A DNA stretch of 64,000 bases. Source: Mesonia oceanica. Its GTDB lineage: Bacteria; Bacteroidota; Bacteroidia; Flavobacteriales; Flavobacteriaceae. The notes under the pieces were generated by a model. The model worked only from the letters and a program-made list of their open reading frames with translations. It was not told the DNA's origin and searched no databases. Both the position numbers and the translations under genes were made by a program. The DNA is taken from positions 372,001 through 436,000 of the forward strand of contig NZ_CABVMM010000001.1 in assembly GCF_902499555.1 (NCBI RefSeq), written 5' to 3'. Positions 1-64,000 of this stretch are shown here, in pieces (positions within the stretch are counted from its first letter, which is position 1; every line of letters starts with the position of its first letter).

Positions 1-2316
1 AATTATATTTTCTGCGGAAGCGAACAGCAAGCCAAACGTTTCCACGATATTTTTAAAGATCAGGAAAAAGAGGTAAAGTATAAAACGGTAGTCCTTTCCT
101 TATTTCAAGGATTTATTGATGAACAGGCAAAAAATGTTTGCTATACCGATCATCAGATTTTTGAGCGTTACCATAAATTCAGCCTTAAAAATGGCTATGC
201 CAAAAAGCAGGCAATTACCCTGAAAGAATTGACCAATCTTACCGTAGGTGATTATGTAACCCACATTGATCACGGAATTGGAAAGTTTGGCGGATTGCAA
301 AAAATAGATGTAGAAGGCAAAAAACAGGAAGCCATTAAACTGATTTATGGAGAGCGCGATATCCTGTATTTAAGTATTCATTCCCTACATAAAATCTCGA
401 AATATAACGGCAAAGACGGGAAAGAACCTAAAATCTTCAAGTTAGGTAGTAATGCTTGGAAAAACCTGAAGAAAAAGACCAAAGCCCGCGTAAAACATAT
501 CGCCTATAATTTAATTGAATTATATGCGAAACGCCGCTTGCAAAAAGGTTTTGCGTACGGTCCAGATTCTTATTTGCAACACGAGCTGGAAGCTTCTTTT
601 ATTTATGAAGATACACCAGACCAAAGTACAGCGACCGAAGCGGTTAAAAAAGATATGGAAAACGAACGCCCAATGGACCGATTGGTTTGTGGGGATGTTG
701 GTTTTGGGAAGACCGAAGTAGCCATTCGCGCTGCCTTTAAAGCGGTAGATAATGGGAAGCAAGTTGCGGTTTTAGTGCCCACGACGATTTTGGCCTTTCA
801 GCATCATCAAACTTTTTCGGAGCGTTTAAAAGATTTACCCGTAACAGTCGATTACTTAAATAGATTTAGAACCGCCAAAGAACGCCGAGAAACGCTAGCC
901 GATCTGGAAAGCGGTCGCGTAGATATTATCATTGGAACGCATCAATTAGTAAACAAGGCAGTTAAATTTAAAGATCTGGGACTGCTGATTGTTGATGAAG
1001 AGCAAAAGTTTGGAGTAGCGGTAAAAGATAAGCTGAAAACCATCAAAGAAAACGTCGATACATTGACACTCACGGCAACCCCAATTCCGCGTACGCTTCA
1101 GTTTAGTTTGATGGCGGCAAGAGATTTATCGACCATTACCACTCCGCCACCTAACCGGTATCCAATCGAATCGAATGTGATTCGTTTTTCTGAAGAAACC
1201 ATTCGGGATGCGGTATTATATGAAATTCAGCGAGGCGGACAGGTGTTCTTCATTCATAACCGCATTGAAAACATCAAAGAAGTTGCCGGCATGATTCAGC
1301 GTTTGGTACCCGATGCGAAAGTAGGCATTGGTCACGGACAAATGGAAGGGAAGAAGCTGGAGAAATTAATGTTGAGTTTTATTAATGGCGAATTTGATGT
1401 GTTGGTTTCTACCACGATTATTGAAAGTGGATTGGATGTAACCAACGCCAACACTATTTTTATTAATAACGCCAATAATTTCGGACTGTCTGATCTTCAC
1501 CAAATGCGAGGTCGGGTAGGACGAAGCAATAAAAAGGCCTTCTGTTATTTTATCACGCCACCTTATTCGGCAATGACCGAAGAAGCGCGTAAACGAATGA
1601 CGGCTCTAGAGCAATTTTCTGAATTGGGAAGCGGATTCAATATCGCGATGAAAGATTTAGAAATTCGAGGTGCCGGAGATTTATTAGGCGGGGAACAAAG
1701 CGGATTTATCAATGAAATTGGTTTTGATACCTATCAGAAGATTTTAGCGGAAGCTATTGAAGAGCTGAAAGAAAATGAATTTAAAGAGCTGTATAACGAA
1801 GAAGATATTGAAGATAAAGATTTTGTGAAGGAAACACAGATCGATACTGATTTTGAAATTTTATTCCCGGATGATTATATCAATAACATCGCCGAGCGTT
1901 TGAATTTATATACCAAGCTGAACGAATTAAAAACCGAAGAAGAATTAGAAAAGTTTGAAACCGAATTAGTCGATCGTTTTGGCGAATTACCGGTTTCTGC
2001 CGTCGATTTATTAAATAGTGTTCGTATTAAGTGGATCGCTTCTAAAATAGGCTTAGAACGCATTATTATGAAGCAGAATAAACTGATAGGCTATTTTATT
2101 GCCGATCAGCAATCGCGTTTCTACCAAACAGCTAATTTTACCAAAGTATTGCAGTACGTACAGTCGCATCCTACAACTTGTAAGATGAAAGAAAAGAAAA
2201 CCAGAAATGGCCTGCGTTTGCTCTTAACCTTCGATAAGATAACTTCGATAGAAAAAGCACTAAAAGTATTACAACCCTTAGATTTTAGAAAGAAAAAAGA
2301 GGAAGTGGAGGTATAA
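1..2316 (+). CDS. mfd: Transcription-repair coupling factor Mfd, 3' part
   Basis: DNA translocase that removes stalled RNA polymerase and recruits UvrA. The frame is open from base 1, so the gene starts before the window; about 771 residues are visible of a family length near 1100-1150, and the N-terminal UvrB-like part is missing. Visible in order: the RNAP-interacting domain (GDYVTHIDHGIGKF near 245-290), superfamily 2 helicase Walker A GDVGFGKT near 690-715, the Walker B variant DEEQ near 990, TATPIPRTL near 1075-1100, the second RecA domain with QMRGRVGRS near 1500-1530, and a C-terminal TRCF domain. A terminator hairpin follows. The identification is secure. Confidence 0.97.
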   Translation, partial: NYIFCGSEQQAKRFHDIFKDQEKEVKYKTVVLSLFQGFIDEQAKNVCYTDHQIFERYHKFSLKNGYAKKQAITLKELTNLTVGDYVTHIDHGIGKFGGLQKIDVEGKKQEAIKLIYGERDILYLSIHSLHKISKYNGKDGKEPKIFKLGSNAWKNLKKKTKARVKHIAYNLIELYAKRRLQKGFAYGPDSYLQHELEASFIYEDTPDQSTATEAVKKDMENERPMDRLVCGDVGFGKTEVAIRAAFKAVDNGKQVAVLVPTTILAFQHHQTFSERLKDLPVTVDYLNRFRTAKERRETLADLESGRVDIIIGTHQLVNKAVKFKDLGLLIVDEEQKFGVAVKDKLKTIKENVDTLTLTATPIPRTLQFSLMAARDLSTITTPPPNRYPIESNVIRFSEETIRDAVLYEIQRGGQVFFIHNRIENIKEVAGMIQRLVPDAKVGIGHGQMEGKKLEKLMLSFINGEFDVLVSTTIIESGLDVTNANTIFINNANNFGLSDLHQMRGRVGRSNKKAFCYFITPPYSAMTEEARKRMTALEQFSELGSGFNIAMKDLEIRGAGDLLGGEQSGFINEIGFDTYQKILAEAIEELKENEFKELYNEEDIEDKDFVKETQIDTDFEILFPDDYINNIAERLNLYTKLNELKTEEELEKFETELVDRFGELPVSAVDLLNSVRIKWIASKIGLERIIMKQNKLIGYFIADQQSRFYQTANFTKVLQYVQSHPTTCKMKEKKTRNGLRLLLTFDKITSIEKALKVLQPLDFRKKKEEVEV

Positions 2317-2322
2317 AAAATT

Positions 2323-2355
2323 AAAAGCCTTTCAATAATATAGAAAGGCTTTTTT
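2323..2355 (+). terminator. Rho-independent terminator of mfd
   Basis: An 11-bp stem (AAAAGCCTTTC pairing with GAAAGGCTTTT) followed by T residues starts 7 bases after the mfd stop codon. Confidence 0.85.
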
Positions 2356-2361
2356 ATTCTA

Positions 2362-2470
2362 GGCGGGTAAAATACCCCGAGACTTGTCTCGCTAGTAAAT
2401 TTTAAAAGTTTGTAAACGTGTTCCGCTAAAAAAATGCTCGTGGGCTTGCCCCGGAGAAATTTACGACATT
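2362..2470. repeat. Possible degenerate intergenic repeat element
   Basis: The short intergenic stretch holds two GC-richer motifs, CCCCGAGACTTGTCTCG (a hairpin-like palindrome) and GGGCTTGCCCCGG, separated by AT-rich sequence. They stand out against the AT-rich background and resemble remnants of dispersed palindromic repeats. No other copy was noticed in the window, so this rests on composition and self-complementarity only. Confidence 0.35.
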
Positions 2471-2477
2471 ATTTAGA

Positions 2478-3134
2478 TTATAGATTTTTTGTTGTCTCTA
2501 AATACATTTCAATAATTTCATCTATGTCTTTAAAATTAAGCTCATTATTATTAATTTTTTTAAGTAGTGCAGGATCTTCTTTTAAATACGCATTAGCACT
2601 TTTTTTAAACCCTCTTGAAAGATTTGTTTCATGAAATAGGCGAGCTTTTTCGAAGTCTCTTTTTTTAATATAATATTCAAGTGAAGGAAAATCTCTTCCT
2701 TGCATATATCGATAAAGCATGTATAATTCACCATCTTTATTTACTCTATATACGCCATAACTCACGTAAAATTTTGCATAATCATTTTCTTTAGATATAA
2801 GTAATAATGATTTACCTAAAGAAGAATTACCCTTCAGTGTTAATACTACTTTTACAGGTTCAAATTGGTAAACAGTACCTGATTGTGAGGTGAGTTTAAT
2901 TGTTTGTATGTCTTTTTTCTTTACTTTTTTGTTTTTTCCGTTTTTAGTTGATTTGATTAACACTTTCCCTTGTGCCGGATTATTAGGAACTTGGATAAAA
3001 CCTTGTTGTGAAGTTCCATCGTTCAATATAATTTCTCCTTCCCAAAAAGGATTAGTGTTTATGTTTTGAGCAGAAACATTAATTGGAGCAAGAAATAATA
3101 AAAATAGAGTAAAAATTGTGTAAATGTTTTTCAT
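2478..3134 (-). CDS. Secreted protein of unknown function
   Basis: 218 residues with an N-terminal signal peptide (MKNIYTIFTLFLLFLAPINVSAQ, cut after Ala-Gln is likely). The mature part begins NINTNPFWEGEIILNDGTSQQGFI and reads like a small beta-rich domain for roughly 100 residues, then a Lys/Glu-rich helical tail. No catalytic motif is recognisable. It is probably periplasmic or surface exposed. It sits alone between mfd (convergent) and yraN (same strand, 37-bp gap). Confidence 0.75.
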   Translation of the reverse strand: MKNIYTIFTLFLLFLAPINVSAQNINTNPFWEGEIILNDGTSQQGFIQVPNNPAQGKVLIKSTKNGKNKKVKKKDIQTIKLTSQSGTVYQFEPVKVVLTLKGNSSLGKSLLLISKENDYAKFYVSYGVYRVNKDGELYMLYRYMQGRDFPSLEYYIKKRDFEKARLFHETNLSRGFKKSANAYLKEDPALLKKINNNELNFKDIDEIIEMYLETTKNL

Positions 3135-3171
3135 AATGAATTTGTTTAGGGTGTTTAATTTAGAGATAAAA

Positions 3172-3531
3172 TTAGAAATATAAAAAAGCGTCTTCTAAAT
3201 GTTCAATGCGGGTTCCGAGTTTGTTTTTAATAATCGCTACAATATCAAACCGAAGTTCTACATCCAAATCATGTTCGATTAAGTAAAAATCCATCGCTTT
3301 TACCAACTGCTGAATTTGTTTTGGTTTTACAAAATCTTGTGGGTTTCCAAATTCCGGGGTACTTCTGGTCTTTACTTCCACCGCACAAATCATATCTGCT
3401 TTTTGAGCAATGATATCAACTTCGGCTTTTTGATGTCTAAAATTACGCTCTAAAATGGCATAACCTTTTTGCTGAAGGAAATCTACTGCGAGTTGTTCGC
3501 CTTTTTTGCCTAAATCATTGTGTTGCGCCAT
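3172..3531 (-). CDS. yraN: YraN/UPF0102 family putative endonuclease
   Basis: 119 residues, normal length for UPF0102. Visible family features are the N-terminal GKKGEQLAVDFLQQKGY segment and the nuclease-like core EVDII...CAVEVKTR, which fits the E-x-D / E-x-K arrangement of the restriction-endonuclease fold. Its cellular role in this family is not well established; Holliday-junction-type folding has been proposed. The start is the first Met after a 5' spacer and agrees with family length. Confidence 0.9.
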   Translation of the reverse strand: MAQHNDLGKKGEQLAVDFLQQKGYAILERNFRHQKAEVDIIAQKADMICAVEVKTRSTPEFGNPQDFVKPKQIQQLVKAMDFYLIEHDLDVELRFDIVAIIKNKLGTRIEHLEDAFLYF

Positions 3532-3584
3532 GGATACATCTCGAAAAGTTTAATAGTTCATCTAATATACTATTTTTTAAGATT

Positions 3585-3592
3585 TATATTTG
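3585..3592 (+). promoter_or_regulatory. Bacteroidetes -7 box before the TA relic
   Basis: TATATTTG matches the Bacteroidetes -7 consensus TAnnTTTG, 24 bases before the ATG of the antitoxin remnant. I see no clear TTG at the -33 position, so activity is uncertain. Confidence 0.4.
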
Positions 3593-3615
3593 TATGAAAG
3601 AGTGATGTTTAAAAG

Positions 3616-3986
3616 ATGAAAGAGATTAAATTAAAAGTCCCGGACAATAAACTGGTTCAGCAATTAGGCTTTGCGGTTTCTCAGGAAGCTGAAATACTTG
3701 AAGCACATAAAAATATCGTTCGTGAACGAAATGCTGCTTACCAGAAAAACCCGGTTTAGATTTAAAATTTATAAATGAAATTGAACTAACGTTTTCTTCT
3801 TTAAAACAAAATCTTTTTTATCAATTCAGGTATGAAGAAATTAGATGCATTCCTTTAAAAAATTTTCCATTTATAATTCATTTTTCGTTAGATGAAAAAA
3901 CGAACTTATTATCATTTAGGTCGTATTTCATACACGCAGAAATCCACTTCATTGGGATAAACGAAATCAATAACTATTTTAGGTAG
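3616..3986 (+). pseudogene. Fused relic of a ParE/RelE-type toxin-antitoxin pair
   Basis: An ATG at 3616 opens a 47-codon frame (stop 3757-3759) starting MKEIKLKVPDNKLVQQLGFA and running to EAHKNIVRER, the N-terminal look of small antitoxins paired with RelE/ParE toxins. A different frame, open from about 3741 to the stop at 3984-3986, reads GLDLKFINEIELTF then RYEEIRCIPLKNFPFIIHF, typical of the C-terminal half of a ParE-like toxin. The antitoxin C-terminus and toxin N-terminus are missing, so a deletion plus a frameshift fused the two. The end overlaps the convergent LD-carboxypeptidase gene by 13 bases. The family assignment is by eye. Confidence 0.65.
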
Positions 3987-4873
3987 CTTAAAAAAGAGTT
4001 TTCATCATTCACCTCTAGCTTTACTCTTCTTCCAAAAATTAAAGCTTGATTATGCTCAATATGTCCTGCCGGAAAATTAAAGGCTACCGGAAAATCATAC
4101 GCTGCTACTGTTTCAGTGATAATTTCTTCCGCAGTTTTTCCAAATGGTATTGTGTTATCATTCATAGCATTCATTCCGCCAACGATGAGTCCCGCTAAAT
4201 TTTCTAGCATTCCATTACGTTTTAGGTTTTGCATCATCCGGTCGATATGGTAAAGGTATTCATCTAAGTCTTCTAAAAATAGGATTTTCCCTTGGGTATT
4301 GATGGCAGAATTGCTTCCGCAGAGCGAATAGAGCACCGATAAATTTCCACCAACCAATTCGCCTTTAGTAGTTCCGGTTTTATTTAGGGAAGAAGTTGAA
4401 AATTCATACGTTAATTCTTCTCCGAATAACACCTTTCTCAACGTTTCCCGACTTGCTTCAGATTTGGTCTCCACCCCTAAGCACATTTGAGCGTGAAGTG
4501 TAGCGATTCCTAAGTTATGAAGATGCGAATGCAAAGCGGTGACATCACTATAGCCTATAATCCATTTCGGATTTTCTTTAAATGCAGAGAAATCGATTAA
4601 ATCTAAAATTCTCACCGTTCCATAACCCCCTTTGGCACACCAGATTGCTTTAATTTCGGGATCATTTAATTGTTGCTGAAGATCTTCTGCTCGTTCTTTA
4701 TCACTTCCTGCAAATTGATGTTCTTCCAATCCGATGCTAGAACCAATTACGGCTTGTAGTCCCCAAGCTTCCAACAGCTGAATGGCCGGTTGCAAATCTT
4801 CTTGCGTTGCTTTCCTGGCGGTGGCTACAATGGCGACTTTATCTTTTTTTTTTAAAAATGGAGCTGTTTTCAT
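3974..4873 (-). CDS. LD-carboxypeptidase (peptidase family S66)
   Basis: 299 residues, the usual length for muramoyl-tetrapeptide carboxypeptidases, which trim the terminal D-Ala from tetrapeptides during cytoplasmic murein recycling. Visible family signatures are WCAKGGYGTVRILDLID, the nucleophile-serine motif GYSDVTALH, the Glu-containing LVGGNLSVL region, and the catalytic-His motif FPAGHIEHN near the C-terminus. No signal peptide is seen, consistent with a cytosolic enzyme. Confidence 0.93.
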   Translation of the reverse strand: MKTAPFLKKKDKVAIVATARKATQEDLQPAIQLLEAWGLQAVIGSSIGLEEHQFAGSDKERAEDLQQQLNDPEIKAIWCAKGGYGTVRILDLIDFSAFKENPKWIIGYSDVTALHSHLHNLGIATLHAQMCLGVETKSEASRETLRKVLFGEELTYEFSTSSLNKTGTTKGELVGGNLSVLYSLCGSNSAINTQGKILFLEDLDEYLYHIDRMMQNLKRNGMLENLAGLIVGGMNAMNDNTIPFGKTAEEIITETVAAYDFPVAFNFPAGHIEHNQALIFGRRVKLEVNDENSFLSYLK

Positions 4874-4910
4874 AAAGAAGTACTATTGATAAAGAATTAG
4901 ATAGTGAGGC

Positions 4911-5450
4911 TTAAATTTCTTTGGGAAATTCAGGTACACTTTTTCCCTTAAAGTGGAGGCTAAATTTTTTATCATCATCAAAAAATCCTTCAAAAATTAT
5001 TTCTATAGGTTTTAATGATATAATTAGAGCATTAACTTCTACGGATGTATGACGAACTAGAGAATTCGTGCTAGTTTCTTCCATAAAATCAACAAATAAA
5101 CACCTGCAAGAACTTTGGCATGAGTTTAATTCTAAAGGAAACGCTCTGTTGAAATTGGTGTCAGGGCCTATATATATCGTAAGCAAGGGCTTTGCATCTG
5201 GCTTAATGCTCTTTGTGTCGTAGAAGAAAAGATTATATCCATATTCTGATTCTTTTGTGGTACAATAAGAGTTGTAAACGAAATAATTACCAGTGAGTGC
5301 TTGTACCTTAAAAGACTCTAAATTATACGATTCATTATTATAATTAAGTTTATTTAATTCAGGATTTTCTTCTCCATCATCATCTTTATCACAAGAAATA
5401 AAAGAAAGAATACTAAAGCATATTATAAATAAAAAGTAGATTTTTTTCAT
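4911..5450 (-). CDS. Small lipoprotein of unknown function (paralog cluster)
   Basis: 179 residues. The signal peptide MKKIYFLFIICFSILSFISC ends in a lipobox with Cys20, followed by an acidic linker DKDDDGEE typical of Bacteroidetes lipoproteins. The mature part has an NNESYNLESFKVQ segment and a C-terminal EIIFEGFFDD...LHFKGK segment that parallels the lipoproteins at 6116 and 6754, suggesting a common small beta-sandwich fold. Four Cys in the middle (C-T, NSCQSSCRC) may form disulfides. The function is unknown. Confidence 0.8.
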   Translation of the reverse strand: MKKIYFLFIICFSILSFISCDKDDDGEENPELNKLNYNNESYNLESFKVQALTGNYFVYNSYCTTKESEYGYNLFFYDTKSIKPDAKPLLTIYIGPDTNFNRAFPLELNSCQSSCRCLFVDFMEETSTNSLVRHTSVEVNALIISLKPIEIIFEGFFDDDKKFSLHFKGKSVPEFPKEI

Positions 5451-5623
5451 TCGATTAAATTATGGTGGGGTCAAAAATAATAATCTTATATAAATCCTAA
5501 TCATAAAAAGCTTGTCAAGCAAAAAATGGAAAAACAATACTTGAATTCTCTGAAAAGAATGAAATAGCAAATTTATAAATATTCTTTGATGATTTTGTCT
5601 CTTTTATTTTTTTGAATTCCTAT

Positions 5624-6090
5624 TTAGTAAGCGGTTAAAGTAACTTTATAATTAACAGAAATGTCTTTACCTTCAGAAGTAGTACCTCAAAAGTTATCTC
5701 GTAAGTACTTCCGTTTTTGGAAACCTCAATTTCTCCAGAATTGATAGAATATTTAGCACCTTTAGTTGAGAAAAATTCTTTATCAATAGTAATTAATTGT
5801 TCCTAAACCAAATGAAAGCGGTTCTTCTGTTAGATTATTGAAAGTATAAATACCACCTGTTAAGCCTGAAGGACTTTTAGATAACATGGGAAAATAAATA
5901 TAAGAATACTTCTCTTCTGTAGAAGTATAGCTTTCATCGTAATTTTCAATATCGAGGGTAGAAAAATTAAGTTTGCAATTGTAAAGATTCTCATTATTGG
6001 TTTCTAAACAACTTTCGATAAATCCCATCTTTAAATCATAGCTTTTGCCCTTAAGCTCTATAGAACCTTTTTCATTAGTTATATGTTATT
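5624..6090 (-). pseudogene. Degenerate copy of the neighbouring small lipoprotein gene
   Basis: Bases 5648-5780 are almost identical to 6771-6880 of the intact paralog (same codons for GSTYEITFEG and EGKDISVNYK), but a missing T shifts the frame near 5690. A second frame break separates this part from an open stretch at about 5783-6078 encoding SIELKGKSYDLKMGFIESC onward to GLGTINYY. No signal peptide or start precedes it. It is therefore a 5'-truncated, multiply frameshifted paralog. The 170 bases between it and the gene at 4911-5450 are AT-rich and hold nothing I can identify. Confidence 0.8.
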
Positions 6091-6115
6091 TCTAAATAGT
6101 AATTAAAAAAACTAA

Positions 6116-6667
6116 CTATTCCTCACTGTAATCATATTCATATAAATTGCCTTTGTAGTGTCCTTCAAAATCAACAATGTCAGTTTCATCGTCCCAATTT
6201 CGTGCTTTACCTTTAAAAGTTACTTCATAAGGGTTAAGGCTAATAATATTTAAAACACCAGCTGTTAATTCGTAATTATCTATATCAATCATATCTTCCG
6301 TTTCTGTCATTATCTTAATTTCAGAAAAGTCAGAAAACGTATTTGCTAGTTCTCCTTCAAAAAATTTGTATTCTCTTGTTCCTATAGTTCTTTCAGAAGT
6401 AAAAATTTCAAAAAATATAGAATTAAAAAATTCATCTTCCGCTTCTTCATTTTCATTTACTTCTGTAGTAACCAATATTAAACCTGAACTGTGGTTTCCA
6501 GATTCATTTCCATAATATTCAAGGGCACCAGCTTTTAGTGGATAGGTTTTTCCATTCACTAAAAGTTCATTATTAAGATTGGAAGAATTATTATCATCAT
6601 CATTGTTACAGGAAATAAATGCGGTTGCTATAAAAGCAAACAATAAAATCGAATAAATTTTTTTCAT
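6116..6667 (-). CDS. Small lipoprotein of unknown function (paralog cluster)
   Basis: 183 residues. Lipobox Cys20 (MKKIYSILLFAFIATAFISC) is followed by an Asn/Asp-rich linker NNDDDNNSSN. The mature domain starts ELLVNGKTYPLKAGALEYYG and ends with PYEVTFKGKARNWDDE...FEGHYKG, the same order of elements as in the 178-residue paralog upstream. It is predicted to be anchored in the outer or inner membrane. The function is unknown; tandem duplication with divergence is apparent. Confidence 0.8.
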   Translation of the reverse strand: MKKIYSILLFAFIATAFISCNNDDDNNSSNLNNELLVNGKTYPLKAGALEYYGNESGNHSSGLILVTTEVNENEEAEDEFFNSIFFEIFTSERTIGTREYKFFEGELANTFSDFSEIKIMTETEDMIDIDNYELTAGVLNIISLNPYEVTFKGKARNWDDETDIVDFEGHYKGNLYEYDYSEE

Positions 6668-6702
6668 AGGTGTTATGTTATTTAAGGTTAGAATAATAAA
6701 TA

Positions 6703-6739
6703 AAAAAAGGTGAAAGATTAGAACCTTTCACCTTTTTAT
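6703..6739 (-). terminator. Terminator downstream of the 6754 lipoprotein gene
   Basis: An inverted repeat (AAAAAGGTGAAAG pairing with CTTTCACCTTTTT) with A/T runs on both sides lies between the two lipoprotein genes. It could act in either direction; on the minus strand it follows the gene ending at 6754. Confidence 0.7.
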
Positions 6740-6753
6740 ATATTTCAAGAAAA

Positions 6754-7290
6754 TTAGAAAGTGCTTAACAAGCCTTTATAATTAACAGAAATGTCTTTGC
6801 CTTCAGAAGTAGTACCTTCAAAAGTTATCTCGTAAGTACTTCCGTTTTTGGAAATTTCAATTTCACCTGAATTGATTTCATAATAAGTTCCATCCTCAGA
6901 GAAAAAATTATAGTTCAGGCCAATCTCTGAATCGCTAAATGTAAAAGCATCCTGCGTATAGTCGCTATCATAACTATAATTCCCGTCTGTTAATTTTGAT
7001 GCACTGTCTGACCACAATTCAAAATACACAGAAGAAATGTTGACATCTGTTAAAGACGACTCATCATTTATAGAACTAATATCTTCTGAAAAAAGTTCAA
7101 TATCGAAATTGTAGGTATTGCCGTCATCAGATTCTCCATAAGATTCAATAGTTCCCGATTTTAAATTGTAATTTTCATTGTCTATTTTCATCTTTCCTTT
7201 GACGCCGTTATCGCTTCCTCCGTCGTCATCATTTCCGCAGCTAGACAACACCATTGCTACTGCAAAAAACAAGTAATAAATTTTTTTCAT
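6754..7290 (-). CDS. Small lipoprotein of unknown function (paralog cluster)
   Basis: 178 residues, lipobox Cys18 (MKKIYYLFFAVAMVLSSC), then an acidic linker GNDDDGGSDN. The mature part KGKMKIDNENYNLKSGTIESYG and the C-terminal GEIEISKNGSTYEITFEG-TSEGKDISVNYKG define the family shared with the pseudogene at 5624-6090 and the 183-residue lipoprotein. It is strongly acidic, with many Asp, Ser and Tyr. Its role is unknown. The 201 bases to metG hold the divergent start regions of both genes. Confidence 0.82.
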   Translation of the reverse strand: MKKIYYLFFAVAMVLSSCGNDDDGGSDNGVKGKMKIDNENYNLKSGTIESYGESDDGNTYNFDIELFSEDISSINDESSLTDVNISSVYFELWSDSASKLTDGNYSYDSDYTQDAFTFSDSEIGLNYNFFSEDGTYYEINSGEIEISKNGSTYEITFEGTTSEGKDISVNYKGLLSTF

Positions 7291-7491
7291 TTAAGTATTT
7301 TTAAGATTAACGGGGGTAAATATATAAAAATTACTTTTCGGTTTTCTAGAATGAATTTAAAATAAATATAAGTTTTTATGAAAACATCTATTTGTATTTC
7401 CTTCAAGATTATTTTACTAAAACTCTCTTTTCTATAAACAGTTTCAAAATCCTCGTCGCTTTTCTTACCTTTACCGCTTAAAATTTCAGAA

Positions 7492-9570
7492 ATGAGTACA
7501 CCAAAAAGATATACCATTACGGCGGCTTTGCCTTACACCAACGGACCTATTCATATTGGTCATTTAGCAGGGGTTTATGTGCCTGCAGATATTTATGTAA
7601 GATATTTAAGAAAACGAGGGAAAGATGTAGTTTTTGTCTGCGGAAGTGATGAACACGGTGTGCCCATTACCATTAAAGCAAAAAAAGAAGGCGTAACGCC
7701 ACAAGATGTGGTGGATAAGTACGACGGAATCATTAGAAAGTCATTCCAAGATTTTGGGATAGCTTTTGATAATTATTCGCGTACGTCTTCCAAAATTCAT
7801 CACCAAACGGCCTCCGATTTTTTTCAGAAATTATACGATGAAGATAAGTTTATTGAAGAAGTGACGCAGCAACTGTACGATGAAGAAGCACAACAATTCT
7901 TAGCCGATCGTTTTGTGGTGGGTACTTGTCCTAAGTGTGGTTTTGAAGAAAGTTATGGCGACCAATGCGAAAAATGTGGAACTTCCCATAACGCCACTGA
8001 TTTAATTAACCCAAAATCGGCCATCACCGGAGCTACGCCTATTTTAAAAGAAACGCGCCATTGGTTTTTACCCTTAGATCAATACGAGCCTTTTCTAAAA
8101 GAATGGATACTAAAAGAGCATAAAAAAGATTGGAAGTCTAATGTTTATGGACAATGTAAATCATGGATTGATGATGGTCTGCGTGCGCGTGCCGTAACGC
8201 GTGATTTAGATTGGGGAATTCCCGTTCCTGTGGAAGGTGGTGAAGGTAAAGTACTTTACGTTTGGTTTGATGCGCCTATTGGTTACATTTCTGCGACCAA
8301 GCAATGGGCAGAACGTGAAGGCAAAGATTGGGAGCCTTATTGGAAAGATGAAGACACCAAATTGGTTCATTTTATAGGGAAAGATAATATTGTCTTTCAT
8401 TGTATTATTTTCCCGGTGATGCTAAAAGCGCACGGTGATTATATATTGCCGGATAATGTGCCTGCCAATGAGTTTTTAAACTTAGAAGGAAATAAGCTTT
8501 CCACCTCAAAAAATTGGGCGGTTTGGTTACATGAGTATTTAGAGGATTTTCCGGGAAAAGAAGATGTGTTGCGTTATGTGTTAACCGCCAATGCCCCAGA
8601 AACGAAAGATAACGATTTTACGTGGAAAGATTTTCAGCAGCGTAATAACAGTGAATTGGTAGCTATTTTCGGTAACTTTATCAACCGTGTGGTGGTATTA
8701 ACCAATAAATATTATGATGGAAAAGTACCCAGTCCAGCAGAATTGACAGAAATTGATGAGCAAACCTTAGCCGAGTTAAAAGCCTATCCATCGGTTATTG
8801 CCAGTTCTATTGAAAAATACCGTTTTAGAGAAGCTCAGGCTGAATTGATGAATGTCGCTCGATTGGGGAATAAATACTTAGCCGATGAAGAACCTTGGAA
8901 AACTTTTAAAACTGACAAAGAGCGGACACAAACCGTAATGTATGTGGCGCTTCAAATTGCTTCCGCTTTAGCAACCTTGAGTGAACCGTTCTTACCGTTT
9001 ACTTCAGAGAAGTTGAAAAAAATGCTGAACTTAAATGATGCTGTCATCTCGAGCGGAGTCGAAAGGTCTTGGGAAGATATTGCTACAGATAAAGTATTAT
9101 TAGAAAAAGATCACCAAATCGGTAAAGCAGAACTATTATTTGCAAAGGTGGAAGATGAAGAAATTCAAAAACAAATTGACAAATTGGAAGCGACTAAGAA
9201 AGTTAATGCAACAGAAGAAGCAGAAGTAATTCCGCAAAAAGAATTCATAGAATTTGACGATTTTACCAAACTCGATCTTCGTGTAGGAACTATTCTAGAA
9301 GCCGAAAAAATGCCGAAAGCCAAAAAGCTTTTGGTCCTCAAAGTAGATACAGGTATCGATAAAAGAACCATAGTTTCCGGTATTGCCGAACATTTTAAAC
9401 CCGAAGATATCATTGGGAAAAAAGTAAGTGTGGTAGCCAATTTAAAACCAATCAAGCTCCGTGGTACCTTAAGTGAAGGAATGATTTTAATGACGGAAAC
9501 AGCCGATGGAAAATTAGTGTTTGTGAATCCAGATGAAAACGGAGTAAATAGCGGAACGGTAATCTCTTAA
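7492..9570 (+). CDS. metG: Methionyl-tRNA synthetase
   Basis: 692 residues, the full two-part form. The N-terminal class I catalytic domain has the HIGH motif in [13 protein letters not shown] (residues about 14-26) and the KMSKS equivalent KLSTS near residue 335. A zinc knuckle [18 protein letters not shown] lies near 146-163. The C-terminal OB-fold tRNA-binding domain runs from about [14 protein letters not shown] to the end. An extra segment [10 protein letters not shown] near residues 518-527 is encoded by what looks like a dispersed repeat (see the separate entry). Charges tRNA-Met and initiator tRNA in the cytosol. Confidence 0.98.
9041..9073 (+). repeat. Palindromic-type repeat embedded in metG
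   Basis: CTGTCATCTCGAGCGGAGTC followed by GAAAGGTCTTGGG lies inside metG. I recall very similar sequence (TCTCGA...CTCGAGATGACA type) as a dispersed intergenic repeat in flavobacterial genomes. Here 30 nt insert in frame and encode about ten residues between the catalytic/anticodon region and the linker to the tRNA-binding domain. No second copy was noticed in this window. Confidence 0.6.
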
Positions 9571-9571
9571 G

Positions 9572-11008
9572 ATGAAAAAGTTTTATTTTCTATTTGTAAT
9601 AGTATTATTAAGTTTTTTGGTAAAAGGCCAGCAAATTTATAATATCCCTAATAATTTAAAAGATAGTAATCGCTCAATTAAGGATGTTTTTATCATTAGT
9701 AATGAAACGACCAAAAACTTAACTCTTTTTATAGACGATAATAAAACGTTCAATGCATACCTCTATGATAAAGATATGCAACGCTTAGATGAGTTATCCT
9801 CTGAAGGTTTACCTAATCGTTACAATGAAATCATTGGATATATTCAAAAAGAAAATCAAACTATTCTTTTCTTAAAACATGGAAATAATAAAAATTTCGG
9901 TGCTATTATCTTTAATTTTAAAACTAAAAAATCATCTGAAATTGAATTCGATTTCAAATTAAAAAAAGGAGAGTATATAGAAAGTCTTAGTAAAAACGGG
10001 AAGTTCTATTTGCTTTCTACAGATAAGAAAAAATCTGTAATAAATTGTTTTGAGTTTACCGGAATTGATTACAAAGAACATCAAATAGTATTAAATCAGG
10101 ATTTCAGGATAGAAGATAACAAACAGAAAAACCTGTATGAGATGCTCAAAAATCTAAAAAAGAGTAGTCCAGATCCTCTTGAAATTCGAAAAATGGACAC
10201 CAATTATCCAATTGGAGTGGCCTGGGCAGGTGCTATGAACAAACTTTATGAAACTGAAAAAGGTTTTGAATTAACCTTAGACAAAAGCATTTACGAAACC
10301 TATCTTATAGACGTAGATTTAAACAAATATAACGCAGAAATAGAACATTTTGAAAAACCTTATTTTTCTACGAAAGAGAGATTTTTCAGTAAATCTTTTC
10401 TGCTTAATGATAATATTTATCAAATTGTAGGGAACTCAGAAGAACTTTTCTTTGAAGCCAGAAATAGGGAAACAGGCAAGCTACTTAAAGAAATACATTT
10501 GAATGACGATGAAAAAATTACGTTTGCAAACACTCCTGATATTCAGGATGAAGATGGAGACATGTATATTCCAAAAGATGAACTAAAGAAAACTTCTAAA
10601 TTTTTAAAAAAAATTGATAATGAAGATATTGCTGTTTCTGTTCAAAAAGATAACAATCGTTATGTTGTGAATATAGGCAGCTATTCTAAAGCCTATCATG
10701 GAAATACAGCTGTTAGCATAGGACCAATGGGTATGGTCCAAGTTATGCCATATGGTGACAATTTCGATCAATCTCCATATCTTTGGTATGCTTACACAAA
10801 CCCTATTCGCATAAAATGCTTATTCGATAGCAATTTTAATCATATTGAAGGAGAAGTTCCAGAAAATGCTTTCGACCGTATAAAAAAATACGCCAAAACT
10901 CTACACGATCAGATTGCTGAAAATGTTTTTAAGTGGAATAATAAAATTTATTACGCTTACTATAATAAAGAAACAGAAGCTTACCGAATTGTAGACTTTT
11001 CAAAATAA
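9572..11008 (+). CDS. Secreted protein of unknown function
   Basis: 478 residues with a cleavable signal peptide MKKFYFLFVIVLLSFLVKGQQ. The body is rich in Lys, Asn and aromatic residues and reads as repeated beta-strands (FNAYLYDKDMQRLDEL, GAIIFNFKTKKSSEIEF), possibly a propeller-like fold. It contains a Gly/Met-rich patch SIGPMGMVQVMPYGDNFDQ near residue 390. It starts one base after the metG stop codon, so it is probably cotranscribed. No family recognised. Confidence 0.8.
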   Translation: MKKFYFLFVIVLLSFLVKGQQIYNIPNNLKDSNRSIKDVFIISNETTKNLTLFIDDNKTFNAYLYDKDMQRLDELSSEGLPNRYNEIIGYIQKENQTILFLKHGNNKNFGAIIFNFKTKKSSEIEFDFKLKKGEYIESLSKNGKFYLLSTDKKKSVINCFEFTGIDYKEHQIVLNQDFRIEDNKQKNLYEMLKNLKKSSPDPLEIRKMDTNYPIGVAWAGAMNKLYETEKGFELTLDKSIYETYLIDVDLNKYNAEIEHFEKPYFSTKERFFSKSFLLNDNIYQIVGNSEELFFEARNRETGKLLKEIHLNDDEKITFANTPDIQDEDGDMYIPKDELKKTSKFLKKIDNEDIAVSVQKDNNRYVVNIGSYSKAYHGNTAVSIGPMGMVQVMPYGDNFDQSPYLWYAYTNPIRIKCLFDSNFNHIEGEVPENAFDRIKKYAKTLHDQIAENVFKWNNKIYYAYYNKETEAYRIVDFSK

Positions 11009-11020
11009 ATAGCTACTATT

Positions 11021-11923
11021 TTGCTCAAAATTGCTTTTCATCCCAGTTATGTTTATCCCTTACCACCTAAACATCGCTTTCCTATGGAAAAGTACGAGTT
11101 GCTTCCACAGCAATTATTGCTAGAAGGAACGTGTACGGAAGAAAACTTTTTTGAACCAGAACTTCCCAACGATAAATATATTTGTGCGGTTCATGATCCC
11201 GATTATTATTACGACTTTCTCAATCTAAAACTTTCCCAGAAAGAAATTAGAAGAACCGGTTTTCCGTTATCTCGGGCTTTAGTGGCTAGAGAACGTTTAA
11301 TTGCCGGAGGAACGATCATGGCTTCAGAATTTGCTTTGCAACACGGTATAGCGATGAATATCGCCGGAGGAACGCATCACGCTTATAGCAATCGAGGGGA
11401 AGGGTTTTGCATGCTGAATGATCAAGCCATTGCGGCCAGATATCTTCAGCAGCAAAAATTAGCCGAAAAAATATTAATCATCGATTTAGATGTACATCAA
11501 GGCAACGGAACCGCAGAAATTTTTGGAGGAGATGATTCAGTCTTTACCTTTTCGATGCACGGTGAGAAAAACTATCCGTTTAAAAAAGAAAAATCAGATG
11601 TAGATATTGGTTTAGCCAACGAGACGAAAGATGAAGAATATCTTAAGATTTTAAAAGAAACGCTTCCGCAGTTAATTGAAGAAGTAAAGCCTGATTTTGT
11701 ATTTTATCTTTCTGGGGTAGACGTCTTGGAAACAGATCAACTAGGGAAATTAAGCCTCTCGATTAAAGCTTGTAAGGAACGGGACCGATTTGTATTGCAA
11801 AGTTTAAAAGATAAAAACCTTCCGGTAGAATGTAGTATGGGAGGCGGATATTCTAAAGAGATTAAACACATTGTGGAAGCGCACGCCAATACCTATCGCT
11901 TAGCTCAAGAAATATTCTATTGA
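11021..11923 (+). CDS. Histone deacetylase / acetoin-utilisation family hydrolase
   Basis: 300 residues, typical for bacterial class-II-like HDAC proteins (AcuC/acetylpolyamine amidohydrolase group), which remove acyl groups from lysine or polyamines with a catalytic zinc. Visible: AGGTHHAYSNRGEGFCMLND with the paired catalytic His, the zinc ligands in IIDLDVHQGNGTAEIF (D and H), SGVDVLETDQLGKLSLS with the third zinc Asp, and GGGYSKEI near the end. The start is a TTG 12 bases after the previous stop; MLKIAFHPSYVYPLPPKHRF is the family N-terminus. Confidence 0.92.
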   Translation: MLKIAFHPSYVYPLPPKHRFPMEKYELLPQQLLLEGTCTEENFFEPELPNDKYICAVHDPDYYYDFLNLKLSQKEIRRTGFPLSRALVARERLIAGGTIMASEFALQHGIAMNIAGGTHHAYSNRGEGFCMLNDQAIAARYLQQQKLAEKILIIDLDVHQGNGTAEIFGGDDSVFTFSMHGEKNYPFKKEKSDVDIGLANETKDEEYLKILKETLPQLIEEVKPDFVFYLSGVDVLETDQLGKLSLSIKACKERDRFVLQSLKDKNLPVECSMGGGYSKEIKHIVEAHANTYRLAQEIFY

Positions 11924-12042
11924 TACCAACTCTAACACCTTTTCTAACTAGTTTAAGTGAAATCTCTCACCATCTTGAAAGTTATTTTTTTCTAAAAGTC
12001 TAAGGCTAGACAATAGGATTTTTTGAACTTTAAATAAAAAAG

Positions 12043-13053
12043 ATGAATACGAAAGAAAATAAAACTAGAATTGTAAGATTTCATGAGACAGGGGAGGCTG
12101 AGGTTTTAAAAATTGAAGAGGTTCCTCTTGAAGAACCGAAAGCCAATGAAGTGAGAATTAAGGTAGAAGCTATTGGTTTAAACCGTGCAGAAGTAGCCTT
12201 TAGAGCAGGTAATTATTTAGAACAACCAAAATTCCCATCAAAAATAGGCTATGAAGCCAGTGGCGTGGTTGATGCGATTGGCAGTGAAGTACAGTCGGTT
12301 AAAGTTGGTGATAAGGTAAGTACAATTCCTTCCTTTTCTATGAATGATTACGGTACCTATGGCGAAACGGCCATTTTACCTGAACATGCAGTAACCACCT
12401 ATCCCGCTCAACTTTCTGCTGTAGAAGCCACTTCTATTTGGATGCCATTTACTACTGCCTATGGCGGACTTATTGAAAATGGAAAATTAAAAAAAGATGA
12501 TTTTGTTTTAATTACTGCTGCCAGCAGTAGTGTGGGGTTAGCAGCCATACAAATAACCAAATCTAAAGGGGGGATTGCTATTGCTACTACTAGAAAAGAA
12601 GAGAAAAAGCAATATTTATTAGATGCCGGAGCAGATCATGTAATTGTTACAGACGATGAAGATTTAGTAGAAAGAACTCAAGAAATTACTGATGGGAATG
12701 GTATTGACATTAGTTTTGATCCAATCGGAGCTGAGATGGTTGCGTCTTTAACGAAAGCAGCAGGAGAAGAAAGTAAAATTATTCAATACGGATCTTTAAC
12801 AACTAAAAATGTTGATTATCCTTTATTTCCCATATTGAGTAAAAGATTAACCATTAAAGGATACATATTGTTGGATATCACAACAGACAAAGAGAAACGT
12901 AAGAAGGCAAAAGATTTTGTAGTTAAAGGGATCGAAGAGGGGAGTTTGACGCCTACGATAGATAAAACCTTTGCTTTTGAGAAAATTGTAGATGCCCATA
13001 AATACATGGAATCCAATCAGCAAAAAGGAAAAATTGTAGTGGTTGTAAACTAA
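12043..13053 (+). CDS. Zinc-type alcohol dehydrogenase / quinone oxidoreductase family (MDR)
   Basis: 336 residues. The N-terminal GroES-like domain shows IGLNRAEVAFRAGNY and KIGYEASGVVDAIG; the Rossmann domain shows LITAASSSVGLAAIQITKSKGG for NAD(P)H binding and DGNGIDISFDPIG. The usual structural-zinc four-Cys lobe is absent, which places it nearer to quinone oxidoreductases than to classical ADH. The substrate cannot be predicted. It has its own upstream gap of 119 bases and a terminator. Confidence 0.9.
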   Translation: MNTKENKTRIVRFHETGEAEVLKIEEVPLEEPKANEVRIKVEAIGLNRAEVAFRAGNYLEQPKFPSKIGYEASGVVDAIGSEVQSVKVGDKVSTIPSFSMNDYGTYGETAILPEHAVTTYPAQLSAVEATSIWMPFTTAYGGLIENGKLKKDDFVLITAASSSVGLAAIQITKSKGGIAIATTRKEEKKQYLLDAGADHVIVTDDEDLVERTQEITDGNGIDISFDPIGAEMVASLTKAAGEESKIIQYGSLTTKNVDYPLFPILSKRLTIKGYILLDITTDKEKRKKAKDFVVKGIEEGSLTPTIDKTFAFEKIVDAHKYMESNQQKGKIVVVVN

Positions 13054-13056
13054 TAA

Positions 13057-13103
13057 AAAAGGAAATCTTGGCTGATTTATTTAGCTAAGGTTTCCTTTCT
13101 TTT
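13057..13103 (+). terminator. Terminator after the MDR oxidoreductase gene
   Basis: AAAGGAAATCTTGGCT pairs with AGCTAAGGTTTCCTTT (two G-U pairs) and is followed by CTTTTT, a few bases after the stop codon. Confidence 0.8.
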
Positions 13104-13148
13104 TCTGAAAATTTGAATTGAAATTAATGGAAATGCAAAGATGAAAAA

Positions 13149-13613
13149 TCAACTTTTCCAGTTATAGCCTTGTATTTCTAAAGCAGCTTTTAAAACATCT
13201 TTTTGGCTAATAAGGCCGATTAGTTTTCCTTGTTCACAAACGGGAAACCTTCTTTTCTTTAAGCTTAAAAACTTATTGGCTACATCAAATAAATGCATAT
13301 CTGGGCTTACCGTCTCTACCTCTTTAGCCATGTAATTTTCAACAGTCATATTCTCCATAGGTTGGTTGTAATAACGTGATTCTGAAATTTGCTTTATACA
13401 ATCTCCTTCAGAAATGATCCCTATTAATTCGTTTTGTTGATTAACGACAGGACCTCCGGAAATTCTATATTTTAATAAAGTTTCCATCACCTCTAAAACA
13501 CTTTGTCCTGCATAGAATTTGTACATATTTACCGTCATAAAATCTTCAACGGTAATATTTTCTGAAGTAGCAATAACCCCTATTTGTTTTCCTTGAAAGT
13601 TCTTGATTCCCAT
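13149..13613 (-). CDS. Tandem CBS-domain protein
   Basis: 154 residues with two CBS motifs: one around FMTVNMYKFYAGQSVLEVMETLLKYR...GISEGD (residues about 25-75) and one around ENYMAKEVETVSPDMHLFDVANKF...GLISQKDVL (about 90-147). Such pairs form a Bateman module that binds adenosyl ligands and usually regulates a partner. No catalytic domain is attached and no partner gene is adjacent, so the regulated process is unknown. Confidence 0.9.
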   Translation of the reverse strand: MGIKNFQGKQIGVIATSENITVEDFMTVNMYKFYAGQSVLEVMETLLKYRISGGPVVNQQNELIGIISEGDCIKQISESRYYNQPMENMTVENYMAKEVETVSPDMHLFDVANKFLSLKKRRFPVCEQGKLIGLISQKDVLKAALEIQGYNWKS

Positions 13614-13726
13614 AATACTTTAATTTTCAATTAATTAAAGATAACGTAATTTTTTGAATTATGAAAATGATAAAATAAGGAGTCTCTAGATGTGATTTTG
13701 GTAATTTAAAAGTGTTTTATTGATAT

Positions 13727-13762
13727 AAAAAAGTGCCCTAGAAAACTCTAGAGCACTTTTTT
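13727..13762 (-). terminator. Terminator downstream of the ferritin-like gene pair
   Basis: AAAAGTGCCCTAGA and TCTAGAGCACTTTT form a 14-bp stem with one mismatch, flanked by A and T runs, 20 bases after the stop of the gene at 13782. Confidence 0.75.
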
Positions 13763-13781
13763 AAAATGAAAAACAAGGCTA

Positions 13782-14639
13782 TTAGGATGCAATAAATAAA
13801 CTTGCAATAGCTGTAGCTTCGTCACCTGTTAAGATTTCATCATAAGCTTGAGAAGAAGCTTCTGCCGTAAATGGCGAACCACTTCCTAGAGTAGAAACAT
13901 CTACTCCTCCTTGTATTAAATTTTCTTCTCCGGCATATACCGCTTCTACACCTTCATTGGCGGCGGCTACACCAAGATCTGGAATCCCTGTATTATCTAA
14001 AGTAATCCAACCTTCTAGGCCTCGTAACCTTCTTATTTCTGAAGCATGTCTCGCCTCTACTGAGTGAATTTGAAGTGCAGCGGTTAATAAATCATCGTTG
14101 CCCATCAATGCTCCGGCTTGTCCTTTATAAGCTCTAACCCCTGTATCTTCAAAAGCTTGAGCTAAAATAAGAAGCTGTGCATAAGCTACTTCGTTTCCAC
14201 TATTATTTTCATTAAAAGGGTCAAAATTACCATCTACTGTAAAATCAAACGTGGGTTCGCTTACTGGGTTTTCCCCAAGAGATTCTAAGGTATTTTTTAA
14301 TAAATTTACATGAGCAGATTCATGCATTGAAATTTGCTGATAAATCGCTTCTGCTTTGGCATTGCTCGAGAGTACACCAGAAGCAAGAGCTTTAGCATAA
14401 AAATCTGCTTCCAAGTATTCTAAGGTCAAAGCTAATTGTAAAGCACCTACCGCATTATCTGTTTGAAACATAGTGGCAGCTTTTGCTTTGTTTGATAAAG
14501 TTGCCATCCCAAATGGAACGGCAGCTATGGCAGCTTTTTTACCAAGGGAAGAAAAGGTGCTAAAGGCATCTCTTCTAGAAGCTCCTTTTTTGGTAAGGTT
14601 TTCAGTGGTAAACTCGTCTAAAAATTTTATAAGATTCAT
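13782..14639 (-). CDS. Ferritin-like domain protein
   Basis: 285 residues. The ferritin-like four-helix core is recognisable by ALTLEYLEADFYAKAL, HESAHVNLLKNTLESLG, AFEDTGVRAYKGQAG and QIHSVEARHASEIRRLRG, with Glu and His-Glu pairs that would bind a di-metal centre. This is the Ferritin_2 / desiccation-related type found widely in Bacteroidetes. An N-terminal ASRRDAFSTFSSLGKKAAIAA stretch resembles a weak Tat-type signal. It pairs with the upstream gene at 14681, 41-bp gap, as an operon. Its redox or metal-storage role is inferred. Confidence 0.88.
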   Translation of the reverse strand: MNLIKFLDEFTTENLTKKGASRRDAFSTFSSLGKKAAIAAVPFGMATLSNKAKAATMFQTDNAVGALQLALTLEYLEADFYAKALASGVLSSNAKAEAIYQQISMHESAHVNLLKNTLESLGENPVSEPTFDFTVDGNFDPFNENNSGNEVAYAQLLILAQAFEDTGVRAYKGQAGALMGNDDLLTAALQIHSVEARHASEIRRLRGLEGWITLDNTGIPDLGVAAANEGVEAVYAGEENLIQGGVDVSTLGSGSPFTAEASSQAYDEILTGDEATAIASLFIAS

Positions 14640-14680
14640 AATATTGTTTTTTAAATTATTGAAATGATTAGTTACTTATT

Positions 14681-15421
14681 TTACGGCAATTGGTTTGCGG
14701 TAAATGGAGTAACAATAAATCCGCCTGCGGCATTAATGATTACTGATGGGTTTTCTGCACCATCCAAACCTGTGTTGGGATCTACAATATCATCTCCAGC
14801 AAAAAGTTTGAAGTCATCCATATCGTTACCTATAATACTTCTAATGGCAGCAGCGTGTCTTGCTTCTACAGAAACAATTTTGCCTGCGATTACTAAGTAA
14901 GCGGCAGTTTCAATAAGTTTACCGGCACCATTATAGGCCTTTACACCCGTATCTTCTAACAATTTAGCGGTGGATAATACAGAATCTCGATTAGAAAAAT
15001 CTACACTTGAAAAATCAAATTCTAAGCTTTCCGGTAATACGACCTCTGCATCAAAATTCGCATTTAAAGCGGCTTTAAAAAACTCCCTATGGTTGACTTC
15101 GTGGTTATATAAATCTTCCAAAATTTGTTTTTCTTCCATCGCAGCACCCGACCAATAAGAGCCATTAACTACTTTGGTATAAAACTCTGCTTCCAATTGC
15201 TCCAGTGCATACGCGTAATTAAGCACTCCTAAATCGCCTCCTCCTAAATCAAAAGTGTTTGGGTCCGGATCTGGAGTTGGTTCTGTGAAATCGTCATCAT
15301 CGCTACAGCTTAAAATTAAACCACTACCGGCAATCGCGAGTCCACTCATTTTTAAAAACTGTCTTCTTTTGTTCCCGTTTTTAGAAACAAAGCTTTCTAC
15401 TTTTACGTTTTTGTTCTTCAT
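14681..15421 (-). CDS. Ferritin-like domain lipoprotein with Tat-like signal
   Basis: The open frame extends to 15466, but the ATG at 15419-15421 gives MKNKNVKVESFVSKNGNK, which puts the twin-arginine motif KRRQFLKMSG and lipobox ILSC in a normal position, so I prefer it. After the acidic linker SDDDDFTEPTPDPDP come helices YALEQLEAEFYTKVV, NHEVNHREFFKAALN, LLEDTGVKAYNGAG and VSVEARHAAAIRS with the metal-binding Glu/His pattern. Tat export with a lipid anchor suggests folding with metal before secretion. First gene of a two-gene operon. Confidence 0.88.
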   Translation of the reverse strand: MKNKNVKVESFVSKNGNKRRQFLKMSGLAIAGSGLILSCSDDDDFTEPTPDPDPNTFDLGGGDLGVLNYAYALEQLEAEFYTKVVNGSYWSGAAMEEKQILEDLYNHEVNHREFFKAALNANFDAEVVLPESLEFDFSSVDFSNRDSVLSTAKLLEDTGVKAYNGAGKLIETAAYLVIAGKIVSVEARHAAAIRSIIGNDMDDFKLFAGDDIVDPNTGLDGAENPSVIINAAGGFIVTPFTANQLP

Positions 15422-15591
15422 AATAAAAATAAGTTTTGTTAATCTTATACGAGATCTACGCAGCAATACCGATTCTAGTTTTTAGAAAACAGGTTAAAAC
15501 TTTGTTATAGCTTGTTAAAAAATGTTAATTAAAGGTGTTTTTGTTAAAACTGAAAGGATCCGATTGAAGATGTTGTGGTTTCAAAGCGAGT

Positions 15592-15921
15592 TTATTTTAA
15601 AATAAGCAATTCATTAATCTGTACCTCAGTAATGTATCTTTTTTCTCCTGTTTTAGTTTCGTAGTTTCGAGAAGTAAGTTTTCCTTCTATCATGACTTCT
15701 TTTCCTTTTTCTAAATAATTCTCTATAATTTCTACCGTTTTTCCCCAAGCAATAAGACTATGCCATTGCGTGTTGGTTACTTTTTCACCTTTCGCATTTT
15801 TGTAAGTCTCATTAGTAGCTAAAGAAAATTTGGCTAATTTCTTTCCGCTTTCTAAGTAAATGATTTCTGGATTGTTTCCTAAGTTTCCAATTAACTGTAC
15901 TTTGTTTTTTAACGCATTCAT
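15592..15921 (-). CDS. ssb: Single-stranded DNA-binding protein
   Basis: The frame opens at 15960, but the ATG at 15919-15921 starts MNALKNKVQLIGNLGNNPEI, the canonical Ssb N-terminus, so I use it (109 residues). The OB fold is complete, with KFSLATNETY, TQWHSLIAWGKTVEIIENYLEKG and LTSRNYETKTGEKRYITEV. It lacks the long acidic C-terminal tail of the housekeeping Ssb, so it may be a short accessory paralog. Confidence 0.92.
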   Translation of the reverse strand: MNALKNKVQLIGNLGNNPEIIYLESGKKLAKFSLATNETYKNAKGEKVTNTQWHSLIAWGKTVEIIENYLEKGKEVMIEGKLTSRNYETKTGEKRYITEVQINELLILK

Positions 15922-16098
15922 AATTTTGAGTTTTAATAGTATTGAATTTCGTTCGTTCAATTCAACAGTACAAAGATGAAAACAGAGTAAAGTTTTAATT
16001 GGTTGATAAATAATTACTTGCGTTTGTAACCGTTTTTAAACGGTTGTAGTCGTTTGTAAATGATTTTATTTCCGTAGAAGATTTCTTATTTTTAGCTT

Positions 16099-16875
16099 AT
16101 GGAAAAACTATCAGTAACTATTATTCAAGCCGATTTACATTGGGAAAACGCTGAGCTTAATCGAGAAATGTTCAGTAAAAAAATAAATGAACTCAGCCTG
16201 TCAACCGATCTTATTGTCTTACCGGAAATGTTTACGACAGGGTTTTCAATGAATGCTGAAAATTTAGCGGAAGAAACCAATGGAAGTAGTTTAGCTTGGC
16301 TTCAACAACAGGCCAAGAAGTTTGAGGTGGCACTTACCGGAAGTGTCATTATTACCGAAAACAATAATTATTATAATCGTCTATTCTTTGTTTTTCCTGA
16401 CGGGAGTTTTAAAACTTACGATAAAAAACACCTATTTACGTTGGCTGATGAGCAAAATACCTATTCTGCAGGGAAAGAAAGGTTACTCGTGGAATATAAA
16501 GGCTGGAAAATATGTCCGTTGATTTGTTACGACCTTCGTTTTCCTGTTTGGTCCAGAAATACCGAAGATTTTGATTTATTGCTATACGTGGCTAATTGGC
16601 CTAAGAAACGAACGCAAGCTTGGGATGCACTATTAAAAGCAAGGGCAATAGAAAATATGTGCTACGTCGCAGGAGTAAACCGGGTTGGGTTCGATGGGAA
16701 TAGCCACGAATATTCAGGGCATTCGGCAATTTACGATATGCTGGGCAAGCAAATTTCGACCTTAAACCACGAGGTAGTTTTTTCAGAAACTATTCAATTG
16801 AGTAAACAGGAACTAAATGAAACCCGTAAACGTTTTGCTTTTTTAAACGATAAGGATGAGTTTACCTTAAAATAA
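16099..16875 (+). CDS. Nitrilase-superfamily amidohydrolase, probable omega-amidase
   Basis: 258 residues with the catalytic triad visible: Glu in LPEMFTTGFSM, Lys in YDKKHLF and Cys in LICYDLRFPVWSRN. The DLRFPVW context and length match YafV-type omega-amidases, which hydrolyse alpha-keto-glutaramate and similar amides as metabolite repair. The 3' end overlaps the convergent gene at 16862 by 14 bases. Confidence 0.92.
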   Translation: MEKLSVTIIQADLHWENAELNREMFSKKINELSLSTDLIVLPEMFTTGFSMNAENLAEETNGSSLAWLQQQAKKFEVALTGSVIITENNNYYNRLFFVFPDGSFKTYDKKHLFTLADEQNTYSAGKERLLVEYKGWKICPLICYDLRFPVWSRNTEDFDLLLYVANWPKKRTQAWDALLKARAIENMCYVAGVNRVGFDGNSHEYSGHSAIYDMLGKQISTLNHEVVFSETIQLSKQELNETRKRFAFLNDKDEFTLK

Positions 16876-18478
16876 AAGTTTCATTAACATCCCAATTTGC
16901 CCTAATTTCAATTTCACCGGGATAATAAAAAACCCGTTCCGGTTGGGTTTTGTTCAAAAAGCTTCCGGTATCCCATTTACCATTTTCGTTTTCATCGTAA
17001 ATAACCCTAACCCTATAAGAAGCGGGTTTAATATATTCAAAGTTAAACACGTTTCCTTCTTCTTGGTTATGAATAATTTCTTTGTACGTGTCTCCTTTTG
17101 AGTTGGTAAGTTGAACGATTACCGGGTAGGAATTAATATTGTTGACGGTCAAATTTAAGATTCCTAAGTCTGAAAGTTTAGGGGTTTTAATTTGAAAGTC
17201 TAAGGTGTCATTTGAATTTTCGTAAAAATCGGTAATTGCGCCGGGTAAAAGCTGAATTTTAAAGGCTTGATCTTCTTTTTTATCAAAAGCAAGACTGAGA
17301 ATGTTTTCTCTTTCCTGAAAAATATAATCAAAATGAATAGGAATAGAATCTTTATCTATAATCTTCACCAACGTAGTATCTAAGGTTTCTAATGGAGTAT
17401 TGGCCGTAAGCTGAAAATTTTCATCTGGGTTAAAACTACCTTTGGTCAATGCTTTAATTTCTAAAGAATCACTTTTCATATCCCGGATTTTGGTATAAAC
17501 CGTATCTATATAATTTTCTTTTTTTACCTGAAAGACCAAACTATCCACTTCCATAAAAGGTTTATACCAATAATGAAGTGTATCGGTTTCGGCATCGGGT
17601 AAAATTCGATAGTCAAAATCAGTGGCAACATCAGAGATTAAGTTGATTTGAGTACTGTCTGCATTTCCTTTGTAACCAAAAATCAAGTGTTTTTTAGAAA
17701 GTTGTTTGGGCCGCTGAATCTGGAAATCTAGAATTTCTTTAAAGACTTTCAATCCATAAGTTTCCTTGGTAGGGATGGTTATTAGGCTATCTACATAACC
17801 AATTTTATCAGTACGCGGATCAAATTTATAGTTTTGGTTTTTATCGACCATTGCTACCATCTGGTAAGTTCCGGCACGCATATTATCTACCGTAAAGGTA
17901 TTTAACGTATCTCGGGTATACGAAATATAAGTAGGCATTCTTTTGTAAACGGCAGAATCACTATAGGTAGAATCTACTTCATACAACATGATCGAAACAA
18001 ATTCGTCACTTTTTCTTTTATAAGCATCGCTCACCGCTCCGGAAACTGAAAGGGAGTCTACGTAACTCCCGGTAGAAAAAACGTATTTGAAAAACTGGAG
18101 AGGGTTACCTTCATTATTATCAGTAATGCTATTTCCAAAGTTGATGGAATAGGTAGTGTTCTCTAATAAAGTGTCTAAAATTTTAATCCTAACATCTTTG
18201 CTGGCACTACCCATCGGGTAAAACTCTGGTTTCGGATCCATGGGAGGAGAAACAATAATCTGGCGTTGCGGATTATCTAATTTCACATATTCATTGAAAT
18301 AAATTCTAATCTCTTTTGCCTTGAAATTGGTACTGAAATTCTCCGGGTTCGCCCTTACAAAAACCGGTGGGATGGTATCTATAATTCCTCCTTGTGGCAT
18401 TCCACGTTTAGCGCAATTAAAGAAAAACGTAAAGCTTAACAGCAACAAACAAAAGTAGGTGAAGCGTTTAAAATTCAT
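16862..18478 (-). CDS. Ig-like domain lipoprotein, Bacteroidetes-specific
   Basis: 538 residues. The signal peptide and lipobox LLLLSFTFFFNC are followed by AKRGMPQGGIIDTIPPVFVRANPENFSTNF, the usual start of the SbsA-type Ig-like domain (about residues 35-135). The remaining sequence is made of beta-rich modules, including MVAMVDKNQNYKFDPRTDKIGY and a matching RVIYDENENGKWDTG near the C-terminus, two Ca-binding-like Asp/Asn loops typical of this family. It is anchored in the envelope; its role is unknown. Confidence 0.88.
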   Translation of the reverse strand: MNFKRFTYFCLLLLSFTFFFNCAKRGMPQGGIIDTIPPVFVRANPENFSTNFKAKEIRIYFNEYVKLDNPQRQIIVSPPMDPKPEFYPMGSASKDVRIKILDTLLENTTYSINFGNSITDNNEGNPLQFFKYVFSTGSYVDSLSVSGAVSDAYKRKSDEFVSIMLYEVDSTYSDSAVYKRMPTYISYTRDTLNTFTVDNMRAGTYQMVAMVDKNQNYKFDPRTDKIGYVDSLITIPTKETYGLKVFKEILDFQIQRPKQLSKKHLIFGYKGNADSTQINLISDVATDFDYRILPDAETDTLHYWYKPFMEVDSLVFQVKKENYIDTVYTKIRDMKSDSLEIKALTKGSFNPDENFQLTANTPLETLDTTLVKIIDKDSIPIHFDYIFQERENILSLAFDKKEDQAFKIQLLPGAITDFYENSNDTLDFQIKTPKLSDLGILNLTVNNINSYPVIVQLTNSKGDTYKEIIHNQEEGNVFNFEYIKPASYRVRVIYDENENGKWDTGSFLNKTQPERVFYYPGEIEIRANWDVNETFILR

Positions 18479-18527
18479 TTACAAAATTTTACTGCAAAGA
18501 AACAATTATTTTAAATATCAACGTAAT

Positions 18528-19205
18528 TTAGATCGCATAAGCCATTGATGCAATACTAATTTTTACGTTTTTGGCTACTTGTAATACTTGGATACAATTT
18601 TTCATGGTTGCTCCAGTGGTAACAATATCATCACAAAGCAAAATGTGTTTGTTTTCAATTTTACTTTCCTGCTCTAAACTAAAATAATTGGGTTTTATTT
18701 TTTGTCGGGCCAATCGGTTTTTAAAAACTTGGGTTTTCGTGGCTTCTTTTTTAATGAGAACATCGTCAATATAAACTTTATTGAAGTTGGTAGCTAGAGT
18801 TTTGGCGAAGCCCTCTACTTGATTGTAACCGCGCTCTTTTAAACGGCTCCGATGTAGAGGGACGGGAATAATCCCATCAATCCCGGTCATAAAGTTATTT
18901 TCCTCCAAATAAGGTGTAAACCATTCGGCTAGATAGGAACTTATTTCTTCTTGACCGCGATATTTTAAATTATGAAAAAGCCGTTGGGTAATTCCTTTTT
19001 TGTAATAATAAAGCAAGCAAGAGGCCTTCTTAATATCAACTTCGTGATTAAATACTTTTTTTAGTGTATTTTCGTTATTTAGATGCGTATTGGCTAGCGG
19101 AAGTTGGTGTAGGCAAGAAGTGCAAATCATTTCTTTGTGTACCAAATTTTCCTCACAGGCAACACATTTTTTAGGAAAAAACAGATGAAGTAAATCTTGA
19201 AACAC
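18528..19205 (-). CDS. comF: ComF family phosphoribosyltransferase-like protein
   Basis: 225 residues. An N-terminal zinc finger (Cys14, Cys17, Cys28, Cys31) is followed by a phosphoribosyltransferase fold with GIIPVPLHRSRLKERGYNQ and the PRPP-binding loop LLCDDIVTTGATM. ComF proteins take part in DNA uptake during natural transformation and in recombination; the detailed reaction is unsettled. It is divergent from the gene at 19255 with 49 bases between them. Confidence 0.93.
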   Translation of the reverse strand: MFQDLLHLFFPKKCVACEENLVHKEMICTSCLHQLPLANTHLNNENTLKKVFNHEVDIKKASCLLYYYKKGITQRLFHNLKYRGQEEISSYLAEWFTPYLEENNFMTGIDGIIPVPLHRSRLKERGYNQVEGFAKTLATNFNKVYIDDVLIKKEATKTQVFKNRLARQKIKPNYFSLEQESKIENKHILLCDDIVTTGATMKNCIQVLQVAKNVKISIASMAYAI

Positions 19206-19254
19206 GTGTAATTTATTTCTTCTGAAGTTAATAAAATTTTCGCGAGGGAAATAT

Positions 19255-20136
19255 ATGAGTGAGAAAAAGAAAGAGAATATTCTGAAAATTTTAATCGGTG
19301 TGTTACTTGCCGGATTAGTGATTATGTTGGTGTATACCTTTAGTTTTCACAGTGAGAAAAATGAAAATATAAAGTTTTTAGAAGAAGAAAAAGTCTTTTT
19401 GCAAAAAGAATTAGAAGGTATTCAGCGGGCATATGATAGCTTAGAGCTGGATAATGCCAGTTTAAAACAAAACCTGAAAAAAGAGCAGCAGCGTATTTCA
19501 CAGCTCATCGATTCCATTGAACAAATGGAGCAAGATTATTTTCAGTTGAAAAAATACCGATTACAGGCCGACCAATTAAAGATGGAAAAACAGCGTTTGC
19601 TCTCACATATTCATAAGCTATCAAAAGAAAATGAGAAATTAAAAACGGCAATAGATAGCACCAATCAAATTCTTCAAACCACCCAGAAAAAAACCGACTC
19701 TATTTATCAAAAAAATGAAGAGTTGCAGCAAAAAATTAATGAAGCTTCGATTATTAAACTTTCCAATATTCAAGGACAAGGAGTGACGGTAAAAAATGAC
19801 GGAGAAATTAATATAATAAATAAGGCCAGTCGAATTGAAAAAATAAGGGTTTGTTTTACCATTAATGAAAGTAAATTAGCAGAAGAAGGCGAAAAGCAGC
19901 TTTATATTCAGGTAATTAATCCTAAAAACAATTTGATAGGGGAGAAGAAAAAGAAGAAATTTAATGAAAAAGAATTGTACTATAGTGCAATGGCTGTCAT
20001 AAATTACCATAAGATAGATACCGATGCTTGCGCTTTGATCAATATAGCTAAAGAAAAAGCGGTGGAAGGCAAGTATATTGTCCACGTTTTTCAAGATGAT
20101 ATCCTCTTGGCCTCAGAAACTTTCATGTTAGATTAG
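19255..20136 (+). CDS. Membrane-anchored coiled-coil protein
   Basis: 293 residues. A single transmembrane segment, ILIGVLLAGLVIMLVYTFSF (about residues 12-31), is followed by a long coiled coil from about 35 to 165 with many Glu, Lys, Leu and Gln heptads. A C-terminal domain of about 120 residues (QGVTVKNDGEINIINKA...RIEKIRVCFTINESKLAEEG...IYVHVFQDD-like) looks beta-rich. It is probably an inner-membrane protein with a periplasmic stalk; the function is unknown. It is separated from glyS by 52 bases. Confidence 0.8.
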   Translation: MSEKKKENILKILIGVLLAGLVIMLVYTFSFHSEKNENIKFLEEEKVFLQKELEGIQRAYDSLELDNASLKQNLKKEQQRISQLIDSIEQMEQDYFQLKKYRLQADQLKMEKQRLLSHIHKLSKENEKLKTAIDSTNQILQTTQKKTDSIYQKNEELQQKINEASIIKLSNIQGQGVTVKNDGEINIINKASRIEKIRVCFTINESKLAEEGEKQLYIQVINPKNNLIGEKKKKKFNEKELYYSAMAVINYHKIDTDACALINIAKEKAVEGKYIVHVFQDDILLASETFMLD

Positions 20137-20176
20137 AAAAATTCGTTCAAGCCTATTTATTTAACCTGCCGTTTCC

Positions 20177-20184
20177 TATTTTTG
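20177..20184 (+). promoter_or_regulatory. -7 box just upstream of glyS
   Basis: TATTTTTG matches TAnnTTTG and ends only 4 bases before the glyS ATG. If it is used, transcription would start at or very near the start codon and give a leaderless message. Confidence 0.45.
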
Positions 20185-20188
20185 TGCT

Positions 20189-21727
20189 ATGGCAAAACAA
20201 CAAGATAATTTTAAGCAGGTAATTGCTCACGCTAAGGAGTACGGTTATATTTTTTCTTCAAGTGAAATTTATGATGGTCTTAGCGCGGTTTATGACTATG
20301 GTCAAAACGGAGCAGAGTTAAAGAAAAATATCAAAGAATATTGGTGGAAAAGCATGGTTCAGCTTCACGATAACATCGTAGGCTTAGATGCGGCTATTTT
20401 AATGCACCCTACTACCTGGAAGGCTTCCGGTCACGTAGATGCTTTTAACGATCCACTTATTGATAATAAAGATTCTAAAAAGCGTTATCGAGCCGATGTA
20501 TTGGTGGAAGATTATGCTGAAAAGATCAACCAAAAAGCGCAAAAAGAAATTGCGAAAGCCCGTAAGCGTTTTGGCGATAAGTTTGATGAAGAAGAATTTG
20601 TAAACACCAATCCACGGGTTATTCGCTATAAAAAAGAAGAGAAAGAAATTCTTGAGCGTTTAGCAAAGTCGTTAACCAACGAAGATTTGGCCGATGTAAA
20701 AGCTTTAATTGAAGAATTAGGCATTGCTTGCCCCGAAAGTGGTTCTAAAAATTGGACTGATGTAAAGCAGTTTAATTTGATGTTTGGGACTAAGCTAGGT
20801 GCGTCTGCCGATAGTGCTACCGATTTATATTTACGTCCGGAAACCGCTCAAGGGATCTTTGTGAATTTTGCCAATGTACAGAAAACCGGAAGAATGAAAA
20901 TACCTTTCGGGATTGCGCAAATAGGAAAGGCTTTTAGAAATGAAATTGTTGCGAGGCAGTTTATTTTCCGTCAGCGTGAATTTGAACAAATGGAAATGCA
21001 ATTTTTTGTACGTCCTGGAGAAGAACTTACTTGGTTTGAAAAATGGAAAGAAACCCGTCAAAAATGGCATGAATCTTTAGGTTTAGGTAAAGAAAATTAC
21101 CGTTTTCATGACCACGAAAAAATGGCGCATTATGCAAATGCTGCTACCGATATAGAATTCAACTTCCCTTTTGGTTTTAAAGAATTGGAAGGAATTCATT
21201 CCCGTACCGATTTTGATCTAAAAGCCCATGAAAAGCATTCGGGGAAGAAACTACAGTTCTTCGATCCGGAGATGAATAAAAATTATGTGCCTTATGTAAT
21301 TGAAACTTCCATTGGGTTAGATAGAATGTTCTTAGCGGTATTTTCGAGCTCTTTACAAGAAGAAGAGTTAGAAGGTGGTACTACGCGAACTGTTTTAAAA
21401 TTACCGGCTATTTTAGCACCTTATAAGGCTGCCATTCTTCCGTTAGTGAAAAAAGATGGTTTACCGGAAATCGCTCAAGAATTGTTAGATGACTTAAAGT
21501 GGGATTTTAACGTGACTTACGATGAAAAAGACGCCGTAGGAAGAAGGTACCGCCGTCAAGATGCTGCCGGAACACCTTTCTGTATCACGATAGATCATGA
21601 TACCAAAGAAGATAAACAAGTAACCGTAAGAAACCGTGATACCATGGAACAAAAGCGTATCCCGATGGCTGAGGTAAAAGCGATGCTGGCTAAAGAAGTA
21701 GATTTTAGAACTTGGATGGATAAGTAA
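20189..21727 (+). CDS. glyS: Glycyl-tRNA synthetase (single-chain type)
   Basis: 512 residues, the alpha2 class II enzyme typical of Bacteroidetes, eukaryotes and archaea rather than the alpha-beta GlyQS form. Visible: GYIFSSSEIYDGLSAVYDYG at the N-terminus, motif 2 GKAFRNEIVARQFIFRQREFEQMEMQFFV, motif 3 in SIGLDRMFLAVF, and the C-terminal anticodon-binding domain from about LPAILAPYKAAILPLV. Charges tRNA-Gly in the cytosol. A strong terminator follows. Confidence 0.98.
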   Translation: MAKQQDNFKQVIAHAKEYGYIFSSSEIYDGLSAVYDYGQNGAELKKNIKEYWWKSMVQLHDNIVGLDAAILMHPTTWKASGHVDAFNDPLIDNKDSKKRYRADVLVEDYAEKINQKAQKEIAKARKRFGDKFDEEEFVNTNPRVIRYKKEEKEILERLAKSLTNEDLADVKALIEELGIACPESGSKNWTDVKQFNLMFGTKLGASADSATDLYLRPETAQGIFVNFANVQKTGRMKIPFGIAQIGKAFRNEIVARQFIFRQREFEQMEMQFFVRPGEELTWFEKWKETRQKWHESLGLGKENYRFHDHEKMAHYANAATDIEFNFPFGFKELEGIHSRTDFDLKAHEKHSGKKLQFFDPEMNKNYVPYVIETSIGLDRMFLAVFSSSLQEEELEGGTTRTVLKLPAILAPYKAAILPLVKKDGLPEIAQELLDDLKWDFNVTYDEKDAVGRRYRRQDAAGTPFCITIDHDTKEDKQVTVRNRDTMEQKRIPMAEVKAMLAKEVDFRTWMDK

Positions 21728-21749
21728 TCCTTTCTAAATTCTTAATTAT

Positions 21750-21788
21750 AAAAAACCCCTGCTGAATTCAGTTTAGCAGGGGTTTTTA
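21750..21788 (+). terminator. Terminator of glyS
   Basis: AAAAACCCCTGCT and AGCAGGGGTTTTT form a perfect stem 23 bases after the stop codon. Confidence 0.9.
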
Positions 21789-21814
21789 TATAAATAACTT
21801 GTGTGCTTTTCCCA

Positions 21815-21855
21815 TAAAAAAATCCCTATTGCACATGTGCAATAGGGATTTTTAT
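21815..21855 (-). terminator. Terminator of the atpD-atpC operon
   Basis: A near-perfect palindrome centred at 21835/21836, with arms AATCCCTATTGCAC and GTGCAATAGGGATT flanked by A and T runs, lies 20 bases beyond the atpC stop. It could act in both directions. Confidence 0.85.
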
Positions 21856-21875
21856 AAGTTGAAATGTGTTTTGCA

Positions 21876-22154
21876 TTAATCGGCTAACACAATTGCTTTA
21901 TTGTTTTTCATTTCTAATACGCCTCCTTTAATAGGGAAGTGCCATTTACCATCTTGTGCTTTGGTGAAATCGTCTTTAACTTCTTCAGCAATTTCAAAAT
22001 TACCGTCTACTTTTACCACTCCTTTTGCTAACACAGAGACAATAGGTGCGTGGTTATTCAACATTTGAAATTCACCTTCTACTCCAGGAACAGTAACCGA
22101 AGTAACTTCAGCACTTAATAAAACTTTTTCTGGAGAAACAATTTCTAAATACAT
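21876..22154 (-). CDS. atpC: ATP synthase epsilon subunit (short form)
   Basis: 92 residues containing only the N-terminal beta-sandwich domain (MYLEIVSPEKVLLSAEVTSVTVPGVEGEFQMLNNHAPIV). The C-terminal helical domain that inhibits F1 in many bacteria is missing, which is usual in Bacteroidetes. It forms part of the central stalk of F1. It follows atpD after a 54-bp gap. Confidence 0.95.
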   Translation of the reverse strand: MYLEIVSPEKVLLSAEVTSVTVPGVEGEFQMLNNHAPIVSVLAKGVVKVDGNFEIAEEVKDDFTKAQDGKWHFPIKGGVLEMKNNKAIVLAD

Positions 22155-22208
22155 ATTTTTTGGTATTTAGTAATCAGTAATTAGTTGCCTAGTTTACTGC
22201 CTACTGTT

Positions 22209-23723
<1,515 letters not shown>

Positions 23724-23780
23724 CTAATTGTTTAATTTATAGTTTGTAATGTGGAAAAAAGCCCTTACTTTTTTCGGCTG

Positions 23781-23810
23781 CAAAGATAGATTATTATTAT
23801 GAAATAACAA
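23781..23810 (-). promoter_or_regulatory. Promoter of atpDC
   Basis: On the minus strand TTG (23808-23810), a 19-base spacer, then TATCTTTG (23781-23788) match the Bacteroidetes sigma-ABfr promoter TTG-N19-TAnnTTTG exactly, about 60 bases before the atpD start codon. Confidence 0.8.
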
Positions 23811-23847
23811 CATCTTAATTTTGAAAAATAATTTATTGTTAAAAACC

Positions 23848-25695
23848 TTATTCTACCGTTACCGATTTTGCAAGGTTTCTTGGTTGATCTACATTTTTAC
23901 CTAGCATTAAGGCAATATGATATGACAATAACTGTAAAGGAATGGTTGTTAGTAATGGTGTAAAGGGTTCTACCGTGTCTGGTACCTCGATTACATAATC
24001 TGCCAACTCTCTTACCTCTACGTCTCCTTCCGTCACAATTCCTATAATTTTACCTTGTCGTGATTTAATTTCCTGAATGTTGCTAATTACTTTTTCGTAA
24101 TGTCCTTTTCGGGTTGCAATCACCACAACCGGCATCATTTCATCTATCAATGCGATGGGGCCGTGTTTCATTTCTGCTGCAGGATAACCCTCCGCATGAA
24201 TATAGGAAATTTCTTTTAGTTTTAAAGCGCCTTCTAAAGCTACCGGGAAGTTAAAACCTCTTCCTAAATATAAGAAGTTAGAAGCGTCTTTATATTTTTT
24301 GCTTACTTCTAAGATGTGCTCATTAGATTGTAAGGCTTTTTCAATTTTCTCTGGAATTAATTCCAATTCCCTTAAATACAGGTGGAAATCAGATTTACTG
24401 ATACTTCCTTTTTCCTTGGCCATTTTAAGGGCCATAAGGCTTAATACTGTAATTTGAGTGGTAAAGGCTTTGGTAGAAGCTACTCCAATTTCGGGTCCTG
24501 CGTGTGTGTAAGCACCGGCATGGGTTTCTCTTGAAATGGATGAGCCTACCACGTTACAAACGCCAAAAACAAAAGCTCCTTTTTCTTTTGCTAATTTTAT
24601 AGCAGCCATTGTATCGGCAGTCTCCCCCGATTGGGAAATGGCAATAACGATATCATCTCTATAGATAACGGGATTTCTGTAACGGAATTCGGATGCATAT
24701 TCTACTTCTACAGGAATCCTAGCTAAATCTTCAAAAATATATTCAGCTACTAAACCGGCGTGCCAAGAAGTACCGCAAGCCACAATAATTATTCTTTTGG
24801 CGTTAAGGAATTTCTCTAAATTATTATCTACTCCAGCCATTCGTATAATGCCTTTGTCTACCAACATTCTACCTCTATAGGTGTCGGTAATGGCATCGGG
24901 TTGTTCGTAGATTTCTTTCAACATAAAATGGTCATACCCATTTTTTTCAATCTGGTCAAGGTTCATTTGAAGCTCCTGTACATAAGGATCAACTAAGGAG
25001 TCATTGTGAATTTTTCTTATTTTCACTGTTTTCCCTAATCTTACCACTGCCATTTCGCCGTCTTCTAAATAAATAGCAGAGCTGGTATATTCGATGAAGG
25101 GAGATGCATCTGAAGCAATAAAAAATTCATCTTCTCCAACCCCGATTGCTAATGGACTTCCTAGTCTAGCAACGACAATTTCATCTGGTTTTTTCTTATC
25201 GAAAACAGCAATGGCGTAAGCACCTACGGTTTGGTTAAGGGCAATCTGTACAGCTTTCCCTAATTTAACCCCTTCTTGTTTTTGAACGTCTTCAATTAAA
25301 TTGACCAATACTTCGGTATCGGTATCTGAATGGAATTGGTAGCCTCGCTTAACCAGTTCTTTTTTTATAGTATCGTAATTTTCGATAATCCCATTGTGGA
25401 TAATCACTAACTCGCCTGAATTGGAATAATGAGGGTGTGAATTAGCATCATTGGGAACTCCATGAGTTGCCCATCGGGTATGACCAATACCTATACTTCC
25501 AGAAGTGGAAATTTCTGCTTCTAGCTTTTCTTTAAGATCGATCACTTTCCCTTTGGTTTTGGAAAGCTTTAATTTACCTTCATCATAAAGGGCGATTCCT
25601 GCACTATCATAGCCTCTGTATTCTAAGCGTTGTAATCCCTTTAATACGATGGGGTATGCTTGACGATGACCTATATAACCTACGATTCCACACAT
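23848..25695 (-). CDS. glmS: Glutamine-fructose-6-phosphate aminotransferase
   Basis: 615 residues, full length. The N-terminal glutaminase domain begins MCGIVGYIGH with nucleophile Cys2 exposed after Met removal and includes GIGHTRWATHG and the SHPHYSNSGELVIIHNGIIENY loop. Two SIS sugar-isomerase domains follow, with CGTSWHAGLVAEY, SQSGETADTMAAIKLAKEKG and GRGFNFPVALEGALKLKEISYIHAEGYPAAEMKHGP. The C-terminus ends KSVTVE as in the family. First step of UDP-GlcNAc synthesis. Last gene of an operon with the two genes upstream. Confidence 0.98.
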   Translation of the reverse strand: MCGIVGYIGHRQAYPIVLKGLQRLEYRGYDSAGIALYDEGKLKLSKTKGKVIDLKEKLEAEISTSGSIGIGHTRWATHGVPNDANSHPHYSNSGELVIIHNGIIENYDTIKKELVKRGYQFHSDTDTEVLVNLIEDVQKQEGVKLGKAVQIALNQTVGAYAIAVFDKKKPDEIVVARLGSPLAIGVGEDEFFIASDASPFIEYTSSAIYLEDGEMAVVRLGKTVKIRKIHNDSLVDPYVQELQMNLDQIEKNGYDHFMLKEIYEQPDAITDTYRGRMLVDKGIIRMAGVDNNLEKFLNAKRIIIVACGTSWHAGLVAEYIFEDLARIPVEVEYASEFRYRNPVIYRDDIVIAISQSGETADTMAAIKLAKEKGAFVFGVCNVVGSSISRETHAGAYTHAGPEIGVASTKAFTTQITVLSLMALKMAKEKGSISKSDFHLYLRELELIPEKIEKALQSNEHILEVSKKYKDASNFLYLGRGFNFPVALEGALKLKEISYIHAEGYPAAEMKHGPIALIDEMMPVVVIATRKGHYEKVISNIQEIKSRQGKIIGIVTEGDVEVRELADYVIEVPDTVEPFTPLLTTIPLQLLSYHIALMLGKNVDQPRNLAKSVTVE

Positions 25696-25705
25696 ATTTT
25701 TTTAA

Positions 25706-27277
25706 TTATTTTGGTTCGGTATAGTAAATTTCCAATTGAAGTTTTTTGTCTGTATTTTCTTCTGAAGTGTTTGTTCCTTTTAAAACAGTCCCTTTAGGGT
25801 AAAAAATACTTGAATTGGGTAGATTTTCTAAATTTTCAACTGCTGGATTGAAATCTGCTTTGGATAATGTAGTAGAATTTACATTGTTACTTACGGTTAG
25901 CCCTAGCCTTGTATTAGTAGAATCTTTATTGATAATGTTATTTACTAAACCAGTTACTCTAATTTTATAAAACCTGTTCCCATTATCGTCTTCAGATAAG
26001 GGGCCTAGATGTATTAATCTTGAAACAAGAGGATTGTTTTCATTGGTAGAAGCATCAAAAGTATAATCTGAAACTACACTGTTATTGTTTATATCATAAA
26101 TAAACAATCGCAAAGGTTGTTTCTGATTGTTGGGAACAGATTCATCTACATAAAATTTAAGATTGGCTTCATTTACTAGCCATCCTTGTTCTCTTATGGA
26201 ATCTAATTGAACTTCATTGGTAAATAAATCAATCACAGCCATAGCGCCTTCCCCTCCTTTTAAGTAAAGTTTTTCGTCTTCTGGCAGGGCATTGAAATCA
26301 TTTTCAAATACATTTACACGATTTGGGCCAAAGTTAAGAGTGAGATCTCTTTGTCCCTCTCGTTCTTCTACTATAGTTTCCCCTTCTTCATTTTGTACGT
26401 TTACCGTGTAATCATAGGTGTAATGTAAGGTGATGGATGCCTTACTGAAATCTAATAAGGACATATTTCCTTCTCCGGTTGGGGAGTTTACTTTAAAATA
26501 CAAGCCTCTAAAATAATCCTGAAAATTTGAGTTATTTCTTAAGTAAGAAGTTCCTTCTTGATCTATAATTAAGTTTTTAAAGAATTCGTTAGAAAGCAAA
26601 GTTCTTAATGCAGGAGCGCTTCTTATAACTTCTTTTTCATTGGTTTCTTCCCCGTTTTCATTTACTACAGGAGTTGTTGTGATGATTTCTTCAGCAGATG
26701 GAACAAAATTTTCATCGGTGTATAACGCCACCGGTTCTATGTTTTGCTCAAATACCTCGCCTTGATCGCTATAGTAAAGCTGTTGATCATAATTATTTGC
26801 AGGGTCTAGACTTCTTAGGTAATAGTTAGATCGATGAATAGATAAGTTGATAGGCTCATTGCCATATAAGGAATCTAATTCATAGATGGTTTCTTGACCA
26901 TCGATATCGATGGCAGTACTAAAATAAGGAATTTTAAGTACGACACTATCTAAAACCGGGTTGTCACCAAATGAGGGGTCGGGAACAGCTAGGCTTAGTT
27001 GACTAAGAATGTTGGCTTTGGTGTTGCCGTAAACTTCATCCTTATAGGTTCCTAAAAGAAAAACATTAGAATTATTGGTTTGTACCCGATTCACTTTTAC
27101 GCTATGGGCATCTATTTCAGAATTTTTAAATAAAAGTGAATTAAAATTACTGTTGTCAACTAAATCTGATCCTACTTCGCTAAAATCTTGCTCACAGGCT
27201 GTAAAAATTGAACTTATTATGAGAATTAAAACAAAAAGATTAATCCCTTTTTTTACAGCGCTTCCATTTTTTTTCAT
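25706..27277 (-). CDS. DUF4270 domain lipoprotein
   Basis: 523 residues. The signal peptide ends in the lipobox SSIFTAC (Cys28 or so), followed by EQDFSEVGSDLVDNSNF, the characteristic start of DUF4270 proteins of Bacteroidetes. The rest is beta-rich with segments such as SVVLKIPYFST, NFQDYFRGLYFKVNSPTGEGNMSLLDF and KLQLEIYYTE at the end. It is envelope-anchored, and its function is not established. The gaps are 8 bp to glgA-like and 10 bp to glmS, and this order is conserved in flavobacteria as far as I recall. Confidence 0.9.
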   Translation of the reverse strand: MKKNGSAVKKGINLFVLILIISSIFTACEQDFSEVGSDLVDNSNFNSLLFKNSEIDAHSVKVNRVQTNNSNVFLLGTYKDEVYGNTKANILSQLSLAVPDPSFGDNPVLDSVVLKIPYFSTAIDIDGQETIYELDSLYGNEPINLSIHRSNYYLRSLDPANNYDQQLYYSDQGEVFEQNIEPVALYTDENFVPSAEEIITTTPVVNENGEETNEKEVIRSAPALRTLLSNEFFKNLIIDQEGTSYLRNNSNFQDYFRGLYFKVNSPTGEGNMSLLDFSKASITLHYTYDYTVNVQNEEGETIVEEREGQRDLTLNFGPNRVNVFENDFNALPEDEKLYLKGGEGAMAVIDLFTNEVQLDSIREQGWLVNEANLKFYVDESVPNNQKQPLRLFIYDINNNSVVSDYTFDASTNENNPLVSRLIHLGPLSEDDNGNRFYKIRVTGLVNNIINKDSTNTRLGLTVSNNVNSTTLSKADFNPAVENLENLPNSSIFYPKGTVLKGTNTSEENTDKKLQLEIYYTEPK

Positions 27278-27285
27278 ATAAATTA

Positions 27286-28104
27286 TTATTCTTTTTCGTT
27301 TAATACTTCTTGTGTGTAAAAGTCTTGGTAGGCTTGTCCAAACTCTTCTTTAGATTTATAGCTTAACGTTGGTTTTTCTAGTTTATTGATGTATTCTTCC
27401 AATTCCTGTGGTATTTCTTCGCTCCCTTGGATAATAGCATCAGAATTGTCAATAGCCGTTTTCATAATATTAACGTAGTTGGGCTTGTTTAAATGCTCCA
27501 CGGTATCATCTTCCAAACCATCAAAGAGTACTTTTTTCTTCATTTCCTCATCCAACGTGTCTTCGAAACCTTTTGAGTAGACAGAGGTGACAATTTTAGA
27601 AGTTTTAAATAAAGGTTCGTTCCCGTAATAGTTTCTTAGGTATAAAGGCAATAAAGATGCCAACCAACCGTGTACATGAATAATATCTGGCGCCCAATTT
27701 AATTTCTTTACCGTTTCTATCACTCCTTTTGCAAAGAAAATAGCCCTTTCGTCATTATCTTCAAAAAGCTGCCCATCTTCATCGGTAAAAGTGGCCTTTC
27801 TTTTAAAATAATCTTCATTATCGATAAAGTACACTTGCATGCGTTCCTTAGGGATAGAAGCTACTTTTATAATTAGCGGCATGTCGAGATCGTTTATCAC
27901 CAAATTCATTCCAGATAGACGAATCACTTCATGCAATTGATGCCGTCTTTCGTTTATATTCCCAAAACGAGGCATAAATATACGTATTTGACCGCCTTGG
28001 CTGTTTACCATTCTTGGTGCTTCAAATGACATAGAGGATATTTCCGTTTCCGGTAAATAAGGGATTACTTCAGACGATACGTACAAGATGCGTTTATCTT
28101 TCAT
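27286..28104 (-). CDS. Glycogen/starch synthase N-terminal domain-like protein
   Basis: 272 residues, only about the N-terminal half of a GT5 glycogen synthase (usually about 475 residues). RILYVSSEVIPYLPETEISSMSFEAPRMVNSQGG aligns with the GT5 N-terminus, and WAPDIIHVHGWLASLLPLYLR matches the DIIHAHDW region. The ADP-glucose-binding K-x-G-G-L motif is absent at its expected place and the C-terminal nucleotide-binding domain is missing, so glucosyl transfer is doubtful. First gene of the operon with DUF4270 and glmS; perhaps a structural or regulatory role. Confidence 0.85.
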   Translation of the reverse strand: MKDKRILYVSSEVIPYLPETEISSMSFEAPRMVNSQGGQIRIFMPRFGNINERRHQLHEVIRLSGMNLVINDLDMPLIIKVASIPKERMQVYFIDNEDYFKRKATFTDEDGQLFEDNDERAIFFAKGVIETVKKLNWAPDIIHVHGWLASLLPLYLRNYYGNEPLFKTSKIVTSVYSKGFEDTLDEEMKKKVLFDGLEDDTVEHLNKPNYVNIMKTAIDNSDAIIQGSEEIPQELEEYINKLEKPTLSYKSKEEFGQAYQDFYTQEVLNEKE

Positions 28105-28148
28105 AAATAGCTGTACTCTTTGTGTTAGTATTAACGATAAAAAACAGG

Positions 28149-28156
28149 CAAAATTA
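28149..28156 (-). promoter_or_regulatory. -7 box for the glgA-like/DUF4270/glmS operon
   Basis: Minus-strand TAATTTTG matches TAnnTTTG and lies 45 bases upstream of the glgA-like start codon. No clear TTG is seen at -33. Confidence 0.5.
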
Positions 28157-28187
28157 CAAAATTTTATGCAGTTTCCCAGTATTATAT

Positions 28188-28195
28188 TAATTTTG
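28188..28195 (+). promoter_or_regulatory. -7 box for panC-panD
   Basis: TAATTTTG followed by CACC has the typical flavobacterial start-site context. It lies inside the longest panC open frame, so the real translation start must be downstream of it. Confidence 0.55.
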
Positions 28196-28216
28196 CACCA
28201 GCTAAAAAAGAGCGAT

Positions 28217-29065
28217 TTGCAACTATATCAAGAAAATCAACTGCTTCAAGCTGCCATGCTGAAGTTGAAAAATAACTCTCAAAGCATAGGACTGGTGCCT
28301 ACTATGGGAGCTTTGCATGAAGGTCACATGTCTTTAATTAGAGAAGCAGAAAAACAAAGTGATGTAGTAGTCATTAGTATTTTTGTTAACCCTACTCAGT
28401 TTAATAATTCTTCAGATTTAGATAAATACCCTAGAACACTTGAGGAAGATTTAATATTATTGAACCAAAATTTTAAAGATTTAATTATATTTTCACCTAC
28501 GATAAAGGAAGTATATGGGGAAAGTATAACTTCTGAAAAATTTGAGTTTGGGAACCTTGCTCAACAGATGGAAGGTAGGTTTAGGGACGGTCATTTTGAC
28601 GGAGTAGGGACTATATTAAAAAAGCTTTTTAACATTGTTCAACCCGATAAAGCTTTTTTTGGAGAAAAAGACTACCAGCAATTGCTAATAGTAAAAAAAC
28701 TCATAGAGATTACTCATCAAAACGTAGAAATTATAGGTTGTCCTATTAGTCGTGAAAACAATGGCTTGGCCAGAAGTTCAAGAAATAAAAGGCTTTCTGA
28801 AGAAGAACAGGAAAAATCAACCTTTATTTTTAAAACCTTACAAGAGGCCAAAGAAAAATTTGGTACAAAAAATGTCCTATTGCTAAAGCAGGAAATAGAA
28901 GAAAAATTCAGTAAGCAAGACTTTTTAGAACTGGAGTATTTTGAAATCTCAGATGCAGCTACTTTAGTACCTGTCACTAAAGTTGAAGAACATAAAAAAT
29001 ACCGAGCATTCATAGCAGCTTACGCAAACGATGTAAGGTTAATAGATAATATCGCACTAAACTAA
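28217..29065 (+). CDS. panC: Pantoate-beta-alanine ligase
   Basis: The open frame runs from 28088, but that start overlaps the divergent glgA-like gene and precedes the -7 box. The TTG at 28217 (MQLYQENQLLQAAMLKLK) gives the family's usual distance of about 25-30 residues to GLVPTMGALHEGHMSLI; the ATG at 28256 is an alternative. HxGH ATP motif HEGH, FVNPTQFN, PTIKEVYG, GRFRDGHFDGVGTILKKLFNIVQPDKAFFGEKDYQQ and SSRNKRLSEEE are all present. Makes pantothenate from pantoate and beta-alanine, the product of PanD encoded next. Confidence 0.93.
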   Translation: MQLYQENQLLQAAMLKLKNNSQSIGLVPTMGALHEGHMSLIREAEKQSDVVVISIFVNPTQFNNSSDLDKYPRTLEEDLILLNQNFKDLIIFSPTIKEVYGESITSEKFEFGNLAQQMEGRFRDGHFDGVGTILKKLFNIVQPDKAFFGEKDYQQLLIVKKLIEITHQNVEIIGCPISRENNGLARSSRNKRLSEEEQEKSTFIFKTLQEAKEKFGTKNVLLLKQEIEEKFSKQDFLELEYFEISDAATLVPVTKVEEHKKYRAFIAAYANDVRLIDNIALN

Positions 29066-29089
29066 AAGATTGTAAACAAGGAAAATAAA

Positions 29090-29440
29090 ATGCAAGTACA
29101 CGTTGTAAAATCTAAGATTCACCGCGTTAAAGTAACAGGGGCAGATTTAAATTATATTGGTAGTATTACCATTGACGAAGATTTAATGGAGGCCGCTAAT
29201 ATTATAGAAGGAGAAAAAGTTCAAATTGTAAATAACAATAATGGAGAGCGCTTAGAGACCTATGTGATCCCGGGGCCAAGAAACAGTGGTGAGATTACCT
29301 TAAATGGAGCTGCTGCCAGAAAAGTAGCCAAAGGGGATGTGCTTATTTTAATTGCCTATGCACTCATGGATTTTGAAGAGGCTAAGCAATTTAAGCCTGC
29401 ACTTGTGTTCCCTAATGAAGAAAATAATCTTTTAAATTAA
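29090..29440 (+). CDS. panD: Aspartate 1-decarboxylase precursor
   Basis: 116 residues. The self-cleavage site Gly-Ser is visible in [19 protein letters not shown]; cleavage yields the pyruvoyl cofactor on the new N-terminal serine. [33 protein letters not shown] is the conserved C-terminal half. Produces beta-alanine for PanC; the genes are 24 bp apart. Confidence 0.97.
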
Positions 29441-29444
29441 AGGC

Positions 29445-30413
29445 TTGAATAAAAAAAGCCTTATAAAGATTTTAAAAACCATACTCCCATTATTGTTGGG
29501 AGTTTTTTTCATTTTATACTCAGTAAAAAGTGCCACGCCGGAAGAAAGGAAGCTTCTGTGGGAAAATATAACCAAAGCCAATCCTTTCTGGGTTTCGGTT
29601 TCTTTGTTATTAGGTATTCTTTCGCATCTTTCCCGCGCTTACCGCTGGAAATACCTTATACATCCTCTTGGCTATAAAGTTAAGTTTTACAACCGTATGA
29701 TGGCGGTCATGGCAGGCTATTTAGCAAATTTAGGTATTCCCCGATCAGGTGAAGTATTACGTGGGGCAACTATTGCTTCCTATGAAAAAGTGCCTTTTGA
29801 AAAAATATTTGGGACCATTATTTCAGAAAGGGTAGCCGATTTATTAATGCTATTGCTGATTGTTTTGGGAACCCTTGTTTTTCAATATGACCAACTTCTT
29901 TACTTTTTTGAAAAAAACAACATTAATCCGGTTTTTAGTATTCTTTTATTGATCGTATTGGTGATTGCCGGTTTTTGGGTCATCAAGTTGGTAAGAAATT
30001 CAACAAGTTCCCGGTTTAAAAAAATCAAGGAGTTCTTAAACGGAATTTTAGAAGGAATGATCAGTATTCTCAGGATGAAGAATTCTGCTGCCTTTATTTT
30101 TCATACCATTTTTATATGGGCAATGTATATCGCTATGTTTTACGTTGTAAAGTATGCTATTCCCGGCACCGAAGACTTATCCTTATCTTCTATACTGGTA
30201 GCTTTTGTGGTAGGTTCTTTTGCCATCTCTTTAACCAATGGCGGTATAGGGGTTTACCCGGTGGCAGTGGGAGCAATTTTAATGGTATTTGGTGTTCCCC
30301 AACAAGACGGTGAAGCCTTTGGCTGGGTGGTTTGGAGTACGCAAACATTTATAAATTTAATACTCGGGGGGCTATCGCTTATATTTTTACCTATCCTTAA
30401 CAAAACAAACTAA
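29445..30413 (+). CDS. Lysylphosphatidylglycerol-synthase-TM / flippase-like membrane protein
   Basis: 322 residues, TTG start 4 bases after panD. It is a polytopic membrane protein with about 7-8 hydrophobic segments. Family markers are LSHLSRAYRWKYLIHPLG, NRMMAVMAGYLANLGIPRSGEVLRGATIASYEKVPFEKIFGTIISERVADLL and SFAISLTNGGIGVYPVAVGAIL. UPF0104/LPG_synthase_TM domains flip or modify lipids; the substrate is unknown. Its operon position after panD is probably a matter of cotranscription. Confidence 0.9.
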   Translation: MNKKSLIKILKTILPLLLGVFFILYSVKSATPEERKLLWENITKANPFWVSVSLLLGILSHLSRAYRWKYLIHPLGYKVKFYNRMMAVMAGYLANLGIPRSGEVLRGATIASYEKVPFEKIFGTIISERVADLLMLLLIVLGTLVFQYDQLLYFFEKNNINPVFSILLLIVLVIAGFWVIKLVRNSTSSRFKKIKEFLNGILEGMISILRMKNSAAFIFHTIFIWAMYIAMFYVVKYAIPGTEDLSLSSILVAFVVGSFAISLTNGGIGVYPVAVGAILMVFGVPQQDGEAFGWVVWSTQTFINLILGGLSLIFLPILNKTN

Positions 30414-30449
30414 AAAATTAATTAAATTGCTAAGACCAAATTCTTAACG

Positions 30450-31595
30450 ATGAAAAAATTACTATTTCTCTTAGCAATTACTCCTCTTTTTCTTATTGCT
30501 CAGCCCGAGTATAGAACCATACAATCTCAGATCTTAAACCAGAAACGGGAAATTAAAATTCAATTTCCACGGAATTATAATAACAATAAACAAAAATCCT
30601 ATCCGGTGATTTATGTATTGGACGGGGATTATTTATTTGAACCCGTTGCTGGGAATGCAGATTACTTTGGGTACTGGGGAGATATGCCCGAAGCAATAGT
30701 TGTGGGGGTTAATCAATTAGGAAGTAGGGAAGAAGATACCTATTACGACCAGTCCAACTATTTTCCGGCAGATGGTGGTGCCGACTTTTTTGAGTTTTTG
30801 GGGATGGAGTTAATGCCGTTGGTAGATGAAGAGTTTCGAACCGCCAATTTTTCCATCTTGGTAGGGCACGATTTAAGCGCTAATTTTATCAATTACTATT
30901 TGTTTAAAGAAAACCCCTTATTCAAAGGCTATATTAATCTAAGTCCCGATTATGCCCCAGAAATGGAAGAACGGGTTTTTGATGCTTTAGAATATTCAAA
31001 AAAGAAAATTTGGTATTATTTAGCCACCGGGACAGAAGATGTTTCTTTCTTGAGAAAAGGCGTTTTGGCAATGAATGAAAAATTAAGTCAACTAACAAAT
31101 AAGTTGGTACATTATGATTTTGATGATTTCGAGGGAGATAATCACTATTCTTTAGTAGCCAAAGCTATTCCCAATGCTTTAGAGAATATGTTTACCCTTT
31201 ACCGCCCCATCACCCAATACGATTATGAGAACATATTGGCCGATGAGGAAATCACGAATTATTATGAATACCTTACCAAAAAATATGAAGAAATTGAAAG
31301 TCAGTATGGCTTATCCCTTCCTATACGTACCAATGATATTTTAGCCGTTTCCAATGCGATAATTGAAGAAGAAAAATGGGAGCAGCTCAAAGATTTAGCC
31401 AAATTAGCTTCCGATGAACACCCCGATAGTATGCTCGGCTATTATTTGTTGGGATATCATTACGAAGCTATTGGCAAGCCAAAACGTGCTTTAAAAGAAT
31501 ACCAGGCAGGCTATGTAGCTGAACCGGTCGCCTTCATCAATAAAGAGCTGATGATGAATAAAATAGATCAGATAAAAGCCGATTTCGGAGACTAA
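30450..31595 (+). CDS. Secreted alpha/beta-hydrolase-fold protein with TPR-like tail, nucleophile Ser replaced
   Basis: 381 residues. The signal peptide MKKLLFLLAITPLFLIAQ is followed by an esterase-D type domain: REIKIQFPRNYNNNKQKSYPVIYVLDGDYLFE, AIVVGVNQ, then SILVGHDLSANFINYYLF where the nucleophile elbow G-H-S-x-x-G is G-H-D-L-S-A. The His-containing GDNHYSLVAKAIPNAL is retained. From about residue 270 a helical region with YYLLGYHYEAIGKPKRALKEYQ resembles a TPR unit. It is likely a non-classical or inactive esterase in the periplasm. Confidence 0.85.
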   Translation: MKKLLFLLAITPLFLIAQPEYRTIQSQILNQKREIKIQFPRNYNNNKQKSYPVIYVLDGDYLFEPVAGNADYFGYWGDMPEAIVVGVNQLGSREEDTYYDQSNYFPADGGADFFEFLGMELMPLVDEEFRTANFSILVGHDLSANFINYYLFKENPLFKGYINLSPDYAPEMEERVFDALEYSKKKIWYYLATGTEDVSFLRKGVLAMNEKLSQLTNKLVHYDFDDFEGDNHYSLVAKAIPNALENMFTLYRPITQYDYENILADEEITNYYEYLTKKYEEIESQYGLSLPIRTNDILAVSNAIIEEEKWEQLKDLAKLASDEHPDSMLGYYLLGYHYEAIGKPKRALKEYQAGYVAEPVAFINKELMMNKIDQIKADFGD

Positions 31596-31729
31596 TAGTT
31601 AAAAAGTAAAGGCATAGCTTGAACGGAGAAAGAATAAATTAGTGTTCGTTTTTCCGGCTCCTTCATGGATGTCGAAAATTTCTTTTAGTATTTCAATTTT
31701 AATAGTTCCTCTATAGTTCTTTTCCTAAG

Positions 31730-31782
31730 AACTGATCTCTACCAACCAAGTTTTTTTAATTAGTAAGGAATAAGTAAAAATG
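31730..31782 (+). pseudogene. Fragment of the 3' end of a paralog of the next gene
   Basis: CTCTACCAACCAAG followed by TTTTTTTAATTA at about 31738-31765 closely matches 32516-32543 at the end of the downstream gene (CTCTACCAACCAAG then TTCCTTTAATTA). This looks like the tail of a lost tandem copy. The rest of the 227-base gap between 31596 and 31822 shows no gene. Confidence 0.55.
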
Positions 31783-31822
31783 ATCCAAGACATCTATGAA
31801 TCAGTTTTTTTAGATAATAGTT

Positions 31823-32554
31823 ATGATTACGGGCTTATTCTTGTTTGGATGTTCTTCAAACAGTAAAAAGAGCGAGCCTTTAGAATTGACCATTCTTAAT
31901 AAAGAATTCTATGCCTATTGCCCTGCCGAGGAATGTAATAGTTTTGAATCCTATAAACAAAATAGAAATTCAAATAAATATAAAAATATAGTTTCCTTTA
32001 AAATTACTAACCATTCTAAGGATAACTATTTATTTATTCCATTTAATCTATATCATACCTTAGGCAGTACTCATTTCTTTGAATTTCCCAAACCCCATTC
32101 TGGACTTAGCCTCACTAATATAGTTCTAAACGGATCTATAGATAGTACCCATTTTGGGTCTATAATGGGAAGAACAAGTGAATACACTATTCAAACGGAA
32201 GAGATCGTCAATAATTTCCGCGATAATATGGGAACAGAGAAGTGGGTTAATGCATTTCATCCTATGATTGTCAATGATAACTTAATAATTATCCCGGCAA
32301 AAAGTACGATGTATTTCAAAACCTATTTTTCGCTACCCTATAATAAAACTTATGTTTTTTCAACCGGAGAAGAAATTATCTTAGATAAGAACAAAGAGTA
32401 TACGGCAGCATTATATTTTCGGGCAACAGCAGCCGATATTTTAAAGTATTTAAATGAGGGTTCTAAAAAAACACTGGAACAGGATAACTTTAAACTTTTT
32501 GATGGGGAACTAACCTCTACCAACCAAGTTCCTTTAATTATCAAAGAAAACTAA
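31823..32554 (+). CDS. Lipoprotein of unknown function, possibly 5'-truncated
   Basis: 243 residues. The signal is unusually short, MITGLFLFGC, with a lipobox LFGC-SS; an in-frame stop lies only 4 codons upstream, so the positively charged signal start seems to be lost or the start is a non-ATG codon. The mature part has KFKI-type beta strands (NIVSFKITNHSKDNYLFIPFNLYH) and a Cys pair CPAEEC near residue 32. No family recognised. The duplicated fragment just upstream suggests local rearrangement affected the 5' end. Confidence 0.7.
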   Translation: MITGLFLFGCSSNSKKSEPLELTILNKEFYAYCPAEECNSFESYKQNRNSNKYKNIVSFKITNHSKDNYLFIPFNLYHTLGSTHFFEFPKPHSGLSLTNIVLNGSIDSTHFGSIMGRTSEYTIQTEEIVNNFRDNMGTEKWVNAFHPMIVNDNLIIIPAKSTMYFKTYFSLPYNKTYVFSTGEEIILDKNKEYTAALYFRATAADILKYLNEGSKKTLEQDNFKLFDGELTSTNQVPLIIKEN

Positions 32555-32607
32555 AATTTAACACCTCAGTAGGGGGTAAAACTATAAGCTGTTCTGCATA
32601 AAAAAAG

Positions 32608-32615
32608 TAAATTTG
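32608..32615 (+). promoter_or_regulatory. -7 box of radA
   Basis: TAAATTTG matches TAnnTTTG, 28 bases before the radA ATG. The -33 element is not obvious. Confidence 0.5.
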
Positions 32616-32643
32616 ATGTTCGCTTATAACGAGATCATCATTT

Positions 32644-34008
32644 ATGGCAAAAACAAAAACCACATTTTATTGTCAAAACTGTGGCGCACAATATGCAAAA
32701 TGGCAAGGCCAGTGTTCTTCCTGCAAACAATGGAATACCATCGCCGAAGAAGTTCTTCAAAAAGAAGATAAAAAAGACTGGAAAACGCCCAGCACAACCG
32801 CAAAAAAAAGAGTCCCCAAACCCACGCTGGTCAATGAGATTCAATACGAACAAGAATCTCGTTTGGATACGAATAACAATGAACTTAATCGAGTCTTAGG
32901 CGGCGGTTTAGTACCCGGATCACTCACTCTTTTGGGCGGAGAGCCCGGAATTGGAAAAAGTACCTTGTTGCTTCAAATCTCCTTGAATTTAAACTACAAA
33001 ACACTCTATGTCTCCGGGGAAGAAAGCGCGCAACAAATTAAAATGCGGGCCGAACGTATTAACCCGCGTCCTGCCAATTGTTATATTTTAACCGAAACCA
33101 AAACCCAACATATCTTCCGACAGATTGAAGCCATAGAACCGGAAGTGGTCATTATCGATTCCATTCAAACCCTGCATAGCGATTTTATTGAAAGCTCGCC
33201 CGGAAGTATTTCCCAGATCCGGGAATGTACCACGGAGCTGATTAAATTCGCCAAAGAAACCCATACGCCGGTCTTGCTTATTGGGCATATCACCAAAGAA
33301 GGAAGTATTGCCGGACCTAAAATTTTAGAACATATGGTCGATACCGTACTTCAATTTGAAGGCGATCGTAACCATGTGTACCGAATTTTACGGGCCCATA
33401 AAAACCGTTTTGGTTCTACCAATGAGTTGGGGATTTACGAAATGCTGGGTGAAGGCTTGCGTGAAGTAAGCAATCCTTCAGAGATCCTCATTTCTAAAAG
33501 CGATCAAGACCTGAGTGGAACTTCCATTGCCGCCACCTTAGAAGGAATGCGTCCTTTGATGATCGAAATTCAAGCCTTGGTAAGTACTGCGGTGTACGGA
33601 ACGCCCCAACGATCGACTACCGGGTACAATGCCAAGCGATTGAATATGTTATTGGCGGTGCTAGAAAAGCGCGCTGGCTTTAGGTTAGGAGCAAAAGATG
33701 TCTTTCTCAATATTACCGGAGGGATTACGGTAGATGATCCAGCGATAGATTTAGCGGTTATTGCTGCCATCCTTTCTTCCAACGAAGATATTTCGATTGC
33801 CCGTGATATTTGCTTTGCTGCAGAAGTAGGCTTGGCCGGAGAAATACGACCCGTTACGAGAGCCGACCAACGGGTGATAGAAGCCGAAAAATTAGGTTTT
33901 GCCACCATTATGGTTTCCAAACAAGTCAAACTTCCCAAAAAGGAGTTTCATATTCATATTCAAAAAGTAGCTAGAATTGAAGAGGTGGTAGAATATCTAT
34001 TTGGGTAA
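32644..34008 (+). CDS. radA: DNA repair protein RadA
   Basis: 454 residues. An N-terminal zinc finger (CQNCGAQYAKWQGQCSSC) is followed by the RecA-like ATPase with Walker A GGEPGIGKSTLLLQ near residue 97-105, Walker B VVIIDSIQT, the RadA-specific KNRFGS motif and a C-terminal Lon-like domain starting near VYGTPQRSTTGYNAKRLNML. Promotes branch migration during recombination. Confidence 0.97.
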   Translation: MAKTKTTFYCQNCGAQYAKWQGQCSSCKQWNTIAEEVLQKEDKKDWKTPSTTAKKRVPKPTLVNEIQYEQESRLDTNNNELNRVLGGGLVPGSLTLLGGEPGIGKSTLLLQISLNLNYKTLYVSGEESAQQIKMRAERINPRPANCYILTETKTQHIFRQIEAIEPEVVIIDSIQTLHSDFIESSPGSISQIRECTTELIKFAKETHTPVLLIGHITKEGSIAGPKILEHMVDTVLQFEGDRNHVYRILRAHKNRFGSTNELGIYEMLGEGLREVSNPSEILISKSDQDLSGTSIAATLEGMRPLMIEIQALVSTAVYGTPQRSTTGYNAKRLNMLLAVLEKRAGFRLGAKDVFLNITGGITVDDPAIDLAVIAAILSSNEDISIARDICFAAEVGLAGEIRPVTRADQRVIEAEKLGFATIMVSKQVKLPKKEFHIHIQKVARIEEVVEYLFG

Positions 34009-34037
34009 ATTGGCATAATTCCTGATTTTATCTTTTC

Positions 34038-35165
34038 GTGAAAAAGAAAAATCAATTCCAATTTATCCTAGTTATCCTTGTGGCGGTCTGCGTGTTCGCC
34101 TGTTCAAAACTGAATAAATTCACCGATACCCTTACCCAACCTTCCGCAAGGGAAATTTACAAGCGGGAGTTTGAAGAGCGGCCTGCGGTTTTTTCCCATT
34201 GGCAAGCCAAATTTGAAAGCGCTAAAACAGATAGCCTTCAAGTCAATTTGCCCTATGCAGAAGTAGGCTCATTTTCATTCCTTCAAAATGAGGTGTTGAG
34301 TTACGAGCTAGCGTTGCAAAAAGGAACTGTTTTCACCGCAGAAGTAGCAAAAGATTCTGCCCATCATCGGGTGTTTATCGATTTATTTCAGCAAAAAGAT
34401 TCCACTTTTCAACAGGTAGAAAGCAATCAACCGGAAGAAAATCAACTCCGTTTTCAGCCTAAACAGAGTGGAACCTATCGGATCATGATTCAACCTGAAG
34501 TAGCTGCTCACACATCTTTTTTTATTTCATTTTATGAAGAACCCACCTATCATTTTCCCGTGGCCGGAAAAGGAAATGAAGCCATCCAAAGTTTTTGGGG
34601 CAATGCCCGTGATGGAGGGAAGCGCCGTCATGAAGGCATCGATATTTTTGCGCCTCGGGGAACGCCCGTAGTGGCCGCCATCGATGGACGCGTAAGCCGA
34701 ACGGGAAATCATGGCTTGGGTGGTAAGCAAGTGTGGTTACGCGAAGGCATGTTCGGGAATTCCTTGTATTATGCCCACCTCGATAGCATTATCGCACAAT
34801 CGGGACAGAAAGTAAAAATGGGTGATACCTTAGGTTTAGTAGGAAATACCGGAAATGCACGTACCACTCCGCCCCATCTTCATTTTGGGATTTATAGGAG
34901 CGGAGCCATTAACCCTTTGCCTTACGTATTTCAAACCAAACGTTTACGGCCAATGGACTTTGAGCCACAATTCCAAACGAACTACTTGGTGATTAAAACT
35001 TCCAAAGCCAATTTGCGGCAGGGTCCCGATACTTCCTACCCTAAAATAGGGGAGTTAAGCCGGAACGATACTATTCAATTATTAGGAGAATATAAAAATT
35101 GGTTACACGTAAAAACCCCAACTCAACAAGCTTTTCTGCATGCATCCTTGGCAAAAGGCTTATAA
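34038..35165 (+). CDS. M23 metallopeptidase lipoprotein with C-terminal SH3 domain
   Basis: 375 residues, GTG start (MKKKNQFQFILVILVAVCVFAC, lipobox Cys22). The LytM/M23 domain lies at about residues 170-300: HEGIDIFAPRGTPVVAAIDGRVS, YYAHLDSIIAQSGQKVKMGDTLGLVGNTG and PPHLHFGIY, with His/Asp zinc ligands. A bacterial SH3 domain at about 315-375 (NLRQGPDTSYPKIGELSRNDTIQLL) probably binds the wall. An envelope peptidoglycan endopeptidase or regulator. Confidence 0.93.
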   Translation: MKKKNQFQFILVILVAVCVFACSKLNKFTDTLTQPSAREIYKREFEERPAVFSHWQAKFESAKTDSLQVNLPYAEVGSFSFLQNEVLSYELALQKGTVFTAEVAKDSAHHRVFIDLFQQKDSTFQQVESNQPEENQLRFQPKQSGTYRIMIQPEVAAHTSFFISFYEEPTYHFPVAGKGNEAIQSFWGNARDGGKRRHEGIDIFAPRGTPVVAAIDGRVSRTGNHGLGGKQVWLREGMFGNSLYYAHLDSIIAQSGQKVKMGDTLGLVGNTGNARTTPPHLHFGIYRSGAINPLPYVFQTKRLRPMDFEPQFQTNYLVIKTSKANLRQGPDTSYPKIGELSRNDTIQLLGEYKNWLHVKTPTQQAFLHASLAKGL

Positions 35166-35204
35166 TAACCTGAGTTTGATCTAAAAGTTTTTTGTAGGCA
35201 TTAG

Positions 35205-35300
35205 GGATCATTGAGTGAATTTTCAAGGAAAATTTGTATTGAAATGCTAGCAAAATGGAAACTTTGATACAAAATCTTTTGCAAAGATTTCACTCAGTCT
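35205..35300. repeat. Long imperfect inverted repeat between genes
   Basis: GAGTGAATTTTCAAGG... and its imperfect reverse complement ending ...GATTTCACTC have arms of about 27-29 bases around a loop of about 27 bases. No gene covers it. It may be the relic of a small palindromic or mobile element. Confidence 0.5.
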
Positions 35301-35336
35301 CCGAAATTTTCTTTGATCGGACACAGGATAACATAA

Positions 35337-35367
35337 AAAAGCCATTCATTTTGTGAATGGCTTTTCC
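35337..35367 (-). terminator. Terminator of the OmpA-family gene
   Basis: AAAAGCCATTCA and TGAATGGCTTTT form a perfect stem with AT runs just past the stop of the gene at 35372; it may also stop the convergent M23 peptidase transcript. Confidence 0.85.
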
Positions 35368-35371
35368 CTTA

Positions 35372-36331
35372 TTACATATCGTTGAGTAATTCTGAAATTT
35401 CATCGAGTTTAGGAGTGAGAATCACTTCAATCCTACGGTTTTTCGCTTTTCCTTCCGTCGTTTCATTACTGGCCACAGGAACAAATTCCCCTCGTCCGGC
35501 AGCGGTTAAACGGTTAGGATCTATCGAGCTGTTTTCTTGTAAAATATGTACAATTGCCGTAGCACGTTTGGTAGAAAGGTCCCAGTTGTCCTGTAAGGGT
35601 CCATTTCCCCCATAGGGATCGTTATCGGTATGGCCTTCAATTAATACATTAATATCCGGGTTTTGCGCTAATACCGTACCCAATTGCTTGACCGCTGGAC
35701 GCCCTTGGCTGCCCACGGCCCAACTTCCGGAAGAAAACAAGAGTTTGTTTTCCATCGAAACATATACTTTTCCATTTCGTTGCTCTACCGTTAAACCTTT
35801 TCCTTCAAAATCGGTTAAGGCTTTAGAAATACTGTTTTTTAAGGCTTGCATTTTCGCGTCTTTTGCGGCAATCATGCCTTCCAGTTCATCAATACGGTTA
35901 GACCTGGCCTCTAAGTCTTTTTGAAGCTTGTCTAAACGGGCTTGCTCTTTGGCCAATGCCTTTTCTTTTTCTTCCAACTGTGCTAACAGCTCCCGATTTT
36001 GTCGGGAATTTTCTGCTAAGGCTGAAGAACTGTTTTTTTCTAAGGCATTATAAGAATCCTGTAGATTGTTATGCGCCCCGGTTAACTGATCGTATTCTTT
36101 TTGAAGTTGGTTCTTTTCTTCCTTTACTTGTTGCAACTCTTTTTCGAGGGTTCCCAGTTCTGCTGTTTGAGAAGTGTTGAAATCTTCACAATCGGAAAGG
36201 TCATTCCGTAAATTTTCATTTTTCTTTTCCAACTCAGCAAAGCGGTCTTCTAGCTCCTTAAACTTCTTAGCCGGAACGCAAGCCGTGGTAAAGGCAAAAG
36301 CCAAAGCGGGGATTATAAAAACTTTTTTCAT
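35372..36331 (-). CDS. OmpA-family lipoprotein with coiled coil
   Basis: 319 residues. The signal peptide MKKVFIIPALAFAFTTAC has lipobox Cys18. Residues about 25-180 form a coiled coil (KFKELEDRFAELEKKNENLRNDL onward, rich in Glu/Lys/Leu). The C-terminal OmpA domain, about 200-310, has INVLIEGHTDNDPYGG, WDLSTKRATAIVHIL and LTAAGRGEFVPVA, the peptidoglycan-binding signature with the DAP-binding Asp/Arg. Tethers the envelope to murein. Confidence 0.93.
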   Translation of the reverse strand: MKKVFIIPALAFAFTTACVPAKKFKELEDRFAELEKKNENLRNDLSDCEDFNTSQTAELGTLEKELQQVKEEKNQLQKEYDQLTGAHNNLQDSYNALEKNSSSALAENSRQNRELLAQLEEKEKALAKEQARLDKLQKDLEARSNRIDELEGMIAAKDAKMQALKNSISKALTDFEGKGLTVEQRNGKVYVSMENKLLFSSGSWAVGSQGRPAVKQLGTVLAQNPDINVLIEGHTDNDPYGGNGPLQDNWDLSTKRATAIVHILQENSSIDPNRLTAAGRGEFVPVASNETTEGKAKNRRIEVILTPKLDEISELLNDM

Positions 36332-36341
36332 CTTCTTTAAA

Positions 36342-37109
36342 TTATAAATCAGTTAATTCAACTAAAATGGGGCAGTGATCACTATGATGTGCTTCCTGTA
36401 AGATAACGGCCCTTTTAATGTTTTCTTGTAGAGGTTGTGAGACCATGTGGTAATCTATTCTCCAACCTTTGTTATTGGCGCGGGCATTAGCACGGTAGCT
36501 CCACCAAGAATATTGTACTTTTTCATCGTTGAGGTATCGAAAAGAATCCACAAAGCCACTATCGATAAAATTGCCAATCCATTCCCGTTCTACCGGTAAG
36601 AAACCCGAGGTGTTTTTAAGTCGGACGGGATCATGAATATCAATGGCTTCGTGACAAATGTTATAATCGCCGCAGATCACCAAATTGGGATAGTCCGCTT
36701 TCAGCTCATTGATATAGTGCTGAAAATCGGCCATATATTCCAATTTAAATTCCAATCGGTTGATGTTGGTGCCGGAAGGTAAATATAAGCTCATCACCGA
36801 AACCTCTTCAAAATCCACTCGAATATTCCGGCCTTCTGCATCCATATAACCGATGCCGGTACCGTAACTAATGTTCTTGGGTTCCCTTTTACTAAGAATA
36901 GCCACGCCACTATAGCCTTTTTTCTGTGCCGGGTACCAATAGCAATAGGGATAGCCCAATTCGTGAAAAACCGTTTCGTCAAACTGATCGGGAGTGGCTT
37001 TAATCTCTTGCAAGCAGATCACATCGGGATTGGCGTGGGAAAGCCACGTTAGAAAATCTTTTCGGAGGGCGGCCCGAATACCGTTAACATTATAGGAAAT
37101 AATAACCAT
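36342..37109 (-). CDS. xth: Exodeoxyribonuclease III
   Basis: 255 residues, full length. Catalytic motifs of the EEP fold: SYNVNGIRAAL, CLQEIKA with the metal-binding Glu, GYSGVAILSK, LPSG-N, VICGDYNICHEAIDIHDP with the Asp-Asn pair, and the C-terminal HHSDHCPI with catalytic His. It is an AP endonuclease and 3'-5' exonuclease of base-excision repair. Separated from the OmpA gene by 10 bp. Confidence 0.97.
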   Translation of the reverse strand: MVIISYNVNGIRAALRKDFLTWLSHANPDVICLQEIKATPDQFDETVFHELGYPYCYWYPAQKKGYSGVAILSKREPKNISYGTGIGYMDAEGRNIRVDFEEVSVMSLYLPSGTNINRLEFKLEYMADFQHYINELKADYPNLVICGDYNICHEAIDIHDPVRLKNTSGFLPVEREWIGNFIDSGFVDSFRYLNDEKVQYSWWSYRANARANNKGWRIDYHMVSQPLQENIKRAVILQEAHHSDHCPILVELTDL

Positions 37110-37183
37110 AAAGATCCTTTTGCGCCAAAAATAGTATTTTTTAAATGGAAAGTTGGAATTGGAATTATTGAAAACTAATTAAA

Positions 37184-37244
37184 ATTAGTCAGGTCGAGTG
37201 ATTTTGTGAAGTGTAACTAATCAAAATTGTATCGAGACCCTAAT
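37184..37244. repeat. Probable dispersed intergenic element at the array's distal edge
   Basis: Between exonuclease III and the CRISPR array, AGGTCGAGTGATTTTGTGAA ... TGTATCGAGACCC with partly complementary ends (GGTCGAG/CGAGACC) resembles dispersed repeats I recall from flavobacterial intergenic regions. Only one copy is visible here. Confidence 0.45.
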
Positions 37245-37247
37245 TTA

Positions 37248-40200
37248 GTTTCAGTCCTAGTTGTTTGATGGAGTGCTCTGGAAGGGTCATAGGTTCGAAT
37301 CCTGTTGCGATCACTACAGGTTTCAATCCTAGTTGTTTGATGGAATGCTCTGGAAGCGATCTATATCCCGATCGTAACGGAAGTTACTGGATGTTTCAAT
37401 CCTAGTTGTTTGATGGAATGCTCTGGAAGAGAGGTTTACGAGAAGAAGCTCGAGTTTGCCTTGTCGTTTCAATCCTAGTTGTTTGATGGAATGCTATGGA
37501 AGCGCTCTTCTTTTTGGTAGTTGTGCTTTTCCTTACAAGTTTCAATCCTAGTTGTTTAATGGAATGCTCTGGAATCCTCTTCATTGTTTTCATCCATTAC
37601 GGCATGATCGGTTTCAATCCTAATTGTTTAATGGAATGTTCTGGAAGCTACGTGTACATATCCGTTTTGCCAAGTCTTTTCGTAGTTTCAATCCTAGTTG
37701 TTTGATGGAATGCTCTGGAAGTATTCGGCCGGATAGTAGCGATCTTTCACATCAATGTTTCAATCCTAATTATTTAATGGAATGCTCTGGAAGCAGATTC
37801 GTTACCTTCAACATCTACCGCAGAAACGGGTTTCAATCCTAGTTGTTTAATGGAATGCTCTGGAAGTTAAGCGCAAATGGTACGGGAACGTTGATGATAT
37901 CGAGTTTCAATCCTAATTGTTTAATGGAATGCTCTGGAAGGAATCATCCTGATTTAGGTAGTTTCACATTTGCCACGTTTCAATCCTAGTTGTTTGATGG
38001 AATGCTCTGGAAGAGAGTTTTCTTGATCAAAAAACATTTTACTTGCCAGTTTCGATCCTAGTTGTTTAATGGAATGCTCTGGAAGGGGGGACTTCATCAG
38101 AACCGCCGATGCGCAAATCGTGTTTCAATCCTAGTTGTTTAATGGAATGTTCTGGAAGCGATGTTGATGAACTCAAAAAGCTTTCTATGAATTCGTTTCA
38201 ATCCTAGTTGTTTGATGGAATGCTCTGGAAGTTAAAATGCCCAGGTGAGTTACTTCACTTCTTGTTTTGTTTCAATCCTAGTTGTTTGATGGAATGTTCT
38301 GGAAGATTGGGCTGTTTTTCATATTAATAATCTTGAAGGAAGTTTCAATCCTAGTTGTTTGATGGAATGTTCTGGAAGCGTGCCAAGCCTGACTAAATAT
38401 AATCAAGGGGTTCATGTTTCAATCCTAGTTGTTTAATGGAATGCTCTGGAAGTCTGTAGTTCTATCTAATTCTTTTTGAGACTTTTTGTTTCAATCCTAG
38501 TTGTTTGATGGAATGCTCTGGAAGTCGCAGAAATAAGCTCTGGACGCATTGTAACGTACTTGTTTCAATCCTAATTGTTTAATGGAATGCTCTGGAAGAG
38601 CTGATAGTTTAATCCTTCCGGAGTTTTACATTATGTTTCAATCCTAATTGTTTAATGGAATGCTCTGGAAGGTTCCCCTTCTCCCATATACGGTAAGCGT
38701 GAAAGATGGTTTCAATCCTAATTGTTTAATGGAATGTTCTGGAAGGATAATGTACACTATGAGAACAGAAGGGAAAATTTCGTTTCAATCCTAGTTGTTT
38801 AATGGAATGTTCTGGAAGAGGTTGTGAGCTGTAAAAACAGTTATACAATGTCGGTTTCAATCCTAGTTGTTTAATGGAATGTTCTGGAAGAACCCTTTTC
38901 AAATAGCTACAATTTTTAAGAATTGGTTTCAATCCTAGTTGTTTGATGGAATGTTCTGGAAGCGTGCCAAGCCTGACTAAATATAATCAAGGGGTTCATG
39001 TTTCAATCCTAGTTGTTTAATGGAATGCTCTGGAAGTCTTCCCACGTGATCTCCCACGTGCCAACCACTTCGTTTCAATCCTAATTGTTTAATGGAATGT
39101 TCTGGAAGCCCAATAACCAAAGAGGCTATAACCAATATCACGGGTTTCAATCCTAGTTGTTTGATGGAATGCTCTGGAAGCAAGCCAAAGCAATGAACCT
39201 ATCTTACGCGACGGTGTTTCAATCCTAGTTGTTTAATGGAATGTTCTGGAAGTTTGGCGGTTTCCTTGGCGGTTTTCTTTTGATTGATGGTTTCTCCTAG
39301 TTGTTTAATGGAATGCTCTGGAAGTTTTAATGGTGTTCCATATTTTTAAAGGAACTGTCATGTTTCAATCCTAATTGTTTAATGGAATGCTCTGGAAGCG
39401 ATTTGCACCAATGATTGCCCCAGTGATGCATAAGGGTTTCAATCCTAGTTGTTTGATGGAATGCTCTGGAAGTGGTTTGCCCATTTTGAGAATATATCGT
39501 CTCCAGTGGTTTCAATCCTAGTTGTTTAATGGAATGCTCTGGAAGTATTAAAAGAAGCAGCGTAATGAGGTACAAAGAACTGTTTCAATCCTAGTTGTTT
39601 AATGGAATGCTCTGGAAGTTTGCTCGGGTGACCGAAGGACGGTAAATAACGAGGGTTTCAATCCTAATTGTTTAATGGAATGCTCTGGAAGAGCTAATTC
39701 GTTAGCCTTGTTACCAATGTCTGTATATTGTTTCAATCCTAATTGTTTAATGGAATGCTCTGGAAGAAAATTCAAAAACATTAAGCTCCATCATCGAGAG
39801 AGCGTTTCAATCCTAGTTGTTTGATGGAATGCTCTGGAAGATAGATCTGTTGGCGGTGTGAAAAACAGTCAGCACGGTTTCAATCCTAGTTGTTTGATGG
39901 AATGCTCTGGAAGAACAAATTTGCTGATTGACCACCTATAATTTTGTTGGTTTCAATCCTAGTTGTTTGATGGAATGCTCTGGAAGGGTCCTGCGTTACC
40001 GGTAGATGTAAAAAAACGATGGTGTTTCAATCCTAGTTGTTTGATGGAATGCTCTGGAAGCAAGACCTAATGGTATTTATATTGACGTTGCAGGTTGTTT
40101 CAATCCTAGTTGTTTAATGGAATGCTCTGGAAGTTGGTTATTTGAGGGCTTAAAGTACTTGAAGAAGCATTGTTTCAATCCTAGTTGTTTGATGGAATGC

Positions 40201-43200
40201 TCTGGAAGGTGAGTCACCCTTTATGGTCGATAATCCGCAGTATGTTTCAATCCTAGTTGTTTGATGGAATGCTCTGGAAGGGATGAGGATGATTATACCT
40301 CAAACACACCTAGGTTGTTTCAATCCTAGTTGTTTGATGGAATGCTCTGGAAGACAACAACCTTTTAAAAGGGTTGACTTATTAGGTGAGTTTCAATCCT
40401 AGTTGTTTGATGGAATGCTCTGGAAGATGTCGCTAACGCGTCATCAGATTTAGTTGATACGTTTCAATCCTAGTTGTTTGATGGAATGCTCTGGAAGTTT
40501 CCCTGTATTCGGTGCAGATTCCAAAATATTCACAGTTTCAATCCTAGTTGTTTGATGGAATGCTCTGGAAGCGCTCCGTTGTCGGTCAAGGCTAAAATTT
40601 CAGCGTGTTTCAATCCTAGTTGTTTGATGGAATGCTCTGGAAGTTTAATTTTGAAACACCTTCATTCGATAATTTTTCGTTTCAATCCTAGTTGTTTGAT
40701 GGAATGTTCTGGAAGATTCTAATCTTTTTGATTAGTCTCACGGGATTCAGGTTTCAATCCTAGTTGTTTGATGGAATGTTCTGGAAGAAGTTACACGAGC
40801 AATTAACGGAGGTTACAACGGCTGTTTCAATCCTAGTTGTTTGATGGAATGTTCTGGAAGTTTCTGCAGGAGTTTTTAAGCGGTTGATGTCTTTTCGTTT
40901 CAATCCTAGTTGTTTGATGGAATGTTCTGGAAGTACCTGGTTCAAAGCTAGGGGGTGAAGGTGGTTCTAAGTTTCAATCCTAGTTGTTTGATGGAATGTT
41001 CTGGAAGAGCAACACTGTCCCCAACCATTCTACCAACTTCCTGGTTTCAATCCTAGTTGTTTGATGGAATGTTCTGGAAGTATCTGTCCGGTACTATCTG
41101 AACTGCCAGAGCCACTGTTTCAATCCTAGTTGTTTGATGGAATGTTCTGGAAGCAAACCCTTGTTCCTGCTAACTTCCTTAAGGTGTTAGTTTCAATCCT
41201 AGTTGTTTGATGGAATGTTCTGGAAGACAAGAACAATACTTCATAATTAATAATAATTTAAGGTTGTTTCAATCCTAGTTGTTTGATGGAATGTTCTGGA
41301 AGTCTGTTATTTCTTTTAATAACGCCGGTGTATCAACTCGTTTCAATCCTAGTTGTTTGATGGAATGTTCTGGAAGATTCTAATCTTTTTGATTAGTCTC
41401 ACGGGATTCAGGTTTCAATCCTAGTTGTTTGATGGAATGTTCTGGAAGATTTGGTTGATATCTCCGAAGATAATGATATCCCAGGTTTCAATCCTAGTTG
41501 TTTAATGGAATGCTCTGGAAGTAAACTGGTTAAAATCTTTCATAGTGTTTATTTTTTGTTTCAATCCTAGTTGTTTAATGGAATGCTCTGGAAGAGCCGT
41601 GGCGAAAGAAAGTAAAAGTATCGATATTCTGTTTCAATCCTAGTTGTTTAATGGAATGCTCTGGAAGCTTCTATAGTAAATACAACCCGAATGGTTTGTA
41701 TGTTTCAATCCTAATTGTTTAATGGAATGCTCTGGAAGCCCCAACCCGGGAGTGGTCGATATTTTATATTACGCGTTTCAATCCTAATTGTTTAATGGAA
41801 TGCTCTGGAAGACTCAAGCAATCGCAGCCTTACGTTTACGAGCTCATGTTTCAATCCTAATTGTTTAATGGAATGCTCTGGAAGCGTACAGGACGTAGCG
41901 AAAGAAGTAGGGGAGTTTATGTTTCAATCCTAATTGTTTAATGGAATGCTCTGGAAGATCATATTCCTTTACATACCGCCTTAATAGATTCGTGTTTCAA
42001 TCCTAATTGTTTAATGGAATGCTCTGGAAGCATTATCGCTTATTACGGGGTGAACTTCATTTTCAAGTTTCAATCCTAATTGTTTAATGGAATGCTCTGG
42101 AAGTTTTTGTTCGGATTATCTATCTGTTGGCATCGATATGTTTCAATCCTAATTGTTTAATGGAATGCTCTGGAAGAATCCCCGGTTTACCTTTTAAATC
42201 GTATTTGTACTCGTTTCAATCCTAATTGTTTAATGGAATGCTCTGGAAGAGCGTTTTGAAGGAACTCCTAATTTAGGAGTAATATTGTTTCAATCCTAAT
42301 TGTTTAATGGAATGCTCTGGAAGTTTTTGAATCTCCCCTATTTGTTACTGAAAATCAAAGTTTCAATCCTAATTGTTTAATGGAATGCTCTGGAAGAAAA
42401 CAGGCTAGTGTTGAAGAAATAGCGGGAAGGTGTTTCAATCCTAATTGTTTAATGGAATGCTCTGGAAGTTATTCCCTTCAATTTTATTATCTACATAACC
42501 AACCTGTTTCAATCCTAATTGTTTAATGGAATGCTCTGGAAGCTTTCTGGGGAAATTTAATCATATCCCAATCTTTAGTTTCAATCCTAATTGTTTAATG
42601 GAATGCTCTGGAAGACCTGGTTCAAAGCTAGGAGGTGAAGGTGGTTCTAAGTTTCAATCCTAATTGTTTAATGGAATGCTCTGGAAGAAACAGCTTTTGA
42701 ATTCATCTGCAATATTTACAACAAGTTTCAATCCTAATTGTTTAATGGAATGCTCTGGAAGCAATTCCTTTTATTGTTAGCGGATTAATCGAAATATGTT
42801 TCAATCCTAATTGTTTAATGGAATGCTCTGGAAGCCAAAGGAGGAGCAAAATATAGAACGTGCTTTCATTAGTTTCAATCCTAATTGTTTAATGGAATGC
42901 TCTGGAAGTGGGCAATTATTAATCGAGTCTTATTTACTAATTAGTTTCAATCCTAATTGTTTAATGGAATGCTCTGGAAGATGGTTTAGGAGCAAGGGAA
43001 ACTGCTACACAAATACGGTTTCAATCCTAATTGTTTAATGGAATGCTCTGGAAGCTAAAAAGCGGTTTCAATTTGCACCGGTCTTAGAGGGTTTCAATCC
43101 TAATTGTTTAATGGAATGCTCTGGAAGCATAATTTAAATATTTATTTATTGATTTGTTTGATGTTTCAATCCTAATTGTTTAATGGAATGCTCTGGAAGT

Positions 43201-44735
43201 TTAAGGGCTGTTTTTAAATTATTCTTATGAAGATATGTTTCAATCCTAATTGTTTAATGGAATGCTCTGGAAGTAAAAGTTGAATTTCAGAAAGAAAATG
43301 GGGGTCTCGTTTCAATCCTAATTGTTTAATGGAATGCTCTGGAAGTTTCTATAGTAACGTTATTAAGAGTTATAGAACCTGCGTTTCAATCCTAATTGTT
43401 TAATGGAATGCTCTGGAAGAGCCGTTAATTGATCTTGGCTTTCTACTATTTTCTGGTTTCAATCCTAATTGTTTAATGGAATGCTCTGGAAGATTCGTTT
43501 AAAAAACTAATTGCGATGATGATTGCAAGTTTCAATCCTAATTGTTTAATGGAATGCTCTGGAAGCAGGCGAACCGGCACCAAAAATGCCCCCAATAACC
43601 TGTTTCAATCCTAATTGTTTAATGGAATGCTCTGGAAGACTTTCCATTTTTGTTATATGACAGTGCAACAATGGTGTTTCAATCCTAATTGTTTAATGGA
43701 ATGCTCTGGAAGTAAAATATTTATGGCTTATTACGGAATCGTTGATATGTTTCAATCCTAATTGTTTAATGGAATGCTCTGGAAGGTTAGCTGCAGATGC
43801 CTCTACAAGCCACACACCTTTGTTTCAATCCTAATTGTTTAATGGAATGCTCTGGAAGCTTTTGTAAGGTCGCTTAACGGTCTTAGTATTGGTTGTTTCA
43901 ATCCTAATTGTTTAATGGAATGCTCTGGAAGAAGGTTACGTTTCTTACGTTTTCTGCTATGTCCTCGTGTTTCAATCCTAATTGTTTAATGGAATGCTCT
44001 GGAAGCAACATACTTTCTTCTAAATACTCAATATCAATAACGTTTCAATCCTAATTGTTTAATGGAATGCTCTGGAAGATTCCTGCTTGCTTATCAAATC
44101 CTGACATTCCCTGTGTTTCAATCCTAATTGTTTAATGGAATGCTCTGGAAGTTTCGTGAGCTTTCATTTTATTATCCCTAAGAAGCTCGTTTCAATCCTA
44201 ATTGTTTAATGGAATGCTCTGGAAGCATTTAGAATCAACCTCTACAGCAGGTTTATCCTTAGTTTCAATCCTAATTGTTTAATGGAATGCTCTGGAAGCA
44301 GGCTGGCTTCGTGAGGAAGTTGGTACTGACCGCTTGTTTCAATCCTAATTGTTTAATGGAATGCTCTGGAAGTAATAATTGATTAATTAATCCTGTGTAA
44401 AATTAATGTTTCAATCCTAATTGTTTAATGGAATGCTCTGGAAGTTGGAAAGCAGTAGAAGGTCATGCAAAAAGAGCCATGTTTCAATCCTAATTGTTTA
44501 ATGGAATGCTCTGGAAGTATTGATGCTCCTTATCTTGAAAATTGCGGTGAAGGTTTCAATCCTAATTGTTTAATGGAATGCTCTGGAAGAAAATTAGAAA
44601 TAGTTTCAGCTTCTGCGACAAGCGTGTTTCAATCCTAATTGTTTAATGGAATGCTCTGGAAGTCATATATATCTATGTAATCAAGCCCGTTAGTTTCAGT
44701 TTCAATCCTAATTGTTTAATGGAATGCTCTGGAAG
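37248..44735 (-). CRISPR. Type I-B CRISPR array, 103 repeats and 102 spacers
   Basis: Repeats are 37 bp with a period of 71-76 bp; spacers are 34-39 bp. On the minus strand the repeat starts CTTCCAGAGCATTCCATTAA and ends AATTAGGATTGAAAC, giving the usual 8-nt ATTGAAAC crRNA handle. Orientation: the 42 repeats next to the cas operon (41702-44735) are identical, whereas the far end carries degenerate repeats (37248 with two changes, 37466, 37539, 37757, 38049, and a 2-bp deletion at 39290), so the leader is at 44736 and the array is transcribed on the minus strand. I located every repeat start by eye and the count agrees with the span. Confidence 0.98.
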
Positions 44736-44928
44736 CCGATTGTTACGCCTAATTCAGAAATAATGCTGTCTAAACGATTATTTGCAATTTCTAAAACCTT
44801 ATTTTTCAATATGTCAAAGAACGTAAAAACGGAAAAATAAGTAAATTTTCCGTATTCAAAAAGCCCCGTATTTACTGGCATAAGCGTATAAATTTAAGTG
44901 ATTAGAAATAAATTGACAGGCGGAATAC
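44736..44928 (-). promoter_or_regulatory. CRISPR leader
   Basis: AT-rich 193 bases between cas4 and the first repeat. On the minus strand GTTCTTTGACATATTGAAAA (TTTGAC at 44813-44818) and TAGAAATTG (44785-44793), about 19 bases apart, form a plausible -33/-7 pair that would start transcription about 35-40 bases before the first repeat. IHF-like or integration sites could not be identified. Confidence 0.75.
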
Positions 44929-45504
44929 CTATTTAATGCAGATATTCCGGTAGGTACAATTTACACATCTTTTCTTAAATGTTGTGGCTTTCGGGAATTT
45001 ATTTTGTTGGATAATCACCAGCATTTTTTCCATACTCGCTTTTATTTCTTTTTTTGCTTCGGGAGGGATGGAGACTTCTATCAATTTATGTTTGCTTCGG
45101 GTATAAACCAAAAAGCCTTTATTAACTTTAGCGTGAAAATTCTCTTCTATTAATACCGCATAACAGTAGAGTTGCTGCTTGTAGGTGTCGTAAACCCTAT
45201 CTTTCCAATATGCAAATTTATAATCCAAGGGAGCAAAACTATTATCCCCTAACTCTAGCACCTCATCTATTTTTCCTCGTAAGCCTTCCACTCCCAAATA
45301 CTGGTCTACCCATTTGTTTTTCACTCCGATCTTTTTACGTAGATAGGCCTTATTCTGTTCCAACTTTTCGTTATGTACCTCCCTACCTCTAGTAACTTTG
45401 TAAAACTTGTCTTCGTATTGCGGAATACGGAGCACGTACTCGAAATAAGTGTATCGAGGACAATAGAGGTATTCGATAATTTGTGAAGGATAAAAGCTTT
45501 GCAT
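44929..45504 (-). CDS. cas4: CRISPR-associated Cas4 exonuclease
   Basis: 191 residues. The RecB-like nuclease core shows GREVHNEKLEQ, LRGKIDEVLELG and APLDYKFAYWKD (Asp and Lys of the active site). Iron-sulfur cluster cysteines are Cys15 in EYLYCPRYTY and the C-terminal trio CVNCTYRNIC. Cas4 selects and trims prespacers to set PAM and orientation with Cas1-Cas2. Its start overlaps the cas2 stop (TAATG). Confidence 0.96.
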   Translation of the reverse strand: MQSFYPSQIIEYLYCPRYTYFEYVLRIPQYEDKFYKVTRGREVHNEKLEQNKAYLRKKIGVKNKWVDQYLGVEGLRGKIDEVLELGDNSFAPLDYKFAYWKDRVYDTYKQQLYCYAVLIEENFHAKVNKGFLVYTRSKHKLIEVSIPPEAKKEIKASMEKMLVIIQQNKFPKATTFKKRCVNCTYRNICIK

Positions 45505-45794
45505 TAGAAAAAAAGAGCTTTTACTTCATCGGTAACCAATTTATCATCAAAAGCCTGCCCGAGCATCGTACAATCTTTTAATTGTTCTTTATTCATCCGG
45601 AAAATATAGATCTTATCGGTGTCTTCATTAATTACTTTTTCAATTTGCAGCTCCAAGCTATCTTTTTCGTTATCATTTAAGCTGCCTAAAAAACAAGAAT
45701 ACTGTACTCGATATAAGCCCGCGTGTTTACAAACTTTAGCGACGTAATTTCTGGCACTATTATTTTTAATGTCATACAAGACCCAAATAATCAT
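45504..45794 (-). CDS. cas2: CRISPR-associated Cas2
   Basis: 96 residues with the ferredoxin-like fold start MIIWVLYDIKNNSARN, including the conserved Asp8, and YRVQYSCFLGSLNDNE. Forms the integrase complex with Cas1. It is separated from cas1 by a 143-base gap, unlike the tight spacing of the other cas genes. Confidence 0.96.
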   Translation of the reverse strand: MIIWVLYDIKNNSARNYVAKVCKHAGLYRVQYSCFLGSLNDNEKDSLELQIEKVINEDTDKIYIFRMNKEQLKDCTMLGQAFDDKLVTDEVKALFF

Positions 45795-45937
45795 CTTTTT
45801 ACTTTTTTAATGGTTGAAATACTAAATACTTCCATAGCTGAATGTTTCAATAATAGATGTCTTCTCTCATTCAAACATTTCCTCATTCACTCATTATTTC
45901 ATTTTTTACTCTCCCATTTTTTCATTCAACCATTACA
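45795..45937 (-). repeat. Degenerate GAATGA-type short tandem repeats between cas1 and cas2
   Basis: On the minus strand the gap contains irregularly repeated units: GGTTGAATGA, AAAAATGGGAGAG, AAAATGAAATAATGAGTGAA, TGAGGAAATG, TTTGAATGAGAG, all built around (G)AATGA at 7-15-base spacing. No ORF or terminator is evident. Confidence 0.55.
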
Positions 45938-46936
45938 TCATTGTTCAGAAATTAAACTGTTAGCGAAACGGTGAGCTTCCAATTGAACTGCATTTAACCG
46001 GGTTTGTAATTTTCCTTTATAGCGTATTTTTTCACTATCTAAATATTCTAAATAAGGGGCAACAAAAAAGGCTTTTCCTTCTTCATTTAAAGAAACCCCT
46101 CCGGTAAATCCTGTAAAATAATTTTTGTTGATTTTTTTTCCGCTAAATAACCTAAATACAAAACGATCGGCATAGCTGCGGTAAGGCTCTATAAAATCAT
46201 AAATCAGGCTTTTGGAGTTATAATCGTCCCTATGCATAAAACCCACAAAGGGATCAAGTCCTGCTAACATCAACGCTCGTTCTATACGACTGTATAAAAT
46301 TCCGTAAGCATAATTAAGCATGGCATTAAATTCGTCTTTTGCCGGGCGAAAACTTCTTCCATTAAAATTAAAATCTTTGGGCATACAAAGGGAAAGGGCA
46401 TCAAAATATTGTCGGCCTGAAGAGCCTTCCCAACCCCTAAAAGATTCATCAACTTCTTTGATATCTGTAGCAGAAGATTGCATGATTTTTTCCCTGAAAT
46501 TAAGAATGGCCTCAGATTTCTCTTCAAGGGTTGTATGTAAATTTTTACGATGTTTTTTTAAATCCTGAAGGAAATCTGCTTGATTCTCAAGCTTTACACT
46601 CAACCATTCTTTGATCCATTTTACGCCAACTTCGTTTAAAGAGGCTTTTAATTGTTCTTTACGTATTTTGGTGGTACTCCCTAATTTACTGTGCCAAAAA
46701 CGTCCCATGGGATGCCCGTTGTTTTCTACGATCACAATATCGATATTGTGTTTTAGTGCCAGGGCGATAGCATCGGAAGTAAGGGCTGCACCTTTTGAAA
46801 CGATAAAGGAAGTTACCTTGTGGGCAGCAATATGATTTACTTTAAAAGGTTGCTTCTTATCCTCACGCACTTTGATCTCAAACATATCGTCTTTAACGTG
46901 GAGGTAGGTACCGTATGTATTGATAAAAATTTGCAT
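45938..46936 (-). CDS. cas1: CRISPR-associated Cas1 integrase
   Basis: 332 residues, the I-B length. The metal site is visible: Glu in EFNAMLNYAYGILYSRIE, His in GFMHRDDYNSKSLIYDF, and the acidic residue in DFIEPYRSYAD. The N-terminal beta domain starts MQIFINTYGTYLHVKDDMFE. Catalyses spacer integration at the leader-repeat junction with Cas2. Start and cas6 stop overlap by one base. Confidence 0.97.
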   Translation of the reverse strand: MQIFINTYGTYLHVKDDMFEIKVREDKKQPFKVNHIAAHKVTSFIVSKGAALTSDAIALALKHNIDIVIVENNGHPMGRFWHSKLGSTTKIRKEQLKASLNEVGVKWIKEWLSVKLENQADFLQDLKKHRKNLHTTLEEKSEAILNFREKIMQSSATDIKEVDESFRGWEGSSGRQYFDALSLCMPKDFNFNGRSFRPAKDEFNAMLNYAYGILYSRIERALMLAGLDPFVGFMHRDDYNSKSLIYDFIEPYRSYADRFVFRLFSGKKINKNYFTGFTGGVSLNEEGKAFFVAPYLEYLDSEKIRYKGKLQTRLNAVQLEAHRFANSLISEQ

Positions 46937-47622
46937 TAGGCGGGTATTAGGGTGCCAAAGCCACGGCTTACTGCCTTGCCCAGGCCAATCTCGGCAGGCA
47001 GGAGGGCATTGACTACAAAACTGCCGGAAAAGGCAATCATACGGTTTTCTTTAAACAAAGTACTTTTTTCCTGAACCTGAACTTTCGCCATCAGGCGCTC
47101 ATTAGAGCTAAGTTCAATTCCTGTATTTCGAAAAAAGCTGAGTATATGGCCCACTAAAATCGCATTGAGCATGGCTTCTTTTTCGGCTTCTGTTTTTAGG
47201 TTTTGATATTTGGGATAGTTCTTTTGGTTTAAGGCCATCCAAAGCGTTTCAAACTTATATTGGTGCAATTGATCACTATAGCCCGTGCTTTCATTGCGCA
47301 TCTCAATATTTTTACTGCTAATGGGATAGGATTGCCCTGAAATATCCAATTCTTTAATTTTAAGAAAGAGTTGGGGTAATAAAGCAGCTCCTTCATTGAT
47401 GCCGATTAGCGTGGGCACTTTATTGATTATTTTATATTGAACACTGGGGTATTTATACCGAAAACGGCCATCCTCATAATGATTGTGTAGGATGGGGGAT
47501 TGCTGTTTAAATAAATTCCCAAAATAGCCCCGCAGTTTATGGGCGTCGCGGGTTTGTAATTTGATTTCCGGGAATTTGATACGGCAAATTTGCAGTTCTT
47601 GAGTGGTGGTGGATGTTGTCAT
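46936..47622 (-). CDS. cas6: CRISPR-associated Cas6 endoribonuclease
   Basis: 228 residues, RAMP fold. The Gly-rich C-terminal loop GLGKAVSRGFGTLIP is the family hallmark, and the N-terminal part has LQICRIKFPEIKLQTRDAHKLRGYFGN with a candidate catalytic His. Cleaves repeat RNA to leave the ATTGAAAC 5' handle on crRNAs, and would also have to process the crRNA-like RNA at 53682-53755. It sits between cas3 and cas1, a slightly unusual place for I-B, where cas6 is often first. Confidence 0.9.
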   Translation of the reverse strand: MTTSTTTQELQICRIKFPEIKLQTRDAHKLRGYFGNLFKQQSPILHNHYEDGRFRYKYPSVQYKIINKVPTLIGINEGAALLPQLFLKIKELDISGQSYPISSKNIEMRNESTGYSDQLHQYKFETLWMALNQKNYPKYQNLKTEAEKEAMLNAILVGHILSFFRNTGIELSSNERLMAKVQVQEKSTLFKENRMIAFSGSFVVNALLPAEIGLGKAVSRGFGTLIPA

Positions 47623-47662
47623 AAGTGCTCCTTGTTTTAGTGGATGAGTTTGTGAAATTGAG

Positions 47663-50068
47663 TTAGAATGTTAAAACGTCAATGCCTTCGAAAATATAGC
47701 CTTCTTTATTTTTTGAGAAATCAGTATTGCAGTTATAAATAGGTTTAAATTGATTATCGACATCTACAAAATAAAACCCTAAACAAGGTTCAAAAGGAAG
47801 ACCAATATTTTCGGAATCGTAGGGAATATTAATATTTATGACATAATCGTAAAACTTAGCTTTTATTAAAGCAAAAGCATTTTTTTTCTCGAAGGGGTTT
47901 AAATTTTCATTTTCTTGTATCAAAATGTAATCCTGCCATATTTGTTTTGCATCTTCGTTTAATCCGATAAATATGGATTCTGATTTAGTATTTTCAATGA
48001 GTTGAAAATTTCCTGTTTCTTCGAAATTTAAAGCTAGTAAGCTTTTTAAATAGTTATTTTCAGAATAGAGAGAAAGGTCATTTACTTGCAAAAAATAGTT
48101 CTGTATCAATTCTAAATACTCTTTTTCTTCGATAGTTTCAAAATCCTTTAAAACGTTCTCGGTTTTCTTGATTAAATCAGCACCATATATAAATCCGGTT
48201 ACTCTTTCTAGTTCTTCTATTTTATAAAGGTATACTTCGCTTACTTCTTCTTTCTCATCATATCTATTAGCTCTTCCGGCTGCTTGAATTATAGAATCCA
48301 GTGGAGCAAGTGCCCTGAATACTGTATCGACCGATATATCAACCCCTGCTTCAACAAGTTGCGTACTGATTATTATTTGACGTTTACCTTTGAATTTTGA
48401 CTTTATTTTTTTTATAATTTTCTTCCTTTCAAATGGAGTAAGTAAAGTTGTCAAGTAAAAAATATCATTTTCTTTAGTGTCAAGGCTACTATTAATATTC
48501 CTATAAGTCTCTAAGGTTATCTTCTTGGTATTTAAAATAATTAAAACATCCTTTTTAGGTTTATCGAGGCAGTATTTGATGATAACTTCATTAAACATCT
48601 CTAATGAGATAGATTCTCTCATTTTATTTATTAATCTGGTTCGGTTGAAGAACGAAAAATAGCGTTGATGATTCTCAACCAGCTCTGTGATTTCTTCCTT
48701 AGGTTTAAAAATTAAGGGTTGTGTAGCGGACATTAAAACGATATAGCAATTCAAATGTTCTGCTACTGAGAAAAAAGCCTGGCGGATAACTTGCCAAAGA
48801 GCATGGGGAATTTGTTGAACTTCATCTAGAATGATCACGGAATTAGATAAAGCGGAAAATTTGAGAAGTTTTGTTTTATTGTTAGTGATAAAGCATTCTA
48901 GTAACTGCACAAAAGTGGTTACAATGACAGAGCTTTGCCAAGTTTCTATTAAATATTTACTTTCTTTAGAATCACGTATATTATCTTCATTTTCTTTATA
49001 TCTAGGTTCGGCTAAATGATGATGTTTTAAAAGTAATGCGTTATTAGGATCATTGAAAACTTCGCTATAAACTTCATAATTTTGATCAATTATACTTGTA
49101 AATGGAATAGCTATAATAATTTTTCCCTCTTTTAATTTTGCTAATTCTCTTAATTTTAATGAAGCTCCGAGAGACGTGAGTGTCTTTCCCAATCCCGTGG
49201 GTAATGAAATAGAATAAAAGTGATTGGAAGCTTTGAAATCATTTTCTAAAGATTTTATGACCGAATAATAAGCTTCATTCTTAAGGTTATTAATAGTCGT
49301 TGAAGGTAAATTGAAACCTTTATTTTTCCTGTAGTCAGATAAATAATTTAAATTGAGATTAGGGATTTCTGGAAATTTCCCTGCCAAGATTACATCAGAT
49401 TTATCTGAGTACAATAAAGCTCCAAACATCCATAAGAAAAGATAATAGACTTCGGATTTTTTGGGATTTTCCCATTTTTTTTGAAAATTGAGATTGTAAA
49501 ATGCAATGAGTTCAAGACGTGTTTCTTTACGAGATCCATCATTTTCAAACCAATTGATGAAATCACTCCAGTCCACCGAAATTTTAAGTTTTTCATTCCC
49601 TATTTCGATGATTTCTTGAATAGCTTGTTTGTCTATTGATTTAAATTGTTTGTCTAAATCTTCTTTAAAATGATCAATTCCTAGTTCATTTTTGAAGTTA
49701 CCAAGGTTTCCGTGATGTCTTCTTACAACTATAAAGCAAATCGTAATTAGTAAAAACCTCTCATCTTTGGTAAGTTCTTTTTCTTTTAAGTATTCTTTTG
49801 CAACATACAATACAAAAACAGCTGAAGGAAGTGCGTGGTTCTTTAAGCTATTGTGCTGCCCTTCTGGATTTAGAAGGTAATTTTGAAAATAGGAAGTCGC
49901 TTTTCCTAAATCGTGATAAAATCCGCATATAAAAAGCAAACCAGCTTTGATTTTTTCTTCTAAACCAAAGTTTGTATTATTCCTATGAGCGATGATTAAA
50001 CAGTTTTTCGCAACTTCTGTTAAATGATCAATCAAAGGAATTCCCGGGTGTGACTCAATTATTTTCAT
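47663..50068 (-). CDS. cas3: CRISPR-associated helicase-nuclease Cas3
   Basis: 801 residues with fused HD nuclease and helicase. HD part: GFYHDLGKATSYFQNYL (about residue 50), NHALPSAVF and RRHHGNLGNF. Helicase: Walker A SLPTGLGKTLTSLGASL near residue 290, DEVQ box ILDEVQQIPHALW near 414, MSATQPL, and motif VI IIQAAGRANRYDE. Degrades DNA unwound by Cascade. Its start overlaps the cas5 stop by four bases (ATGA). Confidence 0.97.
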   Translation of the reverse strand: MKIIESHPGIPLIDHLTEVAKNCLIIAHRNNTNFGLEEKIKAGLLFICGFYHDLGKATSYFQNYLLNPEGQHNSLKNHALPSAVFVLYVAKEYLKEKELTKDERFLLITICFIVVRRHHGNLGNFKNELGIDHFKEDLDKQFKSIDKQAIQEIIEIGNEKLKISVDWSDFINWFENDGSRKETRLELIAFYNLNFQKKWENPKKSEVYYLFLWMFGALLYSDKSDVILAGKFPEIPNLNLNYLSDYRKNKGFNLPSTTINNLKNEAYYSVIKSLENDFKASNHFYSISLPTGLGKTLTSLGASLKLRELAKLKEGKIIIAIPFTSIIDQNYEVYSEVFNDPNNALLLKHHHLAEPRYKENEDNIRDSKESKYLIETWQSSVIVTTFVQLLECFITNNKTKLLKFSALSNSVIILDEVQQIPHALWQVIRQAFFSVAEHLNCYIVLMSATQPLIFKPKEEITELVENHQRYFSFFNRTRLINKMRESISLEMFNEVIIKYCLDKPKKDVLIILNTKKITLETYRNINSSLDTKENDIFYLTTLLTPFERKKIIKKIKSKFKGKRQIIISTQLVEAGVDISVDTVFRALAPLDSIIQAAGRANRYDEKEEVSEVYLYKIEELERVTGFIYGADLIKKTENVLKDFETIEEKEYLELIQNYFLQVNDLSLYSENNYLKSLLALNFEETGNFQLIENTKSESIFIGLNEDAKQIWQDYILIQENENLNPFEKKNAFALIKAKFYDYVININIPYDSENIGLPFEPCLGFYFVDVDNQFKPIYNCNTDFSKNKEGYIFEGIDVLTF

Positions 50069-50826
50069 AGAAACTGTATGTTTCCTTCATTTTTGATATT
50101 AAATGAGTTTTTATTTGGTAAAGCTCTTATACTTTCGCCATTCATTTCTATAAGGATTTCCCCGTATCGTTTTATTGTCCTGTCAATTTGCATATCCAGT
50201 GGAAAGGTTTCAACCTGAAAAGTTTTTTGCTTAATAAAATCAATATCTATAGGTGCTTTTTCAGATTTTATTTCAGAAAGATTAACAGCCGTACTAAAAT
50301 CAATATAACTGCTTTCAAAAATTTCAACCAATTCTTTTTCTCCTATAAATTCAATATTGGCGGTCATTTGGCTTATGCCTAAATATGGATTAAAATGAAA
50401 CCTTTTATTTGCTAAACGTTCTATTAATTCCTTTTCTAGTGGATGATCCCATTGAAGATAAATTCTAAATTTCGGGTCCTTTAAAATTTCATATTCTATT
50501 TGAGTTCTGTTTGTTACATTAAAGAAAGATTGATAGGATCCTGTATCTAATAGATTAAAGCCAATATTTACTTTCTTTATTTCAGAAATGGGCCTAATTG
50601 CTAGAGAAGCATTTTTATTGGAGAAAACTTCTCTTAGATGTTCTTTTTTCTCTCTTATTTTATTGTGAGAATCTTCTCGTTCAATACCTAAAACCGCTCC
50701 CAAAAGTCCAAAAATGGCTGAAGGCGTTGGAATACTATATGTTAATGGAGAAGTTGTAGTATTGAATTTTCTAAAATGGCCATATTCTCCATAAACATCG
50801 AATATGATTGCTGTCTTAGAAGTCAT
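50065..50826 (-). CDS. cas5: Cascade subunit Cas5 (type I-B)
   Basis: 253 residues. The N-terminal IFDVYGEYGHFRKFNTTTSPLTYSIPTPSAIFGLLGAVLGI is the Cas5 RAMP signature, with the family's conserved SYSIPTPSA-type segment. Caps the crRNA 5' handle in Cascade. It overlaps the 3' end of cas7 by 11 bases. Confidence 0.95.
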   Translation of the reverse strand: MTSKTAIIFDVYGEYGHFRKFNTTTSPLTYSIPTPSAIFGLLGAVLGIEREDSHNKIREKKEHLREVFSNKNASLAIRPISEIKKVNIGFNLLDTGSYQSFFNVTNRTQIEYEILKDPKFRIYLQWDHPLEKELIERLANKRFHFNPYLGISQMTANIEFIGEKELVEIFESSYIDFSTAVNLSEIKSEKAPIDIDFIKQKTFQVETFPLDMQIDRTIKRYGEILIEMNGESIRALPNKNSFNIKNEGNIQFL

Positions 50827-51733
50827 TTACCTGATATGTTTTGTTATCTAAGTTGTAGACTTCTCCATTATTTATGAATTTTAAGCGACTATCTACCTGA
50901 ACTTCTACAGAAGTGATTTTATCAGATTGAGCTTTAATTTCTTTAAGCAGTCCTGTAAGATCTATATTATAATCTTCGGTATTTCTTATTTGTAAATCGC
51001 TTTTTTCCGAGCTGATTTTTAAACGTTGTCTCAACCCGCCGATATAATATGGCTCTTTATAATTAACAGTTAAAAGCAATAGAGGATTCTGACCGAATTT
51101 TGAACGTGAGATAAGATTTTTTGTTCCGTTCCATATCCCCTCCAATAATAGCTTCCGGTCTTCTTCGGTCATTTTGGTATACTGTGCAGCTTTTTCGTTT
51201 ACAATTCCATTAAAACCGATAAGTGCATAAGGAATTTTATATTCTGTTCTAAATGTAGTTTGTTTCTTTTTATCTCCTGAAGCAAAAGCACCTGTTCCTT
51301 GCTCCGTAATAATTTCTGTTTGATGCAATGATTTACCCATTTGAAATTGTACTGGTCCAGTATAAGTAAAAGTGTCTTTTTTAATTGGCAAAACACCTCC
51401 AAAAACTCGAACATCGATACAAGTTTCTAATACTTTATCACTACTTTCTTTGAACAATTCAGCTCTTCGTGAACCAGATGAAATATATTCTTCTTTTCCA
51501 TCAGAATATTTTGTTTCACGTACAAAAATATCTTTATCATCAGAGCCGTTAAAGCCCTTATATTCAAACCAATAATCTCTTATCGTTCTTTTTAAACGTA
51601 CATCTGAAACAAGGACTTTGTTTTCTTCAGTATCAAATCTTGGACGATTTTCATTTAAAGGATCACCATTGGGATTTGCATTCTCGATTTCATATAAGAA
51701 TAGTATTTCTGATCGGTTTTTAATTTCTTCCAT
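50816..51733 (-). CDS. cas7: Cascade backbone Cas7 (type I-B, Csh2)
   Basis: 305 residues. RSEILFLYEIENANPNGDPLNENRPRFD...VSDVRLKRTIRDYW is the characteristic Csh2/Cas7 N-terminus with the Asn-Pro-Asn-Gly-Asp motif; DIRVFGG-like CIDVRVFGGVLPIKK and GPVQFQMGKSLHQTE are also present. Forms the helical crRNA-binding backbone. Confidence 0.96.
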   Translation of the reverse strand: MEEIKNRSEILFLYEIENANPNGDPLNENRPRFDTEENKVLVSDVRLKRTIRDYWFEYKGFNGSDDKDIFVRETKYSDGKEEYISSGSRRAELFKESSDKVLETCIDVRVFGGVLPIKKDTFTYTGPVQFQMGKSLHQTEIITEQGTGAFASGDKKKQTTFRTEYKIPYALIGFNGIVNEKAAQYTKMTEEDRKLLLEGIWNGTKNLISRSKFGQNPLLLLTVNYKEPYYIGGLRQRLKISSEKSDLQIRNTEDYNIDLTGLLKEIKAQSDKITSVEVQVDSRLKFINNGEVYNLDNKTYQVNDF

Positions 51734-51755
51734 TATAATTATTTTAGGTTGATTA

Positions 51756-52175
51756 TTATGATTTAAATTTTCTTCCTAATTCAAGTCCGCATACAAAATT
51801 GAATGAGATTTCCTGATTAGACATTTTTTCTATTTCCTTTTTATGAGTACTTAACTTATCGGCGATAAATTCACGAAGGTCTTTATAGGTATTCTGATAG
51901 GAATATTGATTTACCTTTTCTACCGCCTCTGTATAAATCCGTTCAACATCTCTCGAGGTAATATGCAATCCCTTTAGTTTTTTCTCAAAAGGTGTACTGT
52001 TTAGGTTGGCTTGTTGCATACTAAAAACCAAATGAACGAGCACGCCGAGGCTAAAAATTCCTGCTGATGCATCTTTTCTTACAAAATCTTCGTTTTCTGA
52101 CATGAAGCTTTTAAGCTTTTCAAAATCAAAGGAAACTTTTTTCCTGATTTCTTCTTTTTCTTCTTCGGTTACCAT
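51756..52175 (-). CDS. Separate small subunit, Cas11-like C-terminal part of Cas8b
   Basis: 139 residues, mostly helical. ASAGIFSLGVLVHLVFSMQQ, STPFEKKLKGLHITSRDVERIY and EISFNFVCGLELGRKFKS match the C-terminal segment I recall from Csh1/Cas8b proteins, which makes up the small subunit. Here it is its own gene with an ATG start, 11 bases after the shortened cas8b. In many I-B loci Cas11 arises by internal translation within cas8b, so a stand-alone gene is a variation. Likely stabilises Cascade on the target strand. Confidence 0.8.
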   Translation of the reverse strand: MVTEEEKEEIRKKVSFDFEKLKSFMSENEDFVRKDASAGIFSLGVLVHLVFSMQQANLNSTPFEKKLKGLHITSRDVERIYTEAVEKVNQYSYQNTYKDLREFIADKLSTHKKEIEKMSNQEISFNFVCGLELGRKFKS

Positions 52176-52186
52176 AGTTCTAATAT

Positions 52187-53596
52187 TTAGTTCTCATAAT
52201 TAATTAGATTGAGTTCTGAAAAATAGTTTTGAAGTAAATAGCACTTCGCAATTAATAAATCCCCTCTTTCAACAAAACCCTCGTTATTTACTTTTTTAAT
52301 ATAGTTTGCCCGTATAACTTTCATAAAACGTTTATGCAATTCTTTTTCATTTATTTTTCTTCCCATAAATATTTTATAGGTCATTTCATAGAAATTATCC
52401 TCGAAGAATTGTTTGATTAATCTAAAACTAAATCGCAAATCTTGTTTTTGCTTTTTCTTGTAGTGGTAATCTATATCTTTAAAAAGGGGGCTGTTATTTA
52501 TAATTTTAGGGACTTCTATAAATAATTTCCGAAACCGGGAAGGAGGGATTTCTTCTAGCATCATCTTTATTTTAATAGCTTTTGTAGTTGGATTTTCTTC
52601 AAAAAAAAGAAGATTTAATGTAAATACATTGTTGTCGATTTCTCCAATTCTTTCCATCAAAAAATCTTCAGTTGAAGAGATAGATTCACTATTTTTTATT
52701 TGATAATCAATATCATTAAAAAGGTTTAAAGCATCATTCAGTGCTTCGGTGTCGTTAGGGAGAACTGCCTTAGGAATTAAAAAATAACTTTTACCGAAAA
52801 AATATTTTGTAAGATATTTGGTTATGTAGTTTTTTCCCAACTCCATTTCAATAGCACAACTTTCACAAATTGGATAATTTATCCAGTTGTTTTTCTGATT
52901 AAAGAACCCGCTTACGGTACCTGTTTTGTCTACTGTACTGTATTTAAATGGTGAGCCAAACCCAAAAACCTCCGGCTTAGTTTGATGGCATATACTACAT
53001 CTCTTGTTTTTACTTTTAGAAACAACATTATATTTTTTGTAGTTTCCTTCTATTCCGTTTTTAGCAATTAGCTGTTGGACAGCTTCAAAGTCAGATAATA
53101 ACTTTCTTTCATTATCAATATCAATTGTTAAAGTAAATGCGCTGCTAAGTTTATCTTGTTTTCCTTGGTTGTCATAAGCCTTTTGTAATTCATCTTTAAT
53201 TTTATCGTAGTTTTTAATAAACGAATTCTTCCAGTCTTTATAAAAATCAACTTTCTCAGCCTCTTCCTTTTTTGATAGTTCAATTAAGTTTGGAAATTGA
53301 GTATTGATAAGTGTGTTTAATTTTTTATCTAAATCCCCGAATTTGGTGGTAAAAGTTATGTCACCACCACGTGCGGAACCCTTACGATAGGCATACTTCG
53401 GAAAGTTTTGCTCATTCACATTTTGGAAGTCGATACCTTTAAAGGATATTTCTCTTTCTTTTTGTCGGAACTCAATTAAAAGCATTTTACAAACCTTATT
53501 TGGATACGGCTCCTGTGTGAAAAGCTCATAGGGTTTGAGATTTGAGTTCTTCTTAAACTCTAATTTTCCAATATCTGTTATTGCCCTGTCTTGCAT
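52187..53596 (-). CDS. cas8b: Cascade large subunit Cas8b (Csh1 / TM1802-like), without the C-terminal part
   Basis: 469 residues. A four-Cys zinc ribbon is visible at about residues 200-245 (CSICHQTKPEVFGFGSPFKYS then CESCAIEMELGKNY). AYRKGSARGGDITFTTKFG near residue 60 also resembles the TM1802 family. As the large subunit it should recognise the PAM and open target DNA. First gene of the cas operon, downstream of a -7 box at 53617-53624, and hence the point where the proposed guide RNA would exert control. Confidence 0.9.
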   Translation of the reverse strand: MQDRAITDIGKLEFKKNSNLKPYELFTQEPYPNKVCKMLLIEFRQKEREISFKGIDFQNVNEQNFPKYAYRKGSARGGDITFTTKFGDLDKKLNTLINTQFPNLIELSKKEEAEKVDFYKDWKNSFIKNYDKIKDELQKAYDNQGKQDKLSSAFTLTIDIDNERKLLSDFEAVQQLIAKNGIEGNYKKYNVVSKSKNKRCSICHQTKPEVFGFGSPFKYSTVDKTGTVSGFFNQKNNWINYPICESCAIEMELGKNYITKYLTKYFFGKSYFLIPKAVLPNDTEALNDALNLFNDIDYQIKNSESISSTEDFLMERIGEIDNNVFTLNLLFFEENPTTKAIKIKMMLEEIPPSRFRKLFIEVPKIINNSPLFKDIDYHYKKKQKQDLRFSFRLIKQFFEDNFYEMTYKIFMGRKINEKELHKRFMKVIRANYIKKVNNEGFVERGDLLIAKCYLLQNYFSELNLINYEN

Positions 53597-53616
53597 AGTT
53601 TTATCTATTATATAAA

Positions 53617-53624
53617 CAAATATA
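53617..53624 (-). promoter_or_regulatory. -7 box of the cas operon promoter
   Basis: Minus-strand TATATTTG matches TAnnTTTG and lies 21 bases upstream of the cas8b start codon. The start site would be near 53613. The -33 region then falls at about 53640-53650; it has no strong TTG. Confidence 0.65.
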
Positions 53625-53638
53625 ATTTAAATAATTTA

Positions 53639-53654
53639 CATATAGTTGTTTATT
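53639..53654. promoter_or_regulatory. Proposed Cascade target site in the cas promoter
   Basis: CATATAGTTGTTTATT is identical to the first 16 nt of the pseudo-spacer at 53707-53722. On the plus strand it is preceded by TTA, the candidate PAM. It spans about -26 to -41 of the cas promoter and about -43 to -28 of the guide RNA's own promoter. The identity ends sharply after 16 bases. Confidence 0.8.
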
Positions 53655-53670
53655 GTTAACTAGATTTAAT

Positions 53671-53678
53671 TATATTTG
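53671..53678 (+). promoter_or_regulatory. -7 box of the crRNA-like RNA
   Basis: TATATTTG on the plus strand matches TAnnTTTG; transcription would begin near 53682, exactly where the first degenerate repeat starts. A TTG at 53646-53648 (22-base spacing) or 53653-53655 (15-base spacing) could serve as -33. Confidence 0.65.
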
Positions 53679-53681
53679 CCT

Positions 53682-53755
53682 CATCCAAATTAAAAAGGAT
53701 TGAAACCATATAGTTGTTTATTTAAAATAATCCATAAAAAAATAAGGATTGTAAA
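53682..53755 (+). ncRNA. CreR-like crRNA guide (mini-CRISPR) upstream of cas8b
   Basis: First degenerate repeat: bases 53682-53706 end with GGATTGAAAC, identical to the array repeat's last 10 nt including the 8-nt handle. Pseudo-spacer: starts at 53707, first 16 nt identical to the site at 53639-53654, then unrelated. Second degenerate repeat: 53731-53755 matches the last 25 nt of the array repeat at 20 of 25 positions (TCCATAAAAAAATAAGGATT...). Cas6 could process it to a crRNA-like guide. Partial 16-nt complementarity favours Cascade binding without Cas3 cleavage, as known for CreA/CreR elements. Position and match make autorepression of cas the best explanation; expression is untested. Confidence 0.82.
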
Positions 53756-53761
53756 AAAATA

Positions 53762-53834
53762 GCCCCCGTAGCTCAATTGGATAGAGCAGAACTACCGAAA
53801 GTTCAGGTTCCAAGTTCGAATCTTGGCGGGGGTT
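53762..53834 (+). tRNA. tRNA-Arg(CCG)-like gene with a short anticodon arm
   Basis: Acceptor GCCCCCG pairs with CGGGGGT (last pair G-U); the D arm GCTC/GAGC, variable AGGTT and T arm CCAAG-TTCGAAT-CTTGG are all good. The anticodon stem GAACT/AGTTC (53789-53793, 53800-53804) closes a loop of only six bases, ACCGAA, instead of seven; CCG would read Arg codons. The discriminator base would be T and no CCA is encoded. It may be a real tRNA, a decayed one or a tRNA-like RNA cotranscribed with the guide RNA 7 bases upstream. Confidence 0.6.
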
Positions 53835-54228
53835 CTTATTAAGTTAAATCCCATTTACTTTTTCCTTGGCTTTGCCATTCTTCAATCTTTAAAAGTGTTT
53901 GAAGCATATTTTTATATCTTTTATGATAAGCTAAAGATAATTAACTTTTTGTTGAGAGCCTTACGGTTTCCCGTATTTATAATATTTTCTTTGCGTGTAC
54001 AAAGAATGAGCAAGACCTACATTCTTACCCATAAAAAAAGCCACTAACTTTTTACAGCTAATGGTTTTTCTATTGATTTGCGAAAACTAAATTTTAAAAC
54101 AATTTATGACCTATAATCACTCAAAAATTTCTTTATTAGTAGGCTTCCTCTTATGAATTTACTCCAGCAGATAGGAAAGAATAAGGCTTTTGGTAAAATA
54201 TTTCTAAAAAGCTTTAGTTTTACCATTA
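53835..54228. other. Gene-free stretch with possible decayed ORF
   Basis: No intact gene. The plus-strand frame at 53823-54047 runs out of the tRNA and is not credible. The minus strand reads as fragments broken by stops (for example HKRYKNMLQTLLKIEEW at about 53870-53930) and could be a decayed small nuclease-type ORF, which I cannot prove. A weak hairpin with AT runs lies at 54032-54069. Confidence 0.4.
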
Positions 54229-57200
54229 ATGGGGAAGCGTACTCTTTTTATTTTTTTGCTATGCTGGGCGGGCTATCTTCCAACCCAAGCGCAAACCGAC
54301 TTTCAGCAAAGGAAAGTGGCGGTAGGGGATAGCATTCGTATAGAAGAGGTAAGTATTAATCCCGATAGGTTTCAGGTGTTAGATGCCCAAGGAGAACCAA
54401 TTGATAGTACACTTTACGAAGTAGATTTTGGGAAGGGTATTTTAATCCTTAAGGATTCCCTAAAAGCAGGAAACGATTCCATTACCATTCAGTATAGAAA
54501 ATATCCTGATTTTCTCACCCGGTCGTATTATCAATTTGACCCTAAGGTTATTACCGATGGAAGTTTAAGTCAGCGGCTATATGCTTTAGAACAGGAAGAA
54601 CGTCCGCGTGCTTTTACTCCTTTTGAGGGATTAACTACCAGTGGGAGTATTTCCCGGGGAATTACCACGGGAACCAATCAAAACACCGTATTGGATTCTG
54701 AGTTGGATTTACAGATTTCCGGAAACATTTCCCCCAACGTAGGCTTGCGGGCTTCCATTCAAGATTCTAATATTCCTATTCAGGAAAGCGGATATTCGCA
54801 AAACTTAGATGAATTTGATCAGATTTTTATTGAACTCTACGGAGAACATTGGAACATTCGTGCGGGCGATGTCAACTTGGTACAGGATGATTCCTATTTT
54901 GCCAGTTTTACCAAAAAGGTTCAAGGACTTTCGGTGGGTGCCACTTTGAACCCGAAGGGGAATAGCACCGATGTGTATGCCGCTGGAGCTTTGGTGCGTG
55001 GGGTGTTTACCCGAAATCAGTTTACCGCGCAAGAAGGAAATCAAGGGCCGTATAAATTAAGCGGACCCAATGGAGAAGTGTATGTGCAAATTGTTTCAGG
55101 CAGTGAAGCGGTTTTTGTGAATGGAATTCGGCTGGAACGGGGTGAAAATGAAGATTATATTATTGATTACAATGCGGGGGAAATCATTTTTAATGCTACC
55201 TATCCCATTACTTCAGAGATGCGGATTACGGTAGAATTTCAATATACCGATAGGAATTATTCGCGGGTAATTGCCACCGGAGGCGGGAAATATCACGGCG
55301 AAAAACTGCAAATAGGCGGTTTTGTGTATTCGGAAAACGATTTGCGGAATCAGCCCCTTCAGCAAAATTTAAGCAATATTCAGAAAGAAATACTGTCGGA
55401 AGCGGGAGACAATGAAGCTGAAATGATAGCGCCAAGTGCGGTTCCCGAAACTTTTGAAGAAAATAAAGTCTTGTATAGAAGGGAGATGGTTAATGGGGAA
55501 GAGGTGTATGTTTATTCAGTAGATCCCGAAGAAGAACTGTATAGCGTTCGCTTTTCCTTGGTGGGGGCAAATCAAGGAAATTATATCTTGAGCAATGCCA
55601 GTGCGATTACCCGAATTTATGAATATGTGGCTCCGGTGAACGGAATTCCGCAAGGAAATTACGCGCCCGTGGTACAGCTTTTTGCACCTACTAAACTTCA
55701 AATTGGCGTGGTGAATGGAACTTATCAAGCTTCCCAAAAAACGAATATTGCGTTTGAAGTGGCGGGAAGTAAGAATGATAAGAATTTATTTTCTGACTTG
55801 GATGATGGTGATAATGATGGTTTTGCCGGAAGGCTAAAAGCTAATCAAGCTTTGTATGCTACGGAAGAAAATGAGTTAATCGCTTTTGGGACGTTTAATT
55901 TTATTCAAAAAAACTACCAAAGTGTAGAGCGTTTGTACAATGTGGAGTTTAACCGGGATTGGAACTTGGCAGCAACTCTTCCGGAAGGGAACCAAAGTTT
56001 CTTGGATACAGGCTTGGAATATGCTAGTAAAAATCACGGACTGGCCCGATACAGTTTTCAAAAACTGGATTATTCAGGGAATTATAGCGGAGCTCGCCAA
56101 TTGCTTCAGTCGAACTTGCGTTTTGGGAAACTTCAGCTTCAGCTCAACGGAAGTTATTTAGAAAGCAATGGGGAAGTTTTTGATTCAGAATTTTTTAGGA
56201 TGTATGCTAACGCGGTGTATGATTTTGGTAAGTTGTGGACGGGTACCAAAATTGCCATGGAAAACAACCAACAAACCGATAATGCGACAGACGAGTTGAC
56301 GGGTATTAGTCAGAAATTTAGCAGTTACGAAGTCTATACAGGAATTGGTGATAGCACGAATGTGTATGCTGAAGTGGGGTATCGTTACCGAGTGAATGAC
56401 AGCCTTCGAGACGGAACTTTACAACGTGTAAGCACATCGGACAACTATTATTTAAAGTCGCAATTAATCAATTCTAAAAACACAAAGCTTTCGGTTTTTG
56501 CGAATTATAGGGAGCTACATAATGAGGAAGCAGGGAAGGAAGATGAGCAATCGCTCAATTCCAGGATATTGTACAATCAGTTTTTGTTTACCCGAATTGT
56601 GAATCTAAACACGGCTTATGAAACCAACAGCGGAACCCTTCCGCAGCAAGAATTTACCTATGTGGAAGTAAATGCTGGAGAAGGACAATACACATGGATT
56701 GATTATAATGAAAATGGAGTGCAGGAATTGGAAGAATTTGAAATCGCAGCTTATCCGGATGAAGCCAAATACATTCGGGTGCTATTGCCCAATCAGGTGT
56801 TTGTAAAAACGCATCAAAATAAATTCAGTCAGATTATAAGCTTGAATTTTCAGCAATGGAGCAATGAAGAAGGGGCTAAAAAGTTTTTATCGCATTTCTA
56901 CAACCAAACTTCTTATTTAGTAGATCGGAAAATTGAGCGGGAAGGCAGTAATTTTGATTTGAATCCTTTCCATGAAACCGACGATGAACTGGCGGTCAAC
57001 CTCAACTTTAGAAATACCATTTTCTTTAACCGCGGAAGGCAGCATTACACGACTTCGTATAGCTATATTTCTACCCGAAATAAAAATTTGCTTTCCACAG
57101 GATTGCAAGAAAATAAAATAGAGAGTCATCAATTGAACTTCAACCATAAATTTGAAGAAAGTTGGTTGGTGACTTTGCAGCAAAAATTAAATGAAACGGA

Positions 57201-57639
57201 AAGTACTTCTGAAAATTTTCAAAACAGAAATTATAAAATTGAAGGCTTTACCTTAAATCCGGAGCTTTCTTACTTGCTTTCGCAACGAACCCGCTTTAAT
57301 ATATTTTATCAATTGGAAGAACAGGAAAACCAATTAGGGGAACAGGAGAAACTTCAGCAAAATAAATTAGGGGCTTCCTTTAGCTTTAATAATGCCCAGA
57401 AATATTCGGTTACCGGAGAGTTCAATTACATTTATAATAAATATGAAGGCGATACTTTTTCGCCGGTCGCCTATCAACTATTGCAGGGCCTTCAGCCTGA
57501 AAAGAATTACACGTGGACGCTTTTAGCGCAAAAGAAACTCACGAATTATTTAGATTTAAACCTTTCTTATTTTGGAAGAAAGAGTGAAAACTCCACCACC
57601 ATCCATACGGGAACGGTGCAATTGCGGGCTTATTTTTAA
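54229..57639 (+). CDS. Large secreted / outer-membrane beta-rich protein of unknown function
   Basis: 1136 residues with signal peptide MGKRTLFIFLLCWAGYLPTQAQ. Residues about 25-110 form a beta domain, followed by SGSISRGITTGTNQNTVLDSELDLQISG, NIRAGDVNLVQDDSYFASFTKKVQGLSVG, and VFVNGIRLERGENEDYIIDYNAGEIIFNATYPI, motifs reminiscent of SprA-like or porin-type surface proteins. The C-terminal two thirds alternate short amphipathic strands ending in TGTVQLRAYF, typical of an outer-membrane beta-barrel terminus. No enzymatic motif. It is probably a Bacteroidetes-specific barrel protein. Confidence 0.8.
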   Translation: MGKRTLFIFLLCWAGYLPTQAQTDFQQRKVAVGDSIRIEEVSINPDRFQVLDAQGEPIDSTLYEVDFGKGILILKDSLKAGNDSITIQYRKYPDFLTRSYYQFDPKVITDGSLSQRLYALEQEERPRAFTPFEGLTTSGSISRGITTGTNQNTVLDSELDLQISGNISPNVGLRASIQDSNIPIQESGYSQNLDEFDQIFIELYGEHWNIRAGDVNLVQDDSYFASFTKKVQGLSVGATLNPKGNSTDVYAAGALVRGVFTRNQFTAQEGNQGPYKLSGPNGEVYVQIVSGSEAVFVNGIRLERGENEDYIIDYNAGEIIFNATYPITSEMRITVEFQYTDRNYSRVIATGGGKYHGEKLQIGGFVYSENDLRNQPLQQNLSNIQKEILSEAGDNEAEMIAPSAVPETFEENKVLYRREMVNGEEVYVYSVDPEEELYSVRFSLVGANQGNYILSNASAITRIYEYVAPVNGIPQGNYAPVVQLFAPTKLQIGVVNGTYQASQKTNIAFEVAGSKNDKNLFSDLDDGDNDGFAGRLKANQALYATEENELIAFGTFNFIQKNYQSVERLYNVEFNRDWNLAATLPEGNQSFLDTGLEYASKNHGLARYSFQKLDYSGNYSGARQLLQSNLRFGKLQLQLNGSYLESNGEVFDSEFFRMYANAVYDFGKLWTGTKIAMENNQQTDNATDELTGISQKFSSYEVYTGIGDSTNVYAEVGYRYRVNDSLRDGTLQRVSTSDNYYLKSQLINSKNTKLSVFANYRELHNEEAGKEDEQSLNSRILYNQFLFTRIVNLNTAYETNSGTLPQQEFTYVEVNAGEGQYTWIDYNENGVQELEEFEIAAYPDEAKYIRVLLPNQVFVKTHQNKFSQIISLNFQQWSNEEGAKKFLSHFYNQTSYLVDRKIEREGSNFDLNPFHETDDELAVNLNFRNTIFFNRGRQHYTTSYSYISTRNKNLLSTGLQENKIESHQLNFNHKFEESWLVTLQQKLNETESTSENFQNRNYKIEGFTLNPELSYLLSQRTRFNIFYQLEEQENQLGEQEKLQQNKLGASFSFNNAQKYSVTGEFNYIYNKYEGDTFSPVAYQLLQGLQPEKNYTWTLLAQKKLTNYLDLNLSYFGRKSENSTTIHTGTVQLRAYF

Positions 57640-57643
57640 GAAT

Positions 57644-57676
57644 AAAAAAAGCTCCAAGGTGAATTGGAGCTTTTTG
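57644..57676 (+). terminator. Terminator between the 1136-residue protein gene and the nuclease-family gene
   Basis: AAAAAGCTCCA and TGGAGCTTTTT form a perfect stem in the convergent gap; it can serve both genes. Confidence 0.88.
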
Positions 57677-57692
57677 AGTTATGTTTTAGCAA

Positions 57693-58757
57693 TTATTTGT
57701 TGACTTCTTTTACAAGGTAAACATACACTGGAAAGTGGTCGCTGTACCCTCCGGAAAAACCGCCACCGGAAAAGCTTCTAAAAGGATAACCTTTGTAACG
57801 CCCTCTAGGATTGGCTAAATATTTAGGGTTATAGATACCGGCTTTGTAAAAACGATAAGAACTATAATCGTCTTCTAGAAAAGGTTGCGAAAGAATCATT
57901 TGGTCAAATAAATCCCAACTATCGCGATAGGCAATCGTCCCTAGTCCTTTTTTCTTTTGCATATTTTCCATAGGATTGTAAAGTTCTTTAAGTTTTACCT
58001 CCTCTTTTTCGGCTTTTGCTCCTAACACTTCTTTTACGCTGGTATTATAAGGACCATCGTTTAAATCGCCCATGGTAATGATTTTAGCATAAGGGTCTTC
58101 TGCTTGCAAAGAGTCTATAATTTTTTTATTAAGGGCAGCAGCTTTTTCTCTTTTAAATCTACTTCTAGCTTCCCCGCCACTTCTAGAAGGCCAGTGATTA
58201 ACGATAAAGTGCATTTTGTCGTTATCCAGCATCCCGGTGACTAATAATTGGTCACGGGTATAGATTCTTTTATCAGGATTTTCATTATCGTAAATCATTA
58301 AGGTATGTGAGGAAGTGCTGGTGGGCTTGAAAATACCTTTTTTATAAAGTAAGGCTACATCAATTCCCCTTTTATCGGGAGAATCAAAATGAACAATCCC
58401 GTAATTTTCATTTACCAATTGTGGTTCGTTAAGTAAATCTTCCAATACTCGTCTGTTTTCTACTTCACAAACTCCGATGATTGCAGGAGGATGACCGGTG
58501 ACGTCTTTTCCTATTTGAGAAAGAACTTTCGCCATATTGGCCAATTTTTTTTGATAGACATCTTCTCTTAGGGCTTCGGCCATTTCCATAATAGGGCTGG
58601 CTTCGTCATACTTGTCAGGGTCGTTTTCTGGATCAAATAGGTTTTCTAGGTTATAGAAGGCTACAGTATTTACCCGGTAAGTTTTTTCATTTTGGGCATT
58701 TGAAACCAAAAATGCAAAGGTACAGATAGTTAAAATTAAATATTTTAGTCTATTCAT
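57693..58757 (-). CDS. Secreted endonuclease/exonuclease/phosphatase-family protein
   Basis: The frame opens at 58790, but the ATG at 58755-58757 gives MNRLKYLILTICTFAFLVSNAQ, a clean signal peptide, so I use it (354 residues). EEP-fold motifs: VAFYNLENLFDPENDP, PAIIGVCEVENRRVLEDLL with the metal Glu, HFIVNHWPSRSGGEARSRFKREKAAAL, IITMGDLNDGPYNTSV and SGGYSDHFPVYVYL with catalytic Asp-His. It is predicted to be periplasmic or extracellular, cutting nucleic acid or phosphoesters, and divergent from the TonB receptor. Confidence 0.92.
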   Translation of the reverse strand: MNRLKYLILTICTFAFLVSNAQNEKTYRVNTVAFYNLENLFDPENDPDKYDEASPIMEMAEALREDVYQKKLANMAKVLSQIGKDVTGHPPAIIGVCEVENRRVLEDLLNEPQLVNENYGIVHFDSPDKRGIDVALLYKKGIFKPTSTSSHTLMIYDNENPDKRIYTRDQLLVTGMLDNDKMHFIVNHWPSRSGGEARSRFKREKAAALNKKIIDSLQAEDPYAKIITMGDLNDGPYNTSVKEVLGAKAEKEEVKLKELYNPMENMQKKKGLGTIAYRDSWDLFDQMILSQPFLEDDYSSYRFYKAGIYNPKYLANPRGRYKGYPFRSFSGGGFSGGYSDHFPVYVYLVKEVNK

Positions 58758-58831
58758 TTTTTCTAATATTATTTTAGTGTAAACAATCATACAAATTGAA
58801 GGCCAAAAGTAGGTAATGTAGATAAAACATG

Positions 58832-58839
58832 TACATTTG
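58832..58839 (+). promoter_or_regulatory. -7 box of the TonB receptor operon
   Basis: TACATTTG followed by CAGCCCC matches TAnnTTTG with typical flavobacterial start-site context, 40 bases before the ATG. Confidence 0.6.
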
Positions 58840-58879
58840 CAGCCCCAAAATAATATTTTCTTAACTTAAACAATTATTA

Positions 58880-61642
58880 ATGAAGGGATTTAGAATAAAA
58901 AATGCTTGTTTCTTTTTAACATTTTTATGTTCTTCTTTAGTTGCTTTTGCTCAGCAAACTTCAGTAACAGGTAAGGTTGTAGACGCTGCTACAAACGAAC
59001 CTCTTCCTGATGTAGAAGTACACATGGAGAATACAGCATTTACGGTAATGACCGATGCAAAGGGTGAATTTAGCTTTAATGCTTATAAAGTTCCTCTTGG
59101 TGAGCAGATTATTGGTTTAGAAAAAGAAGGGTTCGTGAAAAAAAGATACCCGGTGGTCGTTAATGAAGGAAAAGTTCTAGAATTAGGAACTTTAGACTTG
59201 GAAGTAGACATTAACGAAGAGAATTTTCAAATCGGTACAATTAGTTTGTCCGATAGTCAATTAAGTAATGAAGAAAGTACTTCAGATAACATGACTGGGC
59301 TTTTGCAAGCTTCACGTGATGTTTTCTTAAATGCTGCAGCTTTCGATTTTAGCGCAACTTTCTTTAATCCTAGAGGTTTTGATTCTAAAAACGGAAAAGT
59401 TTTGATTAACGGAATCGAAATGAACAAAATGTATAACGGAAGGCCTCAGTGGAGTAACTGGGGAGGTTTAAATGATGCACAACGTAATCAGGTGTTTTCT
59501 ATGGGGGTTACACCTAATGATTATACGTTTGGAGATTTAGCAGGAACTAACAATATTATTATGAGAGCTTCACAATACCAAAAAGGTGGGCGTGTTTCTT
59601 ATGCTTCTTCTAATAGAAGTTATACAGGGCGTGTGATGGCTTCTTATAATACGGGATTGTTAGAAGATGGTTGGGCGTTTAGCTTTTTAGCTTCTAGAAG
59701 ATTTGGAGAGGAAGGTTATAATGATGGTACGCTATACGATGCCAATTCATTTTTCTTTTCCGTTGAAAAACAATTAGGAGAAAACCACAGCTTAAACTTT
59801 ACTTCTATCTATACGCCTAACAGAAGAGGGAAATCTTCTGCAAGCACACAAGAAGTTTATGATATTAAAGGAAGAAGCTATAACGAATACTGGGGATACT
59901 ACGATGGGGAGATTAGAAACTCAAGAATTCGTGAAATAGAAGAACCTATTTTGATGTTGAACCATTATTGGGATATTTCAGAAAAAACGAGACTGAATAC
60001 AAACGTTTCTTATCAGTTTGGGAAAATGGGGAATAGCCGTTTAGGTAATGATAATGCCACCAACCCGAGACCATCTTATTACCGTAACTTACCAAGTTTT
60101 GAGTTAGCTCAAGATCCTATAAATTATGAATCTGCTTATAAGAAATTAGTAGCTTTTCAAGAAGACGGACAAATAGACTGGAATAACATTTATCGTACGA
60201 ATATATTGTATGGAGGTACTTCTCGCTATTACCTTTATGAAGATCGTGTAGACGATAAGCAACTTACCGCAAATACTATTATTTCTAGTGATATTAGTGA
60301 TCATATTACCTTAAACGGTTCTTTAAACTACAGAAGGCTTAATTCTGAAAATTTCGCCAATATGTTAGATCTTTTAGGTGGTAATGGTTATTTAGATGTG
60401 GATACTTTTAGTACTGGGGATGAAAGACAAAGAGATCTTAATAACCCGGATAGAGTGGTAGAAAAAGGAGATACCTTTAGGTATAATTATGAGTTTGATG
60501 CTGAAGAGTACGAGGCTTTTGCTCAAGCTAGGTTTTCGTATAATAAGTTAGATTTCTACGTAGCTGGAAATGGTGGTAGAACTACTTATCAACGAAATGG
60601 TTTTTATAAAGTAGGTGTTTTCCCGGACAATTCTTTAGGGAAAAGTGAAAAATTAGAATTTACTACTTTTGGAGCTAAAGCAGGTTCTACTTATAGAATT
60701 TCAGGAAAGCATCAGCTTAGGCTTAATTTAGCTTATATTCAAGATGCTCCGGGATTAAGAGAATCTTTTTCAAACTCAAGACAAAACAATAGTACCGTTA
60801 ATAATATTACAGAGGTAAAGAAACAAAATATAGATTTGAGCTATGTTTTTCAAACACCTACCGTTAAAGCTCGATTAACAGGTTACTATACTAAATTTGA
60901 AGATGAAACCGATATTTCTTTTTACTACTCTAACGGTATCTCTTTTTCAACAGGAACAGATAATAGTGCTTTTGTTCAAGAAATATTAACAGGTATAGAT
61001 AAACAACATATAGGAGGGGAATTTGGTATAGAAGCGCAAGTTACTCCAACGATTAAATTAAAAGGGGTGGCAGCTATAGGTCAAAATACCTATACAAATA
61101 ATCCTGATTTATACTTAACTTCAGATGATTTTGATGAAGAATTAAATTTAGGGAAGTCTTATTTAAAAGATTATCACGTAGCTGGAGGCCCTCAGCAGGC
61201 TTACCAATTTGGATTCGAGTATAGAGATCCAGATTACTGGTGGATTGGTGCTACAGCAAACTATTTTTCTCATGGTTACGTAGATATTTCACCAATTATG
61301 AGAACACGTAATTTTTATTCAAATTCTTCAGGTGTGGTAGATCCCAATTATAATGAAGAGGTAGCTAGAGAGCTTTTAAAGCAAGAACAATTTGATGATT
61401 ATACCTTAGTAAATGTAGTGGGAGGTAAATCTTGGAAAATTAACGATTATTACCTTGGTTTCTTTGCTACGATTAATAACGTGTTTGATACTAAATATAA
61501 AACAGGCGGATACGAGCAAGGAAGAAATGCAAACTATGAGAGCTTGTTAGAAGATAATAACAACCCCAAAAAGCAATTTGGTTCTAGATACTGGTATGGT
61601 TACGGAACAACCTACTACTTAAATTTATATGTAAGATTTTAA
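58880..61642 (+). CDS. TonB-dependent receptor with carboxypeptidase-like regulatory domain
   Basis: 920 residues. The signal peptide ends near VAFAQQ. A CarboxypepD_reg-like domain, TSVTGKVVDAATNEPLPDVEVHMENTAFTVMTDAKGEFSF, spans about residues 28-110. A plug domain follows (SRDVFLNAAAFDFSATFFNPRGFDSKNGKVLINGIEMNKMYNGR) and then the 22-strand barrel to the terminal YYLNLYVRF, whose C-terminal Phe is the BAM signal. Imports a substrate through the outer membrane using TonB energy. Eight bases separate it from the DUF5689 gene. Confidence 0.95.
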   Translation: MKGFRIKNACFFLTFLCSSLVAFAQQTSVTGKVVDAATNEPLPDVEVHMENTAFTVMTDAKGEFSFNAYKVPLGEQIIGLEKEGFVKKRYPVVVNEGKVLELGTLDLEVDINEENFQIGTISLSDSQLSNEESTSDNMTGLLQASRDVFLNAAAFDFSATFFNPRGFDSKNGKVLINGIEMNKMYNGRPQWSNWGGLNDAQRNQVFSMGVTPNDYTFGDLAGTNNIIMRASQYQKGGRVSYASSNRSYTGRVMASYNTGLLEDGWAFSFLASRRFGEEGYNDGTLYDANSFFFSVEKQLGENHSLNFTSIYTPNRRGKSSASTQEVYDIKGRSYNEYWGYYDGEIRNSRIREIEEPILMLNHYWDISEKTRLNTNVSYQFGKMGNSRLGNDNATNPRPSYYRNLPSFELAQDPINYESAYKKLVAFQEDGQIDWNNIYRTNILYGGTSRYYLYEDRVDDKQLTANTIISSDISDHITLNGSLNYRRLNSENFANMLDLLGGNGYLDVDTFSTGDERQRDLNNPDRVVEKGDTFRYNYEFDAEEYEAFAQARFSYNKLDFYVAGNGGRTTYQRNGFYKVGVFPDNSLGKSEKLEFTTFGAKAGSTYRISGKHQLRLNLAYIQDAPGLRESFSNSRQNNSTVNNITEVKKQNIDLSYVFQTPTVKARLTGYYTKFEDETDISFYYSNGISFSTGTDNSAFVQEILTGIDKQHIGGEFGIEAQVTPTIKLKGVAAIGQNTYTNNPDLYLTSDDFDEELNLGKSYLKDYHVAGGPQQAYQFGFEYRDPDYWWIGATANYFSHGYVDISPIMRTRNFYSNSSGVVDPNYNEEVARELLKQEQFDDYTLVNVVGGKSWKINDYYLGFFATINNVFDTKYKTGGYEQGRNANYESLLEDNNNPKKQFGSRYWYGYGTTYYLNLYVRF

Positions 61643-61649
61643 TAAATAA

Positions 61650-63572
61650 ATGAATATGAAAGCGATTAAAAACATTAAATTGATAGTAATACTTGCATTG
61701 GCTACTTTTGTACTGGATGCTTGTGTTCAAGATGACGATTTTCAGACTCCTGTCATAGAAATCGAAGAGCCTGATGTAACGGTGAATTATACCTTACAAG
61801 AAATTAAAGATGCTATCCAAGCTAATAATGGAGAACCATTTATTATCCAAGCAGAATCTAATGATCCTGTATATGTTGAGGCTTATGTGGTGTCTGACGA
61901 TGAAGCGGGTAATATTTATCAAAAGATATATGTTCAAGATAAGCCTGAAAATCCAGAAGTAGGGATGGCCATATCAACTTTTGCAACAGATGTATACCCA
62001 ATTTACGCAAAAGGTAGAAAGGTGTACATTCGTGTAGATGGACTTGCTGCGGCATCCTCTAATGGAATGCCTAGTATTGGGGCTGATGTAGATTCGCAGT
62101 ATGGAGTTACAAGAATCGCTCAGGAAAGACTAAGAGAGCTTGTTCTTATCTCTACAACTATGGAAGAAATTGTTCCTACAGAAGTTACTGTATCAGAATT
62201 ACAAAGCGATCAACACTTAGCTACTTTGGTTAAACTGAACAACGTTCAATTTGCTAATCCAGATCAGAACTATACTTCAAATAACCAAACTACAAATATT
62301 ACATTTGAAGATTGTGAAGGGAATAGTAGTTATTTAAGAAACAGTAATTATGCAGACTTTGCCGATACGCCGCTTCCTAATGGAAATGGTACTATAGAAG
62401 GTATTGCTGCTGTTTACAATTCAGATTATCAATTGTTTATCAACTCTTCGGAAGATGTTGATTTAAATGGTGATCGATGTGGTGGTTATGTGCCAATCGA
62501 GGCGTTAGAATTGCCTTTTGAAGAAGGTTTTGAAAATGCAACAGTAGGTTCTAATGTAAATATAGAAGGTTGGGCTAATGTAAATGTTACCGGAGGAGAA
62601 AAAGTATTTTCGGTAGCAGAATTTGATAATAATAGCTATGCTCAAATAAGTGCTTATAATTCAGATGAGAGTTCTATAGAGACTTGGTTGGTTACTCCTG
62701 GATTAGCTGTTGGTCAAACAACTGATCCTGTATTGTCTTTTGATACTAAAGATGGATATAATAATGGAGATGCGTTAAGCGTCTTTATTACTACAGAATT
62801 TGATGGAGATCCTTCTAATTCTTCTTGGACAGAAGTTAATGCAACTTTATCAACAGGAAACTCAACAGGATACGCTAATTCATTTACCAATTCTGGTGAG
62901 ATCGATTTATCTGCTTATGCAAATCAAGTAATTTATGTTGGTTTCAAATACGAAGGAGGTAGTGATGGTGTAACTACTACATTCCAAATTGATAACGTAT
63001 ATGCCGGTACTGCTCAGGGAGATGGTGGAGGAACTACTGATCCAGAAATCGTTGAACCTCCATTTAATGAAGATTTTGAAGCAGAGACTGCCGGAACAGG
63101 AGAATCTGTTTCTATTAATGGATGGACTAATGTTAATGCTAATGGTGGTTCTAGAGTATTTGAAGTAAGAGAGTTTGATGGTAATAAATATGCACAAACC
63201 TCTGCTTACAATTCAGATGAAAACCCTTATGAAGCTTGGTTAGTAATGCCTGGTGTAGATTTATCTAACTCAACTAGTGCTACTTTGTCTTTTGCTACTA
63301 AAGATGGTTATTATAATGGTACGGCGCTTACCACTTATATTTCAACAGATTTTGACGGTGATGTCAACAATGCTACTTGGACAGAAATCACAGGAGTTAC
63401 CTATTCTACCGGTAATACTAGTGGTTATGCAGATAGTTTTGTGCCTTCAGGAGATATTGACTTGTCAGCTTATGCTGGGCAAACCGTTTATGTTGCTTTT
63501 CAATATTTAGGAGCAAGCGATGGAGTTACTTCTACTTATCAAATCGATAATATTTCTCTTACAGCTAATTAG
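61650..63572 (+). CDS. DUF5689 lipoprotein with two choice-of-anchor J domains
   Basis: 640 residues; the start may instead be the second Met, two codons on. The lipobox is ATFVLDAC (Cys about 25). DUF5689 spans about residues 45-275 (TLQEIKDAIQANNGEPFIIQAESNDPVYVEAYVVSDDEAGNIYQKIYVQD...). Two tandem choice-of-anchor J repeats follow, about 285-455 and 470-640, each with FEEGFE/FNEDFE, GWANVNV/GWTNVNA, SAYNSDE, TWLVTPG/AWLVMPG and IDLSAYA. Surface lipoprotein partner of the TonB receptor. No T9SS sorting domain is seen. Confidence 0.9.
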   Translation: MNMKAIKNIKLIVILALATFVLDACVQDDDFQTPVIEIEEPDVTVNYTLQEIKDAIQANNGEPFIIQAESNDPVYVEAYVVSDDEAGNIYQKIYVQDKPENPEVGMAISTFATDVYPIYAKGRKVYIRVDGLAAASSNGMPSIGADVDSQYGVTRIAQERLRELVLISTTMEEIVPTEVTVSELQSDQHLATLVKLNNVQFANPDQNYTSNNQTTNITFEDCEGNSSYLRNSNYADFADTPLPNGNGTIEGIAAVYNSDYQLFINSSEDVDLNGDRCGGYVPIEALELPFEEGFENATVGSNVNIEGWANVNVTGGEKVFSVAEFDNNSYAQISAYNSDESSIETWLVTPGLAVGQTTDPVLSFDTKDGYNNGDALSVFITTEFDGDPSNSSWTEVNATLSTGNSTGYANSFTNSGEIDLSAYANQVIYVGFKYEGGSDGVTTTFQIDNVYAGTAQGDGGGTTDPEIVEPPFNEDFEAETAGTGESVSINGWTNVNANGGSRVFEVREFDGNKYAQTSAYNSDENPYEAWLVMPGVDLSNSTSATLSFATKDGYYNGTALTTYISTDFDGDVNNATWTEITGVTYSTGNTSGYADSFVPSGDIDLSAYAGQTVYVAFQYLGASDGVTSTYQIDNISLTAN

Positions 63573-63591
63573 GAGAAAAGTAAATCATCAA

Positions 63592-63627
63592 TAAAAAAGC
63601 CACTTCGTTTGAAGTGGCTTTTTTTTA
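63592..63627 (+). terminator. Terminator of the TonB/DUF5689 operon
   Basis: AAAAGCCACTTC and GAAGTGGCTTTT form a perfect stem followed by T residues, convergent with hflX. Confidence 0.9.
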
Positions 63628-63641
63628 TTGGAAGTTTTTGA

Positions 63642-64000
63642 TTATTCTTCTTCTTCGTCCTTTAGCTCTCCTGTATATTTATCATATTCAGGATAAAGGA
63701 AGTTGTTGTATGGAAATCTTGTGATATGTATTTTTCTAACTTCTTCATACACTTTCTTTCTGAAGTCTTCAATGTTTTCCTTATTAATAGCTGAGATAAA
63801 TAAAGCGTTATCGCCTATTCTATTCATCCAAGTTCTTTCCCATTCCTCTAAGGTATAATGAGCTGTGGTTCTTTCGGTAACTAAATCATCTTCATCTATT
63901 TTTTCAGGTTGATAAGCGTCAATTTTATTAAAAACCATAACGGTGGGTTTGTCGGCTGCGCCTATTTCATCTAAAATTTGATTTACTGAGGAGATATGCT
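63642..64000 (-). CDS. hflX: GTPase HflX, C-terminal part
   Basis: The frame is open to the window edge, giving about 119 residues of a family length near 400. ASVNQILDEIGAADKPTVMVFNKIDAYQPEKID contains the G4 motif NKID, and FISAINKENIEDFRKKVYEEV the G5 region SA. The N-terminal HflX domain, Walker A and G2-G3 are outside. HflX splits ribosomes under stress. Confidence 0.92.
   Translation of the reverse strand, partial: HISSVNQILDEIGAADKPTVMVFNKIDAYQPEKIDEDDLVTERTTAHYTLEEWERTWMNRIGDNALFISAINKENIEDFRKKVYEEVRKIHITRFPYNNFLYPEYDKYTGELKDEEEE

Follow-up and report, generated by a model that had tools for sequence, protein, structure and literature searches.

Upstream of cas8b, the window (by which we mean the whole stretch of 64 000 nucleotides that was analysed) carries what its sequence strongly supports to be a crRNA-like Cascade guide of the CreR/CreA kind, because of the TTTA flank of the target, the geometry of the seed match and the covariation of guide and target in a relative. 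We consider it probable that this guide brings Cascade to the interval separating its own unit from cas8b and represses the cas genes without cutting. A reading made from the sequence alone had proposed a CreR that autorepresses cas; its crRNA-like guide of the CreR/CreA kind is retained, but the evidence leaves room for more than repression of cas. The target is situated ahead of the guide's own predicted promoter as well, the targets at two related loci are far from cas8b and a tRNA-Arg-like sequence follows the guide, so that a CreTA-type arrangement has to be weighed as well. Neither the TTTA flank nor the tRNA-like sequence directly downstream figured in the sequence-only reading. The guide itself is of a known kind; the attached tRNA-like sequence appears to be a new element.

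The repeat unit and its target ahead of cas8b

The cas operon is a complete type I-B set, cas6b included (Table 1). Beside cas8b stand two degenerate repeats, psiR1 and psiR2, both facing away from it, as the sequence-only reading had described; its statements that the first repeat ends with GGATTGAAAC at 53706 and the guide begins at 53707, that bases 1 to 16 of the guide are those of 53639-53654 with a mismatch from base 17, and that the second repeat shares 20 of 25 bases with the array repeat were likewise borne out by sequence comparison, the last over 24 aligned columns, the 25th being a mismatch. For the first repeat, the intact GGATTGAAAC end stood but the remainder is weaker than had been worded: without its last 10 nt, psiR1 has 5 of 15 in-register matches to the repeat of its own array, and 8 to 11 of 15 to the repeats of five other loci. 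That it fits other arrays better than its own was counted against a guide, and so was the psiR2 of a related locus, L003, which scores 22 with the window's repeat and 14 with its own. The psiR2 of the window scores highest with the repeat of its own array (32, as against 28 at most), and that of another relative, L004, does so narrowly (26 versus 25), six repeats being compared in each case.

Table 1. Features of the CRISPR region, in coordinates of the window
Feature	Position	Strand	Remark
Canonical array	37248..44735	-	repeat CTTCCAGAGCATTCCATTAAACAATTAGGATTGAAAC, matched 102 times with up to 4 mismatches
cas4	44929..45504	-	
cas2	45504..45794	-	
cas1	45938..46936	-	
cas6b	46936..47622	-	
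cas3	47663..50068	-	
cas5b	50065..50826	-	
cas7 (Csh2)	50816..51733	-	
Separate C-terminal part of TM1802/Cas8b family	51756..52175	-	
cas8b (TM1802 family)	52187..53596	-	first gene of the cas operon
TATATTTG, putative -7 box of cas promoter	53617..53624	-	promoter function putative
TTTA, putative PAM (TTA/TTTA)	53635..53638	+	5' of target; flanks five guide/target pairs
Target of guide	53639..53654	+	identity to guide; 42 nt upstream of cas8b start codon
TATATTTG, putative -7 box of guide/tRNA-like transcript	53671..53678	+	promoter function putative
psiR1, first degenerate repeat	53682..53706	+	intact GGATTGAAAC at 53697-53706
Pseudo-spacer (guide)	53707..53730	+	first 16 nt = 53639-53654
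psiR2, second degenerate repeat	53731..53755	+	20/25 bases as in array repeat
tRNA-Arg-like sequence	53762..53835	+	6-nt anticodon loop (ACCGAA); homologues in L003 and L004

The unit is not a canonical array, its repeats not being near-identical and its spacer falling far below the array's 34-39 nt. It is a crRNA-like unit with degenerate repeats outside the array, which is expected of a CreR, and it combines two degenerate repeats with a seed match at positions 1-5 and 7-11, which is expected of a CreTA module.

The 16 nt CATATAGTTGTTTATT are present twice in the window, at 53639 and at 53707. None of 200 000 Markov promoters, equal in length and searched on both strands, contained a prefix match this long (the longest was 15, once), and the real spacers of the array gave prefix matches to the promoter of at most 6 (n = 100, 3 of 103 pieces having been dropped for odd length). 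The seed together with its TTTA flank, TTTACATATNGTTGT, has a single occurrence in the 4.28-Mb genome. One explanation could be a chance match, or a duplicated regulator binding site, with no guide at all: the gap is AT-rich, 16 nt is short, and a match is missing in L002, the nearest relative. The Markov promoters, the permuted motifs considered below and the fact that guide and target have changed in step in L004 argue against it, and we hold it extremely improbable. As expected of a CreR, the guide seed matches a PAM-flanked site ahead of the cas operon, the PAM being deduced from five guide/target pairs; comparison of the array (37248-44930) with a phage collection gave no match, hence its spacers lend the PAM no independent support.

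The -7 box of Bacteroidota has the consensus TAnnTTTG. Two TATATTTG boxes fit it, so that the target would lie upstream of both the cas and the guide promoters; the plus-strand box is 32 nt from the target start. A position of the target upstream of the putative promoter of the guide/tRNA-like transcript is the one that bears on a CreTA module, in which the promoter of the toxic RNA is concerned.

In the mechanism that we propose, the guide would be transcribed from the plus-strand box at 53671-53678 and its RNA trimmed by Cas6b at ATTGAAAC, the 8-nt handle given by psiR1; the predicted crRNA-sized RNA, beginning ATTGAAACCATATAG, would then lead Cascade to the TTTA-flanked site in the gap ahead of cas8b. 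Bound there, Cascade would overlie the upstream portions of the two divergent promoters, with the result that cas would be repressed and, probably together with it, the guide and the tRNA-like RNA. Repression would end once free Cascade is lost, be it through Acr proteins, crRNA competition or cas mutation. Binding of the site without cleavage is to be expected, since a match of 16 nt falls short of the 26 nt at which repression gives way to cleavage: according to PMC10551041, the type I-B Cascade of Parageobacillus represses without cleavage at complementarities up to 26 nt, and its PAM is TTA. In Haloarcula, spacers of up to 24 bp repress without interference according to PMC10989794, those of 16 and 20 bp being weak, at about 65-67% of control in one strain, with about 67% for the 16-nt spacer; we count this weakness at 16 nt against the guide.

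Natural guides of this sort have precedents. The review PMC12737573 describes CreR as a crRNA-like RNA that autorepresses cas in systems of types I and V-A. The present unit resembles it in its degenerate repeats beside cas, in the partial guide match ahead of cas and in the predicted autorepression; it differs by the tRNA-like sequence attached in three loci and by a target that also precedes the guide's own predicted promoter. The long-form tracrRNA and the scaRNA of Cas9 are likewise natural guides that repress transcription through a short match, once of cas itself, but they work with a class 2 effector instead of Cascade (PMC8730458).

Guide/target pairs at related loci

An initial Cas8b search led to three loci: L002 (Cas8b 86%), L003 (57%) and L004 (54%). 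A protein search found 302 relatives; among the matches listed, the best 120 of the 302, close relatives occur in Cyclobacterium, Maribacter and Flavobacterium, and the listed species include Maribacter aurantiacus, Flavobacterium sp. CS20 and Psychroflexus planctonicus. By genome, searching 395 members of the class turned up Cas8b matches with E up to 0.001 in 6. With E up to 1e-30 the counts are 1 of 395 in the order and 1 of 397 in the family, 9 of 390 in the order of genome G290, 4 of 206 in the family of G1489, 1 of 2 in the genus of G1513 and 1 of 16 in that of G1485; the window's own genome is counted among the class, order and family matches, and several genomes recur between searches. 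Neither Cas8b relatives nor the repeat-plus-tRNA pattern was found in viral contigs, and plasmids yielded one distant Cas8b and nothing else.

A uniform scan covered up to 800 nt upstream of cas8b at 16 loci, the window included, for an ATTGAA motif and a seed of at least 9/10. It gave 24 ATTGAA sites and 12 pairs with such a seed, 5 of which have TTTA: those of the window, L003, L004, L054 and L059. A TTTA-flanked pair is absent from the 11 other loci, and among the 12 seed pairs the flank is a different one in 7. No TTTA pair came from 59 permuted motifs in the same scan. When all 17 positions were weighted equally, there were 9 hits, with TTTA only at the same five, and 575 null sites gave no TTTA. 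Matches of 13/17 without TTTA are common in the null set, at least one for 43 of the 59 motifs and nine for one of them, which was counted against the guide. As to the sample, the weak partial Cas8b hits L008-L010 (28-31%) were left out, L062 is L003, L006 and L011 coincide with L053, L007 and L012 coincide with L054, and only 463 nt of upstream sequence were available for L061; the 16 loci are partly non-independent, Cas8b being 99% identical between L055 and L056 and 92% between L060 and L061, and L064 and L065 lying in one genome.

Taken singly, the pairs differ in weight. Null promoters did as well as the real one in 17 of 3000 cases for L003 (1 with TTTA), in 3 of 3000 for L059 and in 0 of 3000 for both L004 and L054; the L003 pair taken alone is weak. 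About 334 nt upstream of cas8b, L056/L068 (G1206) has a GGATTGAAAT unit with a 10/10 seed and mismatches at positions 6 and 12. Its flank is CCGG and not TTTA, so it was not counted as a guide/target pair; the match is due either to chance or to another PAM.

L003 and L004 have the architecture of the window with another guide, their seeds matching at 9/10 and 10/10, respectively, and both with TTTA. Between the window and L004, 8 of the 16 guide positions are different, and at 7 of these 8 the targets differ in step (read by eye); the sole exception is position 6. For CreA, the seed comprises positions 1-5 and 7-11, and changes at 6 and 12 were without effect in the experiments of PMC8501985, so that the exception falls on a position dispensable there. 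The seed rule ignored positions 6 and 12, so that selection accounts in part for the mismatches there, and L003 and L004 are not independent, since they have the first 11 guide bases in common. The covariation of guide and target for which the sequence-only reading proposed to look in related loci is seen between the window and L004. L002 has no pair: it contains only GGATTGAAAT, with no convincing target, its best seed match being 7/10 in the gap and 8/10 within 500 nt, without TTTA. No tRNA was found in its 21 kb.

The distance from target to cas8b varies: 42 nt in the window, 4 in L003, 13 in L004, about 430 in L054 and about 275 in L059. The target of L054 adjoins the start of its own guide and that of L059 lies between guide and cas8b. 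At the level of sequence, the guide class is thus a recurrent one, yet its target is not always beside cas8b. A separate observation concerns L054 (G242), where reading by eye of the region about 200-460 nt upstream of cas8b suggests a hairpin after the guide unit and a small CxxC protein between guide and cas8b; either is a candidate alternative partner of the guide.

Could the guide act without Cascade, as an antisense RNA on the leader of the cas mRNA? Any cas leader containing 53639-53654 would have its complement in the guide, and in L003 and L004 the target is as close to the start codon as just stated. Such pairing would not account, however, for the TTTA that flanks all five pairs or for a match in register right after the 8-nt handle, and between target and gene the window has the putative cas -7 box (53617-53624). 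We regard this explanation as very unlikely.

The tRNA-Arg-like sequence after the guide

Three of the 16 loci (the window, L003 and L004) have a tRNA-like sequence directly after the guide. In the window it scores 49.9 bits against the Rfam tRNA family, the second lowest of 40 hits in the genome; those of L003 and L004 score 31.3 and 39.0 bits, the former being the lowest of 38 in its own genome. By fold, all three have an anticodon loop A[A/C]CGAA of 6 nt, so the one in the window lacks the 7-nt loop of a decoding tRNA; for L003 the ARAGORN model has, unlike the fold, a loop of 7 nt. Compared with shuffled sequences, the fold is stable in the window (z -3.29), moderately so in L004 (z -1.62) and not in L003 (z 0.07). 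The three are 70-80% identical to each other. Six of 21 stem pairs are altered on both sides and 95% of cells still pair, in a comparison of three sequences only; D-arm and anticodon arm are paired in all three loci save one mismatch and one gap in L003, and the acceptor stem has one mismatch in L003 and one in L004. In the genome's own tRNA-Arg an A follows the acceptor stem; here another base does.

Among the 39 other tRNAs of its genome, the best match of the window's tRNA-like sequence is Arg CCT, at 76%, as compared to 70% with the tRNA-like of L003; against the same 39, those of L003 and L004 reach 65% and 69%. In the genome of L003, G1513 (37 tRNA readings, 30 stretches), the best values are 71% for the window, 66% for L003 and 73% for L004. 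The window's genome has its own tRNA-Arg with anticodons ACG, TCG, TCT and CCT. At another locus, L058 (G1489), a tRNA-Arg(CCT) with an ordinary anticodon lies at 728-800, about 700 nt upstream of cas8b, where there is no TTTA-flanked pair. We found no description of a tRNA-like partner of such a guide in the open-access literature, subscription papers being outside the search.

The tRNA-like RNA may be a toxin, a processing element or a bystander. Transfer RNA folds are substrates of RNase P. One possibility, to which we lend tentative credence, is a plain CreR: the guide represses cas, and the tRNA-like sequence is a 3' processing signal with an RNase P cut just ahead of it, sets the end of the guide RNA in some other way, or is a bystander. 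The psiR2 copy is degenerate, especially in L003, no terminator-like site was found in 53550-53950, and PMC12737573 describes CreR as generally uncoupled from toxins. RNase P, however, would need neither a D-arm nor an odd anticodon arm, and both stay paired, if in three sequences only, save for the mismatch and the gap in L003.

Another possibility, which we think rather unlikely, is an addiction module of the CreTA type, in which the guide mainly represses its own promoter, the tRNA-Arg-like RNA is a toxin set free on loss of Cascade and repression of cas is a side effect of the gap that both share. Its strength is that the tRNA-like follows the guide in all three TTTA loci of the group formed by the window, L003 and L004, while L002 lacks both, and that the three sequences keep their similarity, their double-sided pair changes and the 6-nt loop; the window's genome is already supplied with four tRNA-Arg, and the TATATTTG box before the guide, near the target, also suits a guide acting on its own promoter. 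With the known modules of type I-B, those of H. hispanica and H. hubeiense (PMC8501985, PMC9458426), the present unit shares two degenerate repeats, a match limited to a seed with a PAM and a position 6 that is not needed, and its own promoter may be targeted too; CreA of H. hubeiense autorepresses the creTA promoter, and the two CreT RNAs of known action sequester a rare tRNA-Arg or tRNA-Ile (PMC8501985, PMC9458426). But in the CreTA described in these papers the toxin is a mini-ORF located upstream, between promoter and guide, whereas here the tRNA-like sequence comes after the guide. The guides of L054 and L059 have no tRNA-like sequence, and toxicity is only putative. The acceptor-stem mismatches of L003 and L004, the base other than A after the stem and, for L003, a fold no better than shuffles also weigh against a toxin. 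A full version, a new kind of CRISPR-regulated addiction module in which Cascade, under its mini-CRISPR guide, silences a tRNA-Arg mimic with the six-base loop that poisons translation, so that the cell would die or stall on loss of Cascade to an anti-CRISPR or a mutation, with cas autoregulated from the same site, strikes us as unlikely.

The CRISPR island and implications of the guide

The TM1802/Cas8b protein is split in the window into genes of 469 and 139 aa; L003 and L004 have a single frame of about 620 aa. The surroundings were compared with 15 congeners at the neighbouring gene of 1136 aa. The 1.5 kb upstream of that gene contain neither GGATTGAAAC nor a tRNA in any of them, and in 14 of the 15 this stretch matches the sequence flanking the array on its left, the match ending about 85-230 nt short of the gene. 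Such a site, free of a tRNA and matching the flank, makes the CRISPR island (about 37.1-54.2 kb), its tRNA-like sequence included, most simply an insertion. The idea that the tRNA-like sequence was the integration target of the island is not supported, the 15 congeners having no tRNA within these 1.5 kb and its 3' end having no second copy in the window. The closest congener found (G1679, L100 1-1000), with 93% for the 1136-aa gene, has another CRISPR array at this chromosomal position. Read by eye, its repeat is GCTGTAAATCATGACTAAAAATACAATTTTGAAAGCAATTCACAAC and its spacers are of about 30 nt; we take this array to resemble type II. The position is a possible hotspot of CRISPR islands.

If our interpretation of the unit as a Cascade guide is true, RNA-guided self-control of type I CRISPR systems would extend to a I-B lineage of Bacteroidota with a TTA-type PAM, for which five naturally varied guide/target pairs offer test material. 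It would also point to the tRNA-like sequence as a possible new kind of partner for such switches. Should this partner prove toxic, it would be a tRNA-mimic RNA toxin under the control of Cascade.
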